Shown piece by piece: positions 1 to 64,000 of a DNA stretch of 64,000 nt. This stretch comes from Sphingobacteriaceae bacterium (GTDB taxonomy: Bacteria > Bacteroidota > Bacteroidia > B-17B0 > Aurantibacillaceae): positions 1 through 64,000 of the forward strand of contig CANKBS010000015.1 of the NCBI GenBank assembly GCA_947480015.1, read 5' to 3'. The translations under genes and the position numbers were made by a program. The stretch's first letter is position 1. Every line of letters begins with the position of its first letter. The notes under the pieces were generated by a model. The model did not search any database and was not told where the DNA came from. It worked only from the letters and a program-made list of their open reading frames with translations.

Positions 1-2497
1 CCTGATAGGTGGGTGAAGGTGGTCCGGCTGTCCAGGTATAGGTATAAGGCGGAGAGCCGCCAGTATTCATGCCCGCCACGGTAATGCTATCACCCACGCA
101 GGCCGTTGGACTGCTAACACTCATAAATAAGGTCATAGCCAAGGGTTGAGAAATCACAAAACTTTGCGTAAAAACACAACCCGTTAAAGCATCGGTGACC
201 GTGACGGAATAATTACCCGCGCTGAGGCCGCTGATAGCCGAGGTTGTTTGAGTGGTTAAACCATTCGTCCACAAATAACTTTGACTTCCCGAGCCACCAC
301 TAATGGCTGAAATATTAGCGGTTCCATTACCCGCACCATTACAATTTAAAATACCTGAATAATTAAGAGTCGCACCTAAAGGGATAAGTGAAGTGAAAAA
401 CACAGTGGTTGTATAGGTTGCATTGTAACCCGCATCAAAAACAATAACGGTGTAAATACCCGGACTTAAGCCTGCAGCAACAGATCCGGTTTGCCCGGTT
501 GGAATCCAGGTATAGGAGAATGGACCAGTTCCTGCATTAGCCGTAACCGTTGCCGATCCTAAAGTGGCACAGGTAATGGAGGTGCTACTAGCCCCTACGC
601 CACCTTGATTAAATAAACACATGCCAAGAGCAGTGGCACAGGTATTACTAATGGATGCTTGATAGGTCCCAACAAAACCAGACCCGCAAACATAAAGCAT
701 TTTAGTATTCTTATTTAATTTTATATCGAAAACATACTGCGTTAGCACTGTAGTGCTAAGGGCAATGGGCGTAAGCGTTGCAAAGCTAGTACCGGTAAAA
801 TGATAAGTAATAATATTACCAACACCGCCAATGTAGAGATTATCACAATCATCCACTGCAATACCACCCTGACGTTTATTAACCAAACCTGGTACCGTAG
901 TAGAAGCAACTACAGTACCCGTTGTTTTGTTATACGCTGCCAAATTACTACCATCATAAAAATAGAGATAATTACCATTAACCGCCAAACAATTAAAACC
1001 ATTGGAGGAACCAACCGGAGCTCCGGCATAAACCGATTTGTTACTACTTTCAAATAAGGTTGTATAACCGGTTGGTTGTAACCATAAATTATTATTAAAT
1101 CCTGCATTCACTCTGCACAATTTGTTGCTCACACCTACTGCACCGGCAAAAACCACAAAAATATTTCCCTGATCGTCAATGGTATTACAAACTATATCCT
1201 GCCCGGCAGCCGGATTAAGCGGATTAAAAGTCGTCACATTTAATGCTGATGTAACAGAATTAATCGTAGCGGCGCATAAATTGGAGTTGGTTCCACCACC
1301 CAATATATAAACATCAGCGGTTAAACAATGAAAGCCAAATTCCCAGATCTCGCGGTAACTCCCATTTTGAGTACTCAAAAAATTATCATAATTTCCAAAG
1401 GCATCTAGTCGTATAATCTGGGCACCACCTGAAACAAATCCCTGTCCGGTAAAAGATTTAGACGTGAATTTATCCACTGCAAAATTACTAATATAACCTA
1501 CTCCTGTGGTAAATACAGGTAATACCACGGTACCACTAAAGGTCCAAATTAAAACACCCAAACTATTATAGAAGGCAATTTTAAATGGTGTTGATCCGCC
1601 ATAAATAAAAGTATTTCCACCAAAATCATAATCCACATCATAAGCATAGGTATTGGCTGCTAAACTGCTTATAGTAGTAACCCAAGGATCAATGATGAGG
1701 GTTTTGTGTGAATCATACCCTTCCGGAAAAACAAATCCTAAGGTATCGCCATGCAAACTAAATTCTGAATTTACTTTTATTGAATCAGACGTATAACTCG
1801 AAGGCACATGCTCAATAATATCATCCAGTGGTGTTTTAATAATAATTTCACCGGCATTGTTTTTTTTCACCTTATCAAAATCACCCGAATAAAGCATCTT
1901 AATGTCAGATGCCTTGGCTCCCGGGTGCAAAATAAAGCTGTACTTAACGCCATAGCCCTTATCTTCAGGAATACTGTATACTACATCAATATTGGTATAA
2001 ACATTTTTATAGGTAATCTTTTTATAAGTAGAAGAATTGTATTTAGCCGCACCATAGGTGATGTAATGGCTTTGTTTTAAACCGGCTTCAATTGAAATAC
2101 TTTCAGTGCTTGCACCATGCCAATTCATGGTAACCAAATAAACGTCATCTGGTTTTTGTACAATGCTCTTCCCCTCTTCTATGGCTTCTTTTTGGCGCTC
2201 AGTAATTGGAAAACTTTTTCTTAATTCGTAAACCACCCCTTTTCCGGTAAAATAAATATGTTCATCGCCAGTGTCATAAGCATAAACTATTTTCTCGCCA
2301 TTTTTTAGTTTGGAATCAAACTGTCCCTTGTTCTCAATAAACACGCGACTCCCAAATACATCACCACTTGCCACAAAGCTATGAGTAACTGGTGTAAGGG
2401 GATAATACGTAACCGGATTATTGCCTGCTCTCATAGAAAAACCAGTCAGGCTAATAAAACATAACAATAAAAAAATATGATTTTTAAGTAAAGTCAA
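1..2497 (-). CDS. large surface protein, DUF7948 N-terminus with PKD/SprB-type repeats (partial, C-terminus outside window)
   Basis: An open minus-strand frame runs from a TTG at 2497 off the left edge, giving about 832 codons. The N-terminus is a short basic segment plus a hydrophobic stretch (LLLCFISLTGFS), read as a signal peptide. Residues from about 50 contain the FIENKGQ motif and the NWHGA and IDPW motifs typical of DUF7948, which opens many huge Bacteroidota surface proteins. The middle is beta-propeller-like (YGGST, ILGGG, LYIGG). The last part in the window has Ig-like SprB-type repeats (GGSGSQSYLWTNG, YSVTVTDALTGC). SprB-type proteins act as adhesins or gliding motility proteins and are secreted by T9SS, so a C-terminal sorting domain is expected to the left. 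An in-frame stop lies 54-56 nt upstream of the TTG, and the next ATG falls after the hydrophobic segment, so TTG is the best start. The function as an adhesin is inferred from the domains. Confidence 0.8.
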   Translation of the reverse strand, partial: MTLLKNHIFLLLCFISLTGFSMRAGNNPVTYYPLTPVTHSFVASGDVFGSRVFIENKGQFDSKLKNGEKIVYAYDTGDEHIYFTGKGVVYELRKSFPITERQKEAIEEGKSIVQKPDDVYLVTMNWHGASTESISIEAGLKQSHYITYGAAKYNSSTYKKITYKNVYTNIDVVYSIPEDKGYGVKYSFILHPGAKASDIKMLYSGDFDKVKKNNAGEIIIKTPLDDIIEHVPSSYTSDSIKVNSEFSLHGDTLGFVFPEGYDSHKTLIIDPWVTTISSLAANTYAYDVDYDFGGNTFIYGGSTPFKIAFYNSLGVLIWTFSGTVVLPVFTTGVGYISNFAVDKFTSKSFTGQGFVSGGAQIIRLDAFGNYDNFLSTQNGSYREIWEFGFHCLTADVYILGGGTNSNLCAATINSVTSALNVTTFNPLNPAAGQDIVCNTIDDQGNIFVVFAGAVGVSNKLCRVNAGFNNNLWLQPTGYTTLFESSNKSVYAGAPVGSSNGFNCLAVNGNYLYFYDGSNLAAYNKTTGTVVASTTVPGLVNKRQGGIAVDDCDNLYIGGVGNIITYHFTGTSFATLTPIALSTTVLTQYVFDIKLNKNTKMLYVCGSGFVGTYQASISNTCATALGMCLFNQGGVGASSTSITCATLGSATVTANAGTGPFSYTWIPTGQTGSVAAGLSPGIYTVIVFDAGYNATYTTTVFFTSLIPLGATLNYSGILNCNGAGNGTANISAISGGSGSQSYLWTNGLTTQTTSAISGLSAGNYSVTVTDALTGCVFTQSFVISQPLAMTLFMSVSSPTACVGDSITVAGMNTGGSPPYTYTWTAGPPSPTYQ

Positions 2498-2691
2498 CTC
2501 AGAAGCTTTAGTGCGCGATATTAGATATCTAAGATAAAGAAATTAAATGAAAAATCCAGTGATTACTGATATTTTCAAAGTCGAAATTTTAACAAACTTA
2601 ATTATTGATTAATTGTTAATTGGGTATACAAGCTTACTAAGACTTGTCACCTTTTTTAAAGAATGAAAAAATTAAACAAAAGACCAATGAA

Positions 2692-3648
2692 TTAACGATT
2701 AAGCACGACCACTATCACAGGTGCAATAAAAACAGCCATGTAAAATAAAAGCACCAATATTCTAAAAAAAGTACTTAAATCAAATTTTAAATTCACTTGT
2801 AAAACCGAACTTACATGTTGTATGAGTATGGGTTCAGCAGCCGTGTAGTCATATTTTCCGGCACTTATGCCAATGTACTTTTTCGGAAAAGAAAACAATA
2901 AACAATCACGAATTAACCAATAATTTTTATCACTTAAACTCGCATAATCAAGGTGATAATTAATACGTTCTTGCTTTAAATACTCTCTTATTTTTTGATG
3001 TTTGTTCTCATTGTACAACTCTAATCCAATTAAAGCGGGAATGATGATGAGCAAGGGATTATACAAACACATAAACAATAAAGCAACGATTGAAATAATT
3101 CCAAATACTAAGCGAATGACATAATTCTCTCTAAAGAACAGGGTTTCCATTAATCGCCCACCATCTAGTGGATAAAAAGGCAAACAATTCAACAGATTAA
3201 TAATTAAAAACGAATTCGCTAAAACTTTAAGCGTTTCACTTTGCAGGTCCTTATTCAACCAAAATAAAACACTTCCAATTAGGATACCGGGTACGGGTCC
3301 GCCCAAAATAATTAAACACAATTGAAATTGCGATACCTGCTGCTTTTTACCGGTGGTAAAGGCTCCCAATAAAGGCACAATAAATATTTTTACATTGCTG
3401 TAATTAAACAATTTCATGAATAAAAAATGCCCCATTTCATGTATGATAATCACCAATAAAATAGCGGCTATATAAACCAAATTTTGATCAAACAAAAAGT
3501 AAAATAACAGCGCATAAATAACTAATGAAATCAATGAGCGTGTAATGGCATTTTGATTTTTTTCAATTAAAATAGGCTTAGGTGGGAAACTTAAACCGGA
3601 CGTTTTTTCTTCTCCAGTTCCGGCTTCATTCTGTGTAAAATCGCTCAC
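2692..3648 (-). CDS. site-2 protease family (M50) membrane metalloprotease
   Basis: This 318-residue protein has several predicted membrane segments. It carries the zinc motif HEMGH at residues 70-74 inside a transmembrane helix and a second-ligand motif, FYPLDGG, with Asp162. Both are hallmarks of M50 intramembrane proteases. The roughly 30-residue N-terminal tail is polar and likely cytosolic. Family members cleave membrane-bound anti-sigma factors or signal-peptide remnants; the substrate here is unknown. The start codon overlaps the end of the upstream heme A synthase gene by 4 bases, so the two are probably co-transcribed and translationally coupled. A role in haem or cytochrome assembly is possible only by context. 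Confidence 0.85.
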   Translation of the reverse strand: MSDFTQNEAGTGEEKTSGLSFPPKPILIEKNQNAITRSLISLVIYALLFYFLFDQNLVYIAAILLVIIIHEMGHFLFMKLFNYSNVKIFIVPLLGAFTTGKKQQVSQFQLCLIILGGPVPGILIGSVLFWLNKDLQSETLKVLANSFLIINLLNCLPFYPLDGGRLMETLFFRENYVIRLVFGIISIVALLFMCLYNPLLIIIPALIGLELYNENKHQKIREYLKQERINYHLDYASLSDKNYWLIRDCLLFSFPKKYIGISAGKYDYTAAEPILIQHVSSVLQVNLKFDLSTFFRILVLLFYMAVFIAPVIVVVLNR

Positions 3649-4715
3649 GATGAGATTTTTGGTTTATTAAATAATTGAAACAGTAAATAAAGGCTTGATA
3701 AAAACAAAAAGAAAGCCCCGGTTTGATGCAAAGCACCCATGATTAAAGGCACCTGATAAATAAGCGTTAAGACCCCTAAAATAAATTGAATGGTGACTGC
3801 ATATACCACTAAAGTAATAGCCAAATCTTGCTGTTTGTTGAGTTTTAATTTAGTTGACCGATACCAAATAAAACAAACCAAACACACAACCAATAAGGCC
3901 AACATTCGGTGTATAAACTGAATGCCACTAGGGTTTTCAAAAGCATTCTGAAAAAACGAATCTTTCATGTAAACCTGTTCAGGCATCCATCCTTCACCCA
4001 TTTTAGGCCAGTTGTTAAAGATATGTCCCGGACGAATGGTGGCATTATTACCTTCTACAAAACCAGCCGTAAAAGCACCATAAATTATCTGCAAAATTAG
4101 CACCATAAAAAAAAGGATACTGATTCCTCCTAGTTTTTTTCCATCCCAAACTTCTACCTCCTCTTTCGGATAAATAAGTTTAAGTGCAAACCAAAAAGTA
4201 AAAGCAGCCAAAGTAAAAGCACTTAATAAATGAGTGGCTAATCGGTAATGACTTACTGCGGGTTGCTGCTGTAAGCCGCTATAAACCATCCACCAACCTA
4301 TAACTGCTTGCATGGCGCCCATAAAAAATAAAAGCACAAACGAAGGCCACATCGTTTTATATATTTTTTTCTTCCACAAAAAATAAATAAAACCCAGAGC
4401 AAACACATACATCATCGTACGTCCAATCATACGGTGAATGTACTCCCATAAAAAAATAGGTTTAAACTCCACCAAGGTCATGGTATTATTTATTTTTTCA
4501 AATTCAGGACTTTGCTGGTATTTCATAAAACGCTCTTGCCACATCTGTTCGTTTAGTGGTGGAACGGAACCCATAAAACTCCAATCGGTTATGGATAGTC
4601 CTGAATGGGTTAACCGCGTTAAGCCACCAACAAGCACCATGATGTAGATTAACAAACAACCACTCAGTAACCAGTAGATGATTTGTTTATTTGGAGAATT
4701 TGAGATAGGATTCAT
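3645..4715 (-). CDS. ctaA: heme A synthase (COX15/CtaA family)
   Basis: Heme A synthase oxidises the C8 methyl group of heme O to give heme A for aa3-type cytochrome oxidase, in the cytoplasmic membrane. The 356-residue sequence has about eight hydrophobic segments in two similar halves. It shows the conserved GGLTRLTHSGLSI segment (30-42) and four candidate haem-ligand histidines: His94 in EYIHRMIGR, His162 in RLATH, His269 in FIHRM and His330 in GALHQTG. This matches alpha-proteobacterial-type COX15 length. It lies 52 bases downstream of a beta-helix lipoprotein gene and overlaps the M50 protease gene by 4 bases. No heme O synthase or oxidase subunits are in the window. Confidence 0.93.
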   Translation of the reverse strand: MNPISNSPNKQIIYWLLSGCLLIYIMVLVGGLTRLTHSGLSITDWSFMGSVPPLNEQMWQERFMKYQQSPEFEKINNTMTLVEFKPIFLWEYIHRMIGRTMMYVFALGFIYFLWKKKIYKTMWPSFVLLFFMGAMQAVIGWWMVYSGLQQQPAVSHYRLATHLLSAFTLAAFTFWFALKLIYPKEEVEVWDGKKLGGISILFFMVLILQIIYGAFTAGFVEGNNATIRPGHIFNNWPKMGEGWMPEQVYMKDSFFQNAFENPSGIQFIHRMLALLVVCLVCFIWYRSTKLKLNKQQDLAITLVVYAVTIQFILGVLTLIYQVPLIMGALHQTGAFFLFLSSLYLLFQLFNKPKISS

Positions 4716-4767
4716 TCGGGCGCAAATTTAATGGGAAATAAGATAGAAACCACAAAATTTTAAAATT

Positions 4768-6264
4768 CTATTGAATTTCGTATGCGCCAACACTAATGTT
4801 ATTGAGATTTCTGTTTTTGCCGGCAATGTCCACTTTTACCAAAGCGGCATCGCTCTTAGCCTGTGCCGAAATAAAATTCTTTAAACGTGTTTCGCTACTG
4901 GCCGGTTCAAAATTATAGGTAATTACATCTTTGTAATTTATAATAGCATTTTTATCGCCTTTAACTACATCCTTAAAATAGGCCGCGTTACTGGTATTTA
5001 CACTGGTTTTCATCCAACAACTGCTAAAAGTATAACTTGGCGTAACGTTGGTGGCCGACTTAAGATCAACGGCTAATTCATTATCTAATTTCCCGTCAAT
5101 GATACAATTTCCAAAATAAGCCCAAATAGGCACCGTTTGTTGCGTGCTGTAATTATTTAAGCTTACAGCTGGTTTATCTCGAGGTGAATCGGTTCCCCAG
5201 TAATTAGCAAAAGTGCAATGCAAAAAATAATATTCCCCACCCATTAGTACATTAAGCGAATATTCTTGACAATTACTAATGACATTGTTTGCCCCATAAA
5301 TGCGGAAATAAAAGCCATACAAACCCCATTTACTCATGTTTTGAATTTTTGTATTGGTAATGCTCAGGGTTCTTTTTTTAGCCAAGGTGGTATCGTCGCC
5401 AAACAATTCAGCTTGCACGCCTATATAACCATTCTTAATAATGGCATAATCAATAATATTATCATCACTCCCTTCGTTTATCCAAATGCGATCCCATTGT
5501 CCCGGATCATTGGCATAATCTTTTTCCCTTCTGGCACCCTGAAAAATAACTTCATTGCCCAATTTACCCAATACTTGTATTTGTCCGCCCTGCAAGACCC
5601 AAAGGCCGGCTTTATAATTTAAATAAATCTTGGTACCGGCTTGTATTTTTAATTTCACCGCCGAATCTACAGCGCAATAGCCATAAATAACATGGGGCTT
5701 GTCGTTTTTCCAAACAATTTCACCATTTATTGGGTCGAATGATTTTTTTAAATGATCACAATAGGAATAAGGGAAATAGGTGCCGTCCTTAAATTTCACT
5801 GCGTCTTGAGCATAGTGATAGTAGGCATCCTGACCCCAGGCCTCAAGTATGACTTTTTGTTCATTTCCATTTAAAGTAAAATGTATGGCATCAGTAATTA
5901 TAAGTGGCGAGTTTGCATTATTGGGATTTACATTCACCTGAATAAATATATACAAACTATCATCCGGCCCAATTTCAATATCGCTAAAACTGCTTCCCTT
6001 AGCCCCATCCACATTAATAATAAACGGCGAAGTGGTTCCTCCTTCAAGAATAATGGCAGAGATCTTAATCTTTTTTTTGTTTTTATTATAAACACGAATG
6101 TTTTGTGTAGAAGAACCAATGGTCGTAAACACCGTATCAAATAAAACCGAATCTTGCGAGAAATTAAGCTTCGAAGCGGGATCAGTGGCAAAGGTGTTTT
6201 TTTTACACGCACTTATATTACAAAGTACAAATACTCCGAGGAGACCAAAAAGAAGTTTAAACAC
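4768..6264 (-). CDS. lipoprotein with right-handed beta-helix-like repeats
   Basis: The protein is about 498 residues and is probably exported and lipidated. A hydrophobic segment (LLFGLLGVFVLC) ends in a lipobox-like NISAC-KK. The N-terminal part (to about residue 130) looks like an Ig/ASPM-like beta domain with a DSVLFDTVFTTIGSST motif common in Bacteroidota lipoproteins. The rest repeats short beta-strand rungs (VLQGGQIQVLG, DNIIDYAIIKNGYIG, LSITNTKIQNMS), as in parallel beta-helix proteins. A longer reading would start at TTG 6282, but that TTG lies inside a TATATTTG promoter-like element (6280-6287), so translation more likely begins at GTG 6273 or 6264. The function is unknown; a surface-anchored carbohydrate-binding or structural role is a guess from the fold. 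Confidence 0.72.
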   Translation of the reverse strand: MFKLLFGLLGVFVLCNISACKKNTFATDPASKLNFSQDSVLFDTVFTTIGSSTQNIRVYNKNKKKIKISAIILEGGTTSPFIINVDGAKGSSFSDIEIGPDDSLYIFIQVNVNPNNANSPLIITDAIHFTLNGNEQKVILEAWGQDAYYHYAQDAVKFKDGTYFPYSYCDHLKKSFDPINGEIVWKNDKPHVIYGYCAVDSAVKLKIQAGTKIYLNYKAGLWVLQGGQIQVLGKLGNEVIFQGARREKDYANDPGQWDRIWINEGSDDNIIDYAIIKNGYIGVQAELFGDDTTLAKKRTLSITNTKIQNMSKWGLYGFYFRIYGANNVISNCQEYSLNVLMGGEYYFLHCTFANYWGTDSPRDKPAVSLNNYSTQQTVPIWAYFGNCIIDGKLDNELAVDLKSATNVTPSYTFSSCWMKTSVNTSNAAYFKDVVKGDKNAIINYKDVITYNFEPASSETRLKNFISAQAKSDAALVKVDIAGKNRNLNNISVGAYEIQ

Positions 6265-6570
6265 GTGTTTCACAGTTTGCAAATATACAACGCTTAAGTT
6301 ATAAAAATAGTATGTAAAAAAAAACCTGATTCAAATTGAACCTGACCCTAGTGTGCAAATGTACGGAGTGACCACGATTTTGTGATTAACGTTTATACCA
6401 GCCTATTGTCTTATAATAATATAACTACCCTCCACTAATCCTTAAATTGTTTTTTTTAAGTGATTTTTAAAAATTAGACCAGGAGGACTTGATGAGCTCA
6501 ATTAAATTATTTTTTACATAAAATAAATATATGTTGTTAAAACTGATTCCTAACTGTGCGCTATGTTGAC
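6265..6570. other. intergenic region with little recognisable content
   Basis: These roughly 300 bases separate two minus-strand genes. I see two minus-strand promoter -7 like elements: TATATTTG (complement of 6280-6287) next to the lipoprotein start and TACATTTG (complement of 6356-6363) further upstream. The remainder is AT-rich with no convincing ORF, RNA or strong hairpin. Confidence 0.5.
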
Positions 6571-7161
6571 TTAGTACAACAGAATGCCAAAGAGTGTAAG
6601 GGCATTAAGTACCGTTAAAGCCGTTAAAGAATAAGCACTCTCATTTAAATTAAACATAAAGGCAACCGTAGAAATAAGTGCAAAAAAAACAGAGAGAAAG
6701 ATAATTGGACTGGCAGAAAAAAGCCGAAAACAATGTGAGGATGTTTCAACCGAACCTTTGAGTTCTTTTTGTAATAAAAAATCTTTGCCTATAAAAAAGT
6801 TCGATTGTTTTGCCGGACTCGCCACATAGTCATCCACAATGAGGGTGTATTCCTTGTTATTAATACCTGTAATCTCAATACTGGCAACAATCATGGCACC
6901 GTTTTTTGCAGGGCCATTACCATGTTTTACAAACATATTTTTCGAAAAGTGTGCATCAAAATGACAAGGACCAAAAAAACAAAACAACAATTCGCAATAA
7001 ATAAAAAAGCAAACAACATTACATAAATTTTGAAATTTATAAATCCGCGAACTTTTTAATTTCTGAAGAATTATAATCTCCCGACGTTTTTTGTAAGCAA
7101 TGACATTGCCTACTTCTTCAGCAGTGAGCGGTATGCGGCGAGGTCGCTTTTTAGGTTCCAT
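6571..7161 (-). CDS. unknown membrane protein downstream of a GT2 glycosyltransferase
   Basis: This 196-residue protein belongs to no family I recognise. A basic N-terminus (MEPKKRPRRIPL, residues 1-12) precedes a membrane segment around residues 45-65 that contains three Cys. A soluble stretch of about 80 residues follows (about 67-145). Two further membrane segments end the protein (about 150-170 and 175-195). The middle part has strands such as GAMIVASIEITG and EYTLIVDDYVA, suggesting a small beta domain outside or inside the membrane. It begins 10 bases after the GT2 gene and is probably in the same operon, so it may help in the same lipid or glycan step. That link rests only on position. 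Confidence 0.6.
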   Translation of the reverse strand: MEPKKRPRRIPLTAEEVGNVIAYKKRREIIILQKLKSSRIYKFQNLCNVVCFFIYCELLFCFFGPCHFDAHFSKNMFVKHGNGPAKNGAMIVASIEITGINNKEYTLIVDDYVASPAKQSNFFIGKDFLLQKELKGSVETSSHCFRLFSASPIIFLSVFFALISTVAFMFNLNESAYSLTALTVLNALTLFGILLY

Positions 7162-7171
7162 CGCCTATAAC

Positions 7172-8125
7172 TTAATTGGTTTGTTTATCGATAAGATAAT
7201 TATTACGAATAGAACTGTTTCTTAAAACCAGTTCGCCAATAAATCCGGCTAAAAACATCATACTTCCAATAATCATACAGGCTAAAGAAATATAAAAGGA
7301 TGGGCGCTGGCTAATGAGTCGCGCTGTATGATGCGTAAAAACACAATACAATTTATTCACGCCAAGGTAAAAGGCAAAACCAAATCCCAATATAAATAAC
7401 AAGGTACCAATCACACCAAAAAAATGCATGGGTCGTTTACCAAACTTAGAAAGAAAAGTAATGGTCATTAAATCCAGAAAGCCATTAATAAACCTATTCC
7501 ATCCAAACTTACTGACACCATATTTTCGGGCTTGATGTTGCACCACCTTCTCCCCTATCTTGTCAAACCCAGCAGCCTTCGCCATCACCGGAATAAAACG
7601 GTGCATCTCACCATATACTTCTATACTTTTTACAACTTGATTTTTGTAGGCTTTTAAACCACAATTCATGTCGTGTAATTGAATACCACTAATTTTACGA
7701 TTGGTGTAATTATATAATTTGGAAGGTAAATTTTTGGTAAAGGCATTGTCGTAACGCTTTTGTTTCCAACCACTCACCAAATCATAACCATCTGTCATAA
7801 TCATGGTATATAATCCCGGAATTTCATCCGGACTATCTTGCAAATCCGCATCCATGGTTATAACCACATCCCCTTCAGCCAAACCAAAACCAACGTGCAA
7901 AGCAGGCGATTTACCGTAATTGCGTCGAAACTTAATGCCTTTCACGCGTTGGTCACTCGCACTGAGCTCTTCTATGACCTCCCAGGATTTATCCTTTGAA
8001 CCGTCATCTATAAAAAGAATCTGATAAGAGTATTTATTTTGCTGCATCACACGGGTAATCCACTCGTACAGCTCGGGTAGGGATTCTTGTTCGTTGAAAA
8101 GAGGAATTACAATAGATAGATTCAT
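7172..8125 (-). CDS. GT2 family glycosyltransferase (dolichyl-/undecaprenyl-phosphate sugar transferase type)
   Basis: At 317 residues it has the layout of GtrB/ArnC/DPM1-like enzymes, which move a sugar from a nucleotide donor to a polyprenyl phosphate at the inner face of the membrane. The GT-A domain shows SIVIPLFNEQESL (residues 4-16), the DDGSKD motif (40-45) and the metal-binding MDADLQD (91-97). The acceptor-side region with RNYGKSPALHVGF fits the subfamily. Two transmembrane helices occupy the C-terminal third (FFGVIGTLLFILGF and LACMIIGSMMFLAGFIGEL). The sugar and final glycan are not identifiable. Its start lies close to the divergent SRP RNA gene on the other strand. Confidence 0.88.
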   Translation of the reverse strand: MNLSIVIPLFNEQESLPELYEWITRVMQQNKYSYQILFIDDGSKDKSWEVIEELSASDQRVKGIKFRRNYGKSPALHVGFGLAEGDVVITMDADLQDSPDEIPGLYTMIMTDGYDLVSGWKQKRYDNAFTKNLPSKLYNYTNRKISGIQLHDMNCGLKAYKNQVVKSIEVYGEMHRFIPVMAKAAGFDKIGEKVVQHQARKYGVSKFGWNRFINGFLDLMTITFLSKFGKRPMHFFGVIGTLLFILGFGFAFYLGVNKLYCVFTHHTARLISQRPSFYISLACMIIGSMMFLAGFIGELVLRNSSIRNNYLIDKQTN

Positions 8126-8177
8126 AAAATGTTGCGTAAAGAACGCAATTCATTAGCTACAAATTTTATAATTATAA

Positions 8178-8206
8178 TTGTAAAATAAAAATTATTGTTA
8201 AATTTG
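8178..8206 (+). promoter_or_regulatory. promoter of the SRP RNA gene
   Basis: TTG at 8178-8180 and TAAATTTG at 8199-8206 are 18 bases apart. They match the Bacteroidota -33/-7 pattern (TTTG and TAnnTTTG). The predicted RNA 5' end at 8211 falls a few bases downstream, as expected. Confidence 0.7.
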
Positions 8207-8210
8207 CAGC

Positions 8211-8305
8211 GGGTAAGTCTTTCACGACCAGCTCCTGCTGAATCCCCCAGGCTGGGAACGGAGCAAGGGTAAGTGGTTGAGCGGTGCGATGGAAGTAGCT
8301 TACCC
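8211..8305 (+). ncRNA. ffs: signal recognition particle RNA, small bacterial type (4.5S RNA)
   Basis: The ends are exact complements (GGGTAAG at 8211-8217 and CTTACCC at 8299-8305), closing a long hairpin. Inner helices also pair: GCTC with GAGC, and CTGCT with AGTGG through G-U pairs. The tip reads CCCAGGCTGGGAACGGAGC, which is the SRP domain IV layout. A CTG/CGG stem is capped by a GGAA tetraloop, with the asymmetric loop AGCAAGGG on the 3' side, comparable to CAGGTCCGGAAGGAAGCAG of E. coli 4.5S RNA. It binds the Ffh protein M domain and targets nascent membrane and secreted proteins. A T-run at 8307-8313 may end transcription. A 76-codon minus-strand ORF across this stretch is therefore spurious. 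Confidence 0.85.
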
Positions 8306-8430
8306 ATTTTTTTATCTTTACCGTTTGCCTTAAAATCAGGCTGATTTTTCATTCACTCAGTCAAACACCACTTTCACTCAAAATTTCAAGCGTTTTAACA
8401 TTTTGGTCATTTTTTTTAACATAAATAAAC

Positions 8431-8438
8431 TACATTTG
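8431..8438 (+). promoter_or_regulatory. -7 promoter element for the ECF sigma gene
   Basis: TACATTTG matches TAnnTTTG exactly and lies 75 bases before the sigma factor ATG. A TTTTGG at 8402-8406 could be the upstream element, but the spacing (about 25 bases) is long. Confidence 0.45.
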
Positions 8439-8513
8439 TGTGTAATCTTAAAATTTTCGCCAATAGAATAGACATTTACTAGCACGTACCGAACCTTAAA
8501 GCAAGTAATAAAC

Positions 8514-9113
8514 ATGTCCATTCAATTGTTAAACGATCATGAGTTAGTAGAACTCTACATTGGCGGAAACGAAGAATCCCTCGCCGTTTTACTAACCCGT
8601 CACAAAAGAAAGATCTTTTCTTCTATTATTATGGTGGTTAAAGACCGTCAGCTAGCGGAAGATATTTTTCAAGATACTTTTATTAAGGTTATTCAAACCA
8701 TTAAAAAGGGCCAGTATAACGAAGAAGGCAAGTTTTTGCCCTGGATTCTACGTATAGCCCGTAACCTGATTATCGATCATTTTAGAAGAGCGAAAAAAAT
8801 GCCTCCTATGCCGGTTTATGTAAACGATGAAGGTGAGGAAATTTCGGTATTTAACTCCCTTTCGGCCGAAGAACCCAGACACAGTGCCGAAGAAAAAGGC
8901 GTTTTCAGGAAAAGTATCCGCAACCTTATTAACGAATTACCTGCCGATCAGCGTGAAGTCGTATTAATGCGCATCTATTACGACATGAGTTTTAAAGAGA
9001 TTTCTGAATTCACGAACGTTTCCATTAATACCGCTTTGGGAAGAATGCGTTATGGCCTCTTCAACCTTAAAAAAATGATTGCCGAAAAAAACATGGACCT
9101 CATACTGCGCTAA
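8514..9113 (+). CDS. RNA polymerase sigma factor, ECF (sigma-70 family)
   Basis: The protein has 199 residues. Region 2 spans about residues 22-95: LLTRHKRKIFSSIIMVVKDRQLAEDIFQDTF is the core-binding part, followed by KFLPWILRIARNLIIDHFR for -10 recognition. An acidic linker (EEISVFNSLSAEEPRHSAEE) leads to region 4 (about 135-190) with LPADQREVVLMRIYYDMSFKEIS and a helix-turn-helix (NVSINTALGRMRYG). This sigma family is a common single-copy regulator in Bacteroidota. No anti-sigma gene is adjacent; a terminator follows directly, so the gene is probably monocistronic. The target regulon cannot be read from the window. Confidence 0.93.
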   Translation: MSIQLLNDHELVELYIGGNEESLAVLLTRHKRKIFSSIIMVVKDRQLAEDIFQDTFIKVIQTIKKGQYNEEGKFLPWILRIARNLIIDHFRRAKKMPPMPVYVNDEGEEISVFNSLSAEEPRHSAEEKGVFRKSIRNLINELPADQREVVLMRIYYDMSFKEISEFTNVSINTALGRMRYGLFNLKKMIAEKNMDLILR

Positions 9114-9139
9114 AAATTTTTTGAGTTTTGAATTTGTTT

Positions 9140-9167
9140 AAAACCGACCTCTAAACAGGTCGGTTTT
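9140..9167 (+). terminator. Rho-independent terminator after the sigma gene
   Basis: AAAACCGACCT (9140-9150) and AGGTCGGTTTT (9157-9167) form an 11-bp perfect stem with a 6-base loop, followed by a T-rich stretch. Confidence 0.85.
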
Positions 9168-9283
9168 ATTTTTGTTTACCTATTCCCTGCCCTGCTCTTT
9201 CTCCGATCAATTAATGCATAAGTAAACCTTAAACAAAAGCCCTACTTTGTTTATAAAAAGCCACTAATAAAACTTCAAAAAGC

Positions 9284-9315
9284 ATTGGCTCAAGCCGATA
9301 ATATTCTTATTTTTG
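9284..9315 (+). promoter_or_regulatory. promoter of etfBA
   Basis: ATTG (9284-9287) and TATTTTTG (9308-9315) are separated by 20 bases, a full match to the Bacteroidota housekeeping promoter. This gives etfB an untranslated leader of roughly 85 bases. Confidence 0.65.
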
Positions 9316-9406
9316 CACCTCTTTAAAATAGATGAGGCCATCAGTTTTAAAGCAAGCATCGAATTTGCACTCAAGTAATTGGCATTAAAATAAAACAAAT
9401 ACGTAT

Positions 9407-10150
9407 ATGAAAATTTTAGTTGCAATAAGCAATGTACCGGATACCACCACAAAAATTCAGTTCAGCGATGCTGATACCAAATTTAATGCGGTCGGTGTAA
9501 CTTTTGTTATTAATCCTTATGATGAATGGTATGCCTTAGTGCGAGCCCTCGAATTAAAAGAGGCTAATTTGGCCGAAAAAGTAACCATTTTACATGTAGG
9601 CTTAGTGGATAGTGAAGCAACCATTCGCAAGGGATTAGCGCTTGGTGCCGATGATGCAGTGAGAATTGATTCCGATGGTCCGGATGCGTTATTTGTAGCC
9701 GAACAAATTGCTACTTATGCCACTGCCAATGGTTACGACCTAATATTAGTTGGTAAAGAAACCATTAATTACAACGGCTCCTCAGTTGGAGGTATGGTTG
9801 CCGGCATCTTAGATCTCCCATTTATATCATTAGCAACCAAGTTAGACATAGCCGGTAACAAAGCCACCCTCGAACAGGATATTGATGGCGGAGCACAGGT
9901 AGTAGAATGTGAATTACCATTGGTTGTAAGTTGTGCTAAAGGCATGGCCGATCAACGCATTCCTAACATGCGTGGCATTATGGCTGCCCGTACCAAACCC
10001 TTAACGGTTATTGCCTCTAACGGAGCAACGGCTCTTACATCTGTAAAATCGTTCAGCCTAAGTGCCGGTAGAACCACCTGCAAAATGCTTAACGAAGATC
10101 AAATGGAGGAGTTAGTTAACTTATTGCATACCGAAGCTAAAGTCATTTAA
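9407..10150 (+). CDS. etfB: electron transfer flavoprotein subunit beta
   Basis: This is the small subunit of ETF, which takes electrons from acyl-CoA and other dehydrogenases and passes them towards quinone. The 247 residues fit the family length. The start MKILVAISNVPDTT and the segments GLALGADDAVRI and LILVGKETINYNGSSVGGMVA (nucleotide-binding loop), then LPLVVSCAKGMADQRIPNMRGIMAARTK (the conserved EtfB signature region), identify it. The AMP-binding role of this subunit is family knowledge. It is followed after 21 bases by etfA, so the two form a dimer from one transcript. Confidence 0.95.
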   Translation: MKILVAISNVPDTTTKIQFSDADTKFNAVGVTFVINPYDEWYALVRALELKEANLAEKVTILHVGLVDSEATIRKGLALGADDAVRIDSDGPDALFVAEQIATYATANGYDLILVGKETINYNGSSVGGMVAGILDLPFISLATKLDIAGNKATLEQDIDGGAQVVECELPLVVSCAKGMADQRIPNMRGIMAARTKPLTVIASNGATALTSVKSFSLSAGRTTCKMLNEDQMEELVNLLHTEAKVI

Positions 10151-10171
10151 TTATAAAATTCAATACGTCTT

Positions 10172-11152
10172 ATGTCAGTTCTCGTTTATACCGAAATAAA
10201 TAAAGGCCGCGTAAAAAAAGCGTCCTTAGAATGCATTAACTACGCTGCTAAAATTGCCGAGTTAACCAACTCGAGCGTAACCGTTATGGTGAACAATGCC
10301 GACGCTACCCAATTGGAAGAACTTGGAAAAGCTGGTGCAAATAAAATATTAAGTTTAAAAAACGATAAATTAAACAGCGATAGCATGTTTGTTAGCACTG
10401 CAATTGAACAAGCTGCCAAAACAGAGACTGCCAAAGTAATTGTGTTTGCCTTTGATTTGCTTGGCAAAGCAGTTGCCCCACGTTTATCGGCCAGGTTAAA
10501 AGCCGGACTGGTAGCAGGCGCTGTAGATTATCCACAAATTAATGGTACTTCTTTTGAGGTTAAGAAAAATGTATTCTCAGGAAAAGCAACCGCATTATAT
10601 AGTATTACCAGCGACGTAAAACTCATCTCACTTTTACCAAATAGTTTCCCGGTAAAATTAGTTGAAAATAAAGCCAGTGTTGAAGAATATGCAGTGGATT
10701 TAAGTGGCATGGCTTCAAAAATTGTGATTAAAGTAACCAAATCAACCGATACCAGTGGTATGATTCCATTGCCGGAAGCTGAACTGGTTGTAAGTGCCGG
10801 CCGCGGTATGAAAGGTCCCGAAAACTGGGGCATGGTTGAAGATCTTGCTAAATCATTGGGAGCCACCACCGCTTGTTCTCGTCCGGTTGCCGATATGCAC
10901 TGGCGTCCACACCACGAACACGTTGGTCAAACCGGTATTGCCATCCGTCCGAATTTATACATTGCCATTGGTATTTCAGGTGCAATTCAACATTTAGCCG
11001 GGGTTAACGGAAGCAAAACCATTGTGGTAATAAACAACGACAAGGAAGCCCCATTTTTTAAATCGGCCGACTACGGTATTATTGGGGACGCTTTCTCTAT
11101 TTTGCCGAAGTTAACAGAAGCCGTTAAAAAATTTAAAGCAAATCAAAACTAA
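10172..11152 (+). CDS. etfA: electron transfer flavoprotein subunit alpha
   Basis: The protein has 326 residues. The C-terminal FAD-binding domain is clear from ELVVSAGRGMKGPENWGMVEDLA, then LGATTACSRPVAD, the HVGQTGIAIRPNLYIAIGISGAIQH signature of EtfA, and TIVVINNDKEAPFF. The N-terminal domain shares the ETF fold with EtfB. It carries the FAD that shuttles electrons from dehydrogenases to ETF-quinone oxidoreductase. It forms an operon with etfB (21-base gap). The next gene, a bifunctional nuclease, starts 34 bases later and may be on the same transcript. Confidence 0.95.
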   Translation: MSVLVYTEINKGRVKKASLECINYAAKIAELTNSSVTVMVNNADATQLEELGKAGANKILSLKNDKLNSDSMFVSTAIEQAAKTETAKVIVFAFDLLGKAVAPRLSARLKAGLVAGAVDYPQINGTSFEVKKNVFSGKATALYSITSDVKLISLLPNSFPVKLVENKASVEEYAVDLSGMASKIVIKVTKSTDTSGMIPLPEAELVVSAGRGMKGPENWGMVEDLAKSLGATTACSRPVADMHWRPHHEHVGQTGIAIRPNLYIAIGISGAIQHLAGVNGSKTIVVINNDKEAPFFKSADYGIIGDAFSILPKLTEAVKKFKANQN

Positions 11153-11186
11153 GCATAAAAAAAAATCTTAAATTAGGATTCACTGA

Positions 11187-11792
11187 ATGAAAAAGGTACG
11201 CTTAGAAATTGTTGGATTGAGCTATAGTCAAACGCAAAGTGGGGCCTATGCTCTGGTGTTGGGTGAGAGTTCAGGTTCCAGAAGATTACCTATAATCATC
11301 GGTGGATTTGAAGCGCAGGCAATTGCCATTGAACTCGAAAAAATGAGTCCAAGTCGCCCACTTACCCACGACCTTTTTAAATCATTTGCGCAAACTTTTG
11401 ATATTAATGTAAGTGAAGTTTTAATTTACAATTTAGTAGAAGGTATTTTTTATGCCAAACTTATTTGTACCGATGGCACGCGTGAAGTAGAAATTGATGC
11501 CAGAACCAGCGATGCCATTGCATTAGCGGTACGCTTTGGTTGCGAAATTTACACCTACGAGTTTATTTTAAAAAGTGCAGGAATTGTTCTGGATGATGAT
11601 ATTGAAGTAAATTCAATAAGCGAAGTACCTTTAAGTGATGTAAAAGATAATCCGAAAATCACCGAGAATGACGAATACAAATCGAAAAGTACCGAAGAGT
11701 TGAAGAGCATGCTACAAACCGCATTGGATGATGAAAAATACGAAATGGCCTCTAAAATTAGAGATGAAATAAACCAACGAAAAAAGTCATAA
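11187..11792 (+). CDS. bifunctional nuclease family protein with C-terminal UVR motif
   Basis: The protein has 201 residues. Residues 1-145 are the BFN domain (DUF151): VRLEIVGLSYSQTQSGAYALVLGE, RRLPIIIGGFEAQAIAIELE, PLTHDLFKSFAQTFDI and ARTSDAIALAVRF are family landmarks. A variable acidic linker leads to a UvrB/UvrC-type motif at about 167-198 (STEELKSMLQTALDDEKYE-MASKIRDEI), which usually forms a helical hairpin for protein contacts. The BFN-UVR fusion is common in Bacteroidota and Thermotoga. Nuclease activity was reported for a plant relative, but the bacterial role is not settled. A bidirectional terminator follows. Confidence 0.9.
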   Translation: MKKVRLEIVGLSYSQTQSGAYALVLGESSGSRRLPIIIGGFEAQAIAIELEKMSPSRPLTHDLFKSFAQTFDINVSEVLIYNLVEGIFYAKLICTDGTREVEIDARTSDAIALAVRFGCEIYTYEFILKSAGIVLDDDIEVNSISEVPLSDVKDNPKITENDEYKSKSTEELKSMLQTALDDEKYEMASKIRDEINQRKKS

Positions 11793-11794
11793 AA

Positions 11795-11818
11795 AAAACC
11801 GGAATTAACTCCGGTTTT
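11795..11818. terminator. bidirectional terminator between convergent genes
   Basis: AAAACCGGA (11795-11803) and TCCGGTTTT (11810-11818) form a perfect 9-bp stem with a 6-base loop. It is flanked by A-runs and T-runs, so it can serve the plus-strand BFN gene and the minus-strand gene ending at 11830. Confidence 0.85.
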
Positions 11819-11829
11819 TTTATGTTCAA

Positions 11830-12138
11830 TTATTTAGATTCGCTTTTTGGCTGTTCTTTTTTAGTCGCCTTTTCCTCTTTTGCTTTTGAAGCAGGAATCC
11901 CTTTTTCAGTAATTGCCATGCGGGTTCCACCGGCTGGTTTTACTTCCCCTTCTTTTTTCTGAACAGTTTTGCCATCATCAGCTTTTGGCGTTGCTTTTTC
12001 GGTTGCTGCTGGACTCGTTGTTCCATCAGGATTTACCGCTTGAGCGGATTCGTGTTTTTTTAACGAATTGTTGTCTTGCGCATTGCTTAGCAGGCTAAAA
12101 AAAGCTACAAAAGCCAATGTATACATTGTTTTTTTCAT
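11830..12138 (-). CDS. small exported low-complexity protein
   Basis: The protein has 102 residues. It starts with a clear signal peptide (MKKTMYTLAFVAFFSLLSNAQ, cleavage probably after Ala-20). The mature part is almost all Lys, Glu, Ala, Thr, Ser and Pro, with no predicted fold, and ends with alternating KEEKATKKE-like segments. One slightly more ordered stretch reads RMAITEKGIPASKAK. No family is recognised. It is flanked by a bidirectional terminator downstream. It may be a periplasmic filler or stress protein, but no function can be assigned. Confidence 0.65.
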   Translation of the reverse strand: MKKTMYTLAFVAFFSLLSNAQDNNSLKKHESAQAVNPDGTTSPAATEKATPKADDGKTVQKKEGEVKPAGGTRMAITEKGIPASKAKEEKATKKEQPKSESK

Positions 12139-12212
12139 AAGATGTGGTTTTAAAATATCAGACTAAAGGTAAAAAGAAAATCGCCATAATAAAAATACCG
12201 CCCAAAGGGGCA

Positions 12213-13106
12213 TTATAACTGACTGTCGAGGTTTTTTAATTCCTCCACTTTTTCCATATAACCCAGTTTTTCATACGAGAAAACAAGGTTATTTAAACAA
12301 CGCTTTAAAATCTCAATATTCGAACAAGGTAAATAATACTTTGATTCAGGCTCAAGATTTAGTTGTTTGAGAAATTGATCAATGTCCTTTTGGTTGAACA
12401 TGAGCCCCTTACTAAAGGGATTGATGTAAAATAAAATATTATTCGATAAGGTTTTATTGTTCACATCCATTAAGTTGGCGTAATCGTTTAAATAGGCCAA
12501 CACAAAATGTTGAGGCAAATTAATGCCATATACCGGAATGTTCAGCTCCTTACAAATAAGGATGTAAACCACACTCAGCATTAAGGGATTTCCTTTTTTA
12601 CTTTCTAAAACATTATTAATGAATGAGTTCTGTGGGGCATGGTAGTTAGTAATATTTCCACTAAACTGATGTACTTCAAATAAAATATGATTGATAATCT
12701 TTACCTTTTCAAGAGCAGTCAGATCTTCATGTAATTCAAGCCACACATCCTGTTTAATCTGCTGCAGCTGTTTTTTTACTTTGTTCTCATCCAAATCGGG
12801 ATATTGATAACGGGCTAAAATTAAAATTCCCTTTAGCAAATCATCGTGATCTTCCTTAGCCCATTCTTTTAAGGCTTTTTGAAGGCGCTCAAATTGTATG
12901 GTGTGGATGATAATTTCGATCCGCTTTTGCATGATGGCGTCAAAACTATTTTCCCAAGCAGTTTCTAAGTGGGGAATGGCAGGTGGCCCCAAAGTAACAA
13001 AACGATCTTTGACCTGAACATAGATTACTTCGTCAGGATCATCTAACAAGGTAATAAGGGCTATTACCTCCTTAAGACTCATTTCTGTTTTACTTTTTGC
13101 GGCCAT
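12213..13106 (-). CDS. SirB1/transglutaminase-like family protein
   Basis: The protein is about 297 residues. The N-terminal half is helical and HEAT-like (FVTLGPPAIPHLETAWENSFD). The centre has the SirB1/transglutaminase-like core with the segments SFINNVLESKKGNPLMLSVVY and ELNIPVYGINLPQHFVLAY, where the family's catalytic-like Cys, His and Asp positions are not all kept. The C-terminal helices resemble TPR-type ends. Bacterial SirB1 proteins are uncharacterised in most species. A longer start (TTG 13115) would lie within the -7 element at 13113-13120; ATG 13106 is preferred and implies a leaderless or nearly leaderless mRNA. Confidence 0.8.
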   Translation of the reverse strand: MAAKSKTEMSLKEVIALITLLDDPDEVIYVQVKDRFVTLGPPAIPHLETAWENSFDAIMQKRIEIIIHTIQFERLQKALKEWAKEDHDDLLKGILILARYQYPDLDENKVKKQLQQIKQDVWLELHEDLTALEKVKIINHILFEVHQFSGNITNYHAPQNSFINNVLESKKGNPLMLSVVYILICKELNIPVYGINLPQHFVLAYLNDYANLMDVNNKTLSNNILFYINPFSKGLMFNQKDIDQFLKQLNLEPESKYYLPCSNIEILKRCLNNLVFSYEKLGYMEKVEELKNLDSQL

Positions 13107-13112
13107 TAATGG

Positions 13113-13120
13113 CAAAAATA
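13113..13120 (-). promoter_or_regulatory. -7 promoter element for the SirB1-like gene
   Basis: The minus strand reads TATTTTTG here, matching TAnnTTTG, directly before the preferred ATG at 13106. No good -33 element was seen at the usual distance. Confidence 0.4.
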
Positions 13121-13208
13121 ATTGTAAAGTAGCTGTTCTGAGAGGGCTTTGCGTTTAATTCTTAACAAACCCACTGTTTATACCTTTGAACAAAGTTGTA
13201 TTAATAAA

Positions 13209-13235
13209 AAAAGCTCTCCTGTTTGGAGAGCTTTT
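13209..13235 (-). terminator. terminator of the M43 protease gene
   Basis: AAAAGCTCTCC (13209-13219) and GGAGAGCTTTT (13225-13235) form an 11-bp perfect stem with a 5-base loop. The minus-strand T-run lies at 13206-13212. The stem sits 20 bases beyond the stop codon. Confidence 0.85.
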
Positions 13236-13254
13236 CAAAAGACAATAAGTTTAA

Positions 13255-14913
13255 TTACTTGGCGATAATCAGTCTTCTGGTGGCTTTTTCAGTGCCATTA
13301 CTGATTCGAACACTATATACGCCATTGGCAAATTCATTCATATTGACTTCAATAACATCTGAGTTTTGAACAAATGCATTTTTGTGAATGAGCAATTCAC
13401 CCAAAGAGTTATAAACATCCACTTCAATGTTTTGGTTTTTAATAAGGTTCGATTGAATGTTAACCAGACCACTGCTTGGATTTGGAATCACATGGATTTC
13501 ACGGTCAAACATGGAAGTGTTTTGCAATCCGGTACAATCAGAAACCTCAATGACAGCAGAATAGGTAGTCACACCAATAGCATTGGAGGCAATCACATTT
13601 ATTGTATAAGAACCAACAGCACTAAAATGAATGCTTGGATGTGCATCGGTGTTGGAAGGCGCAAAACTTGAACCGGTACTAGGCTTTGATGTCCAGCTGT
13701 AGCTTAATGTAGCTGCACCGGTGGTTTGATTCGCCAAGTTAATAGTTTCATTTTTGCAGGCTTGAGCTGGCAAAATAAATCCTGCATCCGGCAAACCGGC
13801 ACATAACGTGGATGCACTCGCACTAAGTTGATTACGGTACACACCTTCTGCTAATGCAGTTTGAATGCGGGTATTTTGATCGGGTGTAAACATATAACAC
13901 CAAGGATCATCCACATAATCCATAAAATTCATAAACATGTCACCATAAGGATCGTTAGGTGAACAGGCATTGGCATGCAGCGGGTACGTTGGGTTACCAA
14001 AATTTTGACCGTATTGCCCAGTACCAAAACCACCTTTTTGTGGCGGGGTGTCATTGCAATAATCAGTGGCATTACAATCACCAGCCGGGTTATTATTACC
14101 ATCACCACCAATATGGCGTAAACCAAGCCAGTGACCGGCTTCATGGGTGGCTGTGCGTCCCTTATTATATGTTGGATCAAGTGTACCGGTGTTTCCAAAC
14201 GATTTAGACCACACCCAAATACCATCGTTTTGAGAATTACCACCGCCTCCCAAGCCACTTAAGCTTGTCGCAACAGGAAAAGTAGCGTAACCGAGTAGTT
14301 GCGCGCCTGAATTAACATCCGAAATCCAAATATTAAAATAATAAGTAGGATCCCAAATGGTATTCGGTTTAATGGTATTATCCATTAAATTTTGGAAAGC
14401 AGACGCTGTTGCAGGAGTCGCCGGATTGGTCCAACTATTCGTATTATAATTTACCCTCTCAATACCCGCTTCTGTTAGCGGCATACCGTTAGGGTCATAT
14501 TGAGCCATGCAAAAGGAAACATTTGTATTCGCAACACCAACAGCCGAAAAACCTGTAGCGGCGAGTTTAAAGGTATTTAAACCAATGCCTCCAAAATCTT
14601 TATTCAAAACCGTAATTTGTGAGTTAATTTGGTTTGGCGAAAGATTAGGATAAGTTCCTATCGTTTGACCTCCATGAATAACATGTACAATAACCGGAAT
14701 GGTGATGGTCATTGATTGTACCTTACCACTGGCTTGTTTCGCTTTATACGCGTTTACTTTTTGATTAAACCAAGCATCCCACTCGGCCGATGGTATAACG
14801 GTTCCACAACCGCGTTTATTTAGTTTCGAATCTTGGTTAAGTGCTGAACCGGTTGTTTGTGCATTTAAAAGAGTAGATAAACTTAAAAGTGCAAGTGATA
14901 ATTTAAATTTCAT
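13255..14913 (-). CDS. secreted M43 zinc metalloprotease with PKD domain and T9SS type A sorting domain
   Basis: The protein has 552 residues. A signal peptide (MKFKLSLALLSLSTLLNAQ) precedes a pappalysin/cytophagalysin-type catalytic domain at about 40-365. It contains HEAGHWLGLRH (His257, Glu258, His261, His267), the extended zinc motif of M43, and a Met-turn region MNFMDYVDD. Residues about 380-460 look like a PKD/Ig domain (TINLANQTTG, SYSWTSKPS, YTINVIASNAIG). The C-terminal about 75 residues carry IPNPSSGLVNIQS and GVYSVRISNG...RRLIIAK, the T9SS sorting signal. The enzyme is predicted to be exported and attached to the surface or released. Many cysteines suggest disulfides. Confidence 0.9.
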   Translation of the reverse strand: MKFKLSLALLSLSTLLNAQTTGSALNQDSKLNKRGCGTVIPSAEWDAWFNQKVNAYKAKQASGKVQSMTITIPVIVHVIHGGQTIGTYPNLSPNQINSQITVLNKDFGGIGLNTFKLAATGFSAVGVANTNVSFCMAQYDPNGMPLTEAGIERVNYNTNSWTNPATPATASAFQNLMDNTIKPNTIWDPTYYFNIWISDVNSGAQLLGYATFPVATSLSGLGGGGNSQNDGIWVWSKSFGNTGTLDPTYNKGRTATHEAGHWLGLRHIGGDGNNNPAGDCNATDYCNDTPPQKGGFGTGQYGQNFGNPTYPLHANACSPNDPYGDMFMNFMDYVDDPWCYMFTPDQNTRIQTALAEGVYRNQLSASASTLCAGLPDAGFILPAQACKNETINLANQTTGAATLSYSWTSKPSTGSSFAPSNTDAHPSIHFSAVGSYTINVIASNAIGVTTYSAVIEVSDCTGLQNTSMFDREIHVIPNPSSGLVNIQSNLIKNQNIEVDVYNSLGELLIHKNAFVQNSDVIEVNMNEFANGVYSVRISNGTEKATRRLIIAK

Positions 14914-14997
14914 GTATGGTACTATTGGTCGTTTTTATTGAATTATTTGAAGCTAATGTAAGGTTTTAATTGATTGCCTGACCGTTTTTTCGTCAAA

Positions 14998-15033
14998 AAA
15001 AATGCCTGAACCCCTTTGGGAACAGACATTTTT
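14998..15033 (-). terminator. terminator downstream of the P5C dehydrogenase gene
   Basis: AAAAATG (14998-15004) pairs with CATTTTT (15027-15033). Inside, CTG pairs with CAG and CCC with GGG around a short loop, with a few mismatches. The minus-strand T-run follows. It ends the gene whose stop lies at 15069. Confidence 0.65.
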
Positions 15034-15068
15034 ATTAAATACCACACGTGGGGGCACAAGTGAAAAAA

Positions 15069-16700
15069 TTAATCAGCTTGCAAAAATGGATATTTATAAT
15101 CTACCGCCGGCACAAAGGTTTCTTTGATGGTACGTGGCGATACCCAACGTAATAAGTTAATTTTAGCACCGGCCTTATCATTAGTTCCGCTTCCACGAGC
15201 ACCTCCAAAAGGTTGCTGGCCAACTACTGCCCCGGTGCATTTATCATTAATGTAAAAGTTACCAGCCGAGTTACTCAGTTTTTTTGTCGCCAATTCAATA
15301 GCATAACGATCTTGAGCTAAAATAGCGCCTGTTAAGGCATACATCGAAGTGCTGTCAACCAAGGCTAAGGTCTCTTCAAATTTATCAGCATCGTAAACAA
15401 AAATGGTTAAAACCGGACCAAACAATTCTTCACACATAGTCACATATTTTGGATCACTTGCCACAATAATGGTTGGCTCAATAAAATAGCCTTTCGATTT
15501 ATCGCCATTACCACCGGCAATGATTTCCACAGTAGGATCTTTTTTAGCAGCATCAATGTATTTGGCTAGTTTGTCAAAACTTTTCTCATCAATTACCGCA
15601 TTAACAAAATTGGTAAAATCTTCGGTTGGTCCCATTTTCATGGTTTTTAAATCAGCCAAAACAAAAGCTTTCACTTCTTCCCAAATATTAGAAGGGATAT
15701 AGGCACGAGAAGCCGCCGAACATTTTTGTCCCTGATATTCAAAAGCACCACGTGAAATAGCTGTCGCCAATGATTTGGGTTCGGCCGATTTATGCGCTAA
15801 GATAAAATCTTTACCGCCGGTCTCCCCTACTATACGTGGGTACGAACGGTATTTATGAATGTTGTTACCAATGGTTTGCCAGATGTTTTGAAACACTTCG
15901 GTGCTACCAGTAAAATGAATGCCGGCAAAATCTTTGTGATTAAATACAACTTCAGCAGCATCAGGACCACTCGGGTAAATAAGGTTAATTACCCCATCCG
16001 GTAAACCGGCCTTTTTAAAGATCTCCATCAGCACATTAGCGCTGTATACTGCTGTATTACTAGGTTTCCAAACTACCACATTTCCCATCATGGCACAACT
16101 GCTCGGTAAATTACCGGCTATGGCGGTGAAATTAAAGGGTGTTAAGGCATAAATAAAACCTTCTAATGGTCGCCATTCCAAACGATTCCAAACACCGGGA
16201 GAGGACACCGGTTGATCGGCATAAATTTCGGTCATGTATTGAACATTGAATCTTAAAAAATCAATGATCTCGCAAGCGCTGTCAATTTCGGCCTGAAACA
16301 CATTCTTACTCTGACCTAACATGGTGGCAGCATTTAATTTAGCGCGGTAAGGGCCGGCAATTAATTCGGCTGCTTTTAAGAAAATACTGGCCCTTTGTTC
16401 CCAGGCCATATTAGCCCAACGCTCTTTAGCAGCAAGGGCTGCATCAATAGCGGCATTGACATGGTTTTTATCGCTTTTATGAAAATGACCCAATACATGC
16501 TGATGATCGTGCGGTGGATAAAGGCGCACAAGGATATTACTTTCTACTTCCTTACCGCCAATATACATGGGGATATTAATTTTTTTACTGCGAAGTTCTT
16601 TCAACATGGCTTGCAGCTCAATACGTTCGACACTTCCGGGCACATACGATTTAATGGGTTCATTCACCGCAACCGGCACTTTATAAATTCCTTTTGGCAT
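15069..16700 (-). CDS. pruA: L-glutamate gamma-semialdehyde (1-pyrroline-5-carboxylate) dehydrogenase
   Basis: This enzyme oxidises P5C/glutamate semialdehyde to glutamate with NAD+, the second step of proline catabolism. The 543-residue length and N-terminal region match the monofunctional PutA2/ALDH4 group. Landmarks are TPFNFTAIAGNLPSS (188-201), WKPSNTAVYS, HFTGSTEVF, the catalytic general base Glu293 in VGETGGKD and the nucleophile Cys327 in EYQGQKCSAASR. The C-terminal GQQPFGGARGSGTNDKAG loop is also typical. No proline dehydrogenase lies next to it. A -7 element TATCTTTG lies 67 bases upstream. Confidence 0.95.
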   Translation of the reverse strand: MPKGIYKVPVAVNEPIKSYVPGSVERIELQAMLKELRSKKINIPMYIGGKEVESNILVRLYPPHDHQHVLGHFHKSDKNHVNAAIDAALAAKERWANMAWEQRASIFLKAAELIAGPYRAKLNAATMLGQSKNVFQAEIDSACEIIDFLRFNVQYMTEIYADQPVSSPGVWNRLEWRPLEGFIYALTPFNFTAIAGNLPSSCAMMGNVVVWKPSNTAVYSANVLMEIFKKAGLPDGVINLIYPSGPDAAEVVFNHKDFAGIHFTGSTEVFQNIWQTIGNNIHKYRSYPRIVGETGGKDFILAHKSAEPKSLATAISRGAFEYQGQKCSAASRAYIPSNIWEEVKAFVLADLKTMKMGPTEDFTNFVNAVIDEKSFDKLAKYIDAAKKDPTVEIIAGGNGDKSKGYFIEPTIIVASDPKYVTMCEELFGPVLTIFVYDADKFEETLALVDSTSMYALTGAILAQDRYAIELATKKLSNSAGNFYINDKCTGAVVGQQPFGGARGSGTNDKAGAKINLLRWVSPRTIKETFVPAVDYKYPFLQAD

Positions 16701-16766
16701 ACTGATTTGATTTAATTTTTATAATTCGAAAACAATTTGAAAAAATGCGTGTTTTAAAAACGAGAC

Positions 16767-16774
16767 CAAAGATA
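16767..16774 (-). promoter_or_regulatory. -7 promoter element for pruA
   Basis: The complement of these bases reads TATCTTTG, matching TAnnTTTG, and lies 67 bases before the pruA start. The -33 element is not clear. Confidence 0.4.
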
Positions 16775-16833
16775 CTATCTTTCCTTAATTAGAATTGAAA
16801 GATTAAGAAGAATTATGGTTTTTTAGATTTGTT

Positions 16834-19110
16834 TTGTTATTAGCTTTGTCCACTATCAAAAATCAAAAAACATACCATCAACTTACCTTTGTACTGGTTA
16901 TTTTACTCAGCCTTGTTTTTGGAACCCACCTCATTAACTTGCGTTTTGATTACGACTTTGAGGCCTTCTTTCCGAATGAGGATAATGAACTGGAACTTTA
17001 CAACCACTACCGCGAAACCTTTGAATACGACAATGAATTTGTATTGCTGGCTCTTGAAAACAAAAAGGGAATTTTTAAAAAAGATTTTTTACTCAGTGTT
17101 GATAGTTTAAGTAAAGACCTCTCACTACTTCCTTTTACAAAACAAGTAAACTCTCCTACTACGCTCAAAAACACCTCTTTAGGCACTTTGGTTCCGGTGC
17201 AAACCCGGCTTATGCATCCCGAAGATGAAAGCCTGTATGCCGAGGATAGCATCAATATTTACCGTTCTCCTTTTTTAATTGGCTCCTACTTCCCTCAAAA
17301 TGCAAAGTCGTTAAGCATCTTTATTAAAACGCAGGATAAGCTGACAAAAAAACAAAGCGATTCTCTGGCAAACAGCATAGAGAAGTGCTTGACCTCCTAC
17401 CATTTTGATGAAATACATTACGTTGGAAGAATTTTCGCACAAAAAGTTTATCTAAAAAATCTTCAAAAAGAATTCACGGTTTTTTTAATCTTGTCTTTTT
17501 TTATAGTCATCATTTTTTTATGGTTCAGCTTTAGAAGCATTTACGGCATTATTGTACCTGTAAGCATTGTGCTTATTTCAATTGTTTGGACGCTCGGTAT
17601 CATGAGCCTGATGGGTAAACCCATTGACATTATGAGTACCATGCTGCCTACCATGATTTTTGTAACAGGAATGAGCGATGTGGTGCATTTTTTCTCAAAG
17701 TATTTTGAAGAGCTAAATAAAGGAACCGAACGCGATAAAATTTACCGACTTATTTTAAAGGAGGTTGGCTTTCCCACATTTTTAACACTCATAACCACCA
17801 TTGTTGGTTTTTTATCCTTGCTGTTTTCGAGCATTAAACCCATTCGAGAATTCGGAATTTACACCTCTATTGGTATTAGCATTGCTTTTGTGTTAACCTA
17901 TACCCTACTTCCGGCACTGCTTTACTTTTTTACACCAAAACGTTTATTAAAAGTGCACGATGAAAATAACCGCACGCACCGAAGTATGCGAAGCGGCTTG
18001 TTTTGGATCTTTCGTCATCAGAAAACCATTCTAGTTATGACATCCATTGTTTTTCTGCTTTCGATTTGGGGCATCACCAAAATAAGAGTCAATAATATAC
18101 TGCTTGAAGATTTGAGTGATAAAGTAAAAATTAAACAGGACTTTAATTTTTTTGATGCCAATTACTCAGGCGTTAGGCCATTCGAATTAAGGATAACCTT
18201 AAGTGATAAAACAAAAAATTGCTGGGATTACGAGATTACAAACGAACTAAACAAACTGGATGATTTTATTAAAAAAGAATATGGCGCCGGTTTTATTGTA
18301 TCACCTTCAAGTTTGGTAAAAACCATTTACCAAAATACCACCGGCGATTACACGGCCACTTTTCCGGCACCCGACGATTACGAGAACATTGCCAAACTCG
18401 TAAGGGCAAACAAAAAGAACAAAGATCTTAAAAAGGTGATTAGTGCCGATGGTTTAACCTGCCGATTGAGTGCAAAGATTCGCGATTCGGGCAGCTTAAT
18501 TGTAAGTGCACATAATAAAAACTTGGAGGCCTTTATTGCATCAACTATTAAACCGGGTGTATTTGTGGTTCATATTACCGGGGCGGCGCATTTAATTGAT
18601 AGAAATAATGAGTACATGGTGAGTAATATGACCCAGGGGTTTTTATTTTCAATTCTTGTCATTGTTTTTCTCACCTTTGTATTGCATCGCAGCTGGCGCA
18701 TGGTTTTCGTTTTTATTTTACCCAATCTTATTCCCTTAATTATTATTGCCGGTATTATGGGCTTTGCCGGCATTGAATTAAAAGCCGCGACCTCCCTGGT
18801 TTTCAGTATTGCTTTTGGTATTGCCACCGATGATACCATTCATTTTATTTCGCGCTTAAAAATTGAATTGGGCTATGGAAAAAGTTTGTTGTACGCCTTT
18901 AAACGCACCTACTTCGAGACCGGGAAACCAATTGTGTTAACCACCTTTATTTTATTGGGAGGTTTTATGAGTTTAATGATCAGTGATTTTGAAAGCACCT
19001 TTTATTTTGGCTTTTTGATTTGCATTACAATTGTTATTGCCCTGCTGGCAGATATTTTTTTATTACCGGTATTATTATTTTTTATCTACCGAAAGAAAAA
19101 AACTAAATGA
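16834..19110 (+). CDS. RND superfamily / MMPL-type transporter
   Basis: The 758-residue protein has two homologous halves, each with a large extracytoplasmic loop followed by about five to six membrane helices, in the layout of MMPL/SSD permeases. One TM starts the protein (FVLVILLSLVFGTHLI). Paired signatures are FVTGMSDVVHFFSKYFEELNKG in half one and AFGIATDDTIHFISRLKIE in half two; such D(D/V)xxHF motifs sit in the proton-relay helices. Substrates of relatives include lipids and hopanoids; none can be named here. The frame opens after a stop at 16804 and the only start near the first helix is TTG at 16834, preceded by an A/G-rich stretch. Confidence 0.85.
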   Translation: MLLALSTIKNQKTYHQLTFVLVILLSLVFGTHLINLRFDYDFEAFFPNEDNELELYNHYRETFEYDNEFVLLALENKKGIFKKDFLLSVDSLSKDLSLLPFTKQVNSPTTLKNTSLGTLVPVQTRLMHPEDESLYAEDSINIYRSPFLIGSYFPQNAKSLSIFIKTQDKLTKKQSDSLANSIEKCLTSYHFDEIHYVGRIFAQKVYLKNLQKEFTVFLILSFFIVIIFLWFSFRSIYGIIVPVSIVLISIVWTLGIMSLMGKPIDIMSTMLPTMIFVTGMSDVVHFFSKYFEELNKGTERDKIYRLILKEVGFPTFLTLITTIVGFLSLLFSSIKPIREFGIYTSIGISIAFVLTYTLLPALLYFFTPKRLLKVHDENNRTHRSMRSGLFWIFRHQKTILVMTSIVFLLSIWGITKIRVNNILLEDLSDKVKIKQDFNFFDANYSGVRPFELRITLSDKTKNCWDYEITNELNKLDDFIKKEYGAGFIVSPSSLVKTIYQNTTGDYTATFPAPDDYENIAKLVRANKKNKDLKKVISADGLTCRLSAKIRDSGSLIVSAHNKNLEAFIASTIKPGVFVVHITGAAHLIDRNNEYMVSNMTQGFLFSILVIVFLTFVLHRSWRMVFVFILPNLIPLIIIAGIMGFAGIELKAATSLVFSIAFGIATDDTIHFISRLKIELGYGKSLLYAFKRTYFETGKPIVLTTFILLGGFMSLMISDFESTFYFGFLICITIVIALLADIFLLPVLLFFIYRKKKTK

Positions 19111-19116
19111 ATTTAA

Positions 19117-19296
19117 ACTGTTAGCCAACGACCATGGCTCACATACAATTTGGAACAAACAATTAAAGGCCACTTAGCATTCAAAACACTGACGAAAGAT
19201 CCCGATAAATTATCACCTTCTACGTATTTCTACATCATCGATCTTGGTAACGGAGGAAAACCATTTAAAGGCTGGGTGGAATTAATTAAAAACTAA
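19117..19296 (+). pseudogene. remnant of a T9SS type B (gliding-motility C-terminal, CHU_C) sorting domain
   Basis: An open stretch with no start codon, right after the transporter, ends at TAA 19294-19296. Its last 35 or so codons read DPDKLSPSTYFYIIDLGNGG followed by KPFKGWVELIKN. This closely follows the end of type B sorting domains (roughly LPxGTYYYxIDLGNGxKPFKGWVxI). Upstream residues (WLTYNLEQTIKG) resemble a degenerate version of the preceding repeat (W-G-xY-xG). The body of a cargo gene is missing, so this is most simply the 3' scar of a deleted large surface-protein gene. Confidence 0.6.
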
Positions 19297-19346
19297 TTCC
19301 CTCCTTCCCTACCTGTCAAATGTTTTCGATTGCTTAACTTAGTGGC

Positions 19347-20570
19347 ATCAAAAAACAAGTCATAGTTATTGGAGGCGGTGCTGCCGGATTTTTTTCTGCC
19401 ATCAATCTGGCGCAAAAAGACCCTTCTGCCCAGATCAGTATTCTTGAAAAAACAAACAAATTACTCTCCAAGGTAAAAGTCTCGGGTGGCGGTCGCTGTA
19501 ATCTAACCAACCATTGTTTCGACAATGCAGAATTGGTAAAAAATTACCCCCGGGGCCGAAAAGAACTACAACAGGTGTTTGCAAAATTTGCCGTACAGGA
19601 TACCATTAACTGGTTTAAAGAACAGGGTATTGTTTTAAAAACCGAAGAAGATGGTCGCATGTTCCCCTACTCTAACGACAGCCAAACCATTGTGGATTGT
19701 TTTCTAAAACTCGCTCAACACTGCAATATCCAAATAAAAACACAAACCGAAGTGTTTTCGATTCAAAAAACCACAACAGGTTTTCAGCTAAAAACCAATC
19801 AGGGAGAGCTTTCTGCCAACTTCATCATTTGTGCCTTTGGTGGCCATAACAAAGCTGGCGCCTATGATCTGATCAAAAATTTAGGACATAAAATCGATTC
19901 GCCTATACCAAGTTTGTTCACCCTTAATTTACCCAACGAAAGCATTCGGAAAGAATTACAAGGCATTAGTGTACCCATGGCTGAAGTAAAATTAGCTGAT
20001 AATAAAATTTCGTATCAGGGACCGGTGCTTGTAACCCACTGGGGACTAAGCGGACCGGCGGTACTAAAATTATCGGCCTTTGCTGCAGAAGAATTTTTTG
20101 TGCGTAATTATGTTTCCGGCATCCGCGTTAATTGGGTGTATCCTTTTAAACAACATGAAGTTGAATCGGAATTAAAACTTATTCAAAAAGATAAAAACAA
20201 AGCCCTGCCTTACACGCAGGCCTGTTTTAATTTACCCAAACGACTTTGGGAATATTTATGTTTACAGTCAGACATTCAAAATACTAAACCCTGGGCCGAA
20301 CTGAGCAATAAACAACTCAGTAAACTCGCACAAAATCTGGCCGATTCAACATTTAAAATGGAAGGCAAAACAACGTTTAAAGAGGAGTTTGTGACCTGTG
20401 GCGGCGTTAATTTAAAGGAAGTAGATTTTAAAACCATGCAAAGTAAATTACTACCCGGATTATTTTTTTGTGGGGAAGTATTGAATATTGATGGCATTAC
20501 CGGTGGCTTTAATTTTCAAAGTGCCTGGAGTACCTCCTGGCTTTGTGCTAATTCTATTGCACAATCTTAA
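19347..20570 (+). CDS. NAD(P)/FAD-dependent oxidoreductase, HI0933/BaiN family
   Basis: The frame from 19347 gives 407 residues, matching the family, and includes the dinucleotide-binding motif VIVIGGGAAGFFSAI and the family's SGGGRCNLTN motif. A shorter reading from ATG 19533 would discard both motifs and cannot be right. The C-terminal part shows VTCGGVNLKEVDFKTMQSK and LPGLFFCGEVLNIDGITGGF, the FAD-contact end of this family. No ATG, GTG or TTG exists between the upstream stop (19335-19337) and the Rossmann motif. The expected ATG position is ATC (19347-19349), so the start is a rare codon, a mutation or a base error. The physiological substrate is unknown; relatives include flavin-dependent reductases. 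Confidence 0.82.
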   Translation: MKKQVIVIGGGAAGFFSAINLAQKDPSAQISILEKTNKLLSKVKVSGGGRCNLTNHCFDNAELVKNYPRGRKELQQVFAKFAVQDTINWFKEQGIVLKTEEDGRMFPYSNDSQTIVDCFLKLAQHCNIQIKTQTEVFSIQKTTTGFQLKTNQGELSANFIICAFGGHNKAGAYDLIKNLGHKIDSPIPSLFTLNLPNESIRKELQGISVPMAEVKLADNKISYQGPVLVTHWGLSGPAVLKLSAFAAEEFFVRNYVSGIRVNWVYPFKQHEVESELKLIQKDKNKALPYTQACFNLPKRLWEYLCLQSDIQNTKPWAELSNKQLSKLAQNLADSTFKMEGKTTFKEEFVTCGGVNLKEVDFKTMQSKLLPGLFFCGEVLNIDGITGGFNFQSAWSTSWLCANSIAQS

Positions 20571-20653
20571 TGCTTTGTTAAAAGTATTTTAATAAAATGA
20601 AGTGCAATCTCCTATCTTTATGCCTTCAAAAATTACAATTAATTTAAAAAAAC

Positions 20654-21301
20654 ATGAAATTTTTTATCGATACGGCTAATCTGGCCCAAATAAAAGAAGC
20701 GCAGGAAATGGGCGTTTTGGATGGTGTAACTACAAACCCCTCTTTAATGGCCAAAGAAGGCATTAAGGGTCAGGATAATATTTTAAAACACTATGTTGAC
20801 ATCTGTAACCTGGTTACCGGTGATGTAAGCGCAGAAGTGATTTCAACCGATTTTGAAGGCATGGTGCGTGAAGGTGAAGCTTTGGCTGAATTACACCCGC
20901 AAATTGTGGTAAAAATTCCTATGATTAAAGATGGCATTCGTGCTATAAAATATTTTACCGAAAAAGGCATTAAAACCAATTGTACGCTGGTGTTCTCGGC
21001 AGGACAAGCACTTTTAGCTGCTAAAGCCGGTGCTACTTATATGTCGCCCTTTATTGGACGTTTGGACGATGTGAGTACCGATGGTTTACGTTTAATTGAA
21101 GACATACGTTTAATTTACGATAACTACGGTTTTGAAACACAAATTTTAGCCGCCAGCGTTCGTCACCCCATGCATATTATTGAGTGTGCCCGTATTGGTG
21201 CCGATGTGGCTACCTGTCCGCTCAGCGCCATTACCGCCTTATTAAAACACCCTTTAACCGATAGCGGTTTAGCTCAGTTTTTGGCCGATGCTAAAAAATA
21301 A
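20654..21301 (+). CDS. fsa: transaldolase, fructose-6-phosphate aldolase type
   Basis: The protein has 215 residues, the short decameric type of the transaldolase family. [17 protein letters not shown] and [13 protein letters not shown] are diagnostic. The Schiff-base lysine is Lys87 in VVKIPMI, and [21 protein letters not shown] and SPFIGRLDD follow. Such enzymes carry out either transaldolase chemistry in the pentose phosphate pathway or cleavage of fructose 6-phosphate. Sequence alone does not separate them safely, although in Bacteroidota they are usually annotated as transaldolase. A strong terminator follows at 21321-21346, so the gene is probably transcribed alone. A TATCTTTA at 20613-20620 is a weak -7 candidate. 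Confidence 0.93.
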
Positions 21302-21320
21302 AATTTAATAAGCGTACTTT

Positions 21321-21346
21321 AAAATCCGGCCAAAAAGCCGGATTTT
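21321..21346 (+). terminator. terminator of the transaldolase gene
   Basis: AAAATCCGGC (21321-21330) and GCCGGATTTT (21337-21346) form a 10-bp perfect stem with a 6-base loop, followed by more T. Confidence 0.88.
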
Positions 21347-21396
21347 TTTTGTGATTACACGGCATGGTTTTTGCACATTTTAGCAAAACCCTTCAC

Positions 21397-22494
21397 ATGA
21401 AAAAAATCTTGTTTTTTATTTGTCTTTTTGTAATCAAACAAAGCAATTCACAAACGTTTAGTTTAACAAGTCCGCAAAGTTTTACCATAGGCTGCAGCTC
21501 AAAAAGTGTTTGTAATGTCTATGTCATGCCAATTCCCACGTCCACATCAACTGTTTTCAACTATTCTCTTGCCGGTCCATCTCCAAGTAGTAGCATTGTT
21601 AGTGGAACCATTACTCCTCAAACAGCCCTTATATTTAATGCCCCGGGCACCTATTCTCTTAAACTCAATAGCGGTACAATCACTATTAACCAGATTCAAT
21701 TTTCCATTCTTCAACACACATTAGGTCCTTCTATTGGAGCTATTACGCCTAAACAACTGCTTGACTGCTATACTCCATCCGTTAGCATCTCTGGAGTTAG
21801 TGAATCTCCAACTACTTCAGTTGCATGGTTGTCGTCGCAAGGTACCGGAACATTTTCAAACCCAATCCAAATTAACAGCAATACTACTGCTCCCAATAAC
21901 ACACTTACTGGCACCTATACCTTGGTCATAACAGATTTGGATAATCTTTGCAAAAGCACTTCTGTTATACCGATATATCAGGACATTGCAACACCTACTA
22001 TTACTATACCTTCTATTTTCAACTGTCCCAATCCAACTATAACACTTAATGCGAGCGCCATTGCCAGCAACACCATCATACAATACTTTTGGTCATCGCC
22101 GCTTAATGCAATTATCAGCGGAAGTAATACCGCATCGCTAACAACAAATACGGGAGGAAGTTATTCCTTAACAGTAAAAGATGTAATTAATGGCTGCAAA
22201 TCCACTGCACAAGTAAGCGTTTCAAGTTGTACAGGCTTAATGGAATCTCGAAACCTTGAGCCTATAAGGGTTTCACCAAATCCCTCAAATGGTAAATTTC
22301 AAATAAGTAACATAGTGGTTCAAGCAAATTCAGTTATAGAAGTTTATAACTCACTTGGTTCATTAATTTCAGTTAAACAAATTACGAACCGAGAAGAGCT
22401 TTTGGATCTTCAACAAGAAGTTGAAGGTTTTTATTATTTGACCTATAAAGTGAACAATAAAACCATACAGAACTTAAAGTTGCTGAAAAACTAA
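21397..22494 (+). CDS. secreted Ig/PKD-like repeat protein with T9SS type A sorting domain
   Basis: The protein has 365 residues from ATG 21397. This start puts the signal peptide (KKILFFICLFVIKQSNSQ) at the N-terminus; an ATG 33 bases upstream would add unneeded residues. The mature part is made of three or so Ig-like modules with TYSLKL, TYTLVITDLDNLCKSTS and SYSLTVKDVINGCKSTA ends. The C-terminus has VSPNPSNGKFQISN and ends GFYYLTYKVNNKTIQNLKLLKN, a T9SS type A sorting domain. Its first module (QTFSLTSPQSFTIGCSSKSV) closely matches an internal module of the next gene's product, so the two are paralogues. No enzymatic domain is seen. Confidence 0.82.
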   Translation: MKKILFFICLFVIKQSNSQTFSLTSPQSFTIGCSSKSVCNVYVMPIPTSTSTVFNYSLAGPSPSSSIVSGTITPQTALIFNAPGTYSLKLNSGTITINQIQFSILQHTLGPSIGAITPKQLLDCYTPSVSISGVSESPTTSVAWLSSQGTGTFSNPIQINSNTTAPNNTLTGTYTLVITDLDNLCKSTSVIPIYQDIATPTITIPSIFNCPNPTITLNASAIASNTIIQYFWSSPLNAIISGSNTASLTTNTGGSYSLTVKDVINGCKSTAQVSVSSCTGLMESRNLEPIRVSPNPSNGKFQISNIVVQANSVIEVYNSLGSLISVKQITNREELLDLQQEVEGFYYLTYKVNNKTIQNLKLLKN

Positions 22495-22638
22495 GCTTGT
22501 TCCTTTTCTTTTCACTATCTTTATTTGAGATAGATTTTCATTTGATACCCAACCATTTAACTAGCTTTTATGTAAAGGTGTAATAAGTCAGGACATAGCT
22601 GAAAATCCTCAAAAGAGTAAGCACTAAAAACAACTTGC

Positions 22639-24624
22639 ATGAACACTAAGATCTCCTTCCTCAAAAAATCAGTCATCGGATTTATCCTCATTGCATTATT
22701 AGCAGTTAAGGCAGATGCCCAAAGCAACTTAACCTTTACCGTAAATAATTTAAGTGGTTTTACTCAAATTACTTGTACCAGTACTCCCTATGTTCATTTA
22801 ACAGCAAGTAGTTCTTACACCGCCGGAACCGTAACCTATGTTTGGTCTAACGGTACTTATTCAACCTCTGGTTCAAATGTTTTATTAAGTACTGCCGGAA
22901 ATTATACCATCACGGCTACGGCTTCTCCCAACCTAAGTGCCTTCAAAACAATGGCCATCACGATCAATACCATTGCACCAAATTCTTCCGTATCACCATC
23001 AGTTCAAAATGTAAGTTGTATTTCGCCTAGCGCCAATGTGGTTGTACTTATTTCGCCAACACCAACCATAGCCACCAATCCTGTGCCGGTGTATGTTCAG
23101 AATATTGTTAGTCCGAATGGCGGAACTGTTGTATTAAATAACCAAAGTTCTTTTCTCTATCAAACCACTGGAGGTATTGGAACTTATACCTATGTAATAA
23201 CCAATATAAATAATGGTTGTAAAACCACTAACTTATTCGCGCTCACAGCAACCGCTTCCGGCTTTCCAACCTTTAGTCTTACCAGTCCGCAAAACTTCAC
23301 CCTGGGTTGTAATACCAAAAGCGTAGCTTCTGTTTTTATTACGAATGCTAATACCACACCGGCACCGGGCGGACCAGTCACCTATACTTTATTAAGTCCG
23401 GGTTCAGCCAACACGAATTCTGTGGGTGTTTTAAGTTCCACCAGCGCTTACACCGTTAATGCAGCAGGTACCTATACCGCAGTTACCCGAGATAATATCA
23501 GCATGTGTGAAACCCGTGTACCATTTACTGTTTCACTTAACGGCATTACTCCTAATTTAAATGCGATCGTTCCAACACAAATTCTAAATTGTACGACCCC
23601 AATGGTCATTTTAAAGGGAACCAGTACAACACCAAATGCTATTTGTTATTGGGCATTTCCGGGAACACCAACCTCTCCAAGCGATAGCCTTGTGGTTATT
23701 TGTAATACCACCATAGCTACATCTACCATCGTTGCCAATTACACTTTATATGTGTTAGATCCGAATAGTACTTGCAAAAGCAATTCCATCGTTCCTATTT
23801 ATCAAAATTTGTTTAAACCAAATGCACATATTTCAAGTGGATTCTCAAATGCGCTCTCTTGCTTTACGCCAACTATAATGCTTACCAATACCAGCACTTC
23901 GGGCATTCCTTTGTCCTCAGGCTTTCCTTCAAATTTAGCTGTGGTTGGTGATACCTGGATAGGGCCAACAGCCCCATTATATTTATCCACGCTTTATGTT
24001 GCCTCTCAGGCTGGTACCTATACCATGATCGCTAAAGATTTGAATAATGGCTGTACCAGCTTTACAACAATTTCAATTAGTGACAATCGCATTTACCCCG
24101 TCGTGAATAATCCGGTGAGCCCTTCACCTTTCTGCATCTCAACTGCAGGATCAGCTACTGTAGTTCCTATTATTACTGCAGCAAGCAGTGCATTATCTTA
24201 TTCCTGGACAATTCCCGCAAATGCAGTGGTTAGCGGGGCCAATACGGCCGTGCTTACTACCAATATGATTGGCATGTACACCATTATAGTAACGAACACA
24301 ATTAACGGTTGTATTACCCTGAGTCAGATGTCGGTGATCGATTGTTCTTTAATCTCAGGCATGAATACGAATTCTGGTAAAAATGTTGAAATGACTGTGT
24401 TTCCAAATCCGGGTAACGGTATCTATGAAATTAAATTCAATGCCGCCAACACGGGTACGTATCGTTATGAGATCCTTAATTCTTTAGGCGAACTAATTAA
24501 AAAAGACATCTTAACTTCTGAGATCACAGTCATTAATCTTCAAAATCATGCCAATGGGATTTATTTTATCCGGTTTATTGAGAACGATCAAACCATCAAA
24601 ACCATAAAGGTTTTAAAACACTAA
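22639..24624 (+). CDS. secreted multi-module Ig/PKD-like protein with T9SS type A sorting domain
   Basis: The protein has 661 residues. A signal peptide (FLKKSVIGFILIALLAVKADAQ) is followed by about five Ig-like modules rich in Ser, Thr, Asn and Pro, each ending in TYT(I/L/M)-like strands plus a Cys (NNGCKTTN, NGCTSF, NGCITLS). The module from about residue 213 (FPTFSLTSPQNFTLGCNTKS) copies the start of the neighbouring upstream protein. The C-terminal about 80 residues (VFPNPGNGIYEIKFN through GIYFIRFIENDQTIKTIKVLKH) are the sorting domain. It is probably a surface adhesin or structural protein. A terminator follows at 24644. Confidence 0.85.
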   Translation: MNTKISFLKKSVIGFILIALLAVKADAQSNLTFTVNNLSGFTQITCTSTPYVHLTASSSYTAGTVTYVWSNGTYSTSGSNVLLSTAGNYTITATASPNLSAFKTMAITINTIAPNSSVSPSVQNVSCISPSANVVVLISPTPTIATNPVPVYVQNIVSPNGGTVVLNNQSSFLYQTTGGIGTYTYVITNINNGCKTTNLFALTATASGFPTFSLTSPQNFTLGCNTKSVASVFITNANTTPAPGGPVTYTLLSPGSANTNSVGVLSSTSAYTVNAAGTYTAVTRDNISMCETRVPFTVSLNGITPNLNAIVPTQILNCTTPMVILKGTSTTPNAICYWAFPGTPTSPSDSLVVICNTTIATSTIVANYTLYVLDPNSTCKSNSIVPIYQNLFKPNAHISSGFSNALSCFTPTIMLTNTSTSGIPLSSGFPSNLAVVGDTWIGPTAPLYLSTLYVASQAGTYTMIAKDLNNGCTSFTTISISDNRIYPVVNNPVSPSPFCISTAGSATVVPIITAASSALSYSWTIPANAVVSGANTAVLTTNMIGMYTIIVTNTINGCITLSQMSVIDCSLISGMNTNSGKNVEMTVFPNPGNGIYEIKFNAANTGTYRYEILNSLGELIKKDILTSEITVINLQNHANGIYFIRFIENDQTIKTIKVLKH

Positions 24625-24643
24625 TCTGGTTTTTACTACTTTC

Positions 24644-24669
24644 AAAAGCTCTGCTCTGGCAGGGCTTTT
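24644..24669 (+). terminator. terminator of the 661-residue T9SS gene
   Basis: AAAAGCTCTG (24644-24653) pairs with CAGGGCTTTT (24660-24669), with one G-U pair and a 6-base loop, followed by T's. Confidence 0.75.
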
Positions 24670-24814
24670 TTTGTGCCGCCTTGATTTAAGCCGAATCGTA
24701 GTGGTTTTAAACAAAGAATGAGCCTTAATTACTGGCGAAAAACTTAGTAATAGGACCTATTTGTAAAATTGATTGTTAGTTCAGAGTATTATTGTTAAAA
24801 ATCGCAGTCTTTTT

Positions 24815-24845
24815 TTTGGTATTTATCTAAAAGTCGCTATATTTG
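24815..24845 (+). promoter_or_regulatory. promoter of rpsO
   Basis: TTTG (24815-24818) and TATATTTG (24838-24845) are 19 bases apart, a textbook Bacteroidota promoter. The S15 ATG is 25 bases further on. Confidence 0.8.
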
Positions 24846-24869
24846 TGCCCTTATAAAAAAATTAGAATA

Positions 24870-25139
24870 ATGTATTTATCATCACAAGTAAAGAAAGACA
24901 TTTTTAAAAAACACGGTGGAACTGAAAAAAATACAGGGAGCTCCGAGTCGCAAATAGCACTATTTACGCTTCGTATCGACCATTTAACCGGTCATTTGAA
25001 AGGAAATAAAAAAGATTTTGGTACACAACGTGCCTTATTAAACTTAGTAGGTAAACGTCGCGCTTTACTCGATTATTTGAAAAAGAATGATCTAATGCGC
25101 TACCGTGCCATTATTAAAACATTAGATATCCGTAAGTAA
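24870..25139 (+). CDS. rpsO: 30S ribosomal protein S15
   Basis: From ATG 24870 the protein has 89 residues, exactly the usual S15 length. An in-frame ATG at 24843 overlaps the -7 promoter element and must be ignored. Typical motifs are HGGTEKNTGSSESQIALFTLRI, HLTGHLKGNKKDFGTQRALL and VGKRRALLDYLKKND. S15 binds 16S rRNA (h20-h22) early in 30S assembly. It is followed by a terminator and then pnp, the conserved rpsO-pnp order. Confidence 0.97.
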   Translation: MYLSSQVKKDIFKKHGGTEKNTGSSESQIALFTLRIDHLTGHLKGNKKDFGTQRALLNLVGKRRALLDYLKKNDLMRYRAIIKTLDIRK

Positions 25140-25163
25140 TTTCGGGTTCAATTTATGGAAGGG

Positions 25164-25196
25164 GGCATTTCGAAACACAATCGAAGTGCCTTTTTT
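25164..25196 (+). terminator. terminator of rpsO
   Basis: GGCATTTCG (25164-25172) pairs with CGAAGTGCC (25182-25190), with one G-U pair, followed by six T. Transcription may read through partially into pnp. Confidence 0.75.
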
Positions 25197-25238
25197 GTTA
25201 AGAACCCTGACACAAAGCTTGATTGGAAGTTTCAACAA

Positions 25239-25306
25239 TTTTGAACTTTGAACCCTTTTGAACTTTGAACAAATTTGAACTTTGAACCCTTTTGAACTCT
25301 AACAAG
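25239..25306 (+). repeat. 17-bp tandem repeat in the pnp leader (four units)
   Basis: Units start at 25239, 25256, 25273 and 25290. The consensus is TTTTGAACTTTGAACCC, and the last unit is degenerate. Each unit contains TTTGAAC twice (7 + 10 base sub-periods). The array lies between the rpsO terminator and the pnp ATG at 25370. Confidence 0.85.
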
Positions 25307-25369
25307 AAGAACATAAAATCAAAATAATATAAATCAGTTCCGAAAACGTCGGGACACAAATCAAAAAAC

Positions 25370-27511
25370 ATGTCACAAATAGGAATCACCCACAGTTTTG
25401 ATATCGGCGATGGCCGTATCGTTTCTTTAGAAACCGGCAAATTAGCCAAACAAGCCGATGGCTCAGTCGTTGTAAGATTAGGCGATACCATGATCTTAGC
25501 TACCATTGTTAGTAACAAGGATGCCAAAGAAGGTGTTGACTTTTTACCGCTTACCGTTGATTACCAGGAAAAATACGCCTCTGCAGGCCGTTTCCCTGGT
25601 GGATTTTTTAAACGCGAAGCCAAATTATCCGATTATGAAGTATTAATCAGTAGAATTGTTGACCGTGCATTACGTCCACAATTTCCTGATGATTACCATG
25701 CCGATACCCAGTTAATGTTATCTCTCATTTCTTCTGATAAAGAAAACATGCCCGATGCATTGGTTGGTTTAGCCGCTTCTGCAGCAATTGCAGTGAGTGA
25801 TATTCCTTTTAACGGACCAATCAGCGAAGTACGTGTGGCTAAAATTGATGGCAAATTGGTGGTTAACCCTACCAAATCGCAATTAGTTGGTAACACCCTC
25901 GAAATGATCGTGGCAGCATCTGCTACCGACATTGCTATGGTGGAAGGTGAAATGAGCGAAGTAAGCGAAGACGAAATGTTAGAAGCTATTAAGTTTGCTC
26001 ACGAGTCAATTAAATTACAAATTAATGCCATTAATGAATTCGCTAAAAAAGCAGGTTTAAAACCTAAACGCGACTACTGCCATGAAATTAATGATGCAGA
26101 TTTAAAAGCGAAAGTAATGAAAGAAACTTACGACGCTGTTTATGCTGCTGCTAAAAAATTAGATCCAAACAAAAACAACCGTAAAGTTAATTTTAAAGCG
26201 CCTTTAGAGGAATTTAAAAAACAATACACGGCTGAAGAGCTTGCTACCAGAGAATCTCTGATCAACAAATACTATCATGAAGTTGAATACGTGGCTGTTC
26301 GTCGTTTAGCAATTGACGAAAAAGTACGTTTAGATGGTCGTAAAACTACCGAAATCCGTCCAATCTGGGCTGAAGTTGGTTACTTACCTTCACCTCACGG
26401 AAGTGCTGTATTTACACGCGGTGAAACACAATCCTTAACCACCGTAACTTTAGGTACACCATTAGATAAATTAAGAATCGACGGTGCCTTTAACCAAGGT
26501 GAAGAAACTTTTATTTTACACTACAACTTCCCTGGTTTCAGTACCGGTGAGGCAAAACCTAACCGTGGCGTTGGTCGTCGCGAAGTTGGTCATGGTAATT
26601 TAGCTTTACGCGCTTTGAAAAAAGTAGTACCTACCGATTCGGGTTATACCATTCGTATTGTAAGCGATATTTTAGAAAGTAATGGTTCATCCAGTATGGC
26701 TACCGTTTGCGCGGGTTCATTAGCATTAATGGATGCGGGTGTGCAGATCAGAAAACCGGTGGCAGGTATTGCCATGGGTTTAATTACCGACGAAAAAGGT
26801 AACTACGCTATTTTATCCGATATCTTAGGTGATGAAGATCATTTAGGTGATATGGATTTTAAAGTGTGTGGTACCAAAGATGGTATTACTGCAGTTCAAA
26901 TGGATCTTAAAGTAAACGGTTTACCTTATGAAGTAATGGCTAAAGCCATGGAACAAGCTAAACAAGGTCGTTTACACATTATGAACGAAATGCTTAAAGC
27001 CATTGAAAAACCTCGTGAAGACTACAAACCTCACGCTCCACGTTTTGAGAAGATCGTTATTGCCGGTGAATTTATTGGCGCTATTATCGGACCAGGTGGT
27101 AAAGTTATTCAGGAAATGCAAAAAGCTACCAACACAACCATCGTTATTACCGAAGAAGGTAAAAATGGTATCGTTGAAATTTTTGGTACAAACTTAGCCG
27201 ACGTAACTGCTGCTAAAACACGTGTGAAGAACATTGTGGCTGTACCTGAATTAGGTGATATCTACCAAGCCAAGGTTAAAACAATTATGCCTTACGGTGC
27301 ATTTGTTGAAATTATGCCTGGTAAAGATGGTTTATTACACATTAGCGAATACGACTGGAAACGCATCGATACTTTAGAAGGTGTGTTAAAAGAAGGTGAT
27401 ATCATTGAAGTGAAATATGTTGGTGATGATCCTAAAACTAAAAAAATTAAATTAAGCCGTAAAGCTTTATTACCTAAGCCTGAAGGCCTGGTAGAAAAGA
27501 AAGAAGCTTAG
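25370..27511 (+). CDS. pnp: polyribonucleotide nucleotidyltransferase (PNPase)
   Basis: PNPase degrades RNA 3' to 5' with phosphate and forms part of the RNA degradosome-like machinery. At 713 residues it has two RNase PH-like domains. The first has [16 protein letters not shown] and [11 protein letters not shown]; the second has GTDSGYTI-like [27 protein letters not shown] and [16 protein letters not shown], with catalytic Asp residues. A KH domain ([20 protein letters not shown]) and a C-terminal S1 domain ([29 protein letters not shown]) follow. The leader carries a tandem repeat, and PNPase genes in other phyla are autoregulated through their leaders. A terminator follows. Confidence 0.97.
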
Positions 27512-27530
27512 TATTAACATAAACTCTAGT

Positions 27531-27554
27531 AAAGCGACCTCAAAGGGTCGCTTT
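27531..27554 (+). terminator. terminator of pnp
   Basis: AAAGCGACC (27531-27539) and GGTCGCTTT (27546-27554) form a 9-bp perfect stem with a 6-base loop and a T-run to 27559. Confidence 0.85.
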
Positions 27555-27610
27555 TTTTTATGGCGGAATATTAAATACGTTTCATCTTTTTTTTAAATAC
27601 CTTTGATGCA

Positions 27611-27868
27611 ATGAAATTAAAACGCCCCAATAAAAAACTCGAAGAACAGATTAAACAAGCTGTGAAAAATTTAGCTTGTCCTGTTCATGGTAAACCGGCT
27701 AAAATTAGCATGGAAAGCGAAACCGAAGAGGTTCAGGTGGAAGCCTGTTGCCCATTTTTTAAAAAGGATGTGATGATTGTTGGTGAACGCTTACGAAAAG
27801 ATTTTATTTACCGCGATGAAAAAACAAGAGAACGTTTAGAACGCGAGCGCAAAAAGGGTTTGATATAA
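27611..27868 (+). CDS. small conserved-looking cysteine protein of unknown function
   Basis: The protein has 85 residues and no signal peptide. A basic amphipathic helix (KRPNKKLEEQIKQAVKNL) is followed by CPVHGKPAK (Cys24) and a predicted two-strand hairpin. EACCPFFKKDV (Cys47, Cys48) and a very charged helix (ERLRKDFIYRDEKTRERLERERKK) end the protein. The C-x2-H ... CC spacing could hold a metal, but it matches no zinc ribbon I know. It sits between the pnp terminator and a kelch gene with its own short upstream region. The coding call rests on codon pattern and composition; the function is unknown. Confidence 0.65.
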   Translation: MKLKRPNKKLEEQIKQAVKNLACPVHGKPAKISMESETEEVQVEACCPFFKKDVMIVGERLRKDFIYRDEKTRERLERERKKGLI

Positions 27869-28001
27869 AATCCCTTTCCGTTGAACCCGAAATTAAATGG
27901 AGTACACTACCCTTTGTCTTTTAATAAGTCGGTACCTCTCCTTCAAAAATAAACATCAATCACGTGTTTAAGTTTTATAAATTAGCTTAAAATCACTATC
28001 C

Positions 28002-30326
28002 ATGAAAAAACTACTCCTTTTTTCAAGTTTTGTATTCATACAACTTAGTTTTTATTCACAAAATTATACCTGGGTTAAAGGCAGTAACACCTCCGGCTTG
28101 CCCGGCACCTATGGTACTCCTAACACCCCGGCGCCAACCAATAATCCCGGTGGTCGCCATGGTTGTGGCAAATGGGTAGATGCTGCAGGAAATTTATGGA
28201 TGTTCGGCGGTGAAGGCTATTCCAACTCAACAACATTGTGCTGGATGAATGATCTCTGGAAATATGAGATAAGTACCAATACATGGACCTGGATCCGTGG
28301 ATCAAATGCTCCAAACCAATTCGGTGCGTATGGCATACAAGGGGTTGCCACAGCTACCAATGAACCCGGTGCACGCGAATTCCCTGTCTGCTGGACGGAT
28401 GCATCCGGAAATTTCTGGATGTTTGGCGGCGATGGATGGGATGCAATAAATACCTTCGGAAGATTAAGTGATTTATGGAAATACAATCCCAGTTTAAATC
28501 AATGGACCTGGATAAAAGGATTTAACCTCGCCATGCAAAACGGTATCTATGGCACGCAAGGTTCTCCTGCCCTTACTAGTAATCCGGGCGGACGCTATGG
28601 TGCAGGCACTTGGAAAGATGCGGCAGGTGACTTCTGGATGTTTGGGGGGCGCGGATTTGCTGCAGCTGGCGGTCAGGGTTATTTAAATGATCTTTGGAGA
28701 TACAATTTGGCTTCTAATCAATGGACCTGGATGAGCGGCACAAATGTTACAGGTCAGTATGGTTTGTATGGTACCCAATCGGTGCCTTCTGTTACCAATG
28801 CACCCGGCGCACGATATTTCCCATCATGCTGGTATGATGCGAATGGAAATCTCTATTTATTAGGTGGTCTGGGTTTTGCCACATCTACGGTAAATTATTT
28901 AAATGACCTTTGGAAATTTAATCCTACAACGCTTACTTGGAATTGGATTGGCGGATCAAGCGCCATCAATGCAACCAGTACCTTTGGCCCGCAAGGAAAT
29001 TATTCTGCTACCACCTTTCCCGGAGCCCGCATGGCAAGCGCTGCCTGGAAGGATAACAATGGAAAATTCTGGATGTTTGGTGGACAAGGTTACTCGTCGG
29101 GGTATGGTGAATTAAACGAGCTTTTTATGTATGACCCGCTTACCAATCAATGGGCATGGATTAAAGGTTCTACGGCACCAAATCAAAATGGCACTTATGG
29201 CACACTCGGTGCACCGGCTGTGCCCAACACACCGGGTGCGCGCACCTATAACACCTGGTGGAAGGACCTGACCGGTACCTTCTGGTTATTTGGTGGTGAA
29301 GGTTTTGATGCCGCATCTACCACCGCCGATCATATGAATGATCTCTGGAAATTCGGGATCCCCTGCACAGCCGATAGCATCAAGGTATTGCCTAGCAAAA
29401 CAGTGTGTAGTGGTGCAAGTCTAACCTTTACCGCCATGAGCCAGGTGCCTGCTAACATTATTTGGTACAACACCCCAAGTTCAACCGCCTCCATTTCAGC
29501 TGGAACTATTTTTTCAACGGTCCCTCTTACTGCCATTTCCTCCCCGTCTGTTTACAGCTATTATGCCGAATCCAACTCCTGCACACTCAGTCCGAGAAGT
29601 GCTGTGAGTATAACGGTTAACCCATTGCCGACAATTTCAATAGCCGGACCAACCTTAGTTTGTTCAGGAACACTTAACAGTTATACCGCTAGCGGAGCGA
29701 GCACCTATACATGGAGTACTGGAGCCACTGGACTTACCGGCACTATTAGTTCAGGGGTGTCAGGTTATACCTGCACAGTACTTGGTAACAATTCGTTTGG
29801 ATGCGAGAATAGTGTTAACTTTGTTATCAGCGTTCTTCCGGCACCTAGCCTAAGTATAACCAGTTCTCATTCCCTCATGTGTAAAGGAGAAACCGCTACA
29901 ATTACAGCCAGTGGGGCTATTAGTTATACATGGACAGGTAATATCACCAGTGCAAGTTTTACAGTGAATCCCGCTCAAACCACTAGTTATACCTTAATTG
30001 CCACTGGCAGCAATGCTTGCGAAGCTAAAACAACTTTTACGCAATCGGTTAAACTATGTACAGGAATAACTGAATTAAGTAATTCGGAATTAGATTGGCA
30101 ACTGTATCCAAACCCAAGTCAAGGAAATTTATCGCTGTTTTTAAATCCGTCGAAAATAGCCACACGATTGGTCATTTTAAATTCACTTGGCCAAATTGTA
30201 TTTGAACAAAATCTTCTTTCGACGTTTACTACCATTAACACAAACTTAGCAGCAGGATTTTATTATGCTTATGTGAGTGGTGATGGAATTAAATCGGCCA
30301 CTATCAAACTAAAAATAGAACATTAA
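28002..30326 (+). CDS. secreted kelch-repeat protein with PKD-like region and T9SS type A sorting domain
   Basis: The protein has 774 residues. A signal peptide (MKKLLLFSSFVFIQLSFYSQ) is followed by six kelch-type blades of about 70 residues (about 23-455), each with W(T/A)WI.GS, G.YGT, PG(G/A)R, FWMFGG.G and LNDLWKY. Six or seven such blades form a beta-propeller. Residues about 455-690 hold three Ig/PKD-like modules (ICSGTLNSYTASGASTYTWS-like). The C-terminus has LYPNPSQGNLSLFLN and FYYAYVSGDGIKSATIKLKI, the sorting domain. Propellers of this type bind sugars or proteins; no galactose oxidase catalytic residues are obvious. Its stop overlaps the convergent neighbour's stop by 4 bases. Confidence 0.88.
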   Translation: MKKLLLFSSFVFIQLSFYSQNYTWVKGSNTSGLPGTYGTPNTPAPTNNPGGRHGCGKWVDAAGNLWMFGGEGYSNSTTLCWMNDLWKYEISTNTWTWIRGSNAPNQFGAYGIQGVATATNEPGAREFPVCWTDASGNFWMFGGDGWDAINTFGRLSDLWKYNPSLNQWTWIKGFNLAMQNGIYGTQGSPALTSNPGGRYGAGTWKDAAGDFWMFGGRGFAAAGGQGYLNDLWRYNLASNQWTWMSGTNVTGQYGLYGTQSVPSVTNAPGARYFPSCWYDANGNLYLLGGLGFATSTVNYLNDLWKFNPTTLTWNWIGGSSAINATSTFGPQGNYSATTFPGARMASAAWKDNNGKFWMFGGQGYSSGYGELNELFMYDPLTNQWAWIKGSTAPNQNGTYGTLGAPAVPNTPGARTYNTWWKDLTGTFWLFGGEGFDAASTTADHMNDLWKFGIPCTADSIKVLPSKTVCSGASLTFTAMSQVPANIIWYNTPSSTASISAGTIFSTVPLTAISSPSVYSYYAESNSCTLSPRSAVSITVNPLPTISIAGPTLVCSGTLNSYTASGASTYTWSTGATGLTGTISSGVSGYTCTVLGNNSFGCENSVNFVISVLPAPSLSITSSHSLMCKGETATITASGAISYTWTGNITSASFTVNPAQTTSYTLIATGSNACEAKTTFTQSVKLCTGITELSNSELDWQLYPNPSQGNLSLFLNPSKIATRLVILNSLGQIVFEQNLLSTFTTINTNLAAGFYYAYVSGDGIKSATIKLKIEH

Positions 30327-31765
30327 TTTCGGCTTTGATAATACCGTAGGTAGCTGCTGCGCCAGTTTTTGTTTGCTTCGGCATTATAACGTTCCATGAG
30401 TGGGTAATTATCGGTATTAATTAAGGTGCAAGTCTCCATACGTTCATGCAGTTCATATGGATAGTTACCAAGTGCACCTAAACAAGCGATCACAATCAAG
30501 TTTCTGTAATTTTCATTCGCCGAGGCAGAACAAAGTTTTACCTGAAAGCCCGCTTGCTTAAGTGTATTCAGCAATATGCGAGTACCTAAACCTTTAGTGC
30601 CACTTAAATACCCGTGCCAGTTGATGATTAGAAGCGCCGAATCATTTAAGTTTTGTTTTAAGCGATTCAAACTTTCTAAAGTTAGGATATGAGAAGGTTG
30701 TTCCTCAGCTTTGAAAACATCGGCCAATACCAAATCGTATTTTGATGTGCAAGCGTTTAAAAAATATCTGGCGTCTGTTTCAAAAGTTTGAATGTTATTA
30801 TCCAGAAAAAAAAAATCCTTCGCGGCTTTTATGATACGACCATCGAGTTCTACACCATCACAACGATAGTTTTTCCTTAGTAATAAATTTGCCGAGAGAC
30901 CTCCTCCCAAACCTAATACCAGTGAAGTTTTTGGTAAGTAAGATGGATGGATAATCGTATCCAACAAACGCATGTACTCAGATACAGATCGTTTAGTCAT
31001 TACATTCATTTCGGTTTGAATGATGCTGTTAATTTGTAAAATACGAACAACTTCTTTTTTTTTATTTAAAATTTCCTTCACCTCTAAATGTCCCATGAGT
31101 CCATCTGAAACCGCTAAGGACTTATAGCTCTGAGCTATAAATTGAAAATTAAGATAAGAAATAACCGCCAACATAAAGATCTGGGGGAAACGAATCATTT
31201 TTAACACACTAAACGTTGCCAATAATAGGGTGCCTCCAAATAAAAACAAACAAATGTTTAAACCGTAAGCAGGAATAAGATAGAATCCACAAAAAAAAGT
31301 CGCAAAAATACCACCTGCCGTAGATACCGCATAAACAGTGCCACTCACCTTCCCTGCCCCATCCTCAGACCTACTTTGCAAGTGAATAAACAAGGGCGAA
31401 GAGGCCCCCAAAAAAAACACCGGTAAAAACAATAACAAGCTGCTGCTTAAAACAACTCCCGTTAAAAACGGAAGATAAGAAATACGAGGCACGACATAAT
31501 AACTAATAACAGGCATGGCCATCACAAATAAGGCAGCCAAACTTAATACTTGAAACAAGGTTGCAGGAAGGTTTGATTTTTTATGACTTAACCAGCCACC
31601 TGCAAAGTATCCTAGTGCCAGTGCAACTAGGGTGATGCCCATCACGGCAGCCCAAACAAATAAACTGCTACCAAAAATTGGAGCAAGCAACTTGGCCCCA
31701 CATAGTTCGGCGGCCATTACTGCTGCACCTTCTATAAAACTCAGTAACAATAATCGTTTAAGCAT
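30323..31765 (-). CDS. membrane-bound spermidine synthase-like (fused MFS/spermidine synthase) protein
   Basis: The protein has 480 residues. The first about 210 residues form seven or so membrane helices typical of the fused family (AKLLAPIFGSSLFVWAAVMG, GYFAGGWLSHK). The C-terminal half is a Rossmann methyltransferase-like spermidine synthase domain: LGLGGGLSANLLLRKNYRCDGVELDGRIIKAAKDFF (about 284-320), DARYFL and LVLADVFKAEEQPSHILTLESL. Whether it makes polyamines is unknown, since members of the fused family are mostly untested. The gene lies 8 bases downstream of the GlcNAc kinase gene, so they are likely co-transcribed. Confidence 0.8.
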   Translation of the reverse strand: MLKRLLLLSFIEGAAVMAAELCGAKLLAPIFGSSLFVWAAVMGITLVALALGYFAGGWLSHKKSNLPATLFQVLSLAALFVMAMPVISYYVVPRISYLPFLTGVVLSSSLLLFLPVFFLGASSPLFIHLQSRSEDGAGKVSGTVYAVSTAGGIFATFFCGFYLIPAYGLNICLFLFGGTLLLATFSVLKMIRFPQIFMLAVISYLNFQFIAQSYKSLAVSDGLMGHLEVKEILNKKKEVVRILQINSIIQTEMNVMTKRSVSEYMRLLDTIIHPSYLPKTSLVLGLGGGLSANLLLRKNYRCDGVELDGRIIKAAKDFFFLDNNIQTFETDARYFLNACTSKYDLVLADVFKAEEQPSHILTLESLNRLKQNLNDSALLIINWHGYLSGTKGLGTRILLNTLKQAGFQVKLCSASANENYRNLIVIACLGALGNYPYELHERMETCTLINTDNYPLMERYNAEANKNWRSSYLRYYQSRN

Positions 31766-31773
31766 GTGTCTAA

Positions 31774-32619
31774 TTATTGTGTGTGAAATGCGATCAATCC
31801 TTCCATGGGCGATTGAATAACATTACCCATTTCGTAACCATGTTTCTTTGCCACTTTTGCAATTAATTCCTTATAATAATACCCTATCGATCCAACCGTA
31901 TGTACTTTGTATTTTTTAGAATTACTGTATTTGTTTATTTGTTGTACAAAAAATGTATCAAAACATTCTTCCAACACACGCATCACATCAGCGTATTGCA
32001 AGTGTTTACTAACAAACAAACTTACGGTAGCTAAGTATTTTGCGGGCACACTGTTTTTATAAACATTATCCAGAATCACCTCCCTATTAAAGCCAGCTGC
32101 TTCAAAAGCTTTAACCAAGTCGGCTTGTAAACGATCTTCAAAATAATCGCGAATAAAACACTTACCAATCTGCGAGCCTCCGCCATGGTCGCTCCACAAA
32201 TAGCCTGTAGAAGGGACATTTTCAAGAATGTGAGATCCATCATACAAACAACTGTTGCTGCCGGTACCTAAAATAGAGGCAATGCCCCAATCGCGTTTAC
32301 ATAAAGCTCTGGCGGCTGCTAATAAATCATGTGAGACATTTATTTTTGAAATATCGAGGGTAAGTGATAAACACTCTTCAATTAACCTACATTTTTCGGG
32401 CGTAGAACAACCGGCCCCATAATAATGAATTTCCGTTACCAGATGTAAAACCTCTGGTAAATGTGGTTTTAAATGGTTTAGAATTTCAAGATTGATTTGA
32501 TCGCGTGTTTGAAAGTAAGGATTAAAACCAATGGTTTTCACTTGCTTAATAATTTCCGAACCTTTTAAAAGAGTCCAATCCGTTTTAGTAGAGCCGCTAT
32601 CGGCAATCATCACATACAT
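31774..32619 (-). CDS. N-acetylglucosamine kinase (BadF/BadG/BcrA/BcrD ATPase family)
   Basis: The protein has 281 residues of the ASKHA fold. The phosphate-1 motif DSGSTKTDW is at 7-15, a catalytic Asp at Asp98 (VSHDLLAAARAL) and the phosphate-2 motif GTGSNS at 118-123. A conserved YLWSDHGGGSQIGK segment follows, and TVGSIGYYY is near the end. Members phosphorylate N-acetylglucosamine released during cell-wall recycling or glycan breakdown; the exact sugar is an inference. The spermidine synthase-like gene follows after 8 bases. A terminator lies upstream, closing the rpsP transcript. Confidence 0.85.
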   Translation of the reverse strand: MYVMIADSGSTKTDWTLLKGSEIIKQVKTIGFNPYFQTRDQINLEILNHLKPHLPEVLHLVTEIHYYGAGCSTPEKCRLIEECLSLTLDISKINVSHDLLAAARALCKRDWGIASILGTGSNSCLYDGSHILENVPSTGYLWSDHGGGSQIGKCFIRDYFEDRLQADLVKAFEAAGFNREVILDNVYKNSVPAKYLATVSLFVSKHLQYADVMRVLEECFDTFFVQQINKYSNSKKYKVHTVGSIGYYYKELIAKVAKKHGYEMGNVIQSPMEGLIAFHTQ

Positions 32620-32638
32620 GCGCGCAAAATAGCAAAAA

Positions 32639-32666
32639 AAAGCCGTCCCAAAATTGAGACGGCTTT
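32639..32666 (-). terminator. terminator of rpsP
   Basis: AAAGCCGTC (32639-32647) pairs with GACGGCTTT (32658-32666), extended inside by CAA/TTG. The minus-strand T-run lies at 32634-32640. Confidence 0.8.
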
Positions 32667-32684
32667 CTAAAAATAAAAATATTA

Positions 32685-33227
32685 TTAACCGTTAGTTTCC
32701 TCAGTTGCTGGAGCATCTGCTATTGGAGCATCTGCTACTGGAGCTTCCTCTGCCGGAGCAGCCTGACTTGCAGCAATTTTAGCAGCCACTTTTACTGCTT
32801 TAGCGTCTTTCGAAGCACTTTCAGCTTTATGACGATCACTCGCTTTTTGAGAACTTTCAGATTTTAACTTGTCGTGTTTGCCAAGAATTTTACCTGATTT
32901 TTCATCTAACCATTTGTTGAATTTTTCTTCAACTTGCGCTTCGGTTAACGCACCTTTTTTCATACCTTCAATTAAGTGCTTTTTCATCATAACACCTTTG
33001 TACGATAAAATCGCACGAGCGGTATCAGTTGGTTGAGCGCCTTTCATTAACCAATTCAAAGTAGAATCGAAATTAATGTCAATTGTTGCCGGATTTGAAT
33101 TAGGATTGTAGGTACCTAATTTTTCGATAAATTTTCCATCGCGTGGTGCACGACCATCCGCAACTACCAAATGATAAAAAGCTGAATCTTTTTTACCATG
33201 TCTTTGTAGTCTAATCTTTACTGCCAT
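32685..33227 (-). CDS. rpsP: 30S ribosomal protein S16 with extended C-terminus
   Basis: Residues 1-80 are S16: [37 protein letters not shown] and [18 protein letters not shown]. The rest, to 180 residues in all, is a Bacteroidota-type extension: a helical, Lys/Glu-rich part and then an Ala/Pro/Glu tail with three near-copies of [10 protein letters not shown]. The typical core is about 80-100 residues. S16 binds 16S rRNA in the 30S body. The adjacent genes are not the usual rimM-trmD partners. Its own promoter lies just upstream at 33254-33287 (minus). Confidence 0.95.
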
Positions 33228-33253
33228 TTTTTATTGTTTTTAAATTAAGGTCG

Positions 33254-33287
33254 CAAATATCGTAATTTATTCTGGTTTTTACAAAAA
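33254..33287 (-). promoter_or_regulatory. promoter of rpsP
   Basis: On the minus strand TTTTTG (complement of 33282-33287) is followed after 20 bases by GATATTTG (complement of 33254-33261). This is one mismatch from TTTG/TAnnTTTG with ideal spacing. Confidence 0.6.
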
Positions 33288-33324
33288 TCGTTTAAAATAA
33301 CTTACTTAAACCCATAAAAAGTAC

Positions 33325-33332
33325 TACTTTTG
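33325..33332 (+). promoter_or_regulatory. -7 promoter element of the universal stress protein gene
   Basis: TACTTTTG matches TAnnTTTG and lies 20 bases before the ATG at 33353. The -33 element is not evident. Confidence 0.4.
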
Positions 33333-33352
33333 TTTCTGCTAAACCTATATTC

Positions 33353-34180
33353 ATGCAAATTAAAGAAAGAGGAGTTATTTTAATTCCGATTGATTTTACT
33401 AAACAATCCTTAGCAGCGATCAAGCAGTCTTACAATCTTGCTAAGTACACGCATTCTAAATTAGTTCTTTTAAATGCATTTGAGGATGCGGAAGATGAAA
33501 GTAGAGATGCCCTAGATAAATTGGCTAAACTAACTGAGCACGAAAGTGGTGTGCCAACCGAATACCTAAGTTTAAAAGGGGATATTTATGCCCTTAGTGA
33601 TAAAATTGCTGAAGAAATAAAGGCAACCCTCATTATTGCCGGTCTCGAAAGCCATATGCGTTTTCGTAACATCATAGGTTCAAGCGCCTCAAAACTTATT
33701 CGTAAAGCACCTTGTCCTGTTATTACCATTCGTGGAAACGATCACCGTGATGGATGTGAAAATATTTTATTACCCCTCGATCTTTCACCCGAAACCCGCG
33801 AAAAAACAGATACCGCAGTGCAATTTGCCCGTTATTTTGGTGCAAGTATCCGTATATTGGGTGTTTTTGATGAAAAAGATACGGATTATGAAAATAAACT
33901 TCTAGCCTACTCTTTTCAGGTAAAACAATTCATAAAAAGCAAGGGCATTTCCTGTACCAATAAATCCATTCCTACCAACGATATTGCTCAAACTGTGGTT
34001 GATTATGGTAATAAAATTGAAGCCGATTTAATTATGATTATGAACAAACCCGGCCTAAATGTGGGGGAGTTTTTTAAAGGGACCGATTCACAACGCATTG
34101 TTGATATCTCTAACATTCCTGTTATGACCATTCAACCAATGAAACGTGAAAATATGATGAGTTTCGGTACAGGATTCTAA
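33353..34180 (+). CDS. universal stress protein, two tandem USP domains
   Basis: The protein has 275 residues with two UspA-fold halves. The first half has ILIPIDFTKQSLAAIKQSYNLAK and GSSASKLIRKAPCPVITIRGN. The second half begins ENILLPLDLSPETREKTDTAVQFAR and ends FFKGTDSQRIVDISNIPVMTIQP. The nucleotide-binding G-2x-G-9x-G(S/T) pattern is only partly kept, so ATP binding is uncertain. A homologous two-domain protein is encoded at 56242-57144. Such proteins accumulate under starvation or envelope stress; a specific role cannot be given. Confidence 0.87.
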   Translation: MQIKERGVILIPIDFTKQSLAAIKQSYNLAKYTHSKLVLLNAFEDAEDESRDALDKLAKLTEHESGVPTEYLSLKGDIYALSDKIAEEIKATLIIAGLESHMRFRNIIGSSASKLIRKAPCPVITIRGNDHRDGCENILLPLDLSPETREKTDTAVQFARYFGASIRILGVFDEKDTDYENKLLAYSFQVKQFIKSKGISCTNKSIPTNDIAQTVVDYGNKIEADLIMIMNKPGLNVGEFFKGTDSQRIVDISNIPVMTIQPMKRENMMSFGTGF

Positions 34181-34183
34181 AAC

Positions 34184-35110
34184 TTAAGTACCCTGAATTT
34201 TTGAATACTTGGTTGTGCCGGCAGGATCAACCAGGGTTAGTGTTTCGATAGCCTTCGTCTTTTCTTCGGGAGTTCCTCCTTTAAAAATATTAATTAACTC
34301 ATCGCGTTTAGCATTAAAAAACACTTGCATGTTAATGGATGCAGGTCTAACCCGATACACCGGAATTAATAATTCTAGCGACTTTAAAATGGCCGCCCTG
34401 CCATCATCAGGACTTTCATACATTTTATCCAAACCATTCATGCAATACTCATACATGCAATCGCGTATGCCTTTAAATACGGGTTGCAGCGTGTTTTCTA
34501 CCAACCAATAACGACCTTTTTGGCTCACACCACCATCGTTACTTTTCCAACCGGACTCCGGTGCATTTTGAGCGTTTTGTACTACCAGTTGGGCTTTTTG
34601 CCAGTATGGTGTGCCTCCTAATGGTGCAAAGGAATCATAATCGGCCGCTAAAATAACATAAGCATAATACTGTAAAACCGAAGTTAAATTATTTTGAAAG
34701 GTGTTGATGTTAAATTCCAATTGGGTAAACTGTTGAAATTTAAATTGAAATTTATCATCTTCAACATTTAAAACCGGGGTGTAAAAACCACTTTTATAAA
34801 CCGGCCGACGACTCTGAACTTGAATGGTGCCGCCATATTCATCACTTCCTAAGGATTCTTTTATAATGATGAGTATCGAACATTCGATTTTTTCCTGACT
34901 GGTAAAGTTTTCATTTGTCCAACGCGTGTTATTCATGAAGGCAGTCACCACACTTTTCATCTGATCGAAAATTTGTTTGTTGGTAGAACCTTGTATTTGA
35001 GTATAATTAATTTCAATGGTACAATTCAATTCCTGTGCTGAACCCGAAACCCAAAGCAAGCAAAACAAAGAGACAAGAATAACTTTTATTTTATTAAAAA
35101 ATGGAAACAT
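34184..35110 (-). CDS. DUF4835 family protein (PorD-like)
   Basis: From the ATG at 35110 the protein has 308 residues: a signal peptide (FFNKIKVILVSLFCLLWVSGSAQ) then a beta-rich mature part starting QELNCTIEINYTQIQG. Landmarks of DUF4835 are NTRWTNENFTSQEKIECSILI, the NVEDDKFQF-like strand, YYAYVILAADYDSFAPLGGTPYWQKAQ and a helical end with RPASINMQVFF. Members are linked to the T9SS in some reports (PorD). An ATG at 35173 would overlap coaBC by 53 bases and place residues before the signal peptide, so 35110 is better. It is the last gene of the bamD-rpoZ-coaBC-DUF4835 operon. Confidence 0.88.
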   Translation of the reverse strand: MFPFFNKIKVILVSLFCLLWVSGSAQELNCTIEINYTQIQGSTNKQIFDQMKSVVTAFMNNTRWTNENFTSQEKIECSILIIIKESLGSDEYGGTIQVQSRRPVYKSGFYTPVLNVEDDKFQFKFQQFTQLEFNINTFQNNLTSVLQYYAYVILAADYDSFAPLGGTPYWQKAQLVVQNAQNAPESGWKSNDGGVSQKGRYWLVENTLQPVFKGIRDCMYEYCMNGLDKMYESPDDGRAAILKSLELLIPVYRVRPASINMQVFFNAKRDELINIFKGGTPEEKTKAIETLTLVDPAGTTKYSKIQGT

Positions 35111-35120
35111 GATGCTAAAA

Positions 35121-36323
35121 TTACTTTTTAGATTTAATGAAGTCAATAATATAGTGCACAATATCCGCCGCAACTTCCTCCTTCGATTTTAACTCGAAAT
35201 GGGTGATTTTATTGTGTTTATTCAAAATACTTATTTTGTTGGTATTGCCTCCAAATCCACTTCCTTCATCTATCGCCGAGTTTGCTACAATTAAATCTAG
35301 ATTTTTATTCTTTAACTTCTTCGTAGCATTTTCAATTAGGTTATGGGTTTCAAGCGCAAATCCAACCAAACATTGGTTTTCTTTTTGTTTACCAAGTTCT
35401 GCAAGAATATCTTGTGTTTTCACCAATTCAAGATCAATTCCAAATTCCTGTTTTTTTATTTTCTCTTCACTTATCTGCTTTGGCTTGTAATCGGCCACCG
35501 CAGCACTGCAAATAACAATGTCCTGCTGTTTATAATTGGCCAAAGTTGCCTCATACATTTGCTCACTCGATTCAACACGAATTAATGAAATGTGTTTATT
35601 GTTAAGCTTAAGGCTACTAGGACCCAAGACCAACGTAACTTTAGCGCCTAATGCAGCTAAATGTTGCGCTAAGGCTACACCCATTTTGCCACTGCTACGG
35701 TTACCAATAAAACGCACCGGATCAATTGCCTCGTAGGTAGGACCGGCATTTACCAGAGCCGATTTGCCAAGTAATGGGAGGTCTTTTGTGAAATAATTTT
35801 TTATAAAAGCGACAATAGTTTCAGGTTCTGCCATGCGACCCTCACCTAGTAAACCACTAGCTAGTTCACCACTTTCCGCGGGAATGATATGATTTCCGAA
35901 TGAACTTACTTTTTCAATGTTCTGTTTTACCGTAGGATGTTGGTACATCTCCAAATCCATTGCCGGTGCCAATACAACTTTTGAACGCATTGAGAAGTAA
36001 ACAGCCATTAAAATGGCGTCGCATTGCCCTCCAGCCATTTTAGCCAAAGTGTTGGCTGTTACTGGGGCCACCAACATCATGTCGGCCCACTCCGAAAGTG
36101 CTACGTGATTATTCCAGTTATGAGAAGCGTCAAAAAAATCGGTCCACACCTCGTTTTTGCTTAATACAGAAAGCGTTTGAGGAGTCACAAATTGTGTGGC
36201 TGCCTGGCTTAGCACCACTTTTACCTGAGCGCCATTTTTAACCAGTAAACGCACTAAATGCGCACACTTGTAGGCAGCTATGCCGCCACTAATTCCTAAA
36301 ACTATTTTTTTATTGCTTAACAT
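35121..36323 (-). CDS. coaBC: bifunctional phosphopantothenoylcysteine decarboxylase / phosphopantothenate-cysteine ligase
   Basis: The protein has 400 residues in two domains, making 4'-phosphopantetheine for coenzyme A. The N-terminal flavoprotein CoaC (about 1-180) has LGISGGIAAYKCAHLVRLL, NHVALSEWADMMLVAPVTANTLAKMAGGQCD and APAMDLEMYQHP. The C-terminal CoaB (about 185-400) starts with ALVNAGPTYEAIDPVRFIGNRSSGKMG, then SAAVADYKP and VGFALETHN. It follows rpoZ across a hairpin (36341-36372) that could attenuate transcription, and is followed after 10 bases by the DUF4835 gene. Confidence 0.95.
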   Translation of the reverse strand: MLSNKKIVLGISGGIAAYKCAHLVRLLVKNGAQVKVVLSQAATQFVTPQTLSVLSKNEVWTDFFDASHNWNNHVALSEWADMMLVAPVTANTLAKMAGGQCDAILMAVYFSMRSKVVLAPAMDLEMYQHPTVKQNIEKVSSFGNHIIPAESGELASGLLGEGRMAEPETIVAFIKNYFTKDLPLLGKSALVNAGPTYEAIDPVRFIGNRSSGKMGVALAQHLAALGAKVTLVLGPSSLKLNNKHISLIRVESSEQMYEATLANYKQQDIVICSAAVADYKPKQISEEKIKKQEFGIDLELVKTQDILAELGKQKENQCLVGFALETHNLIENATKKLKNKNLDLIVANSAIDEGSGFGGNTNKISILNKHNKITHFELKSKEEVAADIVHYIIDFIKSKK

Positions 36324-36340
36324 AAGCCTATTTAAAACAA

Positions 36341-36372
36341 AAAGGCAGTAGAGCCATGTGCTTACTGCCTTT
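36341..36372 (-). terminator. intra-operon hairpin between rpoZ and coaBC
   Basis: AAAGGCAGTA (36341-36350) and TACTGCCTTT (36363-36372) form a 10-bp perfect stem, extended by AGC/GCT. On the minus strand a T-rich stretch follows. It may be a partial terminator that lowers coaBC expression relative to rpoZ. Confidence 0.65.
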
Positions 36373-36390
36373 ATAAACTTTTGCCCTTTA

Positions 36391-36717
36391 TTATTTAGGG
36401 TCTTTACTTGGATTACGGTAGTATACCTTTTCTTCTAAAAACTCTTGAATAGAGATTAAAGTTGGTTTAGGTAACTTTTCGTAATGTTTGGAAATTTCAA
36501 TTTGCTCTCTATTTTCAAATACTTCTTCTAAATTATCTGTATGACTGCTAAATTCTTGCAACTTACCGGATAATTCTTCTTTAATTTCAGTACTGATCTG
36601 ATTCGCACGTTTACTCATAATTGAAACTGCTTCGTAAATATTGCCGGTTTCTCCGTCAAATCTTCGAATGTCGCGGGTTACAATACTTTGTTCGGCGTTC
36701 GTTTTTTTAAAATCCAT
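36391..36717 (-). CDS. rpoZ: DNA-directed RNA polymerase omega subunit, Bacteroidota type
   Basis: The protein has 108 residues. IVTRDIRRFDGETGNIYEAVSIMSKRANQIS is the omega core (binding to beta-prime), followed by KEELSGKLQEFSSHTDNLEEVFENREQIEIS and a C-terminal extension typical of the phylum. Its start overlaps the end of bamD by 11 bases, and coaBC follows in the conserved order. Omega stabilises the polymerase. Confidence 0.88.
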   Translation of the reverse strand: MDFKKTNAEQSIVTRDIRRFDGETGNIYEAVSIMSKRANQISTEIKEELSGKLQEFSSHTDNLEEVFENREQIEISKHYEKLPKPTLISIQEFLEEKVYYRNPSKDPK

Positions 36718-37516
36718 GTTTATTAAGGTTTTCTTTTAATCGTTTACTGCTATTATAAATACTTTCTGCGCGGCTAAGATACGAACTTTTAGGGTATAAA
36801 TCCAAGAATTTCACATAATTTTCAATAGCTGCGTTCAATCTCTCCTCTTTTTTAGTGTAAATACTGTTAATGGCCAAGGAGTAATAGGAATTAATAATAA
36901 TAAAATACATTTCCTCATCATAATTACTCGAAGGATATTCCTTCAAAAAAATCTTTGCCGCAACTACACTGGCTTTCCAATCACTTAATTTATAATATTG
37001 TTTAATTATTTCGTAATCCTTTCTTTCAAGCTTATTCCGCAATTGATCGATAAGAAGATTGCAGGTATCCATGCGTTTACTTTCAGGAAAAACATCGATA
37101 AAGGACTGAAATTCTTTAATGGCATTTTTTGTATAGGTTTGATCGAGTTTGTAATTGGGTGAATTTAAAAAATAACAAAAAGCATTCATGTAATAACATT
37201 CTTCAAGGTGTTTACCTGCCGGAAATTGCCGTGTATAATTTTTAAAATGGTACTGACTTAAAATATAATCCCCTAAATAAAACTCACTCCAAGTATAGTA
37301 ATAATACACTTCTTCTGCCCGTTCGGTGCCTTTTACAACAGGTATTAACTCTTCATACAATTGTGATGACCGAATATAATAAGCCTTGTCGTAATATTCT
37401 TTGGCCTTACTTAATTTTAATTCGTAATTGGTGCTCTTTAAAAGTTTATTGTACTTATCGCAAGAGGCAACTACCAAAGCAAATACAACAAAAGCAAGTA
37501 TGATTTTTGTTTTCAG
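36707..37516 (-). CDS. bamD: outer membrane protein assembly factor BamD
   Basis: BamD is a TPR-containing lipoprotein of the BAM complex at the inner face of the outer membrane. The mature part has about five TPR-like helices (AKEYYDKAYYIRSSQLYEELIPV, GDYILSQYHFKNYTRQFPAG, ECYYMNAFCYF, AIKEFQSFIDVFPESK), typical of BamD. A shorter reading from TTG 37477 would start inside the hydrophobic signal. Reading upstream gives KTKIILAFVVFALVVASCDKY, a perfect lipoprotein signal peptide ending at the lipobox Cys, preceded by a CTG (37516) or an ATT (37528). The frame opens only after TGA upstream, so a non-standard start or base error is needed. Length would be about 269 residues. Confidence 0.85.
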   Translation of the reverse strand: MKTKIILAFVVFALVVASCDKYNKLLKSTNYELKLSKAKEYYDKAYYIRSSQLYEELIPVVKGTERAEEVYYYYTWSEFYLGDYILSQYHFKNYTRQFPAGKHLEECYYMNAFCYFLNSPNYKLDQTYTKNAIKEFQSFIDVFPESKRMDTCNLLIDQLRNKLERKDYEIIKQYYKLSDWKASVVAAKIFLKEYPSSNYDEEMYFIIINSYYSLAINSIYTKKEERLNAAIENYVKFLDLYPKSSYLSRAESIYNSSKRLKENLNKHGF

Positions 37517-37588
37517 AACTGTAAAAATACTCTTTTTAAGAAGACTAAAAATTCATCAAAGCACGATTTTATTCAATAAGGGGCGAAA

Positions 37589-39421
37589 TTAGTTTTGATT
37601 AACAATTTTTACGGTTTTTTGAAGGCCGTCAGAATTCCACACTTTCACAAAATAGGTACCTGCCGGAAGCCCGCTAAGATCAATCCTAGTCTCTTCCGTT
37701 TCACTTTCCTTTTTAAAAATCAATAATCCGATACACGAACATACTTCAATGTGATTTCTGCCACTTAATTGACTAATCCAAAATGAACCATTGATAACCG
37801 GATTCGGATAAATAAGCATGTCACTTAGGCCGGTATTTAGATTAATGCCCGTACAATTTTGAACCACAATAACGGCGTTGGCAGAATTCGTGCAGGCTGT
37901 ACTCAAATCGGTATAAGTATATACGCTTGTAAAAGTTCCTACAGCGGTCGGAGAAAATTTCGCTCCACTTACATTTGGCCCCGAATAAATGCCACCCACC
38001 GGGTCACCAATTAAAGCAACAGAAGGTCCGCCGGTTGCATTGGTACAAACTATATTACGGCTCACTGTATAGGTCACAACAGGAATTGGATTCACCGATA
38101 CATTCACCGTTTTGGTGCTTATGCAGCCACCATTTTCACCCTTAACGGCAAACACGGTATTTACTGCGCCTGTGGTTACCACTATACTCGGACTTGTTGA
38201 ATAAGGGTTGGTCCATGTATAGGTGCTATTTCCAAAGGCTGTAAGCGTAAATGTTACCGGGGAGTTAGAACAAAATGATGTCGTTCCAATGATAGAAAGA
38301 TTAGGAGCAGAACCATTTGTTATACTTATAAATGCAGTGGATGCATCTGAAACCGAAGTGCCCCAACTGGTACGACTATGGCGGTATTTAGCAGTCATTA
38401 CGCCAGATTGACTACCAACTGCGCTAAAACTTGGTGTTGCAATTCTAAGATTTGACGTAGCCGGAGATGCGCCGGTAAAAGCCCAGTTATAAATAGAATC
38501 GGTAATGGGTGGATTATAGGAAAATGGTTTCCAGTAGGCAGTGAATTTGTTGAAGTTAAACTGACGATGTTCGATCAGGCTGGTGGGTGTTGCTGCCGCG
38601 CTAAAGGTAGCCACATTTCCTACACAAATGGAAGGCGTTACGGCCGAAGCACCTGCACTATAACTAAAGTTGATATAAGGTGCCACTACAAATTCATAAT
38701 CAGTGCCACTACCAAAGGTATTGGTATTGCTTTGCCAATTTCCTAAAAATCTTAATACGCCTAAACCCTCACCATACCTCATGGCGCTGGTATGAGCCGG
38801 ATTTGTCGAAGTTGGTGACGCAGCATTATTTAAAAACAATCGAACGGTATCACCCGCCAATGCAGGTGCTGCTTTAAATAACACGGCAAAATTTCCGGTT
38901 ACAGTAATAGGCGTTGCAAAAGTTCCTCCTCTATAAATGCCATTTGTAGAATTAGATATGGTAGTTGTAATTGAATCGAGTGGTGGAAAAATGGGAAGAT
39001 TAAGACCAGTTACATTACACAAGTATAAACGCACAGTAACACTCGGACTTGGTGAACCCGGGTTTTTCATCACCAAACCGGTTAATCCACTTATGACTAA
39101 ATTACTTGAATTTAAAAAAACCGAACCACAATGAGTGACACCAAACGAGGTCTGATACGGCGATTTAATGGTATAAAAATTAGAGTTTGCCTGACCTACA
39201 CTGGTGTTTCGATAATAATGTTTGTTGAAGAAATAATTAAGAGTGTCGTACACATTTGCCGAGCTTATTTTGGCTTGGGGTTGATGCTCGGTAACATTCA
39301 CTGGTGCTATAACCAATGGATGAATGGCTGAAAGTTCAGAAGACACATTAAGCTGCTGAGCATAAATAGCTGTGCTAAAAGTAAGAACTTCTATAATGGA
39401 AATGAGTAATTTTTTCATCAT
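37589..39421 (-). CDS. secreted Ig-like repeat protein with T9SS type A sorting domain
   Basis: The protein has 610 residues. The signal peptide is LLISIIEVLTFSTAIYAQ. Residues about 40-250 form a beta-sandwich of the kind often found before Ig repeats, with repeated NSTNG, YRGGTF and FLNNAASP strands. About 255-530 are Ig/PKD modules with YNWAFTGASPATS, TFTLTAFGNSTYTWT and TCTNSANAVIVVQNC patterns. The C-terminus (IYPNPVINGSFWISQLSG, GTYFVKVWNSDGLQKTVKIVNQN) is a T9SS sorting domain nearly like that of the neighbouring gene at 39550. No catalytic motif is visible. A surface role is likely. Confidence 0.82.
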   Translation of the reverse strand: MMKKLLISIIEVLTFSTAIYAQQLNVSSELSAIHPLVIAPVNVTEHQPQAKISSANVYDTLNYFFNKHYYRNTSVGQANSNFYTIKSPYQTSFGVTHCGSVFLNSSNLVISGLTGLVMKNPGSPSPSVTVRLYLCNVTGLNLPIFPPLDSITTTISNSTNGIYRGGTFATPITVTGNFAVLFKAAPALAGDTVRLFLNNAASPTSTNPAHTSAMRYGEGLGVLRFLGNWQSNTNTFGSGTDYEFVVAPYINFSYSAGASAVTPSICVGNVATFSAAATPTSLIEHRQFNFNKFTAYWKPFSYNPPITDSIYNWAFTGASPATSNLRIATPSFSAVGSQSGVMTAKYRHSRTSWGTSVSDASTAFISITNGSAPNLSIIGTTSFCSNSPVTFTLTAFGNSTYTWTNPYSTSPSIVVTTGAVNTVFAVKGENGGCISTKTVNVSVNPIPVVTYTVSRNIVCTNATGGPSVALIGDPVGGIYSGPNVSGAKFSPTAVGTFTSVYTYTDLSTACTNSANAVIVVQNCTGINLNTGLSDMLIYPNPVINGSFWISQLSGRNHIEVCSCIGLLIFKKESETEETRIDLSGLPAGTYFVKVWNSDGLQKTVKIVNQN

Positions 39422-39507
39422 TTTGAATTTTTGATTATACTAATTTACAATAAAAAAAACCCATTGTCAATTAATGACCAAAATAGGCCTCTAGAGGGTA
39501 TAAAAAA

Positions 39508-39531
39508 AGCCCCTCCATTAATGGAGGGGCT
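39508..39531 (-). terminator. terminator of the neighbouring T9SS gene
   Basis: AGCCCCTCCATT and AATGGAGGGGCT are perfectly complementary (12 bp, loop only by melting of the middle). The minus-strand T-run lies at 39502-39508. It is the strongest GC-rich hairpin in the window. Confidence 0.88.
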
Positions 39532-39549
39532 CATAATCTATAAAAACAA

Positions 39550-41499
39550 TTAGTTTTGATTGACGATTTTAATCATTCGTGATTGATTAGTTGAATCAGA
39601 AATTCTAACTAAATAGTTACCTGAAGGGAAGCTTGATAAATCAAGACTTAAGATTTCTTGAGATACATTTTGAGTTAAAACAACTTGACCAATTGCATTA
39701 AACACAGTAACAACATTAGTTCCTTCTAAGCCGGTAATTTTGGTCATACCATTTACGGAAGGATTTGGGAATAATTTAATGCCTGCGCCAAAAGTATTAT
39801 CTACTAAACCAGTACACGTACTTACACTAATAGTTTTAACAGCAGCAGTAGCTTTACAGCCGGTTATTGAGTTAGTTCCACTAGCAGTATAACTGATAAC
39901 ACCACCACCGGTACCACTCACTGAAGGGGTAACAACTATTGAGCTACCAGTTGCACCGGTACTCCAAGTATACGTAGAAACACCACTAGCCGTTAAAGTA
40001 ACCGTACCAGGACCGTCTGATTTACAAACTGTGGTTTTAGTTGCAGCAATTGATATAGCTACATTACCGATACCAATAGAAGCTTCAATACCGAAATAAT
40101 CAATATCAAGTTGAGCTAGAGTACCACCTGCAGCAGGTGAAGTAAAGAAGCCCGGTGAGAAGAAATACGGCGTGTAAGTATTATTTAAAATAGAGATAGG
40201 ATAAAAAGTTGGACTTGAAACAGAAGCACCAATGAAATAGTCAGTTCCTGCAGTTAAAGCTGGAGGGGTTTGGAAAGCAAAATTAGTCCAGTTACCTAAC
40301 ATACCAGAAGTCGTAACCACAGGAGAACCTGAAGCTAAAATTGTCCCTGTATTATCTAATAAAACCGGAGTAATTGGTTTACCAATGTTATAAGCTGGTA
40401 AGTTAGCAACTACCATTCTAACGCCAGTTAAAACACAGTTTCCAACCGGAGTATACAATGTTGTATAGATAAAACCAGTGCCTGTTCCGTTACCATAAGC
40501 ATTACTTGTAATAAACGCAGAACCCAATACCGGAGGCACTGTACCAACTTCGGTGCACGTTACACTTTGTGTCCAAACACGTTGGTTATTAGCTAAATTT
40601 TGATCAGGGAATAAGGCAGTAACACTGATTGTATTAATACCTGAGTTTGAAGAAGTAAACGGGGCAAAAGTTAAAGAACTGATTGAACCGGCAGGCATGC
40701 TAGCAATTATTTTTGTATCAGTAAACACGTTAGCACCACCTACAGTTAAAGCAACTGTAACGTTTGATTGCGCACCAATACTAGAGTTAGCAACATCAGC
40801 AACAATAGTTTGTGGAGCATTAAATTGTTTGGAAATTTTACCATCAGCAAGCACGTCCAACACACCAATATCATTGGTAGCGGTGTTGGTAGCTTTAAAT
40901 AATAAAGCTGGTCTGAACGCTGAGAAACCCAAAGCAGTCGGAGCAGGCGTTACACTAGCATCACCTGTGGCACATTGTACCTTGGTGTTGTTACTAGCAT
41001 AAGTTGCAGTAGCAGCAGAAAAAGGCCCAGTTGAAACCCAATCGTAAGCAATATAAACAGCACCACCAGTATAGTTGAAAGCAGCAGAGAAATTAACCCC
41101 AACCGCAACTGAACCCGAAGCAGCAGGAACCGTATACGTTCCGTTATAACAAGTGTTCATACCTGTAATAGCTGTAGCCCATGTCGTACTTTTTAAATAA
41201 TCATTATCATTGGTGTTAACCATGTATACGGTTAAAGTACCCGGAACGGGAGTAGTACCTGTACCATGCACATACTGAAATGAGAATGAAGTGATTGAAG
41301 ACAGACTCATTGGTAACATTTCTGCCGCAGAAATATACATGACTGTACGTTGAAAAGCGTGTAAATTGGTACCATTTGGTGCTCTGAATTCAGAGGTTGA
41401 ACCATTGTTAACTGGAGCTTGAATTAGAAAATTCGCTTGGCTGTGAACCGAGCCCCAAAAACCAACAGCTGCAAATAAAGCTAAGGTAATTTTTTTCAT
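39550..41499 (-). CDS. secreted Ig-like protein with T9SS type A sorting domain
   Basis: The protein has 649 residues from the ATG at 41499, giving signal peptide MKKITLALFAAVGFWGSVHSQ; a start 33 bases earlier overlaps the -7 promoter element. The first third is a beta-sandwich with SITSFSFQYVHGTGTTPVPGT and GTLTVYMVNTND strands. The middle has a CARDB-like module (VLDVLADGKISKQF, ANNQRVWTQSVTC). A third module begins FSPGFFTSPAAGG. A PKD-like domain (STYTWSTGATGSSIVVTPSV) precedes the sorting domain (FPNPSVNGMTKITGLEGTNVV, SGNYLVRISDSTNQSRMIKIVNQN). It is likely an adhesin or shell protein, and the function is unknown. Confidence 0.85.
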   Translation of the reverse strand: MKKITLALFAAVGFWGSVHSQANFLIQAPVNNGSTSEFRAPNGTNLHAFQRTVMYISAAEMLPMSLSSITSFSFQYVHGTGTTPVPGTLTVYMVNTNDNDYLKSTTWATAITGMNTCYNGTYTVPAASGSVAVGVNFSAAFNYTGGAVYIAYDWVSTGPFSAATATYASNNTKVQCATGDASVTPAPTALGFSAFRPALLFKATNTATNDIGVLDVLADGKISKQFNAPQTIVADVANSSIGAQSNVTVALTVGGANVFTDTKIIASMPAGSISSLTFAPFTSSNSGINTISVTALFPDQNLANNQRVWTQSVTCTEVGTVPPVLGSAFITSNAYGNGTGTGFIYTTLYTPVGNCVLTGVRMVVANLPAYNIGKPITPVLLDNTGTILASGSPVVTTSGMLGNWTNFAFQTPPALTAGTDYFIGASVSSPTFYPISILNNTYTPYFFSPGFFTSPAAGGTLAQLDIDYFGIEASIGIGNVAISIAATKTTVCKSDGPGTVTLTASGVSTYTWSTGATGSSIVVTPSVSGTGGGVISYTASGTNSITGCKATAAVKTISVSTCTGLVDNTFGAGIKLFPNPSVNGMTKITGLEGTNVVTVFNAIGQVVLTQNVSQEILSLDLSSFPSGNYLVRISDSTNQSRMIKIVNQN

Positions 41500-41529
41500 G
41501 TTTTTTAAGATTAATATTAGTATATGTTC

Positions 41530-41560
41530 CAAAAGTATAAAAAAAACATATACGTCGCAA
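41530..41560 (-). promoter_or_regulatory. promoter of the T9SS gene at 41499
   Basis: On the minus strand TTG (complement of 41558-41560) is followed after 20 bases by TACTTTTG (complement of 41530-41537). This is a full TTTG/TAnnTTTG-type match. Confidence 0.65.
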
Positions 41561-41762
41561 CAATAATTATATTTTTATTCAATCCTTTATTAAGACCCAA
41601 GTTCAAATAATATTACCAAGTAACTAAAATTAATGTTAAGCGGTTAAGCCGACTCATTTTCTTAAGCTATATTTACCAAAAATACCGAGCATTTGGACCT
41701 GAAAATGATAGAATGTGTCAAATCCTTACTATTTCGGTAAATAATTAACCTTATACTTAACT

Positions 41763-43391
41763 ATGTTTATCAATCACCTAAAAAACCTATTCATTTCCGG
41801 GCTCCTCATTTCCGGATCACTCCTCCAATCACAAACCAAAACCCGTCCCGATAATTGGTTTAATTTGGATGCAGCCACCGACAGTGTTAACGGTGTAAGT
41901 TCAGACAGAGCTTATAAAGAACTGCTTAAAAATAAAAAATCGACGACCGTTATTGTGGGGGTAATTGATAGCGGTGTTGATTTTAATCATGAAGATTTGC
42001 AATCGGTTATGTGGACTAACCCGGGCGAAATTGCCGGTAACGGTATTGACGATGATAAGAATGGCTACATAGATGACATCCATGGCTGGAATTTTATTGG
42101 TGGAAAAGACGGGAAAAATGTAAGTGATGATAATCTGGAAATGACACGTTTAATGCGCAAATTAAAAACCAAATACGAAGGTAAAACGGATGCAGACTTC
42201 AAAGCAAAAGAAGAAAAGAATGAATTAAAACTTTTCACAGCCGTTAAGGAAGAATACACCAAAACCAAGGATAATTACGAAGGCACCTATAATCGTTTAA
42301 AATTTTTAAAAACCGGGTTAAGTGACTTAAATGAAAAAGTAAAAAAACAATTAAGTATTGAAAGAGTAGATTTTCAGGCTGTTGAAAGATACGTAAGCGA
42401 GGATAAAAAAGATGTTCGGATGAAAGGATTTGCTACAAACTTTTTAAAGAACAGCGAAGGCAAAACTCTGGACGCCCTAATAGAAGAAATTAACGGAGGA
42501 TTTGAACAATTCAGATCATATGTTGAGTGTGGCTTAAATATGGATTTTGATCCGCGCTCAATTGTAGGGGATGATTACGGCAATTCAAACGAGCGTTATT
42601 ATGGTAATGCCGATTGTAATGGTCCAGATAGTTTTCATGGGACGCATGTTGCCGGAATTATTGGTGCTGCGCGTAATAACGGTATTGGGATGAACGGCAT
42701 TGCAGCCGATGTGCGCATTATGGCCGTACGTTGTGTGCCTGCGGGAGACGAACGGGATAAAGATGTGGCCAACGCCATTCGGTATGCCGTTGACAATGGA
42801 GCTAAAATATTAAACATGAGTTTTGGTAAAAAATACAGCTGGGATAAAAAAGTGGTGGATGATGCCGTGAAATATGCCGAAAGTAAAGGTGTCTTATTGA
42901 TACATGCGGCTGGAAATGACGGTGAAGACATTGATAAAGTAACGCACTACCCTTGCAAAAAGTTTGAAGGCAAAGGAGAAGCCACGAATTTTATGGATGT
43001 GGGCGCATTAAGTTGGCAGAAAGGTGATCATATAGTTGCACCTTTCTCTAATTATGGTAAAAAAACAGTAGATATTTTTGCTCCGGGTGTCGACATCTAT
43101 TCAACGACTCCAAAAAACGGTTACAAGGATGCCAGCGGCACCAGTATGGCCTCACCGGTTACCTGTGGCGTTGCAGCGGTTTTAAAATCGTACTACCCTA
43201 CTCTAACACCTGAGCAATTAAAAAAGATTTTGGTTAAAAGCAGTGTGAAATCGTATAAAAGCAAAAAAGTAATTAAGCCGGGTACAAAAGACGAATTAGT
43301 GAAATTTGAAAAATTGGGTAAAAATGCCGGATTAGTGAATTTATACGAAGCCATAAAAATGGCTGAAAAATTTACCAAGACAAAAACCTAA
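41763..43391 (+). CDS. S8 subtilisin-like serine protease with large insertion
   Basis: The protein has 542 residues with signal peptide (KNLFISGLLISGSLLQSQ). The triad is Asp69 (VGVIDSGVDFNHEDL), His292 (FHGTHVAGIIGAA) and Ser461 (GTSMASPVTCGVAA). The oxyanion Asn385 lies in HAAGNDG. Between Asp69 and His292 lies a 220-residue stretch, against about 30 in subtilisin; most of it (about 125-275) is charged and helical (KKLKTKYEGKTDADFK, EKVKKQLSIERVDFQAVERYVSEDKK). No T9SS sorting domain is seen, so it may stay periplasmic or leave by another route. Insertion domains of this kind occur in Bacteroidota subtilases. A terminator follows. Confidence 0.9.
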   Translation: MFINHLKNLFISGLLISGSLLQSQTKTRPDNWFNLDAATDSVNGVSSDRAYKELLKNKKSTTVIVGVIDSGVDFNHEDLQSVMWTNPGEIAGNGIDDDKNGYIDDIHGWNFIGGKDGKNVSDDNLEMTRLMRKLKTKYEGKTDADFKAKEEKNELKLFTAVKEEYTKTKDNYEGTYNRLKFLKTGLSDLNEKVKKQLSIERVDFQAVERYVSEDKKDVRMKGFATNFLKNSEGKTLDALIEEINGGFEQFRSYVECGLNMDFDPRSIVGDDYGNSNERYYGNADCNGPDSFHGTHVAGIIGAARNNGIGMNGIAADVRIMAVRCVPAGDERDKDVANAIRYAVDNGAKILNMSFGKKYSWDKKVVDDAVKYAESKGVLLIHAAGNDGEDIDKVTHYPCKKFEGKGEATNFMDVGALSWQKGDHIVAPFSNYGKKTVDIFAPGVDIYSTTPKNGYKDASGTSMASPVTCGVAAVLKSYYPTLTPEQLKKILVKSSVKSYKSKKVIKPGTKDELVKFEKLGKNAGLVNLYEAIKMAEKFTKTKT

Positions 43392-43409
43392 GTAAAAAAC
43401 AACATTACG

Positions 43410-43446
43410 AATGGCAGTTGGGTTTTTCCATCTGCCATTTTTTTTG
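43410..43446 (+). terminator. terminator of the S8 protease gene
   Basis: AATGGCAG (43410-43417) pairs with CTGCCATT (43432-43439), followed by a T-run. The loop is 14 bases. It lies between the protease and the convergent pseudogene. Confidence 0.7.
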
Positions 43447-43477
43447 TCATTATAAAGGCTTGTTATATTTATTGGCG

Positions 43478-44018
43478 CTAAATATACATACAAACCAAAC
43501 TGAGGTATGCACGGCATTTTTGAGAGATTAGATCCATATGCATAACGCTTTCCTTTTTGTTGGCGGCTTCAATGCCGCATAAATTCATGACACCGTTTTG
43601 AATTCCCAGATCATGTTTCGGGAAAACATCTTCAGGTTTTAATGAAAACAATAGAAGCATTTCAAGGGTCCAGCGACCAACTCCTTTAATTTCTGATGAT
43701 CGCGTGATTTTTAGATTGAAAAGGCCGCGATGTTTTAAATAACTTGCTTTTTGAAAAGAGGGTCCAACTGAACAGAGTTTTTGCTCGGATAGTTTTAAAA
43801 CAGATTTTTGATCAGGATAAGCCTTCTTAAAAAGAGTCAGAAAACGATTCCAGATGGTAGCCGCCGCTTTTACGCTGAGTTGCAGACTCCCGTGGCCTGC
43901 ATGAGTGAGAAATAAAGATCAGTTTCTCTTATTGATTTAAGTGACTTTACCCGATCAATTATTTTTTAGGCTGTTTAACTTTTTTGAGATGCTTTACCTG
44001 TGGTTCAAAATTCGGCAT
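43478..44018 (-). pseudogene. broken DNA-3-methyladenine glycosylase (AlkA-like, HhH-GPD)
   Basis: Read on the minus strand, three frames together spell one protein. From ATG 44018 comes MPNFEPQVKHLKKVKQPKK, then a shifted frame with IIDRVKSLKSIRETDLYFSL. Another frame follows with LQLSVKAAATIWNRFLTLF, YLKHRGLFNLKITRSSEIKG, GVGRWTLEMLLLFSLKPEDV and FPKHDLGIQNGVMNLCG. These match in order an AlkA-family protein: the QQLSVKAA helix, the HhH GVGxWT motif and the catalytic Asp segment FPxxDLGIQ. At least two frameshifts separate the parts, and the C-terminal end is also altered. The Asp is kept, but no intact product is possible. Sequence errors could mimic this only if several occurred. Confidence 0.72.
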
Positions 44019-44142
44019 AATGTCAATCGAAGATACAAGAATACAATTTAGTACGTATGCAAAACTTTAAACAAATGCCCTGAGTTAATTCATAATCAGT
44101 TGATTCGCTATTGTTTCAATCGATGGAAATGACCCTTAACAA

Positions 44143-45810
<1,668 letters not shown>

Positions 45811-45837
45811 TTAAAATAATAGTCCTAAATTCGGGAC

Positions 45838-46683
45838 ATGAGAGCATTTTACCTGAAATTTTCACTTGGGCTTATTTTATTAAACAGCCCTGCTTATTCA
45901 CAAACCATTATAAGCGGAAAAGTCATTGACGCTGCTTCCAAAGAGTCTGTTCCCTTTGCCTCAGTAGGTATTAAAGGCAGTCGCTATGGCACGGCATGTG
46001 ATGAGAACGGTAATTTTGAATTAAAAATTGGGCAATTTAATAATGTGGATTCTCTGAAAATAGCTTCAATAGGTTATTCGAGTCGTAGCATGAGTATGGC
46101 TCAAGCCAAAAATTTCAATAAAGAACAAATTCTTTTAAAGGCAGCCGCTGTGCAGCTCAGCGAGGTGAAGGTTAAACCCGGAAAAATTATCCGAAAGAAA
46201 TTAGGGAACAGCCGATACAACAACAATATAAAATGTCAATTCAGCGGATCGGAAGGTAATTACAAAGGTGCAGAAGCTGCAATCAAAGCCAAAAACAAAA
46301 AGGGTCGCTTTGTATGGATAGAAGATTTTAGCTGTTATATCAATCAAAATATGTTTAACGACAGCATCAGTTTACGTTTGAACTTTTATAAGGAAGACGC
46401 CCTGGAATTGCCGGGGCAAAACATGTTAAAAAAAGCCATTGTTTTTAAAACCAAAGTAAAAAATGGCGTGGTCTTTCTTAACCTCAAACCATACAACATA
46501 ACAGCAGAAGGTGATTTTTTTATCAGTCTCGAATGTCTGGAAAACAAAATGGACAAGGATATGCTGAGTTTCTCAGGTTCTATTGCTGGTCCGGCTTACT
46601 TTAAACTAGCCAGTTTTGACGATTGGCTCAAGTCACCATTAATGGGTTTGGATTTTAATGTCACCGTATCCTATCAAAAATAA
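45838..46683 (+). CDS. CarboxypepD_reg-like domain protein
   Basis: The protein has 281 residues. A signal peptide (MRAFYLKFSLGLILLNSPAYSQ) precedes a CarboxypepD_reg-like Ig-fold domain at about 24-105 (ISGKVIDAASKESVPFASVGI, GTACDENGNFEL, SLKIASIGYSS). The rest is a beta-rich region of unknown fold that ends DFNVTVSYQK; there is no TonB plug or barrel after it. In Bacteroidota the domain usually precedes outer-membrane or surface proteins, but short stand-alone forms like this have no known role. A TAAATTCG just upstream suggests a near-leaderless transcript. Confidence 0.78.
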   Translation: MRAFYLKFSLGLILLNSPAYSQTIISGKVIDAASKESVPFASVGIKGSRYGTACDENGNFELKIGQFNNVDSLKIASIGYSSRSMSMAQAKNFNKEQILLKAAAVQLSEVKVKPGKIIRKKLGNSRYNNNIKCQFSGSEGNYKGAEAAIKAKNKKGRFVWIEDFSCYINQNMFNDSISLRLNFYKEDALELPGQNMLKKAIVFKTKVKNGVVFLNLKPYNITAEGDFFISLECLENKMDKDMLSFSGSIAGPAYFKLASFDDWLKSPLMGLDFNVTVSYQK

Positions 46684-46789
46684 TTTACCCGGATTTGTTA
46701 GTTAAATATCACATCAAACACTGTTTCTCACAAAATAAATTCTTTAATTTCACCACTTGTGATTTACACAGCCTAACACAGCAATTAGC

Positions 46790-48331
46790 ATGAATGATAA
46801 AATAAAAATACTGGACCAGAAAATAGCCGAAGCTCAATTGGGTGGTGGTCAAAAAAGAATTGATTCACAGCATAAAAAAGGGAAATTAACGGCCCGTGAG
46901 CGCATTCATTTTTTAATGGATGAAGGTACATTTGAAGAGATTGGTATGTTGGTACAACACCGCAGTAACGACTTCGGACTTGAAAAAGAAAAGTACTTAG
47001 GAGATGGTGTGGTAACGGGATACGGCAACATTAACGGCCGTTTAACGTATGTATTTTCGCAAGATTTTACGGTGTTTGGCGGAAGTTTAAGCGAAACCCA
47101 TGCTGAAAAAATCTGTAAGATCATGGATCTAGCAATGAAAAACGGTGCTCCTGTAATTGGCTTAAACGACAGTGGTGGCGCGCGTATTCAAGAAGGTGTG
47201 GTTTCTTTAGGTGGTTATGCCGACATTTTTTACCGCAATGTAAGAAGCAGTGGTGTTATTCCACAATTGAGTGCCATTATGGGCCCCTGCGCCGGTGGTG
47301 CAGTATACAGCCCGGCCATGACCGATTTTATTTTAATGGTTGAAAATACTTCCTACATGTTTGTTACCGGACCCAATGTTGTAAAAACCGTTACCCACGA
47401 AGAAGTGACCAGTGAAGAATTGGGCGGGGCCATGACCCATGCTACCAAAAGTGGGGTGACGCATTTTGCCTGTGCTAATGAAGTTGAAGCCATTAACTAT
47501 GTAAAACAATTATTGAGTTATGTGCCTCAGAATTGTGAAGAAGATGCACCCAGTGTGCCCTATGAAATGGGCAATGAATCGCGTCCCGATTTAAATGAGA
47601 TCATTCCGGCCAATGCTAATCAGCCTTACGATATACGCGAAGTGATTGAAAAAGTAATTGATGCCGACACTTTTTTTGAAGTACATAAATTATTTGCCGA
47701 AAATATTGTAGTTGGTTTTGCCCGTTTGGCCGGTAAAAGTATAGGCATTGTGGCCAATCAACCTGCTGTATTGGCGGGGGTTTTAGATATTCATTCGAGC
47801 ACAAAAGCGGCACGTTTTGTTCGTTTCTGTGACAGTTTTAATATTCCACTTTTAGTATTTGAAGATGTACCCGGCTTTTTACCAGGTACCGATCAGGAAT
47901 GGAATGCCATTATTACCAACGGTGCTAAATTGCTGTATGCCTTCAGTGAAGCTACGGTGCCTCGTATTACGGTAATTACTCGAAAAGCCTATGGTGGAGC
48001 TTATGATGTGATGAACAGCAAACACATAGGCGCCGATATGAATTATGCCTGGCCAAGTTCTGAAATTGCTGTAATGGGCGCTAAAGGTGCTGCCGAAATT
48101 ATTTTTAAAAATGAGATCAGCACCGCCAAGGATAAAGATACGAAGTGGAAAGAAAAAGAAACCGAATACAAAACCATGTTTGCAAACCCATACAGGGCTG
48201 CCGAACGCGGCTTTATTGACGAGGTGATAAAACCCGAAGACACCCGCATAAAGCTTATTAAAGCCTTTAAAATGCTTGAAAACAAAGTGGATCAACTTCC
48301 GAAGAAAAAGCACGGAAACATACCTTTATAA
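46790..48331 (+). CDS. pccB: acyl-CoA carboxylase beta (carboxyltransferase) subunit, propionyl-CoA carboxylase type
   Basis: The protein has 513 residues in two crotonase-type halves. Landmarks are [83 protein letters not shown] and [20 protein letters not shown]. The acyl-CoA- and biotin-binding oxyanion holes fall at GGARIQEG and GGAYDVM. It transfers carboxyl from biotin to propionyl- or a related acyl-CoA. The matching biotin carboxylase/BCCP (alpha) gene is not in the window. A related methylmalonyl-CoA decarboxylase subunit is less likely but possible. Confidence 0.93.
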
Positions 48332-48373
48332 TTGATTGTTTTTTAGTTTTATTTTATAAACTAAAACCTTTGC

Positions 48374-48801
48374 ATGATACAAAGCGAAGACATCGTTTTA
48401 TTTATTCGCGAGTTTTCGAAAAAGGACTATGTGATTGATGAAACCGACCTCTTTGATGGGGCTTGGATTAAGGGCGATGCCTTTACAACGCTCATTCAAT
48501 CCTACGCTAAAAAATTTGAAGTAGATATCAGTAACTATTTGTGGTATTTTCACACCGATGATATAAGTGATTTTAGCGTTGGTGGATTTTTTTTTAAACC
48601 TCCTTTTAAACAGGTTGAGCGCATTCCCATTTCTCCCCTGCTCCTCACTGAATTTGCGAATAAAAAAAATGGGATTTGAATTATCCCAAACATCAGGTTT
48701 CTAGCAAACGTTATGATAAAGTAATAAACCGCATTTTTATTGCCTTGGTATTGGCTTATTTTGGAATTGTATTACTTAAAAAGTTTGTTTTTAAAAAGTA
48801 G
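48374..48801 (+). pseudogene. DUF1493 family gene with a frameshift in a run of eight A
   Basis: The first frame (48374-48679) gives 101 residues with FDGAWIKGDAFTTLIQSYAKKFEVDISNYLWYF and IPISPLLLTEFANKK, the DUF1493 pattern. It ends prematurely at TGA after eight A (48662-48669). In the next frame the sequence continues KWDLNYPKHQVSSKRYDKVINR, then a hydrophobic IFIALVLAYFGIVLL and KKFVFKK to a stop at 48799-48801. This supplies the missing GKW-like end of the domain and a membrane anchor. Either the gene is broken or eight A allow slippage to the full 145-residue form. DUF1493 proteins are mostly uncharacterised. Confidence 0.65.
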
Positions 48802-48887
48802 TATGAACTCATGATTAATGCTCTTAACTTTAGAATCCACCTGGCGTAAATCAGCCTGCTGAGCACATTTGAATTTATGTTATTCTG

Positions 48888-49686
48888 ATGCAATTAAATC
48901 GAAAACAATTTTTAAAATTATCTAGCTTCTCCGCGTTCGCTTGGCTTTTAAACGCTTCTGGCATAAGAAATAACAAAGAAGAACACACCGATAGGTTAAA
49001 AAATAACACGATGCATGTTGATACATTCAACAGCTCGCCTGTAATTTTTTTGAGCGAAAAAGATTCGGCATACATGGGCTGGAATATTTATTTTAACAAA
49101 CGAATCCAAAAACATCCTAAACTAATTGCGCTGTGGAAAAACACCGAAGGTGTGGCAGAAGCCATAAAATATGCCAAGAAACATGATATGGCTGTTGCTG
49201 TTAAAAGTGCATTACGGCCTTCAACATCCCATTTATTTTAAAAATGCATCCGCCGGTTTATACCGTAATTATAAAGATATTGAAGCCTGTGCTCTTATAG
49301 TACTTGATAAGGTGATTAAAACACCGGGATTAATCTATCAGATAAATACACTGGGTGGAAAAATAAATTCACCCCAATTCCAACAAGCTTCAGCCTATGC
49401 CCACCGTCACCTACCGTTTTTATCGGAGTTACAAGCCTATTGGGACGAACCAAAAGAAGAAAAAAACAGAGTGGAAGCATTTGAAGAAATTCAAAAACAC
49501 TTTTTCGAAAATGATGTGAAAGCACACTACACTAATTACCCCGATTTAAATTTCAGAAACTGGCGTGAAGCCTATTATGGCAATAACTACGAGCGATTGC
49601 TAGCAGTTAAAAAAAGTATGATCCTGAAAACAGAATTAAACACGAGCAAAGTATTGACGTTTAAATCGGGAATTTGTTTGACATGA
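48888..49686 (+). pseudogene. FAD-linked oxidase (berberine-bridge type) with internal deletion and frameshift
   Basis: Frame one from ATG 48888 carries a Tat-like/hydrophobic N-terminus (RKQFLKLSSFSAFAWLL) and the start of an FAD-binding domain: PKLIALWKNTEGVAEAIKYAKKHDMAVAVKS. Normally this leads into GGHS, but here it stops at ALRPSTSHLF. The second frame from about 49230 continues as YFKNASAGLYRNYKDIEACAL and the BBE-like C-terminal part with LNFRNWREAYYGNNYERLLAVKKS. The middle of the protein, with most of the FAD-binding and substrate-binding part, is missing. It is read as a decayed oxidase gene. An assembly error is less likely because the deletion is large. Confidence 0.7.
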
Positions 49687-49720
49687 ATCGAATCATTAAT
49701 TTAGAGCGCAACAAGGCCTG

Positions 49721-50269
49721 ATGCAGGAACAAAGTTATAATTTTGAAGAACTGTACAACAGCCATGTTAGTCTGGTATATAATCTTGCTTTAAATTATCT
49801 GCAAAATAAAGAAGAAGCCGAAGAAATTACTCAGGATGTTTTTATGCAGGTTTATCAATCCATTTCTGGTTTCAAACAGCAATCGAGTTTAAAAACATGG
49901 ATCTACCGCATAACTTTGAATAAATGCCACGACCATGTAAAAGCCAAACAAACTAAAAAACGCCGGGCCTTTATAAGTAGTTTGTTTCATGAAGATGGTG
50001 GTATAAAACACGATCCGGGTCATTTTGACCATCCGGGCGTTTTACTCGAAAATAAAGAAAGGTCTGAACTCTTATTTTCTGCCATTAATAAATTGCCTGA
50101 GAATCAAAAAACGGTATTTATTTTATCGCAAATTGAACAGCTTTCTCAAAAGGAAATGGCCGATAGTATGGAAATGTCGCAAAAAGCCATAGAATCACTC
50201 CTCCAAAGGGCAAAAGGAAATTTAAGAAATCAATTAGGCCAACTTTATAAGAACGAAGGATTTAAGTAA
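49721..50269 (+). CDS. ECF sigma factor heading a metal-related cluster
   Basis: The protein has 182 residues. Region 2 has LYNSHVSLVYNLALNYLQNKEEAEEITQDVFMQVYQ and TWIYRITLNKCHDHVKAK; region 4 has INKLPENQKTVFILSQIEQLSQKEMADSMEMSQKAIESLLQRAK. A His-containing loop (LFHEDGGIKHDPGHFDH) lies between them. It is followed 24 bases later by a one-TM small protein and 3 bases beyond that by a CpxP-like protein. The trio parallels sigma/anti-sigma/sensor sets such as CnrYXH. It likely controls its own cluster. Upstream, TTTG at 49677 and TAATTTAG at 49697 form a weak promoter candidate. Confidence 0.92.
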   Translation: MQEQSYNFEELYNSHVSLVYNLALNYLQNKEEAEEITQDVFMQVYQSISGFKQQSSLKTWIYRITLNKCHDHVKAKQTKKRRAFISSLFHEDGGIKHDPGHFDHPGVLLENKERSELLFSAINKLPENQKTVFILSQIEQLSQKEMADSMEMSQKAIESLLQRAKGNLRNQLGQLYKNEGFK

Positions 50270-50293
50270 AATAATCGTCTAAAATACGAAAGC

Positions 50294-50593
50294 ATGAAAA
50301 AGGAAGAATGGATTGAATACATGAGCGGTGCTGTCTCCGAAATTGGAAGAGCAGAACCTAATCCTTATTTATTTACACGAATCACCGAGCTGTTAAATCA
50401 AAAAAAAGTAACTGGGCAATCGGCAGTGAAAAAACCTTTTCTTCTACGCTGGGCGTTGGCTGGCTGCGTAGCACTAATCCTAAACATTTTTGTGATTTCC
50501 TTCATGGCAAACCACAAAAAACAGGAAATACAAAAATTTAATTTAGAAGCTCTTTCTGCGGAAATGGGTTTAAATGAGACCTATAATTATTAA
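50294..50593 (+). CDS. small one-TM protein in anti-sigma position
   Basis: The protein has 99 residues. A polar N-terminal half (MKKEEWIEYMSGAVSEIGRAEPNPYLFTRITELLNQ) could bind the sigma factor. One membrane helix (LLRWALAGCVALILNIFVISFMA) precedes a short extracytoplasmic tail. Gene order after an ECF sigma factor and this topology fit an anti-sigma factor (CnrY-like), though no family signature is visible. It starts 25 bases after the sigma stop and is followed after 3 bases by the CpxP-like gene. Function inferred from position and topology. Confidence 0.7.
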   Translation: MKKEEWIEYMSGAVSEIGRAEPNPYLFTRITELLNQKKVTGQSAVKKPFLLRWALAGCVALILNIFVISFMANHKKQEIQKFNLEALSAEMGLNETYNY

Positions 50594-50596
50594 ACC

Positions 50597-51112
50597 ATGG
50601 AAAAAAAGTCATTCATTATATGGAAATGGTTTGCACTACTCATGGTTTTGCTAAACGTGACATTAATCATTTTTTTAGTTCAACCATTTTCCAAAAATGG
50701 TCCTGAGTTGGATAAACCTGAACGTGGGGGTCCGGCCAAGTATATTTTAGAAACTTTAAAATTTAATAAGGGCCAAGCGGCGGCCTTTCAAAAACTAAAA
50801 TTGGCACACCGCGACAGTGTGCAACTGTTAAATGAAAGAGGTAAAGAACTACGCGAGATTTTATTTGAAGGATTGGAAAATGATCAGCAGGTTAATAATC
50901 CTGAGCAAATCATAATTAAAATAGGCGAAAATCAACAACATATTGAACGTTTAACCTACCGACATTTTGAGGAAGTAAAAAAACTATGTAGTCCCGAACA
51001 AAAAGTAATCTTCAATTCAATTATTCAGGAAGTACTAAAACGCATGGGCCCTCGCCGTCCAATGGCTAAAGGAGAACATCCCGATGGACCACCTCATCAC
51101 ACTTCGGAGTAA
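50597..51112 (+). CDS. periplasmic CpxP/CnrX-like sensor-type protein
   Basis: The protein has 171 residues. An N-terminal TM (SFIIWKWFALLMVLLNVTLIIFLV) is uncleaved or an anchor. The remainder is helical with KFNKGQAAAFQKLKLAHRDSV, ELREILFEGLEND and CSPEQKVIFNSII, plus a His/Pro/Gly-rich C-terminus (GEHPDGPPHHTSE). The long helical hairpin resembles CpxP/Spy/ZraP/CnrX, which bind metals or unfolded proteins. The C-terminal His cluster could bind metal. It sits right after the presumed anti-sigma gene, as CnrX does relative to CnrY. Confidence 0.75.
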   Translation: MEKKSFIIWKWFALLMVLLNVTLIIFLVQPFSKNGPELDKPERGGPAKYILETLKFNKGQAAAFQKLKLAHRDSVQLLNERGKELREILFEGLENDQQVNNPEQIIIKIGENQQHIERLTYRHFEEVKKLCSPEQKVIFNSIIQEVLKRMGPRRPMAKGEHPDGPPHHTSE

Positions 51113-51113
51113 C

Positions 51114-51872
51114 ATGAGATATTTGTTTCGCAAAAGGTTAGTATTGTATGTTGCATTTAGTGTTGCTGTTTATGGCATGAAGGCACAAAAAAATGAAGGA
51201 TCATTGATCATAAAAATTCATCCGGTGTTTAATGGCAAAGCGCTTAAACTCACTACCGAACCTTATGTCAACGCTCATCAGGACAGTTTATTTATTGACG
51301 TTTTTAAGTGTTATTTAAGTGCCTTAAAGCTTAGCCCTGGAAATGGAGTAGAATTTAAAGAGACAAAATCTTATCACTTAATTAATGCCGATGATTCCAT
51401 TTCTCTGGTTTTTGTAATTAAAAATATTCCGGAAGGAAATTTTAAAACCTTAAGTTTTAATATAGGTGTGGATAGTATAAGTTCGGTTTCAGGAGCGCTA
51501 GATGGTGACCTGGATCCTTCTAAAGGCATGTACTGGGCCTGGAATACCGGTTATATTGACGCTAAATTAATGGGGCGTTCGAAGCAGTGTAAAACACGCC
51601 AAAACAGTTTTGAATATCATATTGGCGGATATTCGGGCCCTAATAAAACACTACAAAAAGTAAGGCTTGATTTAAATATAATAAACATTGAACCGAACAA
51701 AACAACTCACTTAGAATTGAAAGCCGAACTTGCGGAATGGTTTAACAACCCCTATTTACTTGACCTTTCAGTAACGAATGCCGTTTTAATTCCCGGAAAA
51801 GAGGCCTTACGAATGGCAGAGAATTATGCCGATATGTTTCAGGTTTTAAAAATCACGTCTCCCAAAAAATGA
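51114..51872 (+). CDS. MbnP family copper-binding protein
   Basis: From ATG 51114 (252 residues) the start lies one base after the preceding stop; an ATG 30 bases upstream would overlap it. The signal peptide is RKRLVLYVAFSVAVYGMKAQ. The MbnP motifs are IKIHPVFNGKALKL, SVSGALDGDLDPSKGMYWAW (Trp141, Trp143), NTGYIDAKLMG and FEYHIGGY. In characterised MbnP a tryptophan is oxidised to kynurenine by its partner MbnH, making a copper site. The MbnH-like gene follows with a 4-base overlap, so the pair is probably functional together. Confidence 0.88.
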   Translation: MRYLFRKRLVLYVAFSVAVYGMKAQKNEGSLIIKIHPVFNGKALKLTTEPYVNAHQDSLFIDVFKCYLSALKLSPGNGVEFKETKSYHLINADDSISLVFVIKNIPEGNFKTLSFNIGVDSISSVSGALDGDLDPSKGMYWAWNTGYIDAKLMGRSKQCKTRQNSFEYHIGGYSGPNKTLQKVRLDLNIINIEPNKTTHLELKAELAEWFNNPYLLDLSVTNAVLIPGKEALRMAENYADMFQVLKITSPKK

Positions 51873-52906
51873 AACACCGTATTTGGATATTCCTGATTGG
51901 TATTTTTTGTTTGTTCACATGGCTGGCTTTTCGTTGCATAAAAGAAGAGCCTGTAAAATTTTTAATCCCAAAAGGCTGGCCAAAACCACACTATGATTTT
52001 TCTAAAAACAAACTTACAGCTGCCGGATTTAGTTTAGGAAGAAAATTATTTTATGACCCAGTACTTTCGAATGACAGTAGTATCTCCTGCGCTTCGTGTC
52101 ATTTGCAAGCGACAGGTTTTGCGCATGTTGATCATGATTTGAGTCATGGTATTGAAGGGAAAATAGGAACCCGTAATGCACCGGGCATCGTAAACCCAGC
52201 CTGGAATAAATTCTTTATGTGGGATGGTGGCGTTAATCACCTTGAAGTGCAAGCACTCGCTCCTATCACCAATCCTATCGAAATGAATGAATCGCTTAAC
52301 CACATTGTTATAAAATTAAGTACTCAACTAAGTTACCGTAAAGCTTTTAAACGTGCCTTTGGTGATTCCATCATTAGCGGCCAACGCGTGTTATTAGGTA
52401 TTAGTCAGTTTTTGGTTATGCTCAATTCATCCAATTCAAAATACGATAAATACATACGTCATGAAAAAGATGGTAAATTTAGTGTGCAGGAATTAAATGG
52501 TTTAAAGATTTTTCGAAAACATTGCGGCAGTTGCCATACAGAACCACTATTCACCAATAATGACTTTGCTAATAACGGTTTAAAAGTTGACACAAGTTTA
52601 AAGGATTATGGGCGATACAGCATTACTCATAATGCTAATGACTCACTTAAATTTAAAGTACCGAGCCTCAGAAATATTGAATTTACCTATCCCTACATGC
52701 ATGACGGACGATTTAAAAAATTGTCGGAAGTCCTAAATCATTACAATTCGGGAATTAAATCAAGTAAGACCTTAGCAAATGAACTTCAAAAACCCATGCA
52801 ATTAACTGCTGAACAAAAAACCGATCTGCTGGTTTTTTTATTGACACTGAGCGATAAAAGTTTTTTGTTTGACCAGCGTTTTTCTTACCCTCGAGAAAAA
52901 TCCTGA
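51869..52906 (+). CDS. MbnH-like di-haem cytochrome c peroxidase
   Basis: The protein has 345 residues. One hydrophobic segment (WIFLIGIFCLFTWLAF) anchors or exports it. Two CxxCH motifs, CASCH (74-78) and CGSCH (219-223), bind c-type haem, as in MauG/CcpA peroxidases. Other family motifs are GRKLFYDPVLS, LSHGIEGKIGTRNAPGIVNPAWN, FMWDG and PSLRNIEFTYPYMHDGRF. By analogy with MbnH it may oxidise a tryptophan of the MbnP encoded just before it. The alternative is a plain cytochrome c peroxidase that removes H2O2. Confidence 0.88.
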   Translation: MKHRIWIFLIGIFCLFTWLAFRCIKEEPVKFLIPKGWPKPHYDFSKNKLTAAGFSLGRKLFYDPVLSNDSSISCASCHLQATGFAHVDHDLSHGIEGKIGTRNAPGIVNPAWNKFFMWDGGVNHLEVQALAPITNPIEMNESLNHIVIKLSTQLSYRKAFKRAFGDSIISGQRVLLGISQFLVMLNSSNSKYDKYIRHEKDGKFSVQELNGLKIFRKHCGSCHTEPLFTNNDFANNGLKVDTSLKDYGRYSITHNANDSLKFKVPSLRNIEFTYPYMHDGRFKKLSEVLNHYNSGIKSSKTLANELQKPMQLTAEQKTDLLVFLLTLSDKSFLFDQRFSYPREKS

Positions 52907-52953
52907 ATGTCGAAGGAATAACTCAGTTATACCGTCTAATTAAAAAAACCACT

Positions 52954-54645
52954 ATGAAAAAAACCGGAATTGTTTTCCTTTTGTTTATTACCAGTCTTTT
53001 ACAGGGCCAAACCTATAATAATCTTTGGATTCCTGATACCATTTCAGGCACCCAGTTTAATTTAAATTTGAAAGACACATTTGCGCAATTAAGACCGGGT
53101 AACCAAACGATAACAGCGGGTATTAATAACAAAATATGGGGACCAACACTGTTCTTTAATAAGGGAGATACCGTTCATATGAATGTGCACAATTATTTAA
53201 ACGATTCTACCACCATACACTGGCATGGCTTTCATTTACCGGCAGTAATGGATGGTGGTCCGCATCAAATAATTCCACCCGGTACCATTTGGAAACCCTA
53301 TTGGAAGGTCAGCAACAATGCATCCACTTATTGGTACCACCCACATTTGCATACCATGACGCAGGAACATTTAACCAAAGGGTTAGGAGGATTTATTATT
53401 GTTCGTGATCCGCAAGAAAGAGCACTGGCCATTCCCCGCAGATATGGAATTGATGATATTCCATTAGTGCTCACCTCCCGTCGTTACGATGCTTCAAATG
53501 CATTTGCATACACCAACATTGCCTATGGCGATTACATGCTCAGCAACGGAACACCAAGTGCACAGATAAGTTTGCCGAAACAAATGGTTCGTTTGAGGAT
53601 TTTAAATGCTGAAATTGAAAGGGGTTATGATATTGGATTTAGTGATAACCGCACATTTTATATTATAGGAAATGATGGAGGCTTATTAAATGCACCTGTT
53701 CCTGTGACCCGAGTAAAATTGCTTGTAGGTGAGCGGATTGAAATTCTGGTTAATTTTAGTAATGATGTACTCGGTTCGAGTTTAGACTTAAAATCGTATA
53801 ATGCCGGCCAAACCTTTGGTTTTCCAGGTGGAGAACCATCCAGTAGTGGTCCTTTAGGAAGTTTACTTAATAATACCAATTTTAATGTGCTTCATATTAA
53901 TATTGGTGCACAAACCGCCAATCCTATAACGGTGTTACCAACCAATCTCGTTAACAATACCTATTGGACAGCTGCCGATGCCACTGTAAATAAATCGGTA
54001 AATGTTACCGGCGGAACACCGGGTAACGACTTCACCCTGGATAATGCTTCATTTGCCTTAAGCGTCATTAACAAAACCGTTACCTTAAATTCCATCGAAA
54101 AATGGACCATTACAAACAATAATGTGTTTGGACATGCCTTTCATATACACGACGTGGAATTTAAAATTGTGGCGCGAAGTAGCGGCACTGTTGGCGTGCA
54201 CGAATCGGGCTGGAAAGATGTGGTGTATTTGCCGAAAAATGAAAGCGTAACTTTTGTAGCCAAATTTGATGATTATGCCGACACCATACATCCGTTTATG
54301 TATCACTGTCATTTTTCTAATCATGAGGATGGCGGTATGATGGGACAATTTATAGTAAAATCATCAGTGCCAACTGGTTTATCTGCTAATGAATTAACTG
54401 AATCTGATTTCACTATTTATCCAAACCCTGCAAACAACAAACTATTCATTAATCTATCCGATCTTGGCGCTGAAGTGTACTATTTGCGTATTACCAATGT
54501 GGTTGGTAAAACCCTGTATATGTTGCCAAAACCGCAATTGACTGAAGGAATAGATATTAGTCATTTTTCTCCGGGCGTGTATATGGTGCAATTAACCCAC
54601 AATAAAACAAAAAAAACCACCACTAAAAAATTTGTAAAAGAATAA
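52954..54645 (+). CDS. multicopper oxidase with T9SS type A sorting domain
   Basis: The protein has 563 residues. The signal peptide is KKTGIVFLLFITSLLQGQ. Three cupredoxin domains follow, with the copper motifs HWHGFHLP (His89, His91), WYHPHLH (His129, His131), HAFHIHD (His394, His397, His399) and HCHFSNHEDGGMM (His451, Cys452, His453, His457, Met462). It is a laccase/CueO/bilirubin-oxidase-type enzyme. The C-terminal about 80 residues (IYPNPANNKLFINLS, GVYMVQLTHNKTKKTTTKKFVK) are a T9SS sorting domain, so this oxidase is predicted at the cell surface. It overlaps the next gene by one base. Possible roles are Cu(I) oxidation or ferroxidase activity. Confidence 0.93.
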   Translation: MKKTGIVFLLFITSLLQGQTYNNLWIPDTISGTQFNLNLKDTFAQLRPGNQTITAGINNKIWGPTLFFNKGDTVHMNVHNYLNDSTTIHWHGFHLPAVMDGGPHQIIPPGTIWKPYWKVSNNASTYWYHPHLHTMTQEHLTKGLGGFIIVRDPQERALAIPRRYGIDDIPLVLTSRRYDASNAFAYTNIAYGDYMLSNGTPSAQISLPKQMVRLRILNAEIERGYDIGFSDNRTFYIIGNDGGLLNAPVPVTRVKLLVGERIEILVNFSNDVLGSSLDLKSYNAGQTFGFPGGEPSSSGPLGSLLNNTNFNVLHINIGAQTANPITVLPTNLVNNTYWTAADATVNKSVNVTGGTPGNDFTLDNASFALSVINKTVTLNSIEKWTITNNNVFGHAFHIHDVEFKIVARSSGTVGVHESGWKDVVYLPKNESVTFVAKFDDYADTIHPFMYHCHFSNHEDGGMMGQFIVKSSVPTGLSANELTESDFTIYPNPANNKLFINLSDLGAEVYYLRITNVVGKTLYMLPKPQLTEGIDISHFSPGVYMVQLTHNKTKKTTTKKFVKE

Positions 54646-55262
54646 TGCGAACTTCAATTCAACTAATTGGTGTAGCCTTTATTTGCCTTTTGTTATTTTC
54701 GGTTTTTTCTTTTAAAGATAACAGCGGCCTAACCGAGGTGTTTAATTTAAAGCTAAGAAACGCCAATGGTAAACCAACGGCATTAAGTGATTACAAGCTG
54801 ACAAAGGGTTTAATGCTTGTATTCACATGCAACCACTGCCCTTTTGCCAAACTCTATCCGGCTCGATTTAACGAACTTAATAAAAAGTATAGTCCAAAAG
54901 GAGTGCCATTAATTGCCATAAGTTCTACCGACACCATAACTTATGAAGAAGATGGTTTTGAGCAAATGAAAAAAGTTGCCGGCAAAAAGCATTTTAATTT
55001 TGATTATTTGTTTGACGACATGCAAATTCTGGCTAAAAAATTTGGTGCCGATAAAACACCTCATGCTTTTCTGTTATGGAAGAATGGGAATGATTGGCAA
55101 ATAAGGTATAGCGGTGCAATTGATGATAACGGTGCCGAACCTGATAAAGTAACGGAGCCATACCTGGCTATGGCGGTAGATTCGATGTTAATGGGAAAAG
55201 AACCTCCCTATGCCAGCACAAAATCTATTGGCTGCCAAATTCATTTCAGACCAAAAAAATAA
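54645..55262 (+). CDS. thioredoxin/peroxiredoxin-like family protein, exported or membrane-anchored
   Basis: The protein has 205 residues. An N-terminal hydrophobic segment (IQLIGVAFICLLLFSVFSF) is followed by a thioredoxin fold with TCNHCPFAKLY (Cys62, Cys65), VPLIAISSTD, HFNFDYLFDDMQILAKKFGADKTPHAF and FGADKTPHAFLLW with the cis-Pro region. CxxC with a Pro after it fits AhpC/TSA-like or TlpA-like reductases. It closes the cluster, directly overlapping the multicopper oxidase. It may keep cysteines of the cluster proteins, or copper, reduced; that is inference. Confidence 0.85.
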   Translation: MRTSIQLIGVAFICLLLFSVFSFKDNSGLTEVFNLKLRNANGKPTALSDYKLTKGLMLVFTCNHCPFAKLYPARFNELNKKYSPKGVPLIAISSTDTITYEEDGFEQMKKVAGKKHFNFDYLFDDMQILAKKFGADKTPHAFLLWKNGNDWQIRYSGAIDDNGAEPDKVTEPYLAMAVDSMLMGKEPPYASTKSIGCQIHFRPKK

Positions 55263-55379
55263 GAAAAAAAACTGTTAGCATTCAGGTGATTATGCAGCTT
55301 ATTTGTTATGCATGGTTTCCTCGGAACAAGAATGACAGATAAATCCCACCTTTGTATTGCCAATGCGGCCAATTAAACT

Positions 55380-55478
55380 ATGCGTGGTGAAATGAGAGAT
55401 GAGCTAACCAAAGAAAATTTAAAGACGCTGTTATATCACTTAATAGAGCAGATTAACTTGCTTGAAAACAATAAATAA
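55380..55478 (+). CDS. possible 32-residue peptide ORF
   Basis: ATG at 55380 opens a 33-codon frame, rich in Lys, Glu and Leu, that predicts a single amphipathic helix (LKTLLYHLIEQINLLE). It has no family I know. It lies in the gap after the copper cluster and before a lipoprotein gene. It could be a chance ORF or the scar of a longer gene, so the evidence is weak. Confidence 0.2.
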   Translation: MRGEMRDELTKENLKTLLYHLIEQINLLENNK

Positions 55479-55509
55479 GAATTAATATCGTTATCTGAAA
55501 AAACATCCT

Positions 55510-55725
55510 ATGAAAGTACCCGGCTTATTGTGTGTTTTGTTTTTTGGGCTGTTTTTTACCGCTTGTCAAAAAGAGTACACCTGTTATTGTACCAATCCGG
55601 GAGGTACCTCCAAGGCTTTCAGTGTAAAGGAATCAAAGAATAATGCCGAGAGCGAATGTAAAAAATATTACGATAATAATTTTGGAAGTATCCCCTGGAA
55701 TGAAACAACCTGTGAAATAAAATAA
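55510..55725 (+). CDS. small cysteine-rich lipoprotein
   Basis: The protein has 71 residues. A signal peptide (MKVPGLLCVLFFGLFFTAC) ends in a lipobox Cys19, followed by QKEYTCYCTNPGG and two further cysteines (ESECKKYY, TTCEIK), so two disulfides are possible. Short lipoproteins of this pattern are common in Bacteroidota but have no known role. It stands alone, converging with a thioesterase gene 16 bases downstream. Confidence 0.75.
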   Translation: MKVPGLLCVLFFGLFFTACQKEYTCYCTNPGGTSKAFSVKESKNNAESECKKYYDNNFGSIPWNETTCEIK

Positions 55726-55741
55726 TTGAAATTTAAATAGC

Positions 55742-56164
55742 TCAGAGATTTCTTCCTTCCATGTTCTCCATTTTTAATTTAAGATTAGTTGTAATGCGCG
55801 TTTTCACTTTTTTTGCGTAATCATACAGCACCAACACATCACTCGTTTCAGCAGCTACTTGTTCTTGCTGGTTTATAATGCGATGACGCAATTGAAAACT
55901 GGTATTTTTAATCCAATCGAGTCTGGTTTGCACCTCAATATCACCCGGATAATACAAGGGTATTTTAAACTGGCACTGTGAGGAGGCTACCACAAAACTC
56001 AGCTTCCCTGCTTCCATGGTGGATGTTAAGCCAAGGGCCTCGCAATAGGCCAATCGACTTGCTTGGGCATATTTAAAAAAGGCTACATTATTTACATGTC
56101 CAAATAAATCCAAATCGGCCCAATCAATACGAAGTTTTATTTTTATTTTGAATTCGATATCCAT
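55742..56164 (-). CDS. acyl-CoA thioesterase-like protein (4HBT hotdog fold)
   Basis: The protein has 140 residues. The motif DWADLDLFGHVNNVAFFKY (Asp19) is the catalytic signature of 4-hydroxybenzoyl-CoA thioesterase/YbgC-type hotdog enzymes. IPLYYPGDIEVQTRL and SFQLRHRI follow in the usual order. It cleaves acyl-CoA; the natural substrate is not clear. A terminator stem for the upstream universal stress gene lies before it, so it is transcribed on its own or from a promoter near 56180. Confidence 0.9.
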   Translation of the reverse strand: MDIEFKIKIKLRIDWADLDLFGHVNNVAFFKYAQASRLAYCEALGLTSTMEAGKLSFVVASSQCQFKIPLYYPGDIEVQTRLDWIKNTSFQLRHRIINQQEQVAAETSDVLVLYDYAKKVKTRITTNLKLKMENMEGRNL

Positions 56165-56194
56165 GCGGTAAGTTCATTGATCCATAAAAAAATA

Positions 56195-56224
56195 AACCTC
56201 CATAAAACTGAATTTATGGAGGTT
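56195..56224 (-). terminator. terminator of the second universal stress protein gene
   Basis: AACCTCCATAAA (56195-56206) and TTTATGGAGGTT (56213-56224) form a perfect 12-bp stem with a 6-base loop and a T-rich minus-strand tail. Confidence 0.85.
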
Positions 56225-56241
56225 CACATAATCGTATCTTG

Positions 56242-57144
56242 TTAAGAACCGCTAGTTCCCGGTAATGAAGTGGTATCTTCTGCAGAGAAAATATTGGCAG
56301 GCTTAATGGCAATAACAGGAACCTTACTATGGTGGATGATTTGTTGCGAATACGGCCCTAAAAAGAAACCACTTAATTCAGCATCTTGATCGGTCATAAT
56401 AACCGCTAAATCAGCTCCAATGCTATCGATATAATTAACAGTACCAGTTGCTCTGTTCTTTAAATTCTTCAACACTTCGGTATGCACAATCACCGATGTT
56501 TCTGCTGCCAGTTCTTTTATTTGCTTTAAAATGGTTTCCATTTCCCCTTGGTCTGATCCTTCATCGGTACCTAACAAACCAACAGCATGAATCACTGCTC
56601 CGAATTTCTTCGCTAATTCAATGGTGAAATTAACCTTCTGACGGGAATTAACACCCATATCAATTGGCATCACGATTTTATGGTAACCCTTGTGCTCTGC
56701 AACACTATTCATGGCCATGGTAGGGCAAACCGACTTAGTAATTACTTTTAGTGCAACCGAGCCTATCACCAATTCTTCAACCGGCGAATAGCCATGCGTA
56801 CCCATAACAATGAGTCCGGCATCAATTTCCTTAGCCACATTGGTTACTTCAGAACTAGGAGAACCCGTTTTAATGATAATTTGTGGATTTACCCCATATT
56901 CTTTGCTCACATCGGCAGCCAATTGGGCCAACTTTTCAGACGCTTTGGTTTCAATCTCACCCATATCGAGGGTTACAATGGGTAAAAACATATTTTGCGA
57001 GGCATAATGAGTGTTCACCACATGCAATAAAAACAAATCGCCCTTGGTTAACTGGGCTATAAATGCCCCATGTTTAATGGCCAATAATGAGGTCTCACTA
57101 AAATCGACAGGGATTAAAATTTTGGACGAATGAAAATGAATCAT
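56242..57144 (-). CDS. universal stress protein, two tandem USP domains
   Basis: From ATG 57144 the protein has 300 residues; ATG 57177 would add an atypical N-terminus. Each half has a USP fold: KILIPVDFSETSLLAIKHGAFIAQ, GLIVMGTHGYSPVEELVIGSVALKVITKSVCPT (nucleotide-binding GxHG...GSV loop), then KIVMPIDMGVNSRQKVNFTIELAK and FFLGPYSQQIIHHSKVPVIAIKP. The first half keeps the ATP-binding motif better than the 33353 homologue. It ends at a strong terminator. Confidence 0.87.
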   Translation of the reverse strand: MIHFHSSKILIPVDFSETSLLAIKHGAFIAQLTKGDLFLLHVVNTHYASQNMFLPIVTLDMGEIETKASEKLAQLAADVSKEYGVNPQIIIKTGSPSSEVTNVAKEIDAGLIVMGTHGYSPVEELVIGSVALKVITKSVCPTMAMNSVAEHKGYHKIVMPIDMGVNSRQKVNFTIELAKKFGAVIHAVGLLGTDEGSDQGEMETILKQIKELAAETSVIVHTEVLKNLKNRATGTVNYIDSIGADLAVIMTDQDAELSGFFLGPYSQQIIHHSKVPVIAIKPANIFSAEDTTSLPGTSGS

Positions 57145-57208
57145 AAAATTTTTTTTTATTTGTTTAAAGGTAGACAATAATTTTTTTTAAAAAAATGACC
57201 TAAAGCAT

Positions 57209-58903
57209 CTACACCGCTAATTTTTTATAACGCGGCCGTTTAGGTTCCACATTACCCAGGCGTTTTTTACGGTTCTCTTCATACTCACTATATCCACCTT
57301 CAAACCAATATACCGAACTATCTCCTTCAAAGGCTAAAATATGGGTACACACCCGGTCTAAAAACCACCTGTCATGACTAATAATTACGGCACAACCGGC
57401 AAAATTTTCCAAACCTTCTTCTAAAGCACGTAGGGTGTTCACATCCAGGTCATTGGTTGGCTCATCTAGCAGCAATACATTTCCTTCTTCCTTTAAAGCC
57501 ATGGCTAAGTGCAACCGATTTCGTTCACCACCCGATAATACCGAAACTTTTTTCCCCTGATCGCTACCGGCAAAATTAAAGCGCGAAATATAGGCTCTGG
57601 AGTTCATTGGACGTCCGCCTAATAATAAGTTCTCTAAACCACCGCTAATAACGTCATACACGGTTTTATTCGGATCGAGTTCCTTATGATTTTGATCCAC
57701 ATAACCAATCTTAACGGTTGGTCCTACTTTAAACTCACCTCCGTTTGGTTTTTCCTCACCCATAATCATGCGAAACAGTGTGGTTTTACCGGCACCATTC
57801 GGACCAATAATACCTACAATGCCGGCGGGTGGTAATTTAAAGTTAAGACCTTCGTATAATAAGCGATCACCAAATCCTTTCGATACATCTATGGCTTCAA
57901 TAACTTCGGTACCAAGGCGCGGACCGTTAGGAATAAAGATCTCCAGATTTTCTTCTTTGCTCTTGGCATCCTCGCCCAGCATTTTTTCGTAATTATTTAA
58001 TCTGGCTTTTTGTTTTACGCCACGGCCCTTAACACCCTGACGCACCCAGTCTAACTCACGGGCTAAGGTTTTCTGACGTTTACTTTCGGTTTTTTCTTCC
58101 TGTTTTAAACGTGCTCCTTTTTGCTCTAACCAGCTGCTGTAATTGCCTTTCCATGGAATACCTTCTCCACGGTCTAATTCAAGTATCCACCCGGCTACGT
58201 TATCTAAGAAATATCTATCGTGGGTTACCGCTATGATGGTACCCTTGTATTGTTGTAAATGTTGTTCTAACCAATCCACACTTTCGGCATCGAGGTGATT
58301 GGTAGGCTCATCGAGTAATAAAATATCCGGTTCTTGTAATAACAATCGACATAAGGCTACACGGCGACGCTCACCACCCGAAAGGACTTTAATGGAGGCG
58401 TCACTTTCAGGACAACGTAAAGCATCCATCGAGCGTTCCAAACGATTATCCAAATTCCAAAGATCGTGGTGATCAATTTCTTCCTGCAGTTTAGCTTGAC
58501 GATTGATTAATTTATCCATTTTATCCGGATCGTTAAGTATTTCCTCATCTCCAAATTTGTTATTCACTTCCTCATACTCGTTTAGAATGTCCACATATTT
58601 TTGAACGCCTTCTCGCACCACTTCAATAACAGTTTTGCTTTCATCCAACTTTGGTTCCTGTTCAAGCATGCCAATGGAATAGCCGGGTGATTGGTGAATT
58701 TCTCCAATATAATCCTTATCCATACCCGCCATGATGCGTAATAAAGTCGATTTTCCGGAGCCATTTAAACCTAATACACCAATTTTGGCGCCATAATAAA
58801 ATGAGATATAAATATCTTTTAAAACCTGTTTTTGTGGTGGATGGATCTTGGATACATTCACCATGCTAAAAATAATCTGACGTCCTTCAGGAGTTGCTGA
58901 CAT
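57209..58903 (-). CDS. ettA: energy-dependent translational throttle protein EttA (ABC-F)
   Basis: EttA binds the ribosomal E site and tunes translation to cellular energy. The 564-residue protein has NBD1 Walker A GLNGSGKST (45-53), Walker [12 protein letters not shown] and LSGGERRRVALCRLL. The arm and linker follow (RLKQEEKTESKRQKTLARELDWVRQG). NBD2 has GPNGAGKTT, LSGGERNRLHLAMAL and [11 protein letters not shown]. Length and the conserved basic C-terminus (ENRKKRLGNVEPKRPRYKKL) fit EttA rather than Uup or YheS. Monocistronic as far as can be seen. Confidence 0.94.
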   Translation of the reverse strand: MSATPEGRQIIFSMVNVSKIHPPQKQVLKDIYISFYYGAKIGVLGLNGSGKSTLLRIMAGMDKDYIGEIHQSPGYSIGMLEQEPKLDESKTVIEVVREGVQKYVDILNEYEEVNNKFGDEEILNDPDKMDKLINRQAKLQEEIDHHDLWNLDNRLERSMDALRCPESDASIKVLSGGERRRVALCRLLLQEPDILLLDEPTNHLDAESVDWLEQHLQQYKGTIIAVTHDRYFLDNVAGWILELDRGEGIPWKGNYSSWLEQKGARLKQEEKTESKRQKTLARELDWVRQGVKGRGVKQKARLNNYEKMLGEDAKSKEENLEIFIPNGPRLGTEVIEAIDVSKGFGDRLLYEGLNFKLPPAGIVGIIGPNGAGKTTLFRMIMGEEKPNGGEFKVGPTVKIGYVDQNHKELDPNKTVYDVISGGLENLLLGGRPMNSRAYISRFNFAGSDQGKKVSVLSGGERNRLHLAMALKEEGNVLLLDEPTNDLDVNTLRALEEGLENFAGCAVIISHDRWFLDRVCTHILAFEGDSSVYWFEGGYSEYEENRKKRLGNVEPKRPRYKKLAV

Positions 58904-59100
58904 ATATAAAAATTTAAGACTTTAAAGTTAATGATTGTTTGATGATTTAAAAACGAAACTTGATGCGTTACAACCAAAATAAAGAATTAGATCGGATAAA
59001 TTTCAGGCCTGGCGTTCAATAAATAAATTGAGCGCTATTTAGTAATCAATTAACCGAAATCATGCTTTTAATGTGCTAATAATGCTAAATTCGCTTATTT

Positions 59101-60564
59101 ATGAGTAGTACAGGTTATTCTATTAGTAAAACATCGTTTTTAAAATTCGAACAATGCAACAAGGCTTTTTTCTTATATAAAACCCATCCCTATTTACGTG
59201 ACAAACTAAGTAAGGATAAGCAACTCACTTTTAAACGTGGGCATGATGTTGGTTTTTTTGCCCAGCAATTATTTCCAGGCGGAAGAGATGTTTCCAAAGA
59301 AACAAAAAGCTCGTTACAAGCGGCGGCACTGACATTAACGCTTATCCAAGAAAAACTTCCGGTTATTTACGAAGCAACTTTTTTGTTTAATGGCGTGTTA
59401 ATTATGGCCGATATGTTATGTCTAGATAACGGTAAATACACTGCTTATGAAGTAAAAAGTTCGATTAAAATTTCGGAAACCTATTTGAAGGATGCCTATT
59501 TACAATATTATGTGTTAAAAAATTCTCTCGTCGAGTTTGACGATCTTTATTTGGTGACACTCAATTCAGATTATATTTTGGATACTGAAATTGAAGCCAA
59601 AAAATTATTTAAAAAACGAAGCGTAAAACTAAAAGCTGAAGAGAATTTTCCCTATTTTGATCATAAAATTAAAGAAGCTCATTTTCTGCTTGAGCAAAAT
59701 ATCATTCCCAATATTGGCATCGGTAAACAGTGTTTCAGGCCCTACCAGTGCGACTTTTTCGGTAATTGTTGGAAAGAAACCATTAGTGAAAAAAGTATTT
59801 TTAACATGCCGTTTCTCGACAAAGGATTGTTGTTTGAATGGTTTCACATGGGCACCAAACATATTGATCAACTAACGGATGAGCTACTTGAAAAGGATTT
59901 ATTAATTCGTGTAAGAAACTCATTTCTTAATCAGAAGGCCATCGTTCAAAAAGAAAAAATAATTCGTTTCCTTTCCGATATTAAACATCCAGTGGCAGCC
60001 ATGGATATGGAGATCTGGAGTCCTGCTATACCCCAACTAAATGGCACAAAACCCTTCGAACAAATTCCATTTTTAGTGTGTGTTTTTGAAGGTGAAAAAA
60101 GCAGCTCTTTTTTTATAGGAAACGCCAATGATCAGCGAATCGAATTCGCACACCAATTAATCGCACTCACCAAACACTTTGCAAGCATTTTGGTGTACGA
60201 CAAAACCATGGAAATTAATGCCATTAATAACCTTTTAAACCTAGCACCTGAATTAAGGCTGGAGTTGGATGCTCTAAAGTCTAAAATGAAAGATGTGTTT
60301 GATGTTTTTTTAAATCTGGATTATTACCACCCGGGCTTTAAAAGTAACTTTTCATTAAAAGTGGTCGCTTCTACTCTGTTACCTGAAATAAATTATAGCG
60401 TTATTGGATCTGGACTTGAAGCCATGAATTATTATGACCAATATCGTTTGGCAGACAACGACCTTGAAAAAGAACGAATTAAGGCTGAATTGATTGACTA
60501 TTGTAATACCGACAGTGAAGCCACTTTTAAGATTGTGGACTTTTTACAAAAGCTTGTAAAATAA
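59101..60564 (+). CDS. DUF2779 protein, PD-(D/E)XK nuclease-like with Fe-S-type cysteines
   Basis: The protein has 487 residues. The N-terminal half resembles Cas4/RecB-type nucleases: SKTSFLKFEQCNKAFFLY (Cys19), KRGHDVG (His48), ADMLCLDNGKYTAYEVKSS with Asp104, Glu117 and Lys119 as the PD-(D/E)XK centre, and a C-terminal CFRPYQCDFFGNC triad (Cys211, Cys217, Cys223). With Cys19 these could hold a 4Fe-4S cluster. The second half starts AAMDMEIWSPAIPQLNGTKP (Asp302, Glu304), the conserved part of DUF2779, which looks like a DEDD exonuclease-type core. It is not beside cas or rec genes. Activity is inferred, and the biological role is unknown. Confidence 0.82.
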   Translation: MSSTGYSISKTSFLKFEQCNKAFFLYKTHPYLRDKLSKDKQLTFKRGHDVGFFAQQLFPGGRDVSKETKSSLQAAALTLTLIQEKLPVIYEATFLFNGVLIMADMLCLDNGKYTAYEVKSSIKISETYLKDAYLQYYVLKNSLVEFDDLYLVTLNSDYILDTEIEAKKLFKKRSVKLKAEENFPYFDHKIKEAHFLLEQNIIPNIGIGKQCFRPYQCDFFGNCWKETISEKSIFNMPFLDKGLLFEWFHMGTKHIDQLTDELLEKDLLIRVRNSFLNQKAIVQKEKIIRFLSDIKHPVAAMDMEIWSPAIPQLNGTKPFEQIPFLVCVFEGEKSSSFFIGNANDQRIEFAHQLIALTKHFASILVYDKTMEINAINNLLNLAPELRLELDALKSKMKDVFDVFLNLDYYHPGFKSNFSLKVVASTLLPEINYSVIGSGLEAMNYYDQYRLADNDLEKERIKAELIDYCNTDSEATFKIVDFLQKLVK

Positions 60565-60566
60565 AA

Positions 60567-60592
60567 AAACCTCTGATTTTCATCAGAGGTTT
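60567..60592. terminator. bidirectional terminator between convergent genes
   Basis: AAACCTCTGAT (60567-60577) and ATCAGAGGTTT (60582-60592) form an 11-bp stem with a 4-base loop. A-runs and T-runs flank it, so it serves the plus-strand nuclease-like gene and the minus-strand lipoprotein gene. Confidence 0.85.
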
Positions 60593-60611
60593 TTTAGAAT
60601 TTAGCAAATTA

Positions 60612-60881
60612 CTAATGTTTTTTGCCACCTTTTTTAGATGCAGCAGCAATAGAATCAGCCATGTGAGTTGAATCAGCCATATGTTTAGCGTTCATTTCCA
60701 TAGCAGCTTTTTCAGCTTCAGCAGCTACAGCAGCAGCTGAATCTTGTTTAGCTTTTTCTACAGCAGCAATTGAATCTTCTTGTAGTTGTTTGCGTTTTTC
60801 CATTTCTTCTTTAGAAGGACCGCAAGAAACAAATGCAGTTGTCATAGCAGCAACAGCAATAATTGATAATACTTTTTTCAT
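60612..60881 (-). CDS. small alanine/lysine-rich lipoprotein
   Basis: The protein has 89 residues. The lipobox is at VSCG (Cys20) after MKKVLSIIAVAAMTTAF. The mature part is a long charged helix (KEEMEKRKQLQEDSIAAVEKAKQDSAAAV) with three similar stretches containing DS(I/T) and MADS. It ends with KKGGKKH. It resembles the Lpp-like coiled-coil lipoproteins in shape, but not in sequence; the function is unknown. A strong promoter sits at 60911-60943, so it is probably highly expressed. Confidence 0.75.
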   Translation of the reverse strand: MKKVLSIIAVAAMTTAFVSCGPSKEEMEKRKQLQEDSIAAVEKAKQDSAAAVAAEAEKAAMEMNAKHMADSTHMADSIAAASKKGGKKH

Positions 60882-60910
60882 CTTTAAATTTTGTTTTTTT
60901 AATTTGGGAG

Positions 60911-60943
60911 CAAAAATACATTTTTTTTAACTGAAAATACAAA
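60911..60943 (-). promoter_or_regulatory. promoter of the small lipoprotein gene
   Basis: On the minus strand TTTG (complement of 60940-60943) is followed after 21 bases by TATTTTTG (complement of 60911-60918), a full Bacteroidota promoter match. Confidence 0.75.
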
Positions 60944-61029
60944 AAAACACAATTTCTTGAATATTTTTTTTAACAGTTCACTTGTTAATTCCCAAAAAAT
61001 AAAGATTATGCCTAATTTTAAGCTCTCAT

Positions 61030-62058
61030 ATGTATTCATTTATCAAAAAACTCCTTTTCCTGTTAAACCCCGAAAAGGCTCACCACCTAACCTTTTCACT
61101 GATTCGCTTCCCCGGATTTTCATCCATTGGCAGCAAACTGTTTAATAAAAAGGACCCTAGACTCAAAAAAACGGTATTTGGACTCACTTTTAACAATTCG
61201 GTGGGTTTAGCCGCCGGTTTAGATAAAAATGCCATTGCTTTTAACGAATTGGGCGATTTAGGCTTTGGATTTATTGAAATTGGCACCGTAACCCCTAAGC
61301 CTCAACCGGGTAACGATTTACCCCGCTTATTTCGATTACCAAAAGATGAGGCCCTTATAAACCGTATGGGCTTTAATAATGAAGGCGTAATGGAAGCAGC
61401 AAAAAGACTCAAGCATAGGAAAGATAAAACAGTCCTAATTGGCGGAAATATTGGAAAAAACAAACTCACTCCAAACGAAAATGCGGTAGATGACTATGTG
61501 ATTTGTTTTAATGAATTATTTGATGTAGTAGATTATTTTGTGGTGAATGTTTCCTCACCCAATACCCCGAATTTAAGAGCCCTGCAAGAAAAAGAACCGC
61601 TTACGGCCTTACTTAGAACCTTACAAGACCTTAACAACCAAAAAACAAAACAAAAACCCATCCTATTAAAAATTGCGCCTGATCTTACTGACTTACAATT
61701 AGATGATATTATTGATATTATTAAATCTACTAAAATAGCCGGAATCATTGCCACCAATACCACCATTAGCCGAGATGGACTGAGCTACGAAAAGGCAGAA
61801 GTTGAAAACTTGGGAGCCGGTGGACTCAGCGGCAAACCTCTCACCAAAAGAAGTACCGACGTGATTCGTTACCTAAAAAACCATTCAAACAATGCATTTC
61901 CCATTATTGGTGTAGGTGGTATTCACAGTGCCGCCGATGCCCTTGAGAAATTGGATGCCGGTGCCGATCTTATTCAACTTTACACCGGATTTATTTACCA
62001 CGGTCCGGCCCTCATTAAAGAAATTAATAACAGTCTCTTAAACCGCCAACATGCTTAA
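61030..62058 (+). CDS. pyrD: dihydroorotate dehydrogenase (quinone), class 2
   Basis: Oxidises dihydroorotate to orotate in pyrimidine synthesis using quinone. The 342-residue length and the N-terminal hydrophobic helix ([20 protein letters not shown]) are class 2 features. [75 protein letters not shown] and [30 protein letters not shown] are diagnostic. The catalytic Ser is in the VSSPNT motif. It overlaps the HMG-CoA lyase gene by 8 bases. Confidence 0.96.
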
Positions 62059-62908
62059 ACTAACGGAGTGTCCACGTGATGCCATGCAAGGCATAAAACA
62101 ACAAATTCCAACCGATTTAAAAGTTGCCTATTTAAATAAACTTTTAAAAATTGGTTTTGATACCCTCGATTTTGGAAGTTTTGTTTCACCCAAGGCCATA
62201 CCGCAGATGCAAGATACCGCAGCGGTTTTAAAACAACTCGACCTCTCCTCCACCTCAACTAAATTACTGGCCATTATTGCCAACGAACGTGGGGCTCAGG
62301 AAGCCTGTTCTTTTGATGAAATTACTTATTTAGGTTTTCCTTTTTCAATTTCAGAAACCTTTCAAAAACGCAACACCAATTCAAGCATTGCCGAGTCGCT
62401 AAACCGGGTAAAAGAAATTCAGGACCTAGCCATCAAACACAATAAAAAATTATTGGTTTATATATCCATGGCTTTTGGTAATCCATATGGAGACGACTGG
62501 CACAGTGATATCGCCATAAACTGGTGTAAACGATTAAACCAATTAGGCATCACCAATCTGGCCTTGGCCGACACAACAGGTTCTTCCAATCCTCAATCCA
62601 TCACCACGCTTTTTTCCGCCGTGATTCCTGAATTAAAAAATAGTTCACTTGGCGCCCACTTACATTCTACCCGCGAAAAAGCCAACGAAAAAATAAAAGC
62701 AGCCTACAATGCTGGGTGCCGAAGTTTTGATGTTGCCATTCACGGATTTGGCGGCTGTCCAATGGCTGCCGATGATCTTACCGGAAACATTGCCACCGAA
62801 GACCTTGAGTTATTTGCAAGCAATCAAGAGCTTTCTCTTAAACTAAATAAAGCCGAACTCGATGCTGCTTATGAAGCTAGCTGGAAGATTTTTAATAACT
62901 TTCATTAA
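62051..62908 (+). CDS. hydroxymethylglutaryl-CoA lyase
   Basis: Splits HMG-CoA to acetoacetate and acetyl-CoA, the last step of leucine breakdown. The 285-residue TIM barrel shows the substrate-binding [89 protein letters not shown]. The catalytic Cys lies in GFGGCPMA, and the metal-binding His pair in HLHST. It overlaps pyrD by 8 bases on the same strand, so the two may be translated in a coupled manner, although their pathways are unrelated. Confidence 0.94.
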
Positions 62909-62949
62909 GACAAAAGCCGAAAATTGCCCATTATTAATTAATATTGTTT

Positions 62950-63810
62950 GTGATAAAATCATCAGGCATACTATTTCTGCTCTCTTTACTATCTGTTCAG
63001 GCAAACAGTCAAAACGAATTTGATAAATATGGTCCGCCTGGAAGCATTGTATACAGTGACCTTAAGGAGGCTTTAAAGTCAGATAAAAAGGTGTATAAAA
63101 TGGATTTGAGTTATCAAAAAATCGATCCAAAGGTATATGACAAACTTTCAAAACTCAGCGATCTTCAGGTTCTGAAATTATGCGGCAACGAGGTAACAGA
63201 CTATCCTAAAAACTTTGATGCACTCTTTAATCTTATTTATTTTGCTAGTTATAACAACAAATTCAAACAATTTCCCGAAAATTTACAACCTTATTCGAAT
63301 TTATATTATCTCGAAATTCAACACAGTCTTATCGACAGCATCCCGTCACGTATTGCCTATTTAAATAAATTACAAAGCTTTAAATTTGGGAATACCGACG
63401 ATACTTTAAGCCTGCCAACATCGCTCAAATTTTTAAAAAATCTAAAAGACTTGAGTTTGGAACATTGTATTTTGGATAGCATGCCTAAACAAGTGTTTCA
63501 GTTAAATGCACTTAATTTTTTAAGTCTGGTAAACACTAATACCTTTTACTTAAGTAAGCATTTTGAACGTTTGCCTAAACTTGAAGTTCTTATTGTAGAA
63601 AACAACGGCCTCACCAACATTCCTTTTGATATCTATAAAGCTCAAAAACTGCGAATCATTTCATTGAGAGGAAATAAGTTAACACGACTGCCTGACAGTA
63701 TTTCTCAATTGGAGAATCTGAGTTTGTTGGATTTGCGAGGTAATAATTTTGATGCTGAGGAGATAGAAAAACTGAAAGTTCTTTTGCCCGGATGCCAGAT
63801 TAGATTTTAA
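62950..63810 (+). CDS. exported leucine-rich repeat protein
   Basis: The protein has about 286 residues from GTG 62950, preferred because it gives signal peptide IKSSGILFLLSLLSVQANSQ; TTG 62944 is an alternative. It has about eight or nine LRR units of 22-24 residues (SKLSDLQVLKLCGNEVTDYP, LEVLIVENNGLTNIPFDIY, LRIISLRGNKLTRLPDSISQ). The repeat resembles the bacterial internalin/Lrr type found in surface proteins; ligand unknown. No sorting domain is seen. Its 3' end overlaps the convergent LysM gene by 11 bases. Confidence 0.82.
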   Translation: MIKSSGILFLLSLLSVQANSQNEFDKYGPPGSIVYSDLKEALKSDKKVYKMDLSYQKIDPKVYDKLSKLSDLQVLKLCGNEVTDYPKNFDALFNLIYFASYNNKFKQFPENLQPYSNLYYLEIQHSLIDSIPSRIAYLNKLQSFKFGNTDDTLSLPTSLKFLKNLKDLSLEHCILDSMPKQVFQLNALNFLSLVNTNTFYLSKHFERLPKLEVLIVENNGLTNIPFDIYKAQKLRIISLRGNKLTRLPDSISQLENLSLLDLRGNNFDAEEIEKLKVLLPGCQIRF

Positions 63811-64000
63811 GCCGTTGACCTAACTTCAAAACAGCGTTTGGTTTTAAACGATTCTTTTTGCACAATACCTTTACACTGGTACCACTTTTACGAGCAATAG
63901 CTCCCAAAGTATCTCCCTTTCTAACCTTGTAAATACCTCCTTTAACCGGTTTTGAATATTTACCCTTGGTCATACCCACATCGTATTTGTGCCGGGTATG
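63800..64000 (-). CDS. LysM-domain protein, C-terminal part (N-terminus outside window)
   Basis: Sixty-six codons run off the right edge and end at the TAA complement of 63800-63802. The last 45 residues are one LysM domain (IYKVRKGDTLGAIARKSGTSV, KVLCKKNRLKPNAVLKLGQRLKI), which binds peptidoglycan or chitin glycans. LysM at the C-terminus is common in cell-wall hydrolases and lytic transglycosylases; the enzyme part is not visible. The stop lies within the neighbour's last codons. Confidence 0.8.
   Translation of the reverse strand, partial: HTRHKYDVGMTKGKYSKPVKGGIYKVRKGDTLGAIARKSGTSVKVLCKKNRLKPNAVLKLGQRLKI

Follow-up and report, generated by a model that had tools for sequence, protein, structure and literature searches.

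A putative CnrYXH-like sigma switch and a proposed copper-envelope regulon in a Sphingobacteriaceae bacterium

The window analysed here is a stretch of 64,000 nucleotides from a Sphingobacteriaceae bacterium (assembly GCA_947480015.1, contig CANKBS010000015.1). An open reading frame and Pfam check of this window recovered seven genes between positions 49721 and 55262, all on the + strand and separated, in order, by 24, 3, 1, -4, 47 and -1 bases. The set of seven, its order and its short gaps or overlaps, as described in an initial annotation, are therefore real. The genes, together with two perfect sigma-type promoters (50254-50282 and 52911-52939) that were overlooked in that annotation, are as follows.

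49721..50269, + strand: ECF sigma factor, 182 aa (Sigma70_r2, 2e-17; r4_2, 4e-14)
50254..50282, + strand: promoter 1, CGAAGGA-N15-CGTCTAA, upstream of the Y gene; perfect match, with the -35 block inside the 3' end of the sigma gene
50294..50593, + strand: Y, one-TM protein of 99 aa, presumed anti-sigma factor, resembling CnrY in position and layout
50597..51112, + strand: X, 171 aa, N-terminal TM and periplasmic helical hairpin, CnrX-like sensor (from predicted fold and invariant residues)
51114..51872, + strand: MbnP family protein, 252 aa (PF20243, 4e-44)
51869..52906, + strand: MbnH/MauG-like di-haem protein (CCP_MauG, 2e-51)
52911..52939, + strand: promoter 2, CGAAGGA-N15-CGTCTAA, upstream of the oxidase gene; perfect match
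52954..54645, + strand: CueO-type multicopper oxidase (Cu-oxidase_3/_2) with a T9SS C-terminal sorting domain (Por_Secre_tail, approximately 54415-54642)
54645..55262, + strand: thioredoxin/AhpC-TSA-like predicted exported protein (AhpC-TSA, 8e-14)

Since two perfect promoters are situated inside the cluster, the seven genes represent more than one transcription unit. An alternative ATG for the MbnP gene is present upstream, at 51084.

In addition to its Pfam match, the MbnP protein has a predicted structure that resembles solved MbnP, 7l6g (Foldseek E 5e-9; VIA Z 18.1, rmsd 2.9, 214 residues aligned). That relative emerged from the fold search; a profile search of PDB sequences gave no match. 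The WxW Trp pair and a His are present, with conservation of 100% for W141, 98% for W143 and 100% for H169 in 54 sequences, and the Trp141/Trp143 numbering given previously holds if the ATG at 51114 is taken as the start. The MbnH-like protein aligned with 6e1c across almost its whole chain. Among 54 sequences, its two CXXCH motifs (C74-H78 and C219-H223) and Y292 are invariant and W118 is conserved in 94%, the Tyr as sixth haem ligand and the Trp as inter-haem residue being assigned by homology only. With the NCBIfam models, TIGR04052 scored 20 bits for MbnP (cut-off 140) and TIGR04039 scored 209.9 bits for MbnH (cut-off 362.9), so that both are family members and not equivalogs. The Pfam results, the matches to 7l6g and 6e1c and the presence of the residues expected for tryptophan oxidation uphold the pair as annotated. 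Judged from these sequences, MbnH may oxidise a Trp of MbnP to kynurenine, whereupon a Cu site would form. Kynurenine in MbnP/MbnH is reportedly the subject of a 2021 paper.

The oxidase gave CueO-type matches to 1.7e-76, with CueO among its best solved relatives, and the His/Cys copper-ligand motifs of its Cu-oxidase domains are invariant in 7 sequences. Its export by the T9SS is predicted from the Por_Secre_tail/TIGR04183 domain, a hydrophobic N-terminus and the presence of GldL (9e-66) in the genome. Such export had been thought unusual, an impression that is contradicted by the tail found in nearly all of the oxidase's 80 closest relatives. A thioredoxin-like gene was found near the oxidase in 71 of these 80, and its product is a standing partner of the oxidase.

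Upstream of these genes, the ECF sigma gene is adjoined by those for the small one-TM protein Y and the one-TM periplasmic protein X. Y has no Pfam match of its own; it contains a hydrophobic segment near residues 54-72 and a common N-terminal motif around [AP]xPPfLftrI, and at most loci a homolog separates sigma from X. By analogy, Y is presumed to be the anti-sigma factor. In the sigma factor, variation with promoter type is greatest at columns 143, 155, 162 and 166 of region 4, a covariation that is confounded by phylogeny.

X itself likewise lacks a Pfam match, and 12 of the 22 members of its family match PF13801 (Metal_resist). A search of the PDB with the X sequence alone gave no match, and its profile retrieved Spy (6e-5); CnrX came from the fold search. 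With the AlphaFold model of X (pLDDT 86.7), the best matches were to CnrX (Foldseek E 6e-3, prob 1.00; VIA Z 12.0). The top eight were all CnrX (Z 10.8-12.0), a modest margin, since unrelated helical rows begin at Z 10.3. The CnrX helical-hairpin fold is thus present in the predicted structure, in agreement with the earlier description of a CpxP/CnrX-like protein. When the CnrX ligands (H42, H46, E63, H119 and M123) were located by manual alignment, H119 alone was kept (H123 here), the other positions being aliphatic or variable. X carries Ile, Val or Leu at the position of Met123, a residue required for CnrX signalling (PMC7689651). Hence, X is better said to work like CnrX than to be CnrX. 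Most of the CnrX ligands are replaced by His-His-Cys (H71, H123 and C131, invariant in 22 sequences), a set that was found in X of 50 of the 53 MbnP/H-linked loci considered below and through which X is predicted to bind metal.

Gene order was compared at 83 sensor loci across the class Bacteroidia, a comparison that had been suggested in the initial annotation. It is apparent that the order is conserved beyond chance: at 53 of the 83 loci, a gene for MbnP, MbnH or both lies no more than 7 kb away in the same orientation, and sigma-Y-X followed by MbnP-MbnH recurs in approximately 22 families. The earlier observation understates how widely this order is conserved. MbnP itself occurs in three quarters of the sampled genomes of the class. 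The usual companion of these genes, and customarily the sixth gene of the cluster, is a T9SS-tailed YHYH protein; it is absent from the window and is located on another contig, downstream of an identical promoter. A sibling operon encodes the copper chaperone SCO1/SenC together with a protein that has a CarboxypepD_reg domain and looks like the N-terminal part of an outer-membrane receptor. A second thioredoxin-like gene is present in some clusters.

The promoter signature is new here. Exactly three perfect copies of CGAAGGA-N15-CGTCTAA exist in the 3.77-Mb genome (0.019 expected; P 1e-6), and they are situated 5' of the anti-sigma gene, the oxidase gene and the YHYH gene. Among the sensor loci, an equivalent site was found upstream of Y in 65 of 81 (approximately 1 expected by shuffling) and upstream of YHYH in 46 of 62 (approximately 0.6 expected), the spacer being 15 in 108 of these 111 sites. 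The variant form is CGCAAGT-N15-CATCTAA, and the promoter types of Y and YHYH are concordant within each locus (24 A/A, 13 B/B, 0 A/B). In a scan of named genomes anchored on the oxidase, the 300 bp preceding that gene contained a site in 26 of 78 relatives. In Flavipsychrobacter stenotrophus RB1R16, the oxidase-thioredoxin genes are accompanied by a site that departs from the pattern at one position. The signal is thus located upstream of Y, YHYH and the oxidase. Upstream of sigma, a site was seen in only 8 of 83 loci, and k-mer and two-block motif searches of the 200 bp preceding that gene yielded nothing above shuffles. Sites with two mismatches in the same genome were rejected as background, the reversed pattern being equally frequent, and a looser merged pattern was also noisy across the genus.

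In a scan of 395 genomes of the class, the promoter was found to track the sensor gene: it was present in 39 of the 108 genomes with the sensor and in 8 of the 287 without it (p 1.7e-17), and two or more sites were present in 22 and 0 genomes, respectively. Sites remote from the sigma gene precede YHYH, CotH, oxidase-thioredoxin and MbnP-MbnH genes, as well as a module encoding a fused urea-transporter-like/M23 protein, a decarboxylase, an ATP-grasp ligase, a TPR protein and an OMP-like protein. In the genome studied here, two divergent sites with one mismatch each lie before the urea-transporter/M23 and decarboxylase/ATP-grasp operons, which are probably also fired by sigma. Three further MbnP loci in this genome have no adjacent sigma or X genes and no nearby promoter site within two mismatches, so it is not MbnP as such that is decisive. 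The sigma switch noted previously is borne out by the promoters upstream of Y, their linkage to the sensor and a definable regulon. Of the claim that the locus forms one module, the conserved order and the switch with its promoter and regulon stand; a single seven-gene unit does not, because oxidase-thioredoxin is a separable branch of the regulon and YHYH lies elsewhere under the same promoter.

We consider it likely that a CnrYXH-like sigma switch governs a copper-envelope regulon from this locus, which also encodes part of what the switch turns on. At rest, Y would hold the sigma factor at the membrane and would itself be bound by X in the periplasm. Binding of a metal ion, most probably copper, to the His/His/Cys residues of X would loosen the complex, and the freed sigma factor would start transcription from the CGAAGGA-N15-CGTCTAA promoters. 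That upstream of Y would drive Y-X-MbnP-MbnH, so that the switch would make more of its own brake; the sigma gene itself has no such promoter. Further targets would be the oxidase-thioredoxin pair, YHYH and, probably, the two divergent operons. As output, MbnP would bind copper once MbnH had oxidised a Trp, and the exported oxidase would oxidise Cu(I) at the cell surface. The MbnP fold of 7l6g, the CueO-type oxidase and SCO1/SenC in the sibling operon suggest copper as the signal, and the response would be induction by excess. Several points count against this interpretation: most CnrX ligands, Met123 among them, are replaced in X; the vicinity of 17 of the 83 sensor loci lacks MbnP/H as well as YHYH; the region-4 covariation is confounded by phylogeny; and the urea-transporter/M23-decarboxylase branch, whose two sites carry one mismatch each, has no evident copper role. 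It could be that this branch makes and moves a copper-binding or copper-protective metabolite, in which case a CnrX-type copper switch would control a metallophore-like system of a new kind. That idea is doubtful. In different genomes, the decarboxylase and ATP-grasp ligase belong to one or the other of two pairs that are not related to each other.

The identical switch and regulon might instead serve copper scarcity, a possible though not a favoured reading, in which MbnP, YHYH and their partners would be raised to scavenge and either metal-loaded X would retain sigma or metal loss would be the signal. The SCO1 chaperone and receptor-like protein of the sibling operon fit such a role; a CueO-type oxidase, normally a copper-detoxification enzyme, does not. 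In methanotrophs, copper represses CorA and MopE, kynurenine-copper relatives that have di-haem partners (PMC3912023), whereas CnrX, the closest fold, releases its sigma factor on metal binding (PMC7689651).

It is rather unlikely that the switch is real and answers to something other than copper, such as damage to the envelope, a different metal, or redox or thiol stress in the periplasm. The cysteine kept in X may be redox-active, CpxP and Spy, relatives of the CnrX fold, report envelope stress, and both peptidase M23 with decarboxylases in the regulon and the second thioredoxin-like gene of some clusters are in keeping with this; however, outputs of copper families recur (MbnP, MbnH, oxidase and SCO1), and two invariant His with a Cys are more readily explained by a metal site than by a redox site. 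That unrelated envelope genes were gathered by chance or selfishly, with no shared control, is highly improbable. Oxidase-thioredoxin, YHYH and MbnP-MbnH are each found elsewhere without the sigma gene, yet relocated genes often retain this promoter, and its linkage to the sensor gene across genomes, with the promoter counts and class scan, already contradicts this explanation.

Under the preferred interpretation, that of a switch responding to excess copper, the sigma factor, sensor and exact promoter would tie MbnP, YHYH and CotH-type genes into one regulon, and the promoter signature points to scattered genes, several functionally uncharacterised, that the switch probably turns on. A literature search found no work joining YHYH with copper or a multicopper oxidase in the present sense, and no function for YHYH and CotH-type T9SS proteins. 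If correct, a CnrX-type switch has changed its ligand set, and members of its regulon relocate in the genome and yet keep their promoter.

Among known systems, the Methylosinus MbnP-MbnH, CorA-CorB and MopE-SACCP pairs share with the present one the MbnP fold (Z 18.1 to 7l6g), the WxW Trp pair and a di-haem partner with a MauG-type Tyr, encoded by overlapping genes. The pair described here differs in having no methanobactin genes or FecIR-type regulators next to it, in falling short of the NCBI equivalog cut-offs and in its predicted control by a CnrX-like sensor. The oxidase resembles CueO in its three domains and complete copper-ligand motif set; it differs in having a T9SS tail where CueO is exported to the periplasm by Tat, in lacking a Met-rich insert and in being accompanied by a thioredoxin-like gene. 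CorE of Myxococcus xanthus has a Cys-rich sensing domain of its own, in contrast to the sensing by separate membrane proteins proposed here. The likeness is that CorE is a copper-linked ECF sigma factor (PMC3107203), as the present one may be. With CnrYXH of Cupriavidus metallidurans, the locus has in common an ECF sigma factor, a small one-TM anti-sigma factor (presumed here), a one-TM periplasmic hairpin sensor that is the best fold match of X, and a sigma-dependent promoter 5' of the Y gene (predicted here). The order is Y-X-H in that system and sigma-Y-X here, where sigma stands outside its own promoter; the His/His/Glu/His/Met ligands of CnrX correspond to a predicted His/His/Cys set, and the output is an RND efflux pump in the former and copper-linked envelope proteins in the latter.

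All seven open reading frames of the cluster (49721-55262, forward strand) are present in the order proposed by the initial annotation, with short gaps or overlaps between them. By domain searches, five of the products are an ECF sigma factor, MbnP, a di-haem protein of the CCP_MauG family, an AhpC/TSA-like protein and a multicopper oxidase that has three domains and a T9SS tail; the 99-aa protein (Y, a presumed anti-sigma factor with one transmembrane helix) and the 171-aa CnrX-like protein (X) gave no domain match on their own sequences. The genome (3.77 Mb in 66 contigs, Bacteroidia) encodes the T9SS component GldL, a single YHYH gene, which lies outside the cluster, and four MbnP genes, of which one belongs to the cluster and three lie elsewhere. 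Just upstream of the sigma gene (48888-49686) is a remnant of a berberine-bridge-type FAD oxidase, its N-terminal and BBE-domain parts in different frames and its FAD domain mostly gone.

X relatives were found in 24 of 60 near genomes and, by profile search, in 108 of the 395 genomes of the class. Neighbourhoods were read for the best-scoring 83 X genes, a sample biased to close relatives. The claimed association proved to extend across Bacteroidia, with MbnP and/or MbnH linked to X in 53 of the 83 loci (about 22 families). The usual order is sigma-Y-X, then MbnP-MbnH and YHYH, either one first, the YHYH protein being of about 450 aa and T9SS-tailed. The window's locus, without YHYH, is the unusual one; it is among seven loci in which an oxidase-thioredoxin pair is inserted. 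Predicted T9SS export of the oxidase, which had been thought unusual, is ordinary for its family, as judged from its 80 closest named relatives, 71 of which have a thioredoxin-like gene nearby. One locus (L054, 8333-9760) has the CnrYXH-like order Y-X-sigma, an X without the conserved Cys and no MbnP nearby, and two sigma-X sets lie close together on some contigs (L228, L135).

A k-mer count of the 80 bp upstream of each gene revealed strong enrichment at Y and YHYH, and no such enrichment at X, MbnP or sigma; that seen upstream of MbnH stems from conserved coding sequence. The element has two versions, type A (CGAAGGA-N15-CGTCTAA) and type B (CGCAAGT-N15-CATCTAA). With at least 11 of 14 positions matched, it was found upstream of Y in 65/81 loci (about 1 expected), of YHYH in 46/62 (0.6 expected) and of the oxidase in 3/7 (0.05 expected), and only at 8/83 sigma genes. 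Of the 114 Y, YHYH and oxidase sites, 111 have a spacer of 15, and the Y and YHYH promoters are of the same type in all 37 loci where both were typed. Three perfect copies are present in the whole genome (0.019 expected), one preceding the lone YHYH gene and two in the window:

50254-50282, perfect promoter copy upstream of Y
52911-52939, perfect promoter copy upstream of the oxidase gene

In their two blocks and the distance between them, the sites are consistent with an ECF -35/-10 pair. From the end of the -10 block to the start codon of Y there is a median of 10 bases (50254-50294 and its homologues), which makes a nearly leaderless Y transcript probable. Region 4 of sigma factors recognises the -35 element, and the sigma columns varying most with promoter type (143, 162, 155 and 166) all lie there; shared ancestry alone may, as an alternative, account for the region-4 differences of the type B sigmas. 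Directly past the cluster (55510-55722) is a gene for a 71-aa Cys-containing probable lipoprotein, with relatives near the clusters of L052, L034 and L032; the window's gene has no copy of the promoter.

Strict type A sites were found in 39 of the 108 genomes with X (74 sites) vs 8 of the 287 without it (8 sites; p 1.7e-17); at least two such sites occurred in 22 genomes with X and in none without (395 genomes). Twenty remote site regions were read. Sites precede YHYH genes (L172, L173, L176, L182), a YHYH-like lipoprotein gene (L165), CotH (L171, L174, and in L169 together with a T9SS gene), an oxidase-thioredoxin pair (L179) and MbnP-MbnH (L182); those of L168, L170 and L183 look like chance. 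Five more (L164, L166, L167, L180, L181) lie at the following divergent operons or their counterparts, which in the window's genome (G000) carry one-mismatch sites at C8:16015 and 16158:

L163, 2657-12005 (G000, contig C8, ~11.7-21.0 kb), operon for a urea-transporter/M23 fusion, a TPR and an OMP-like protein, divergent from one for a glyoxalase-like protein, an Orn-Lys-Arg decarboxylase and an ATP-grasp protein; one one-mismatch promoter each

In other genomes the same urea-transporter/M23 protein is accompanied by a decarboxylase and an ATP-grasp protein unrelated to these two. The urea-transporter/M23 operon immediately follows sigma-Y-X in L040 and L100; a variant operon in that position encodes a YHYH protein, SCO1/SenC and a CarboxypepD_reg-domain outer-membrane-type protein.

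Structural comparison pairs the MbnP model (pLDDT 90.7) with 7l6g, the MbnP of Methylosinus trichosporium, at a Foldseek E of 5e-9 and a VIA Z of 18.1 across 214 residues, against Z 8.2 for the best-scoring unrelated fold; W141, W143 and H169 are fully or nearly invariant. In MbnH there are two CXXCH motifs and a Trp118, and its invariant Tyr292 aligns with the equivalent Tyr in 6e1c, a di-haem enzyme. Both proteins score below the NCBI equivalog cut-offs. Kynurenine formation for copper binding has reportedly been demonstrated for MbnP; for the present pair it is putative. Kynurenine made by such di-haem enzymes for copper binding has been proposed for CorA and MopE (PMC3912023), and MbnP-MbnH pairs distant from methanobactin genes were already noted in 2013 (PMC3621798).

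It is proposed that X would sense a periplasmic metal in a CnrYXH-like switch, that Y would then free sigma, and that freed sigma would fire the promoters before Y, the oxidase, YHYH and the remote regulon genes. The likeliest candidate for the signal is copper, given the recurrence of MbnP, MbnH, CueO-type oxidase and SCO1 among the outputs. The switch may answer either copper excess, for which the mode of action of CnrX and the presence of a CueO-type oxidase speak, or copper scarcity, for which the repression of CorA/MopE by copper speaks. Every protein family in the cluster is already known; a search of largely open-access literature found neither the sigma-Y-X-MbnPH-YHYH set nor its promoter or regulon described. 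The regulon prediction is unusually concrete.

In the AlphaFold model of X (22 sequences; pLDDT 86.7), a helical hairpin follows a helix at the N-terminus. Among PDB structures CnrX ranks first by Foldseek (E 6e-3, probability 1.00), and CnrX also fills the first eight VIA rows (Z up to 12.0, Z alone not being decisive for helical bundles). Gene context, transmembrane layout and matches to PF13801 (Metal_resist) in 12 of the 22 family members strengthen this assignment. H71, H123 and C131 are invariant in the alignment, and the triad is retained in 50 of the 53 MbnP/H-linked loci. H123 corresponds, in a manual alignment on the common stretch ending in Pro-Glu, to H119 of CnrX. In contrast, H42, H46 and E63 of CnrX are not retained, and M123, which is essential in CnrX (PMC7689651), is replaced by Ile, Val or Leu. 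With these replacements, modelled X resembles CnrX in fold but with a different ligand set, and it probably acts in a similar way. The Cnr order Y-X-H places sigma within the induced unit (PMC9045368), whereas at the sigma-Y-X locus sigma lies outside its own promoter; since that promoter sits between sigma and Y, sigma would boost its own brake, and not itself.
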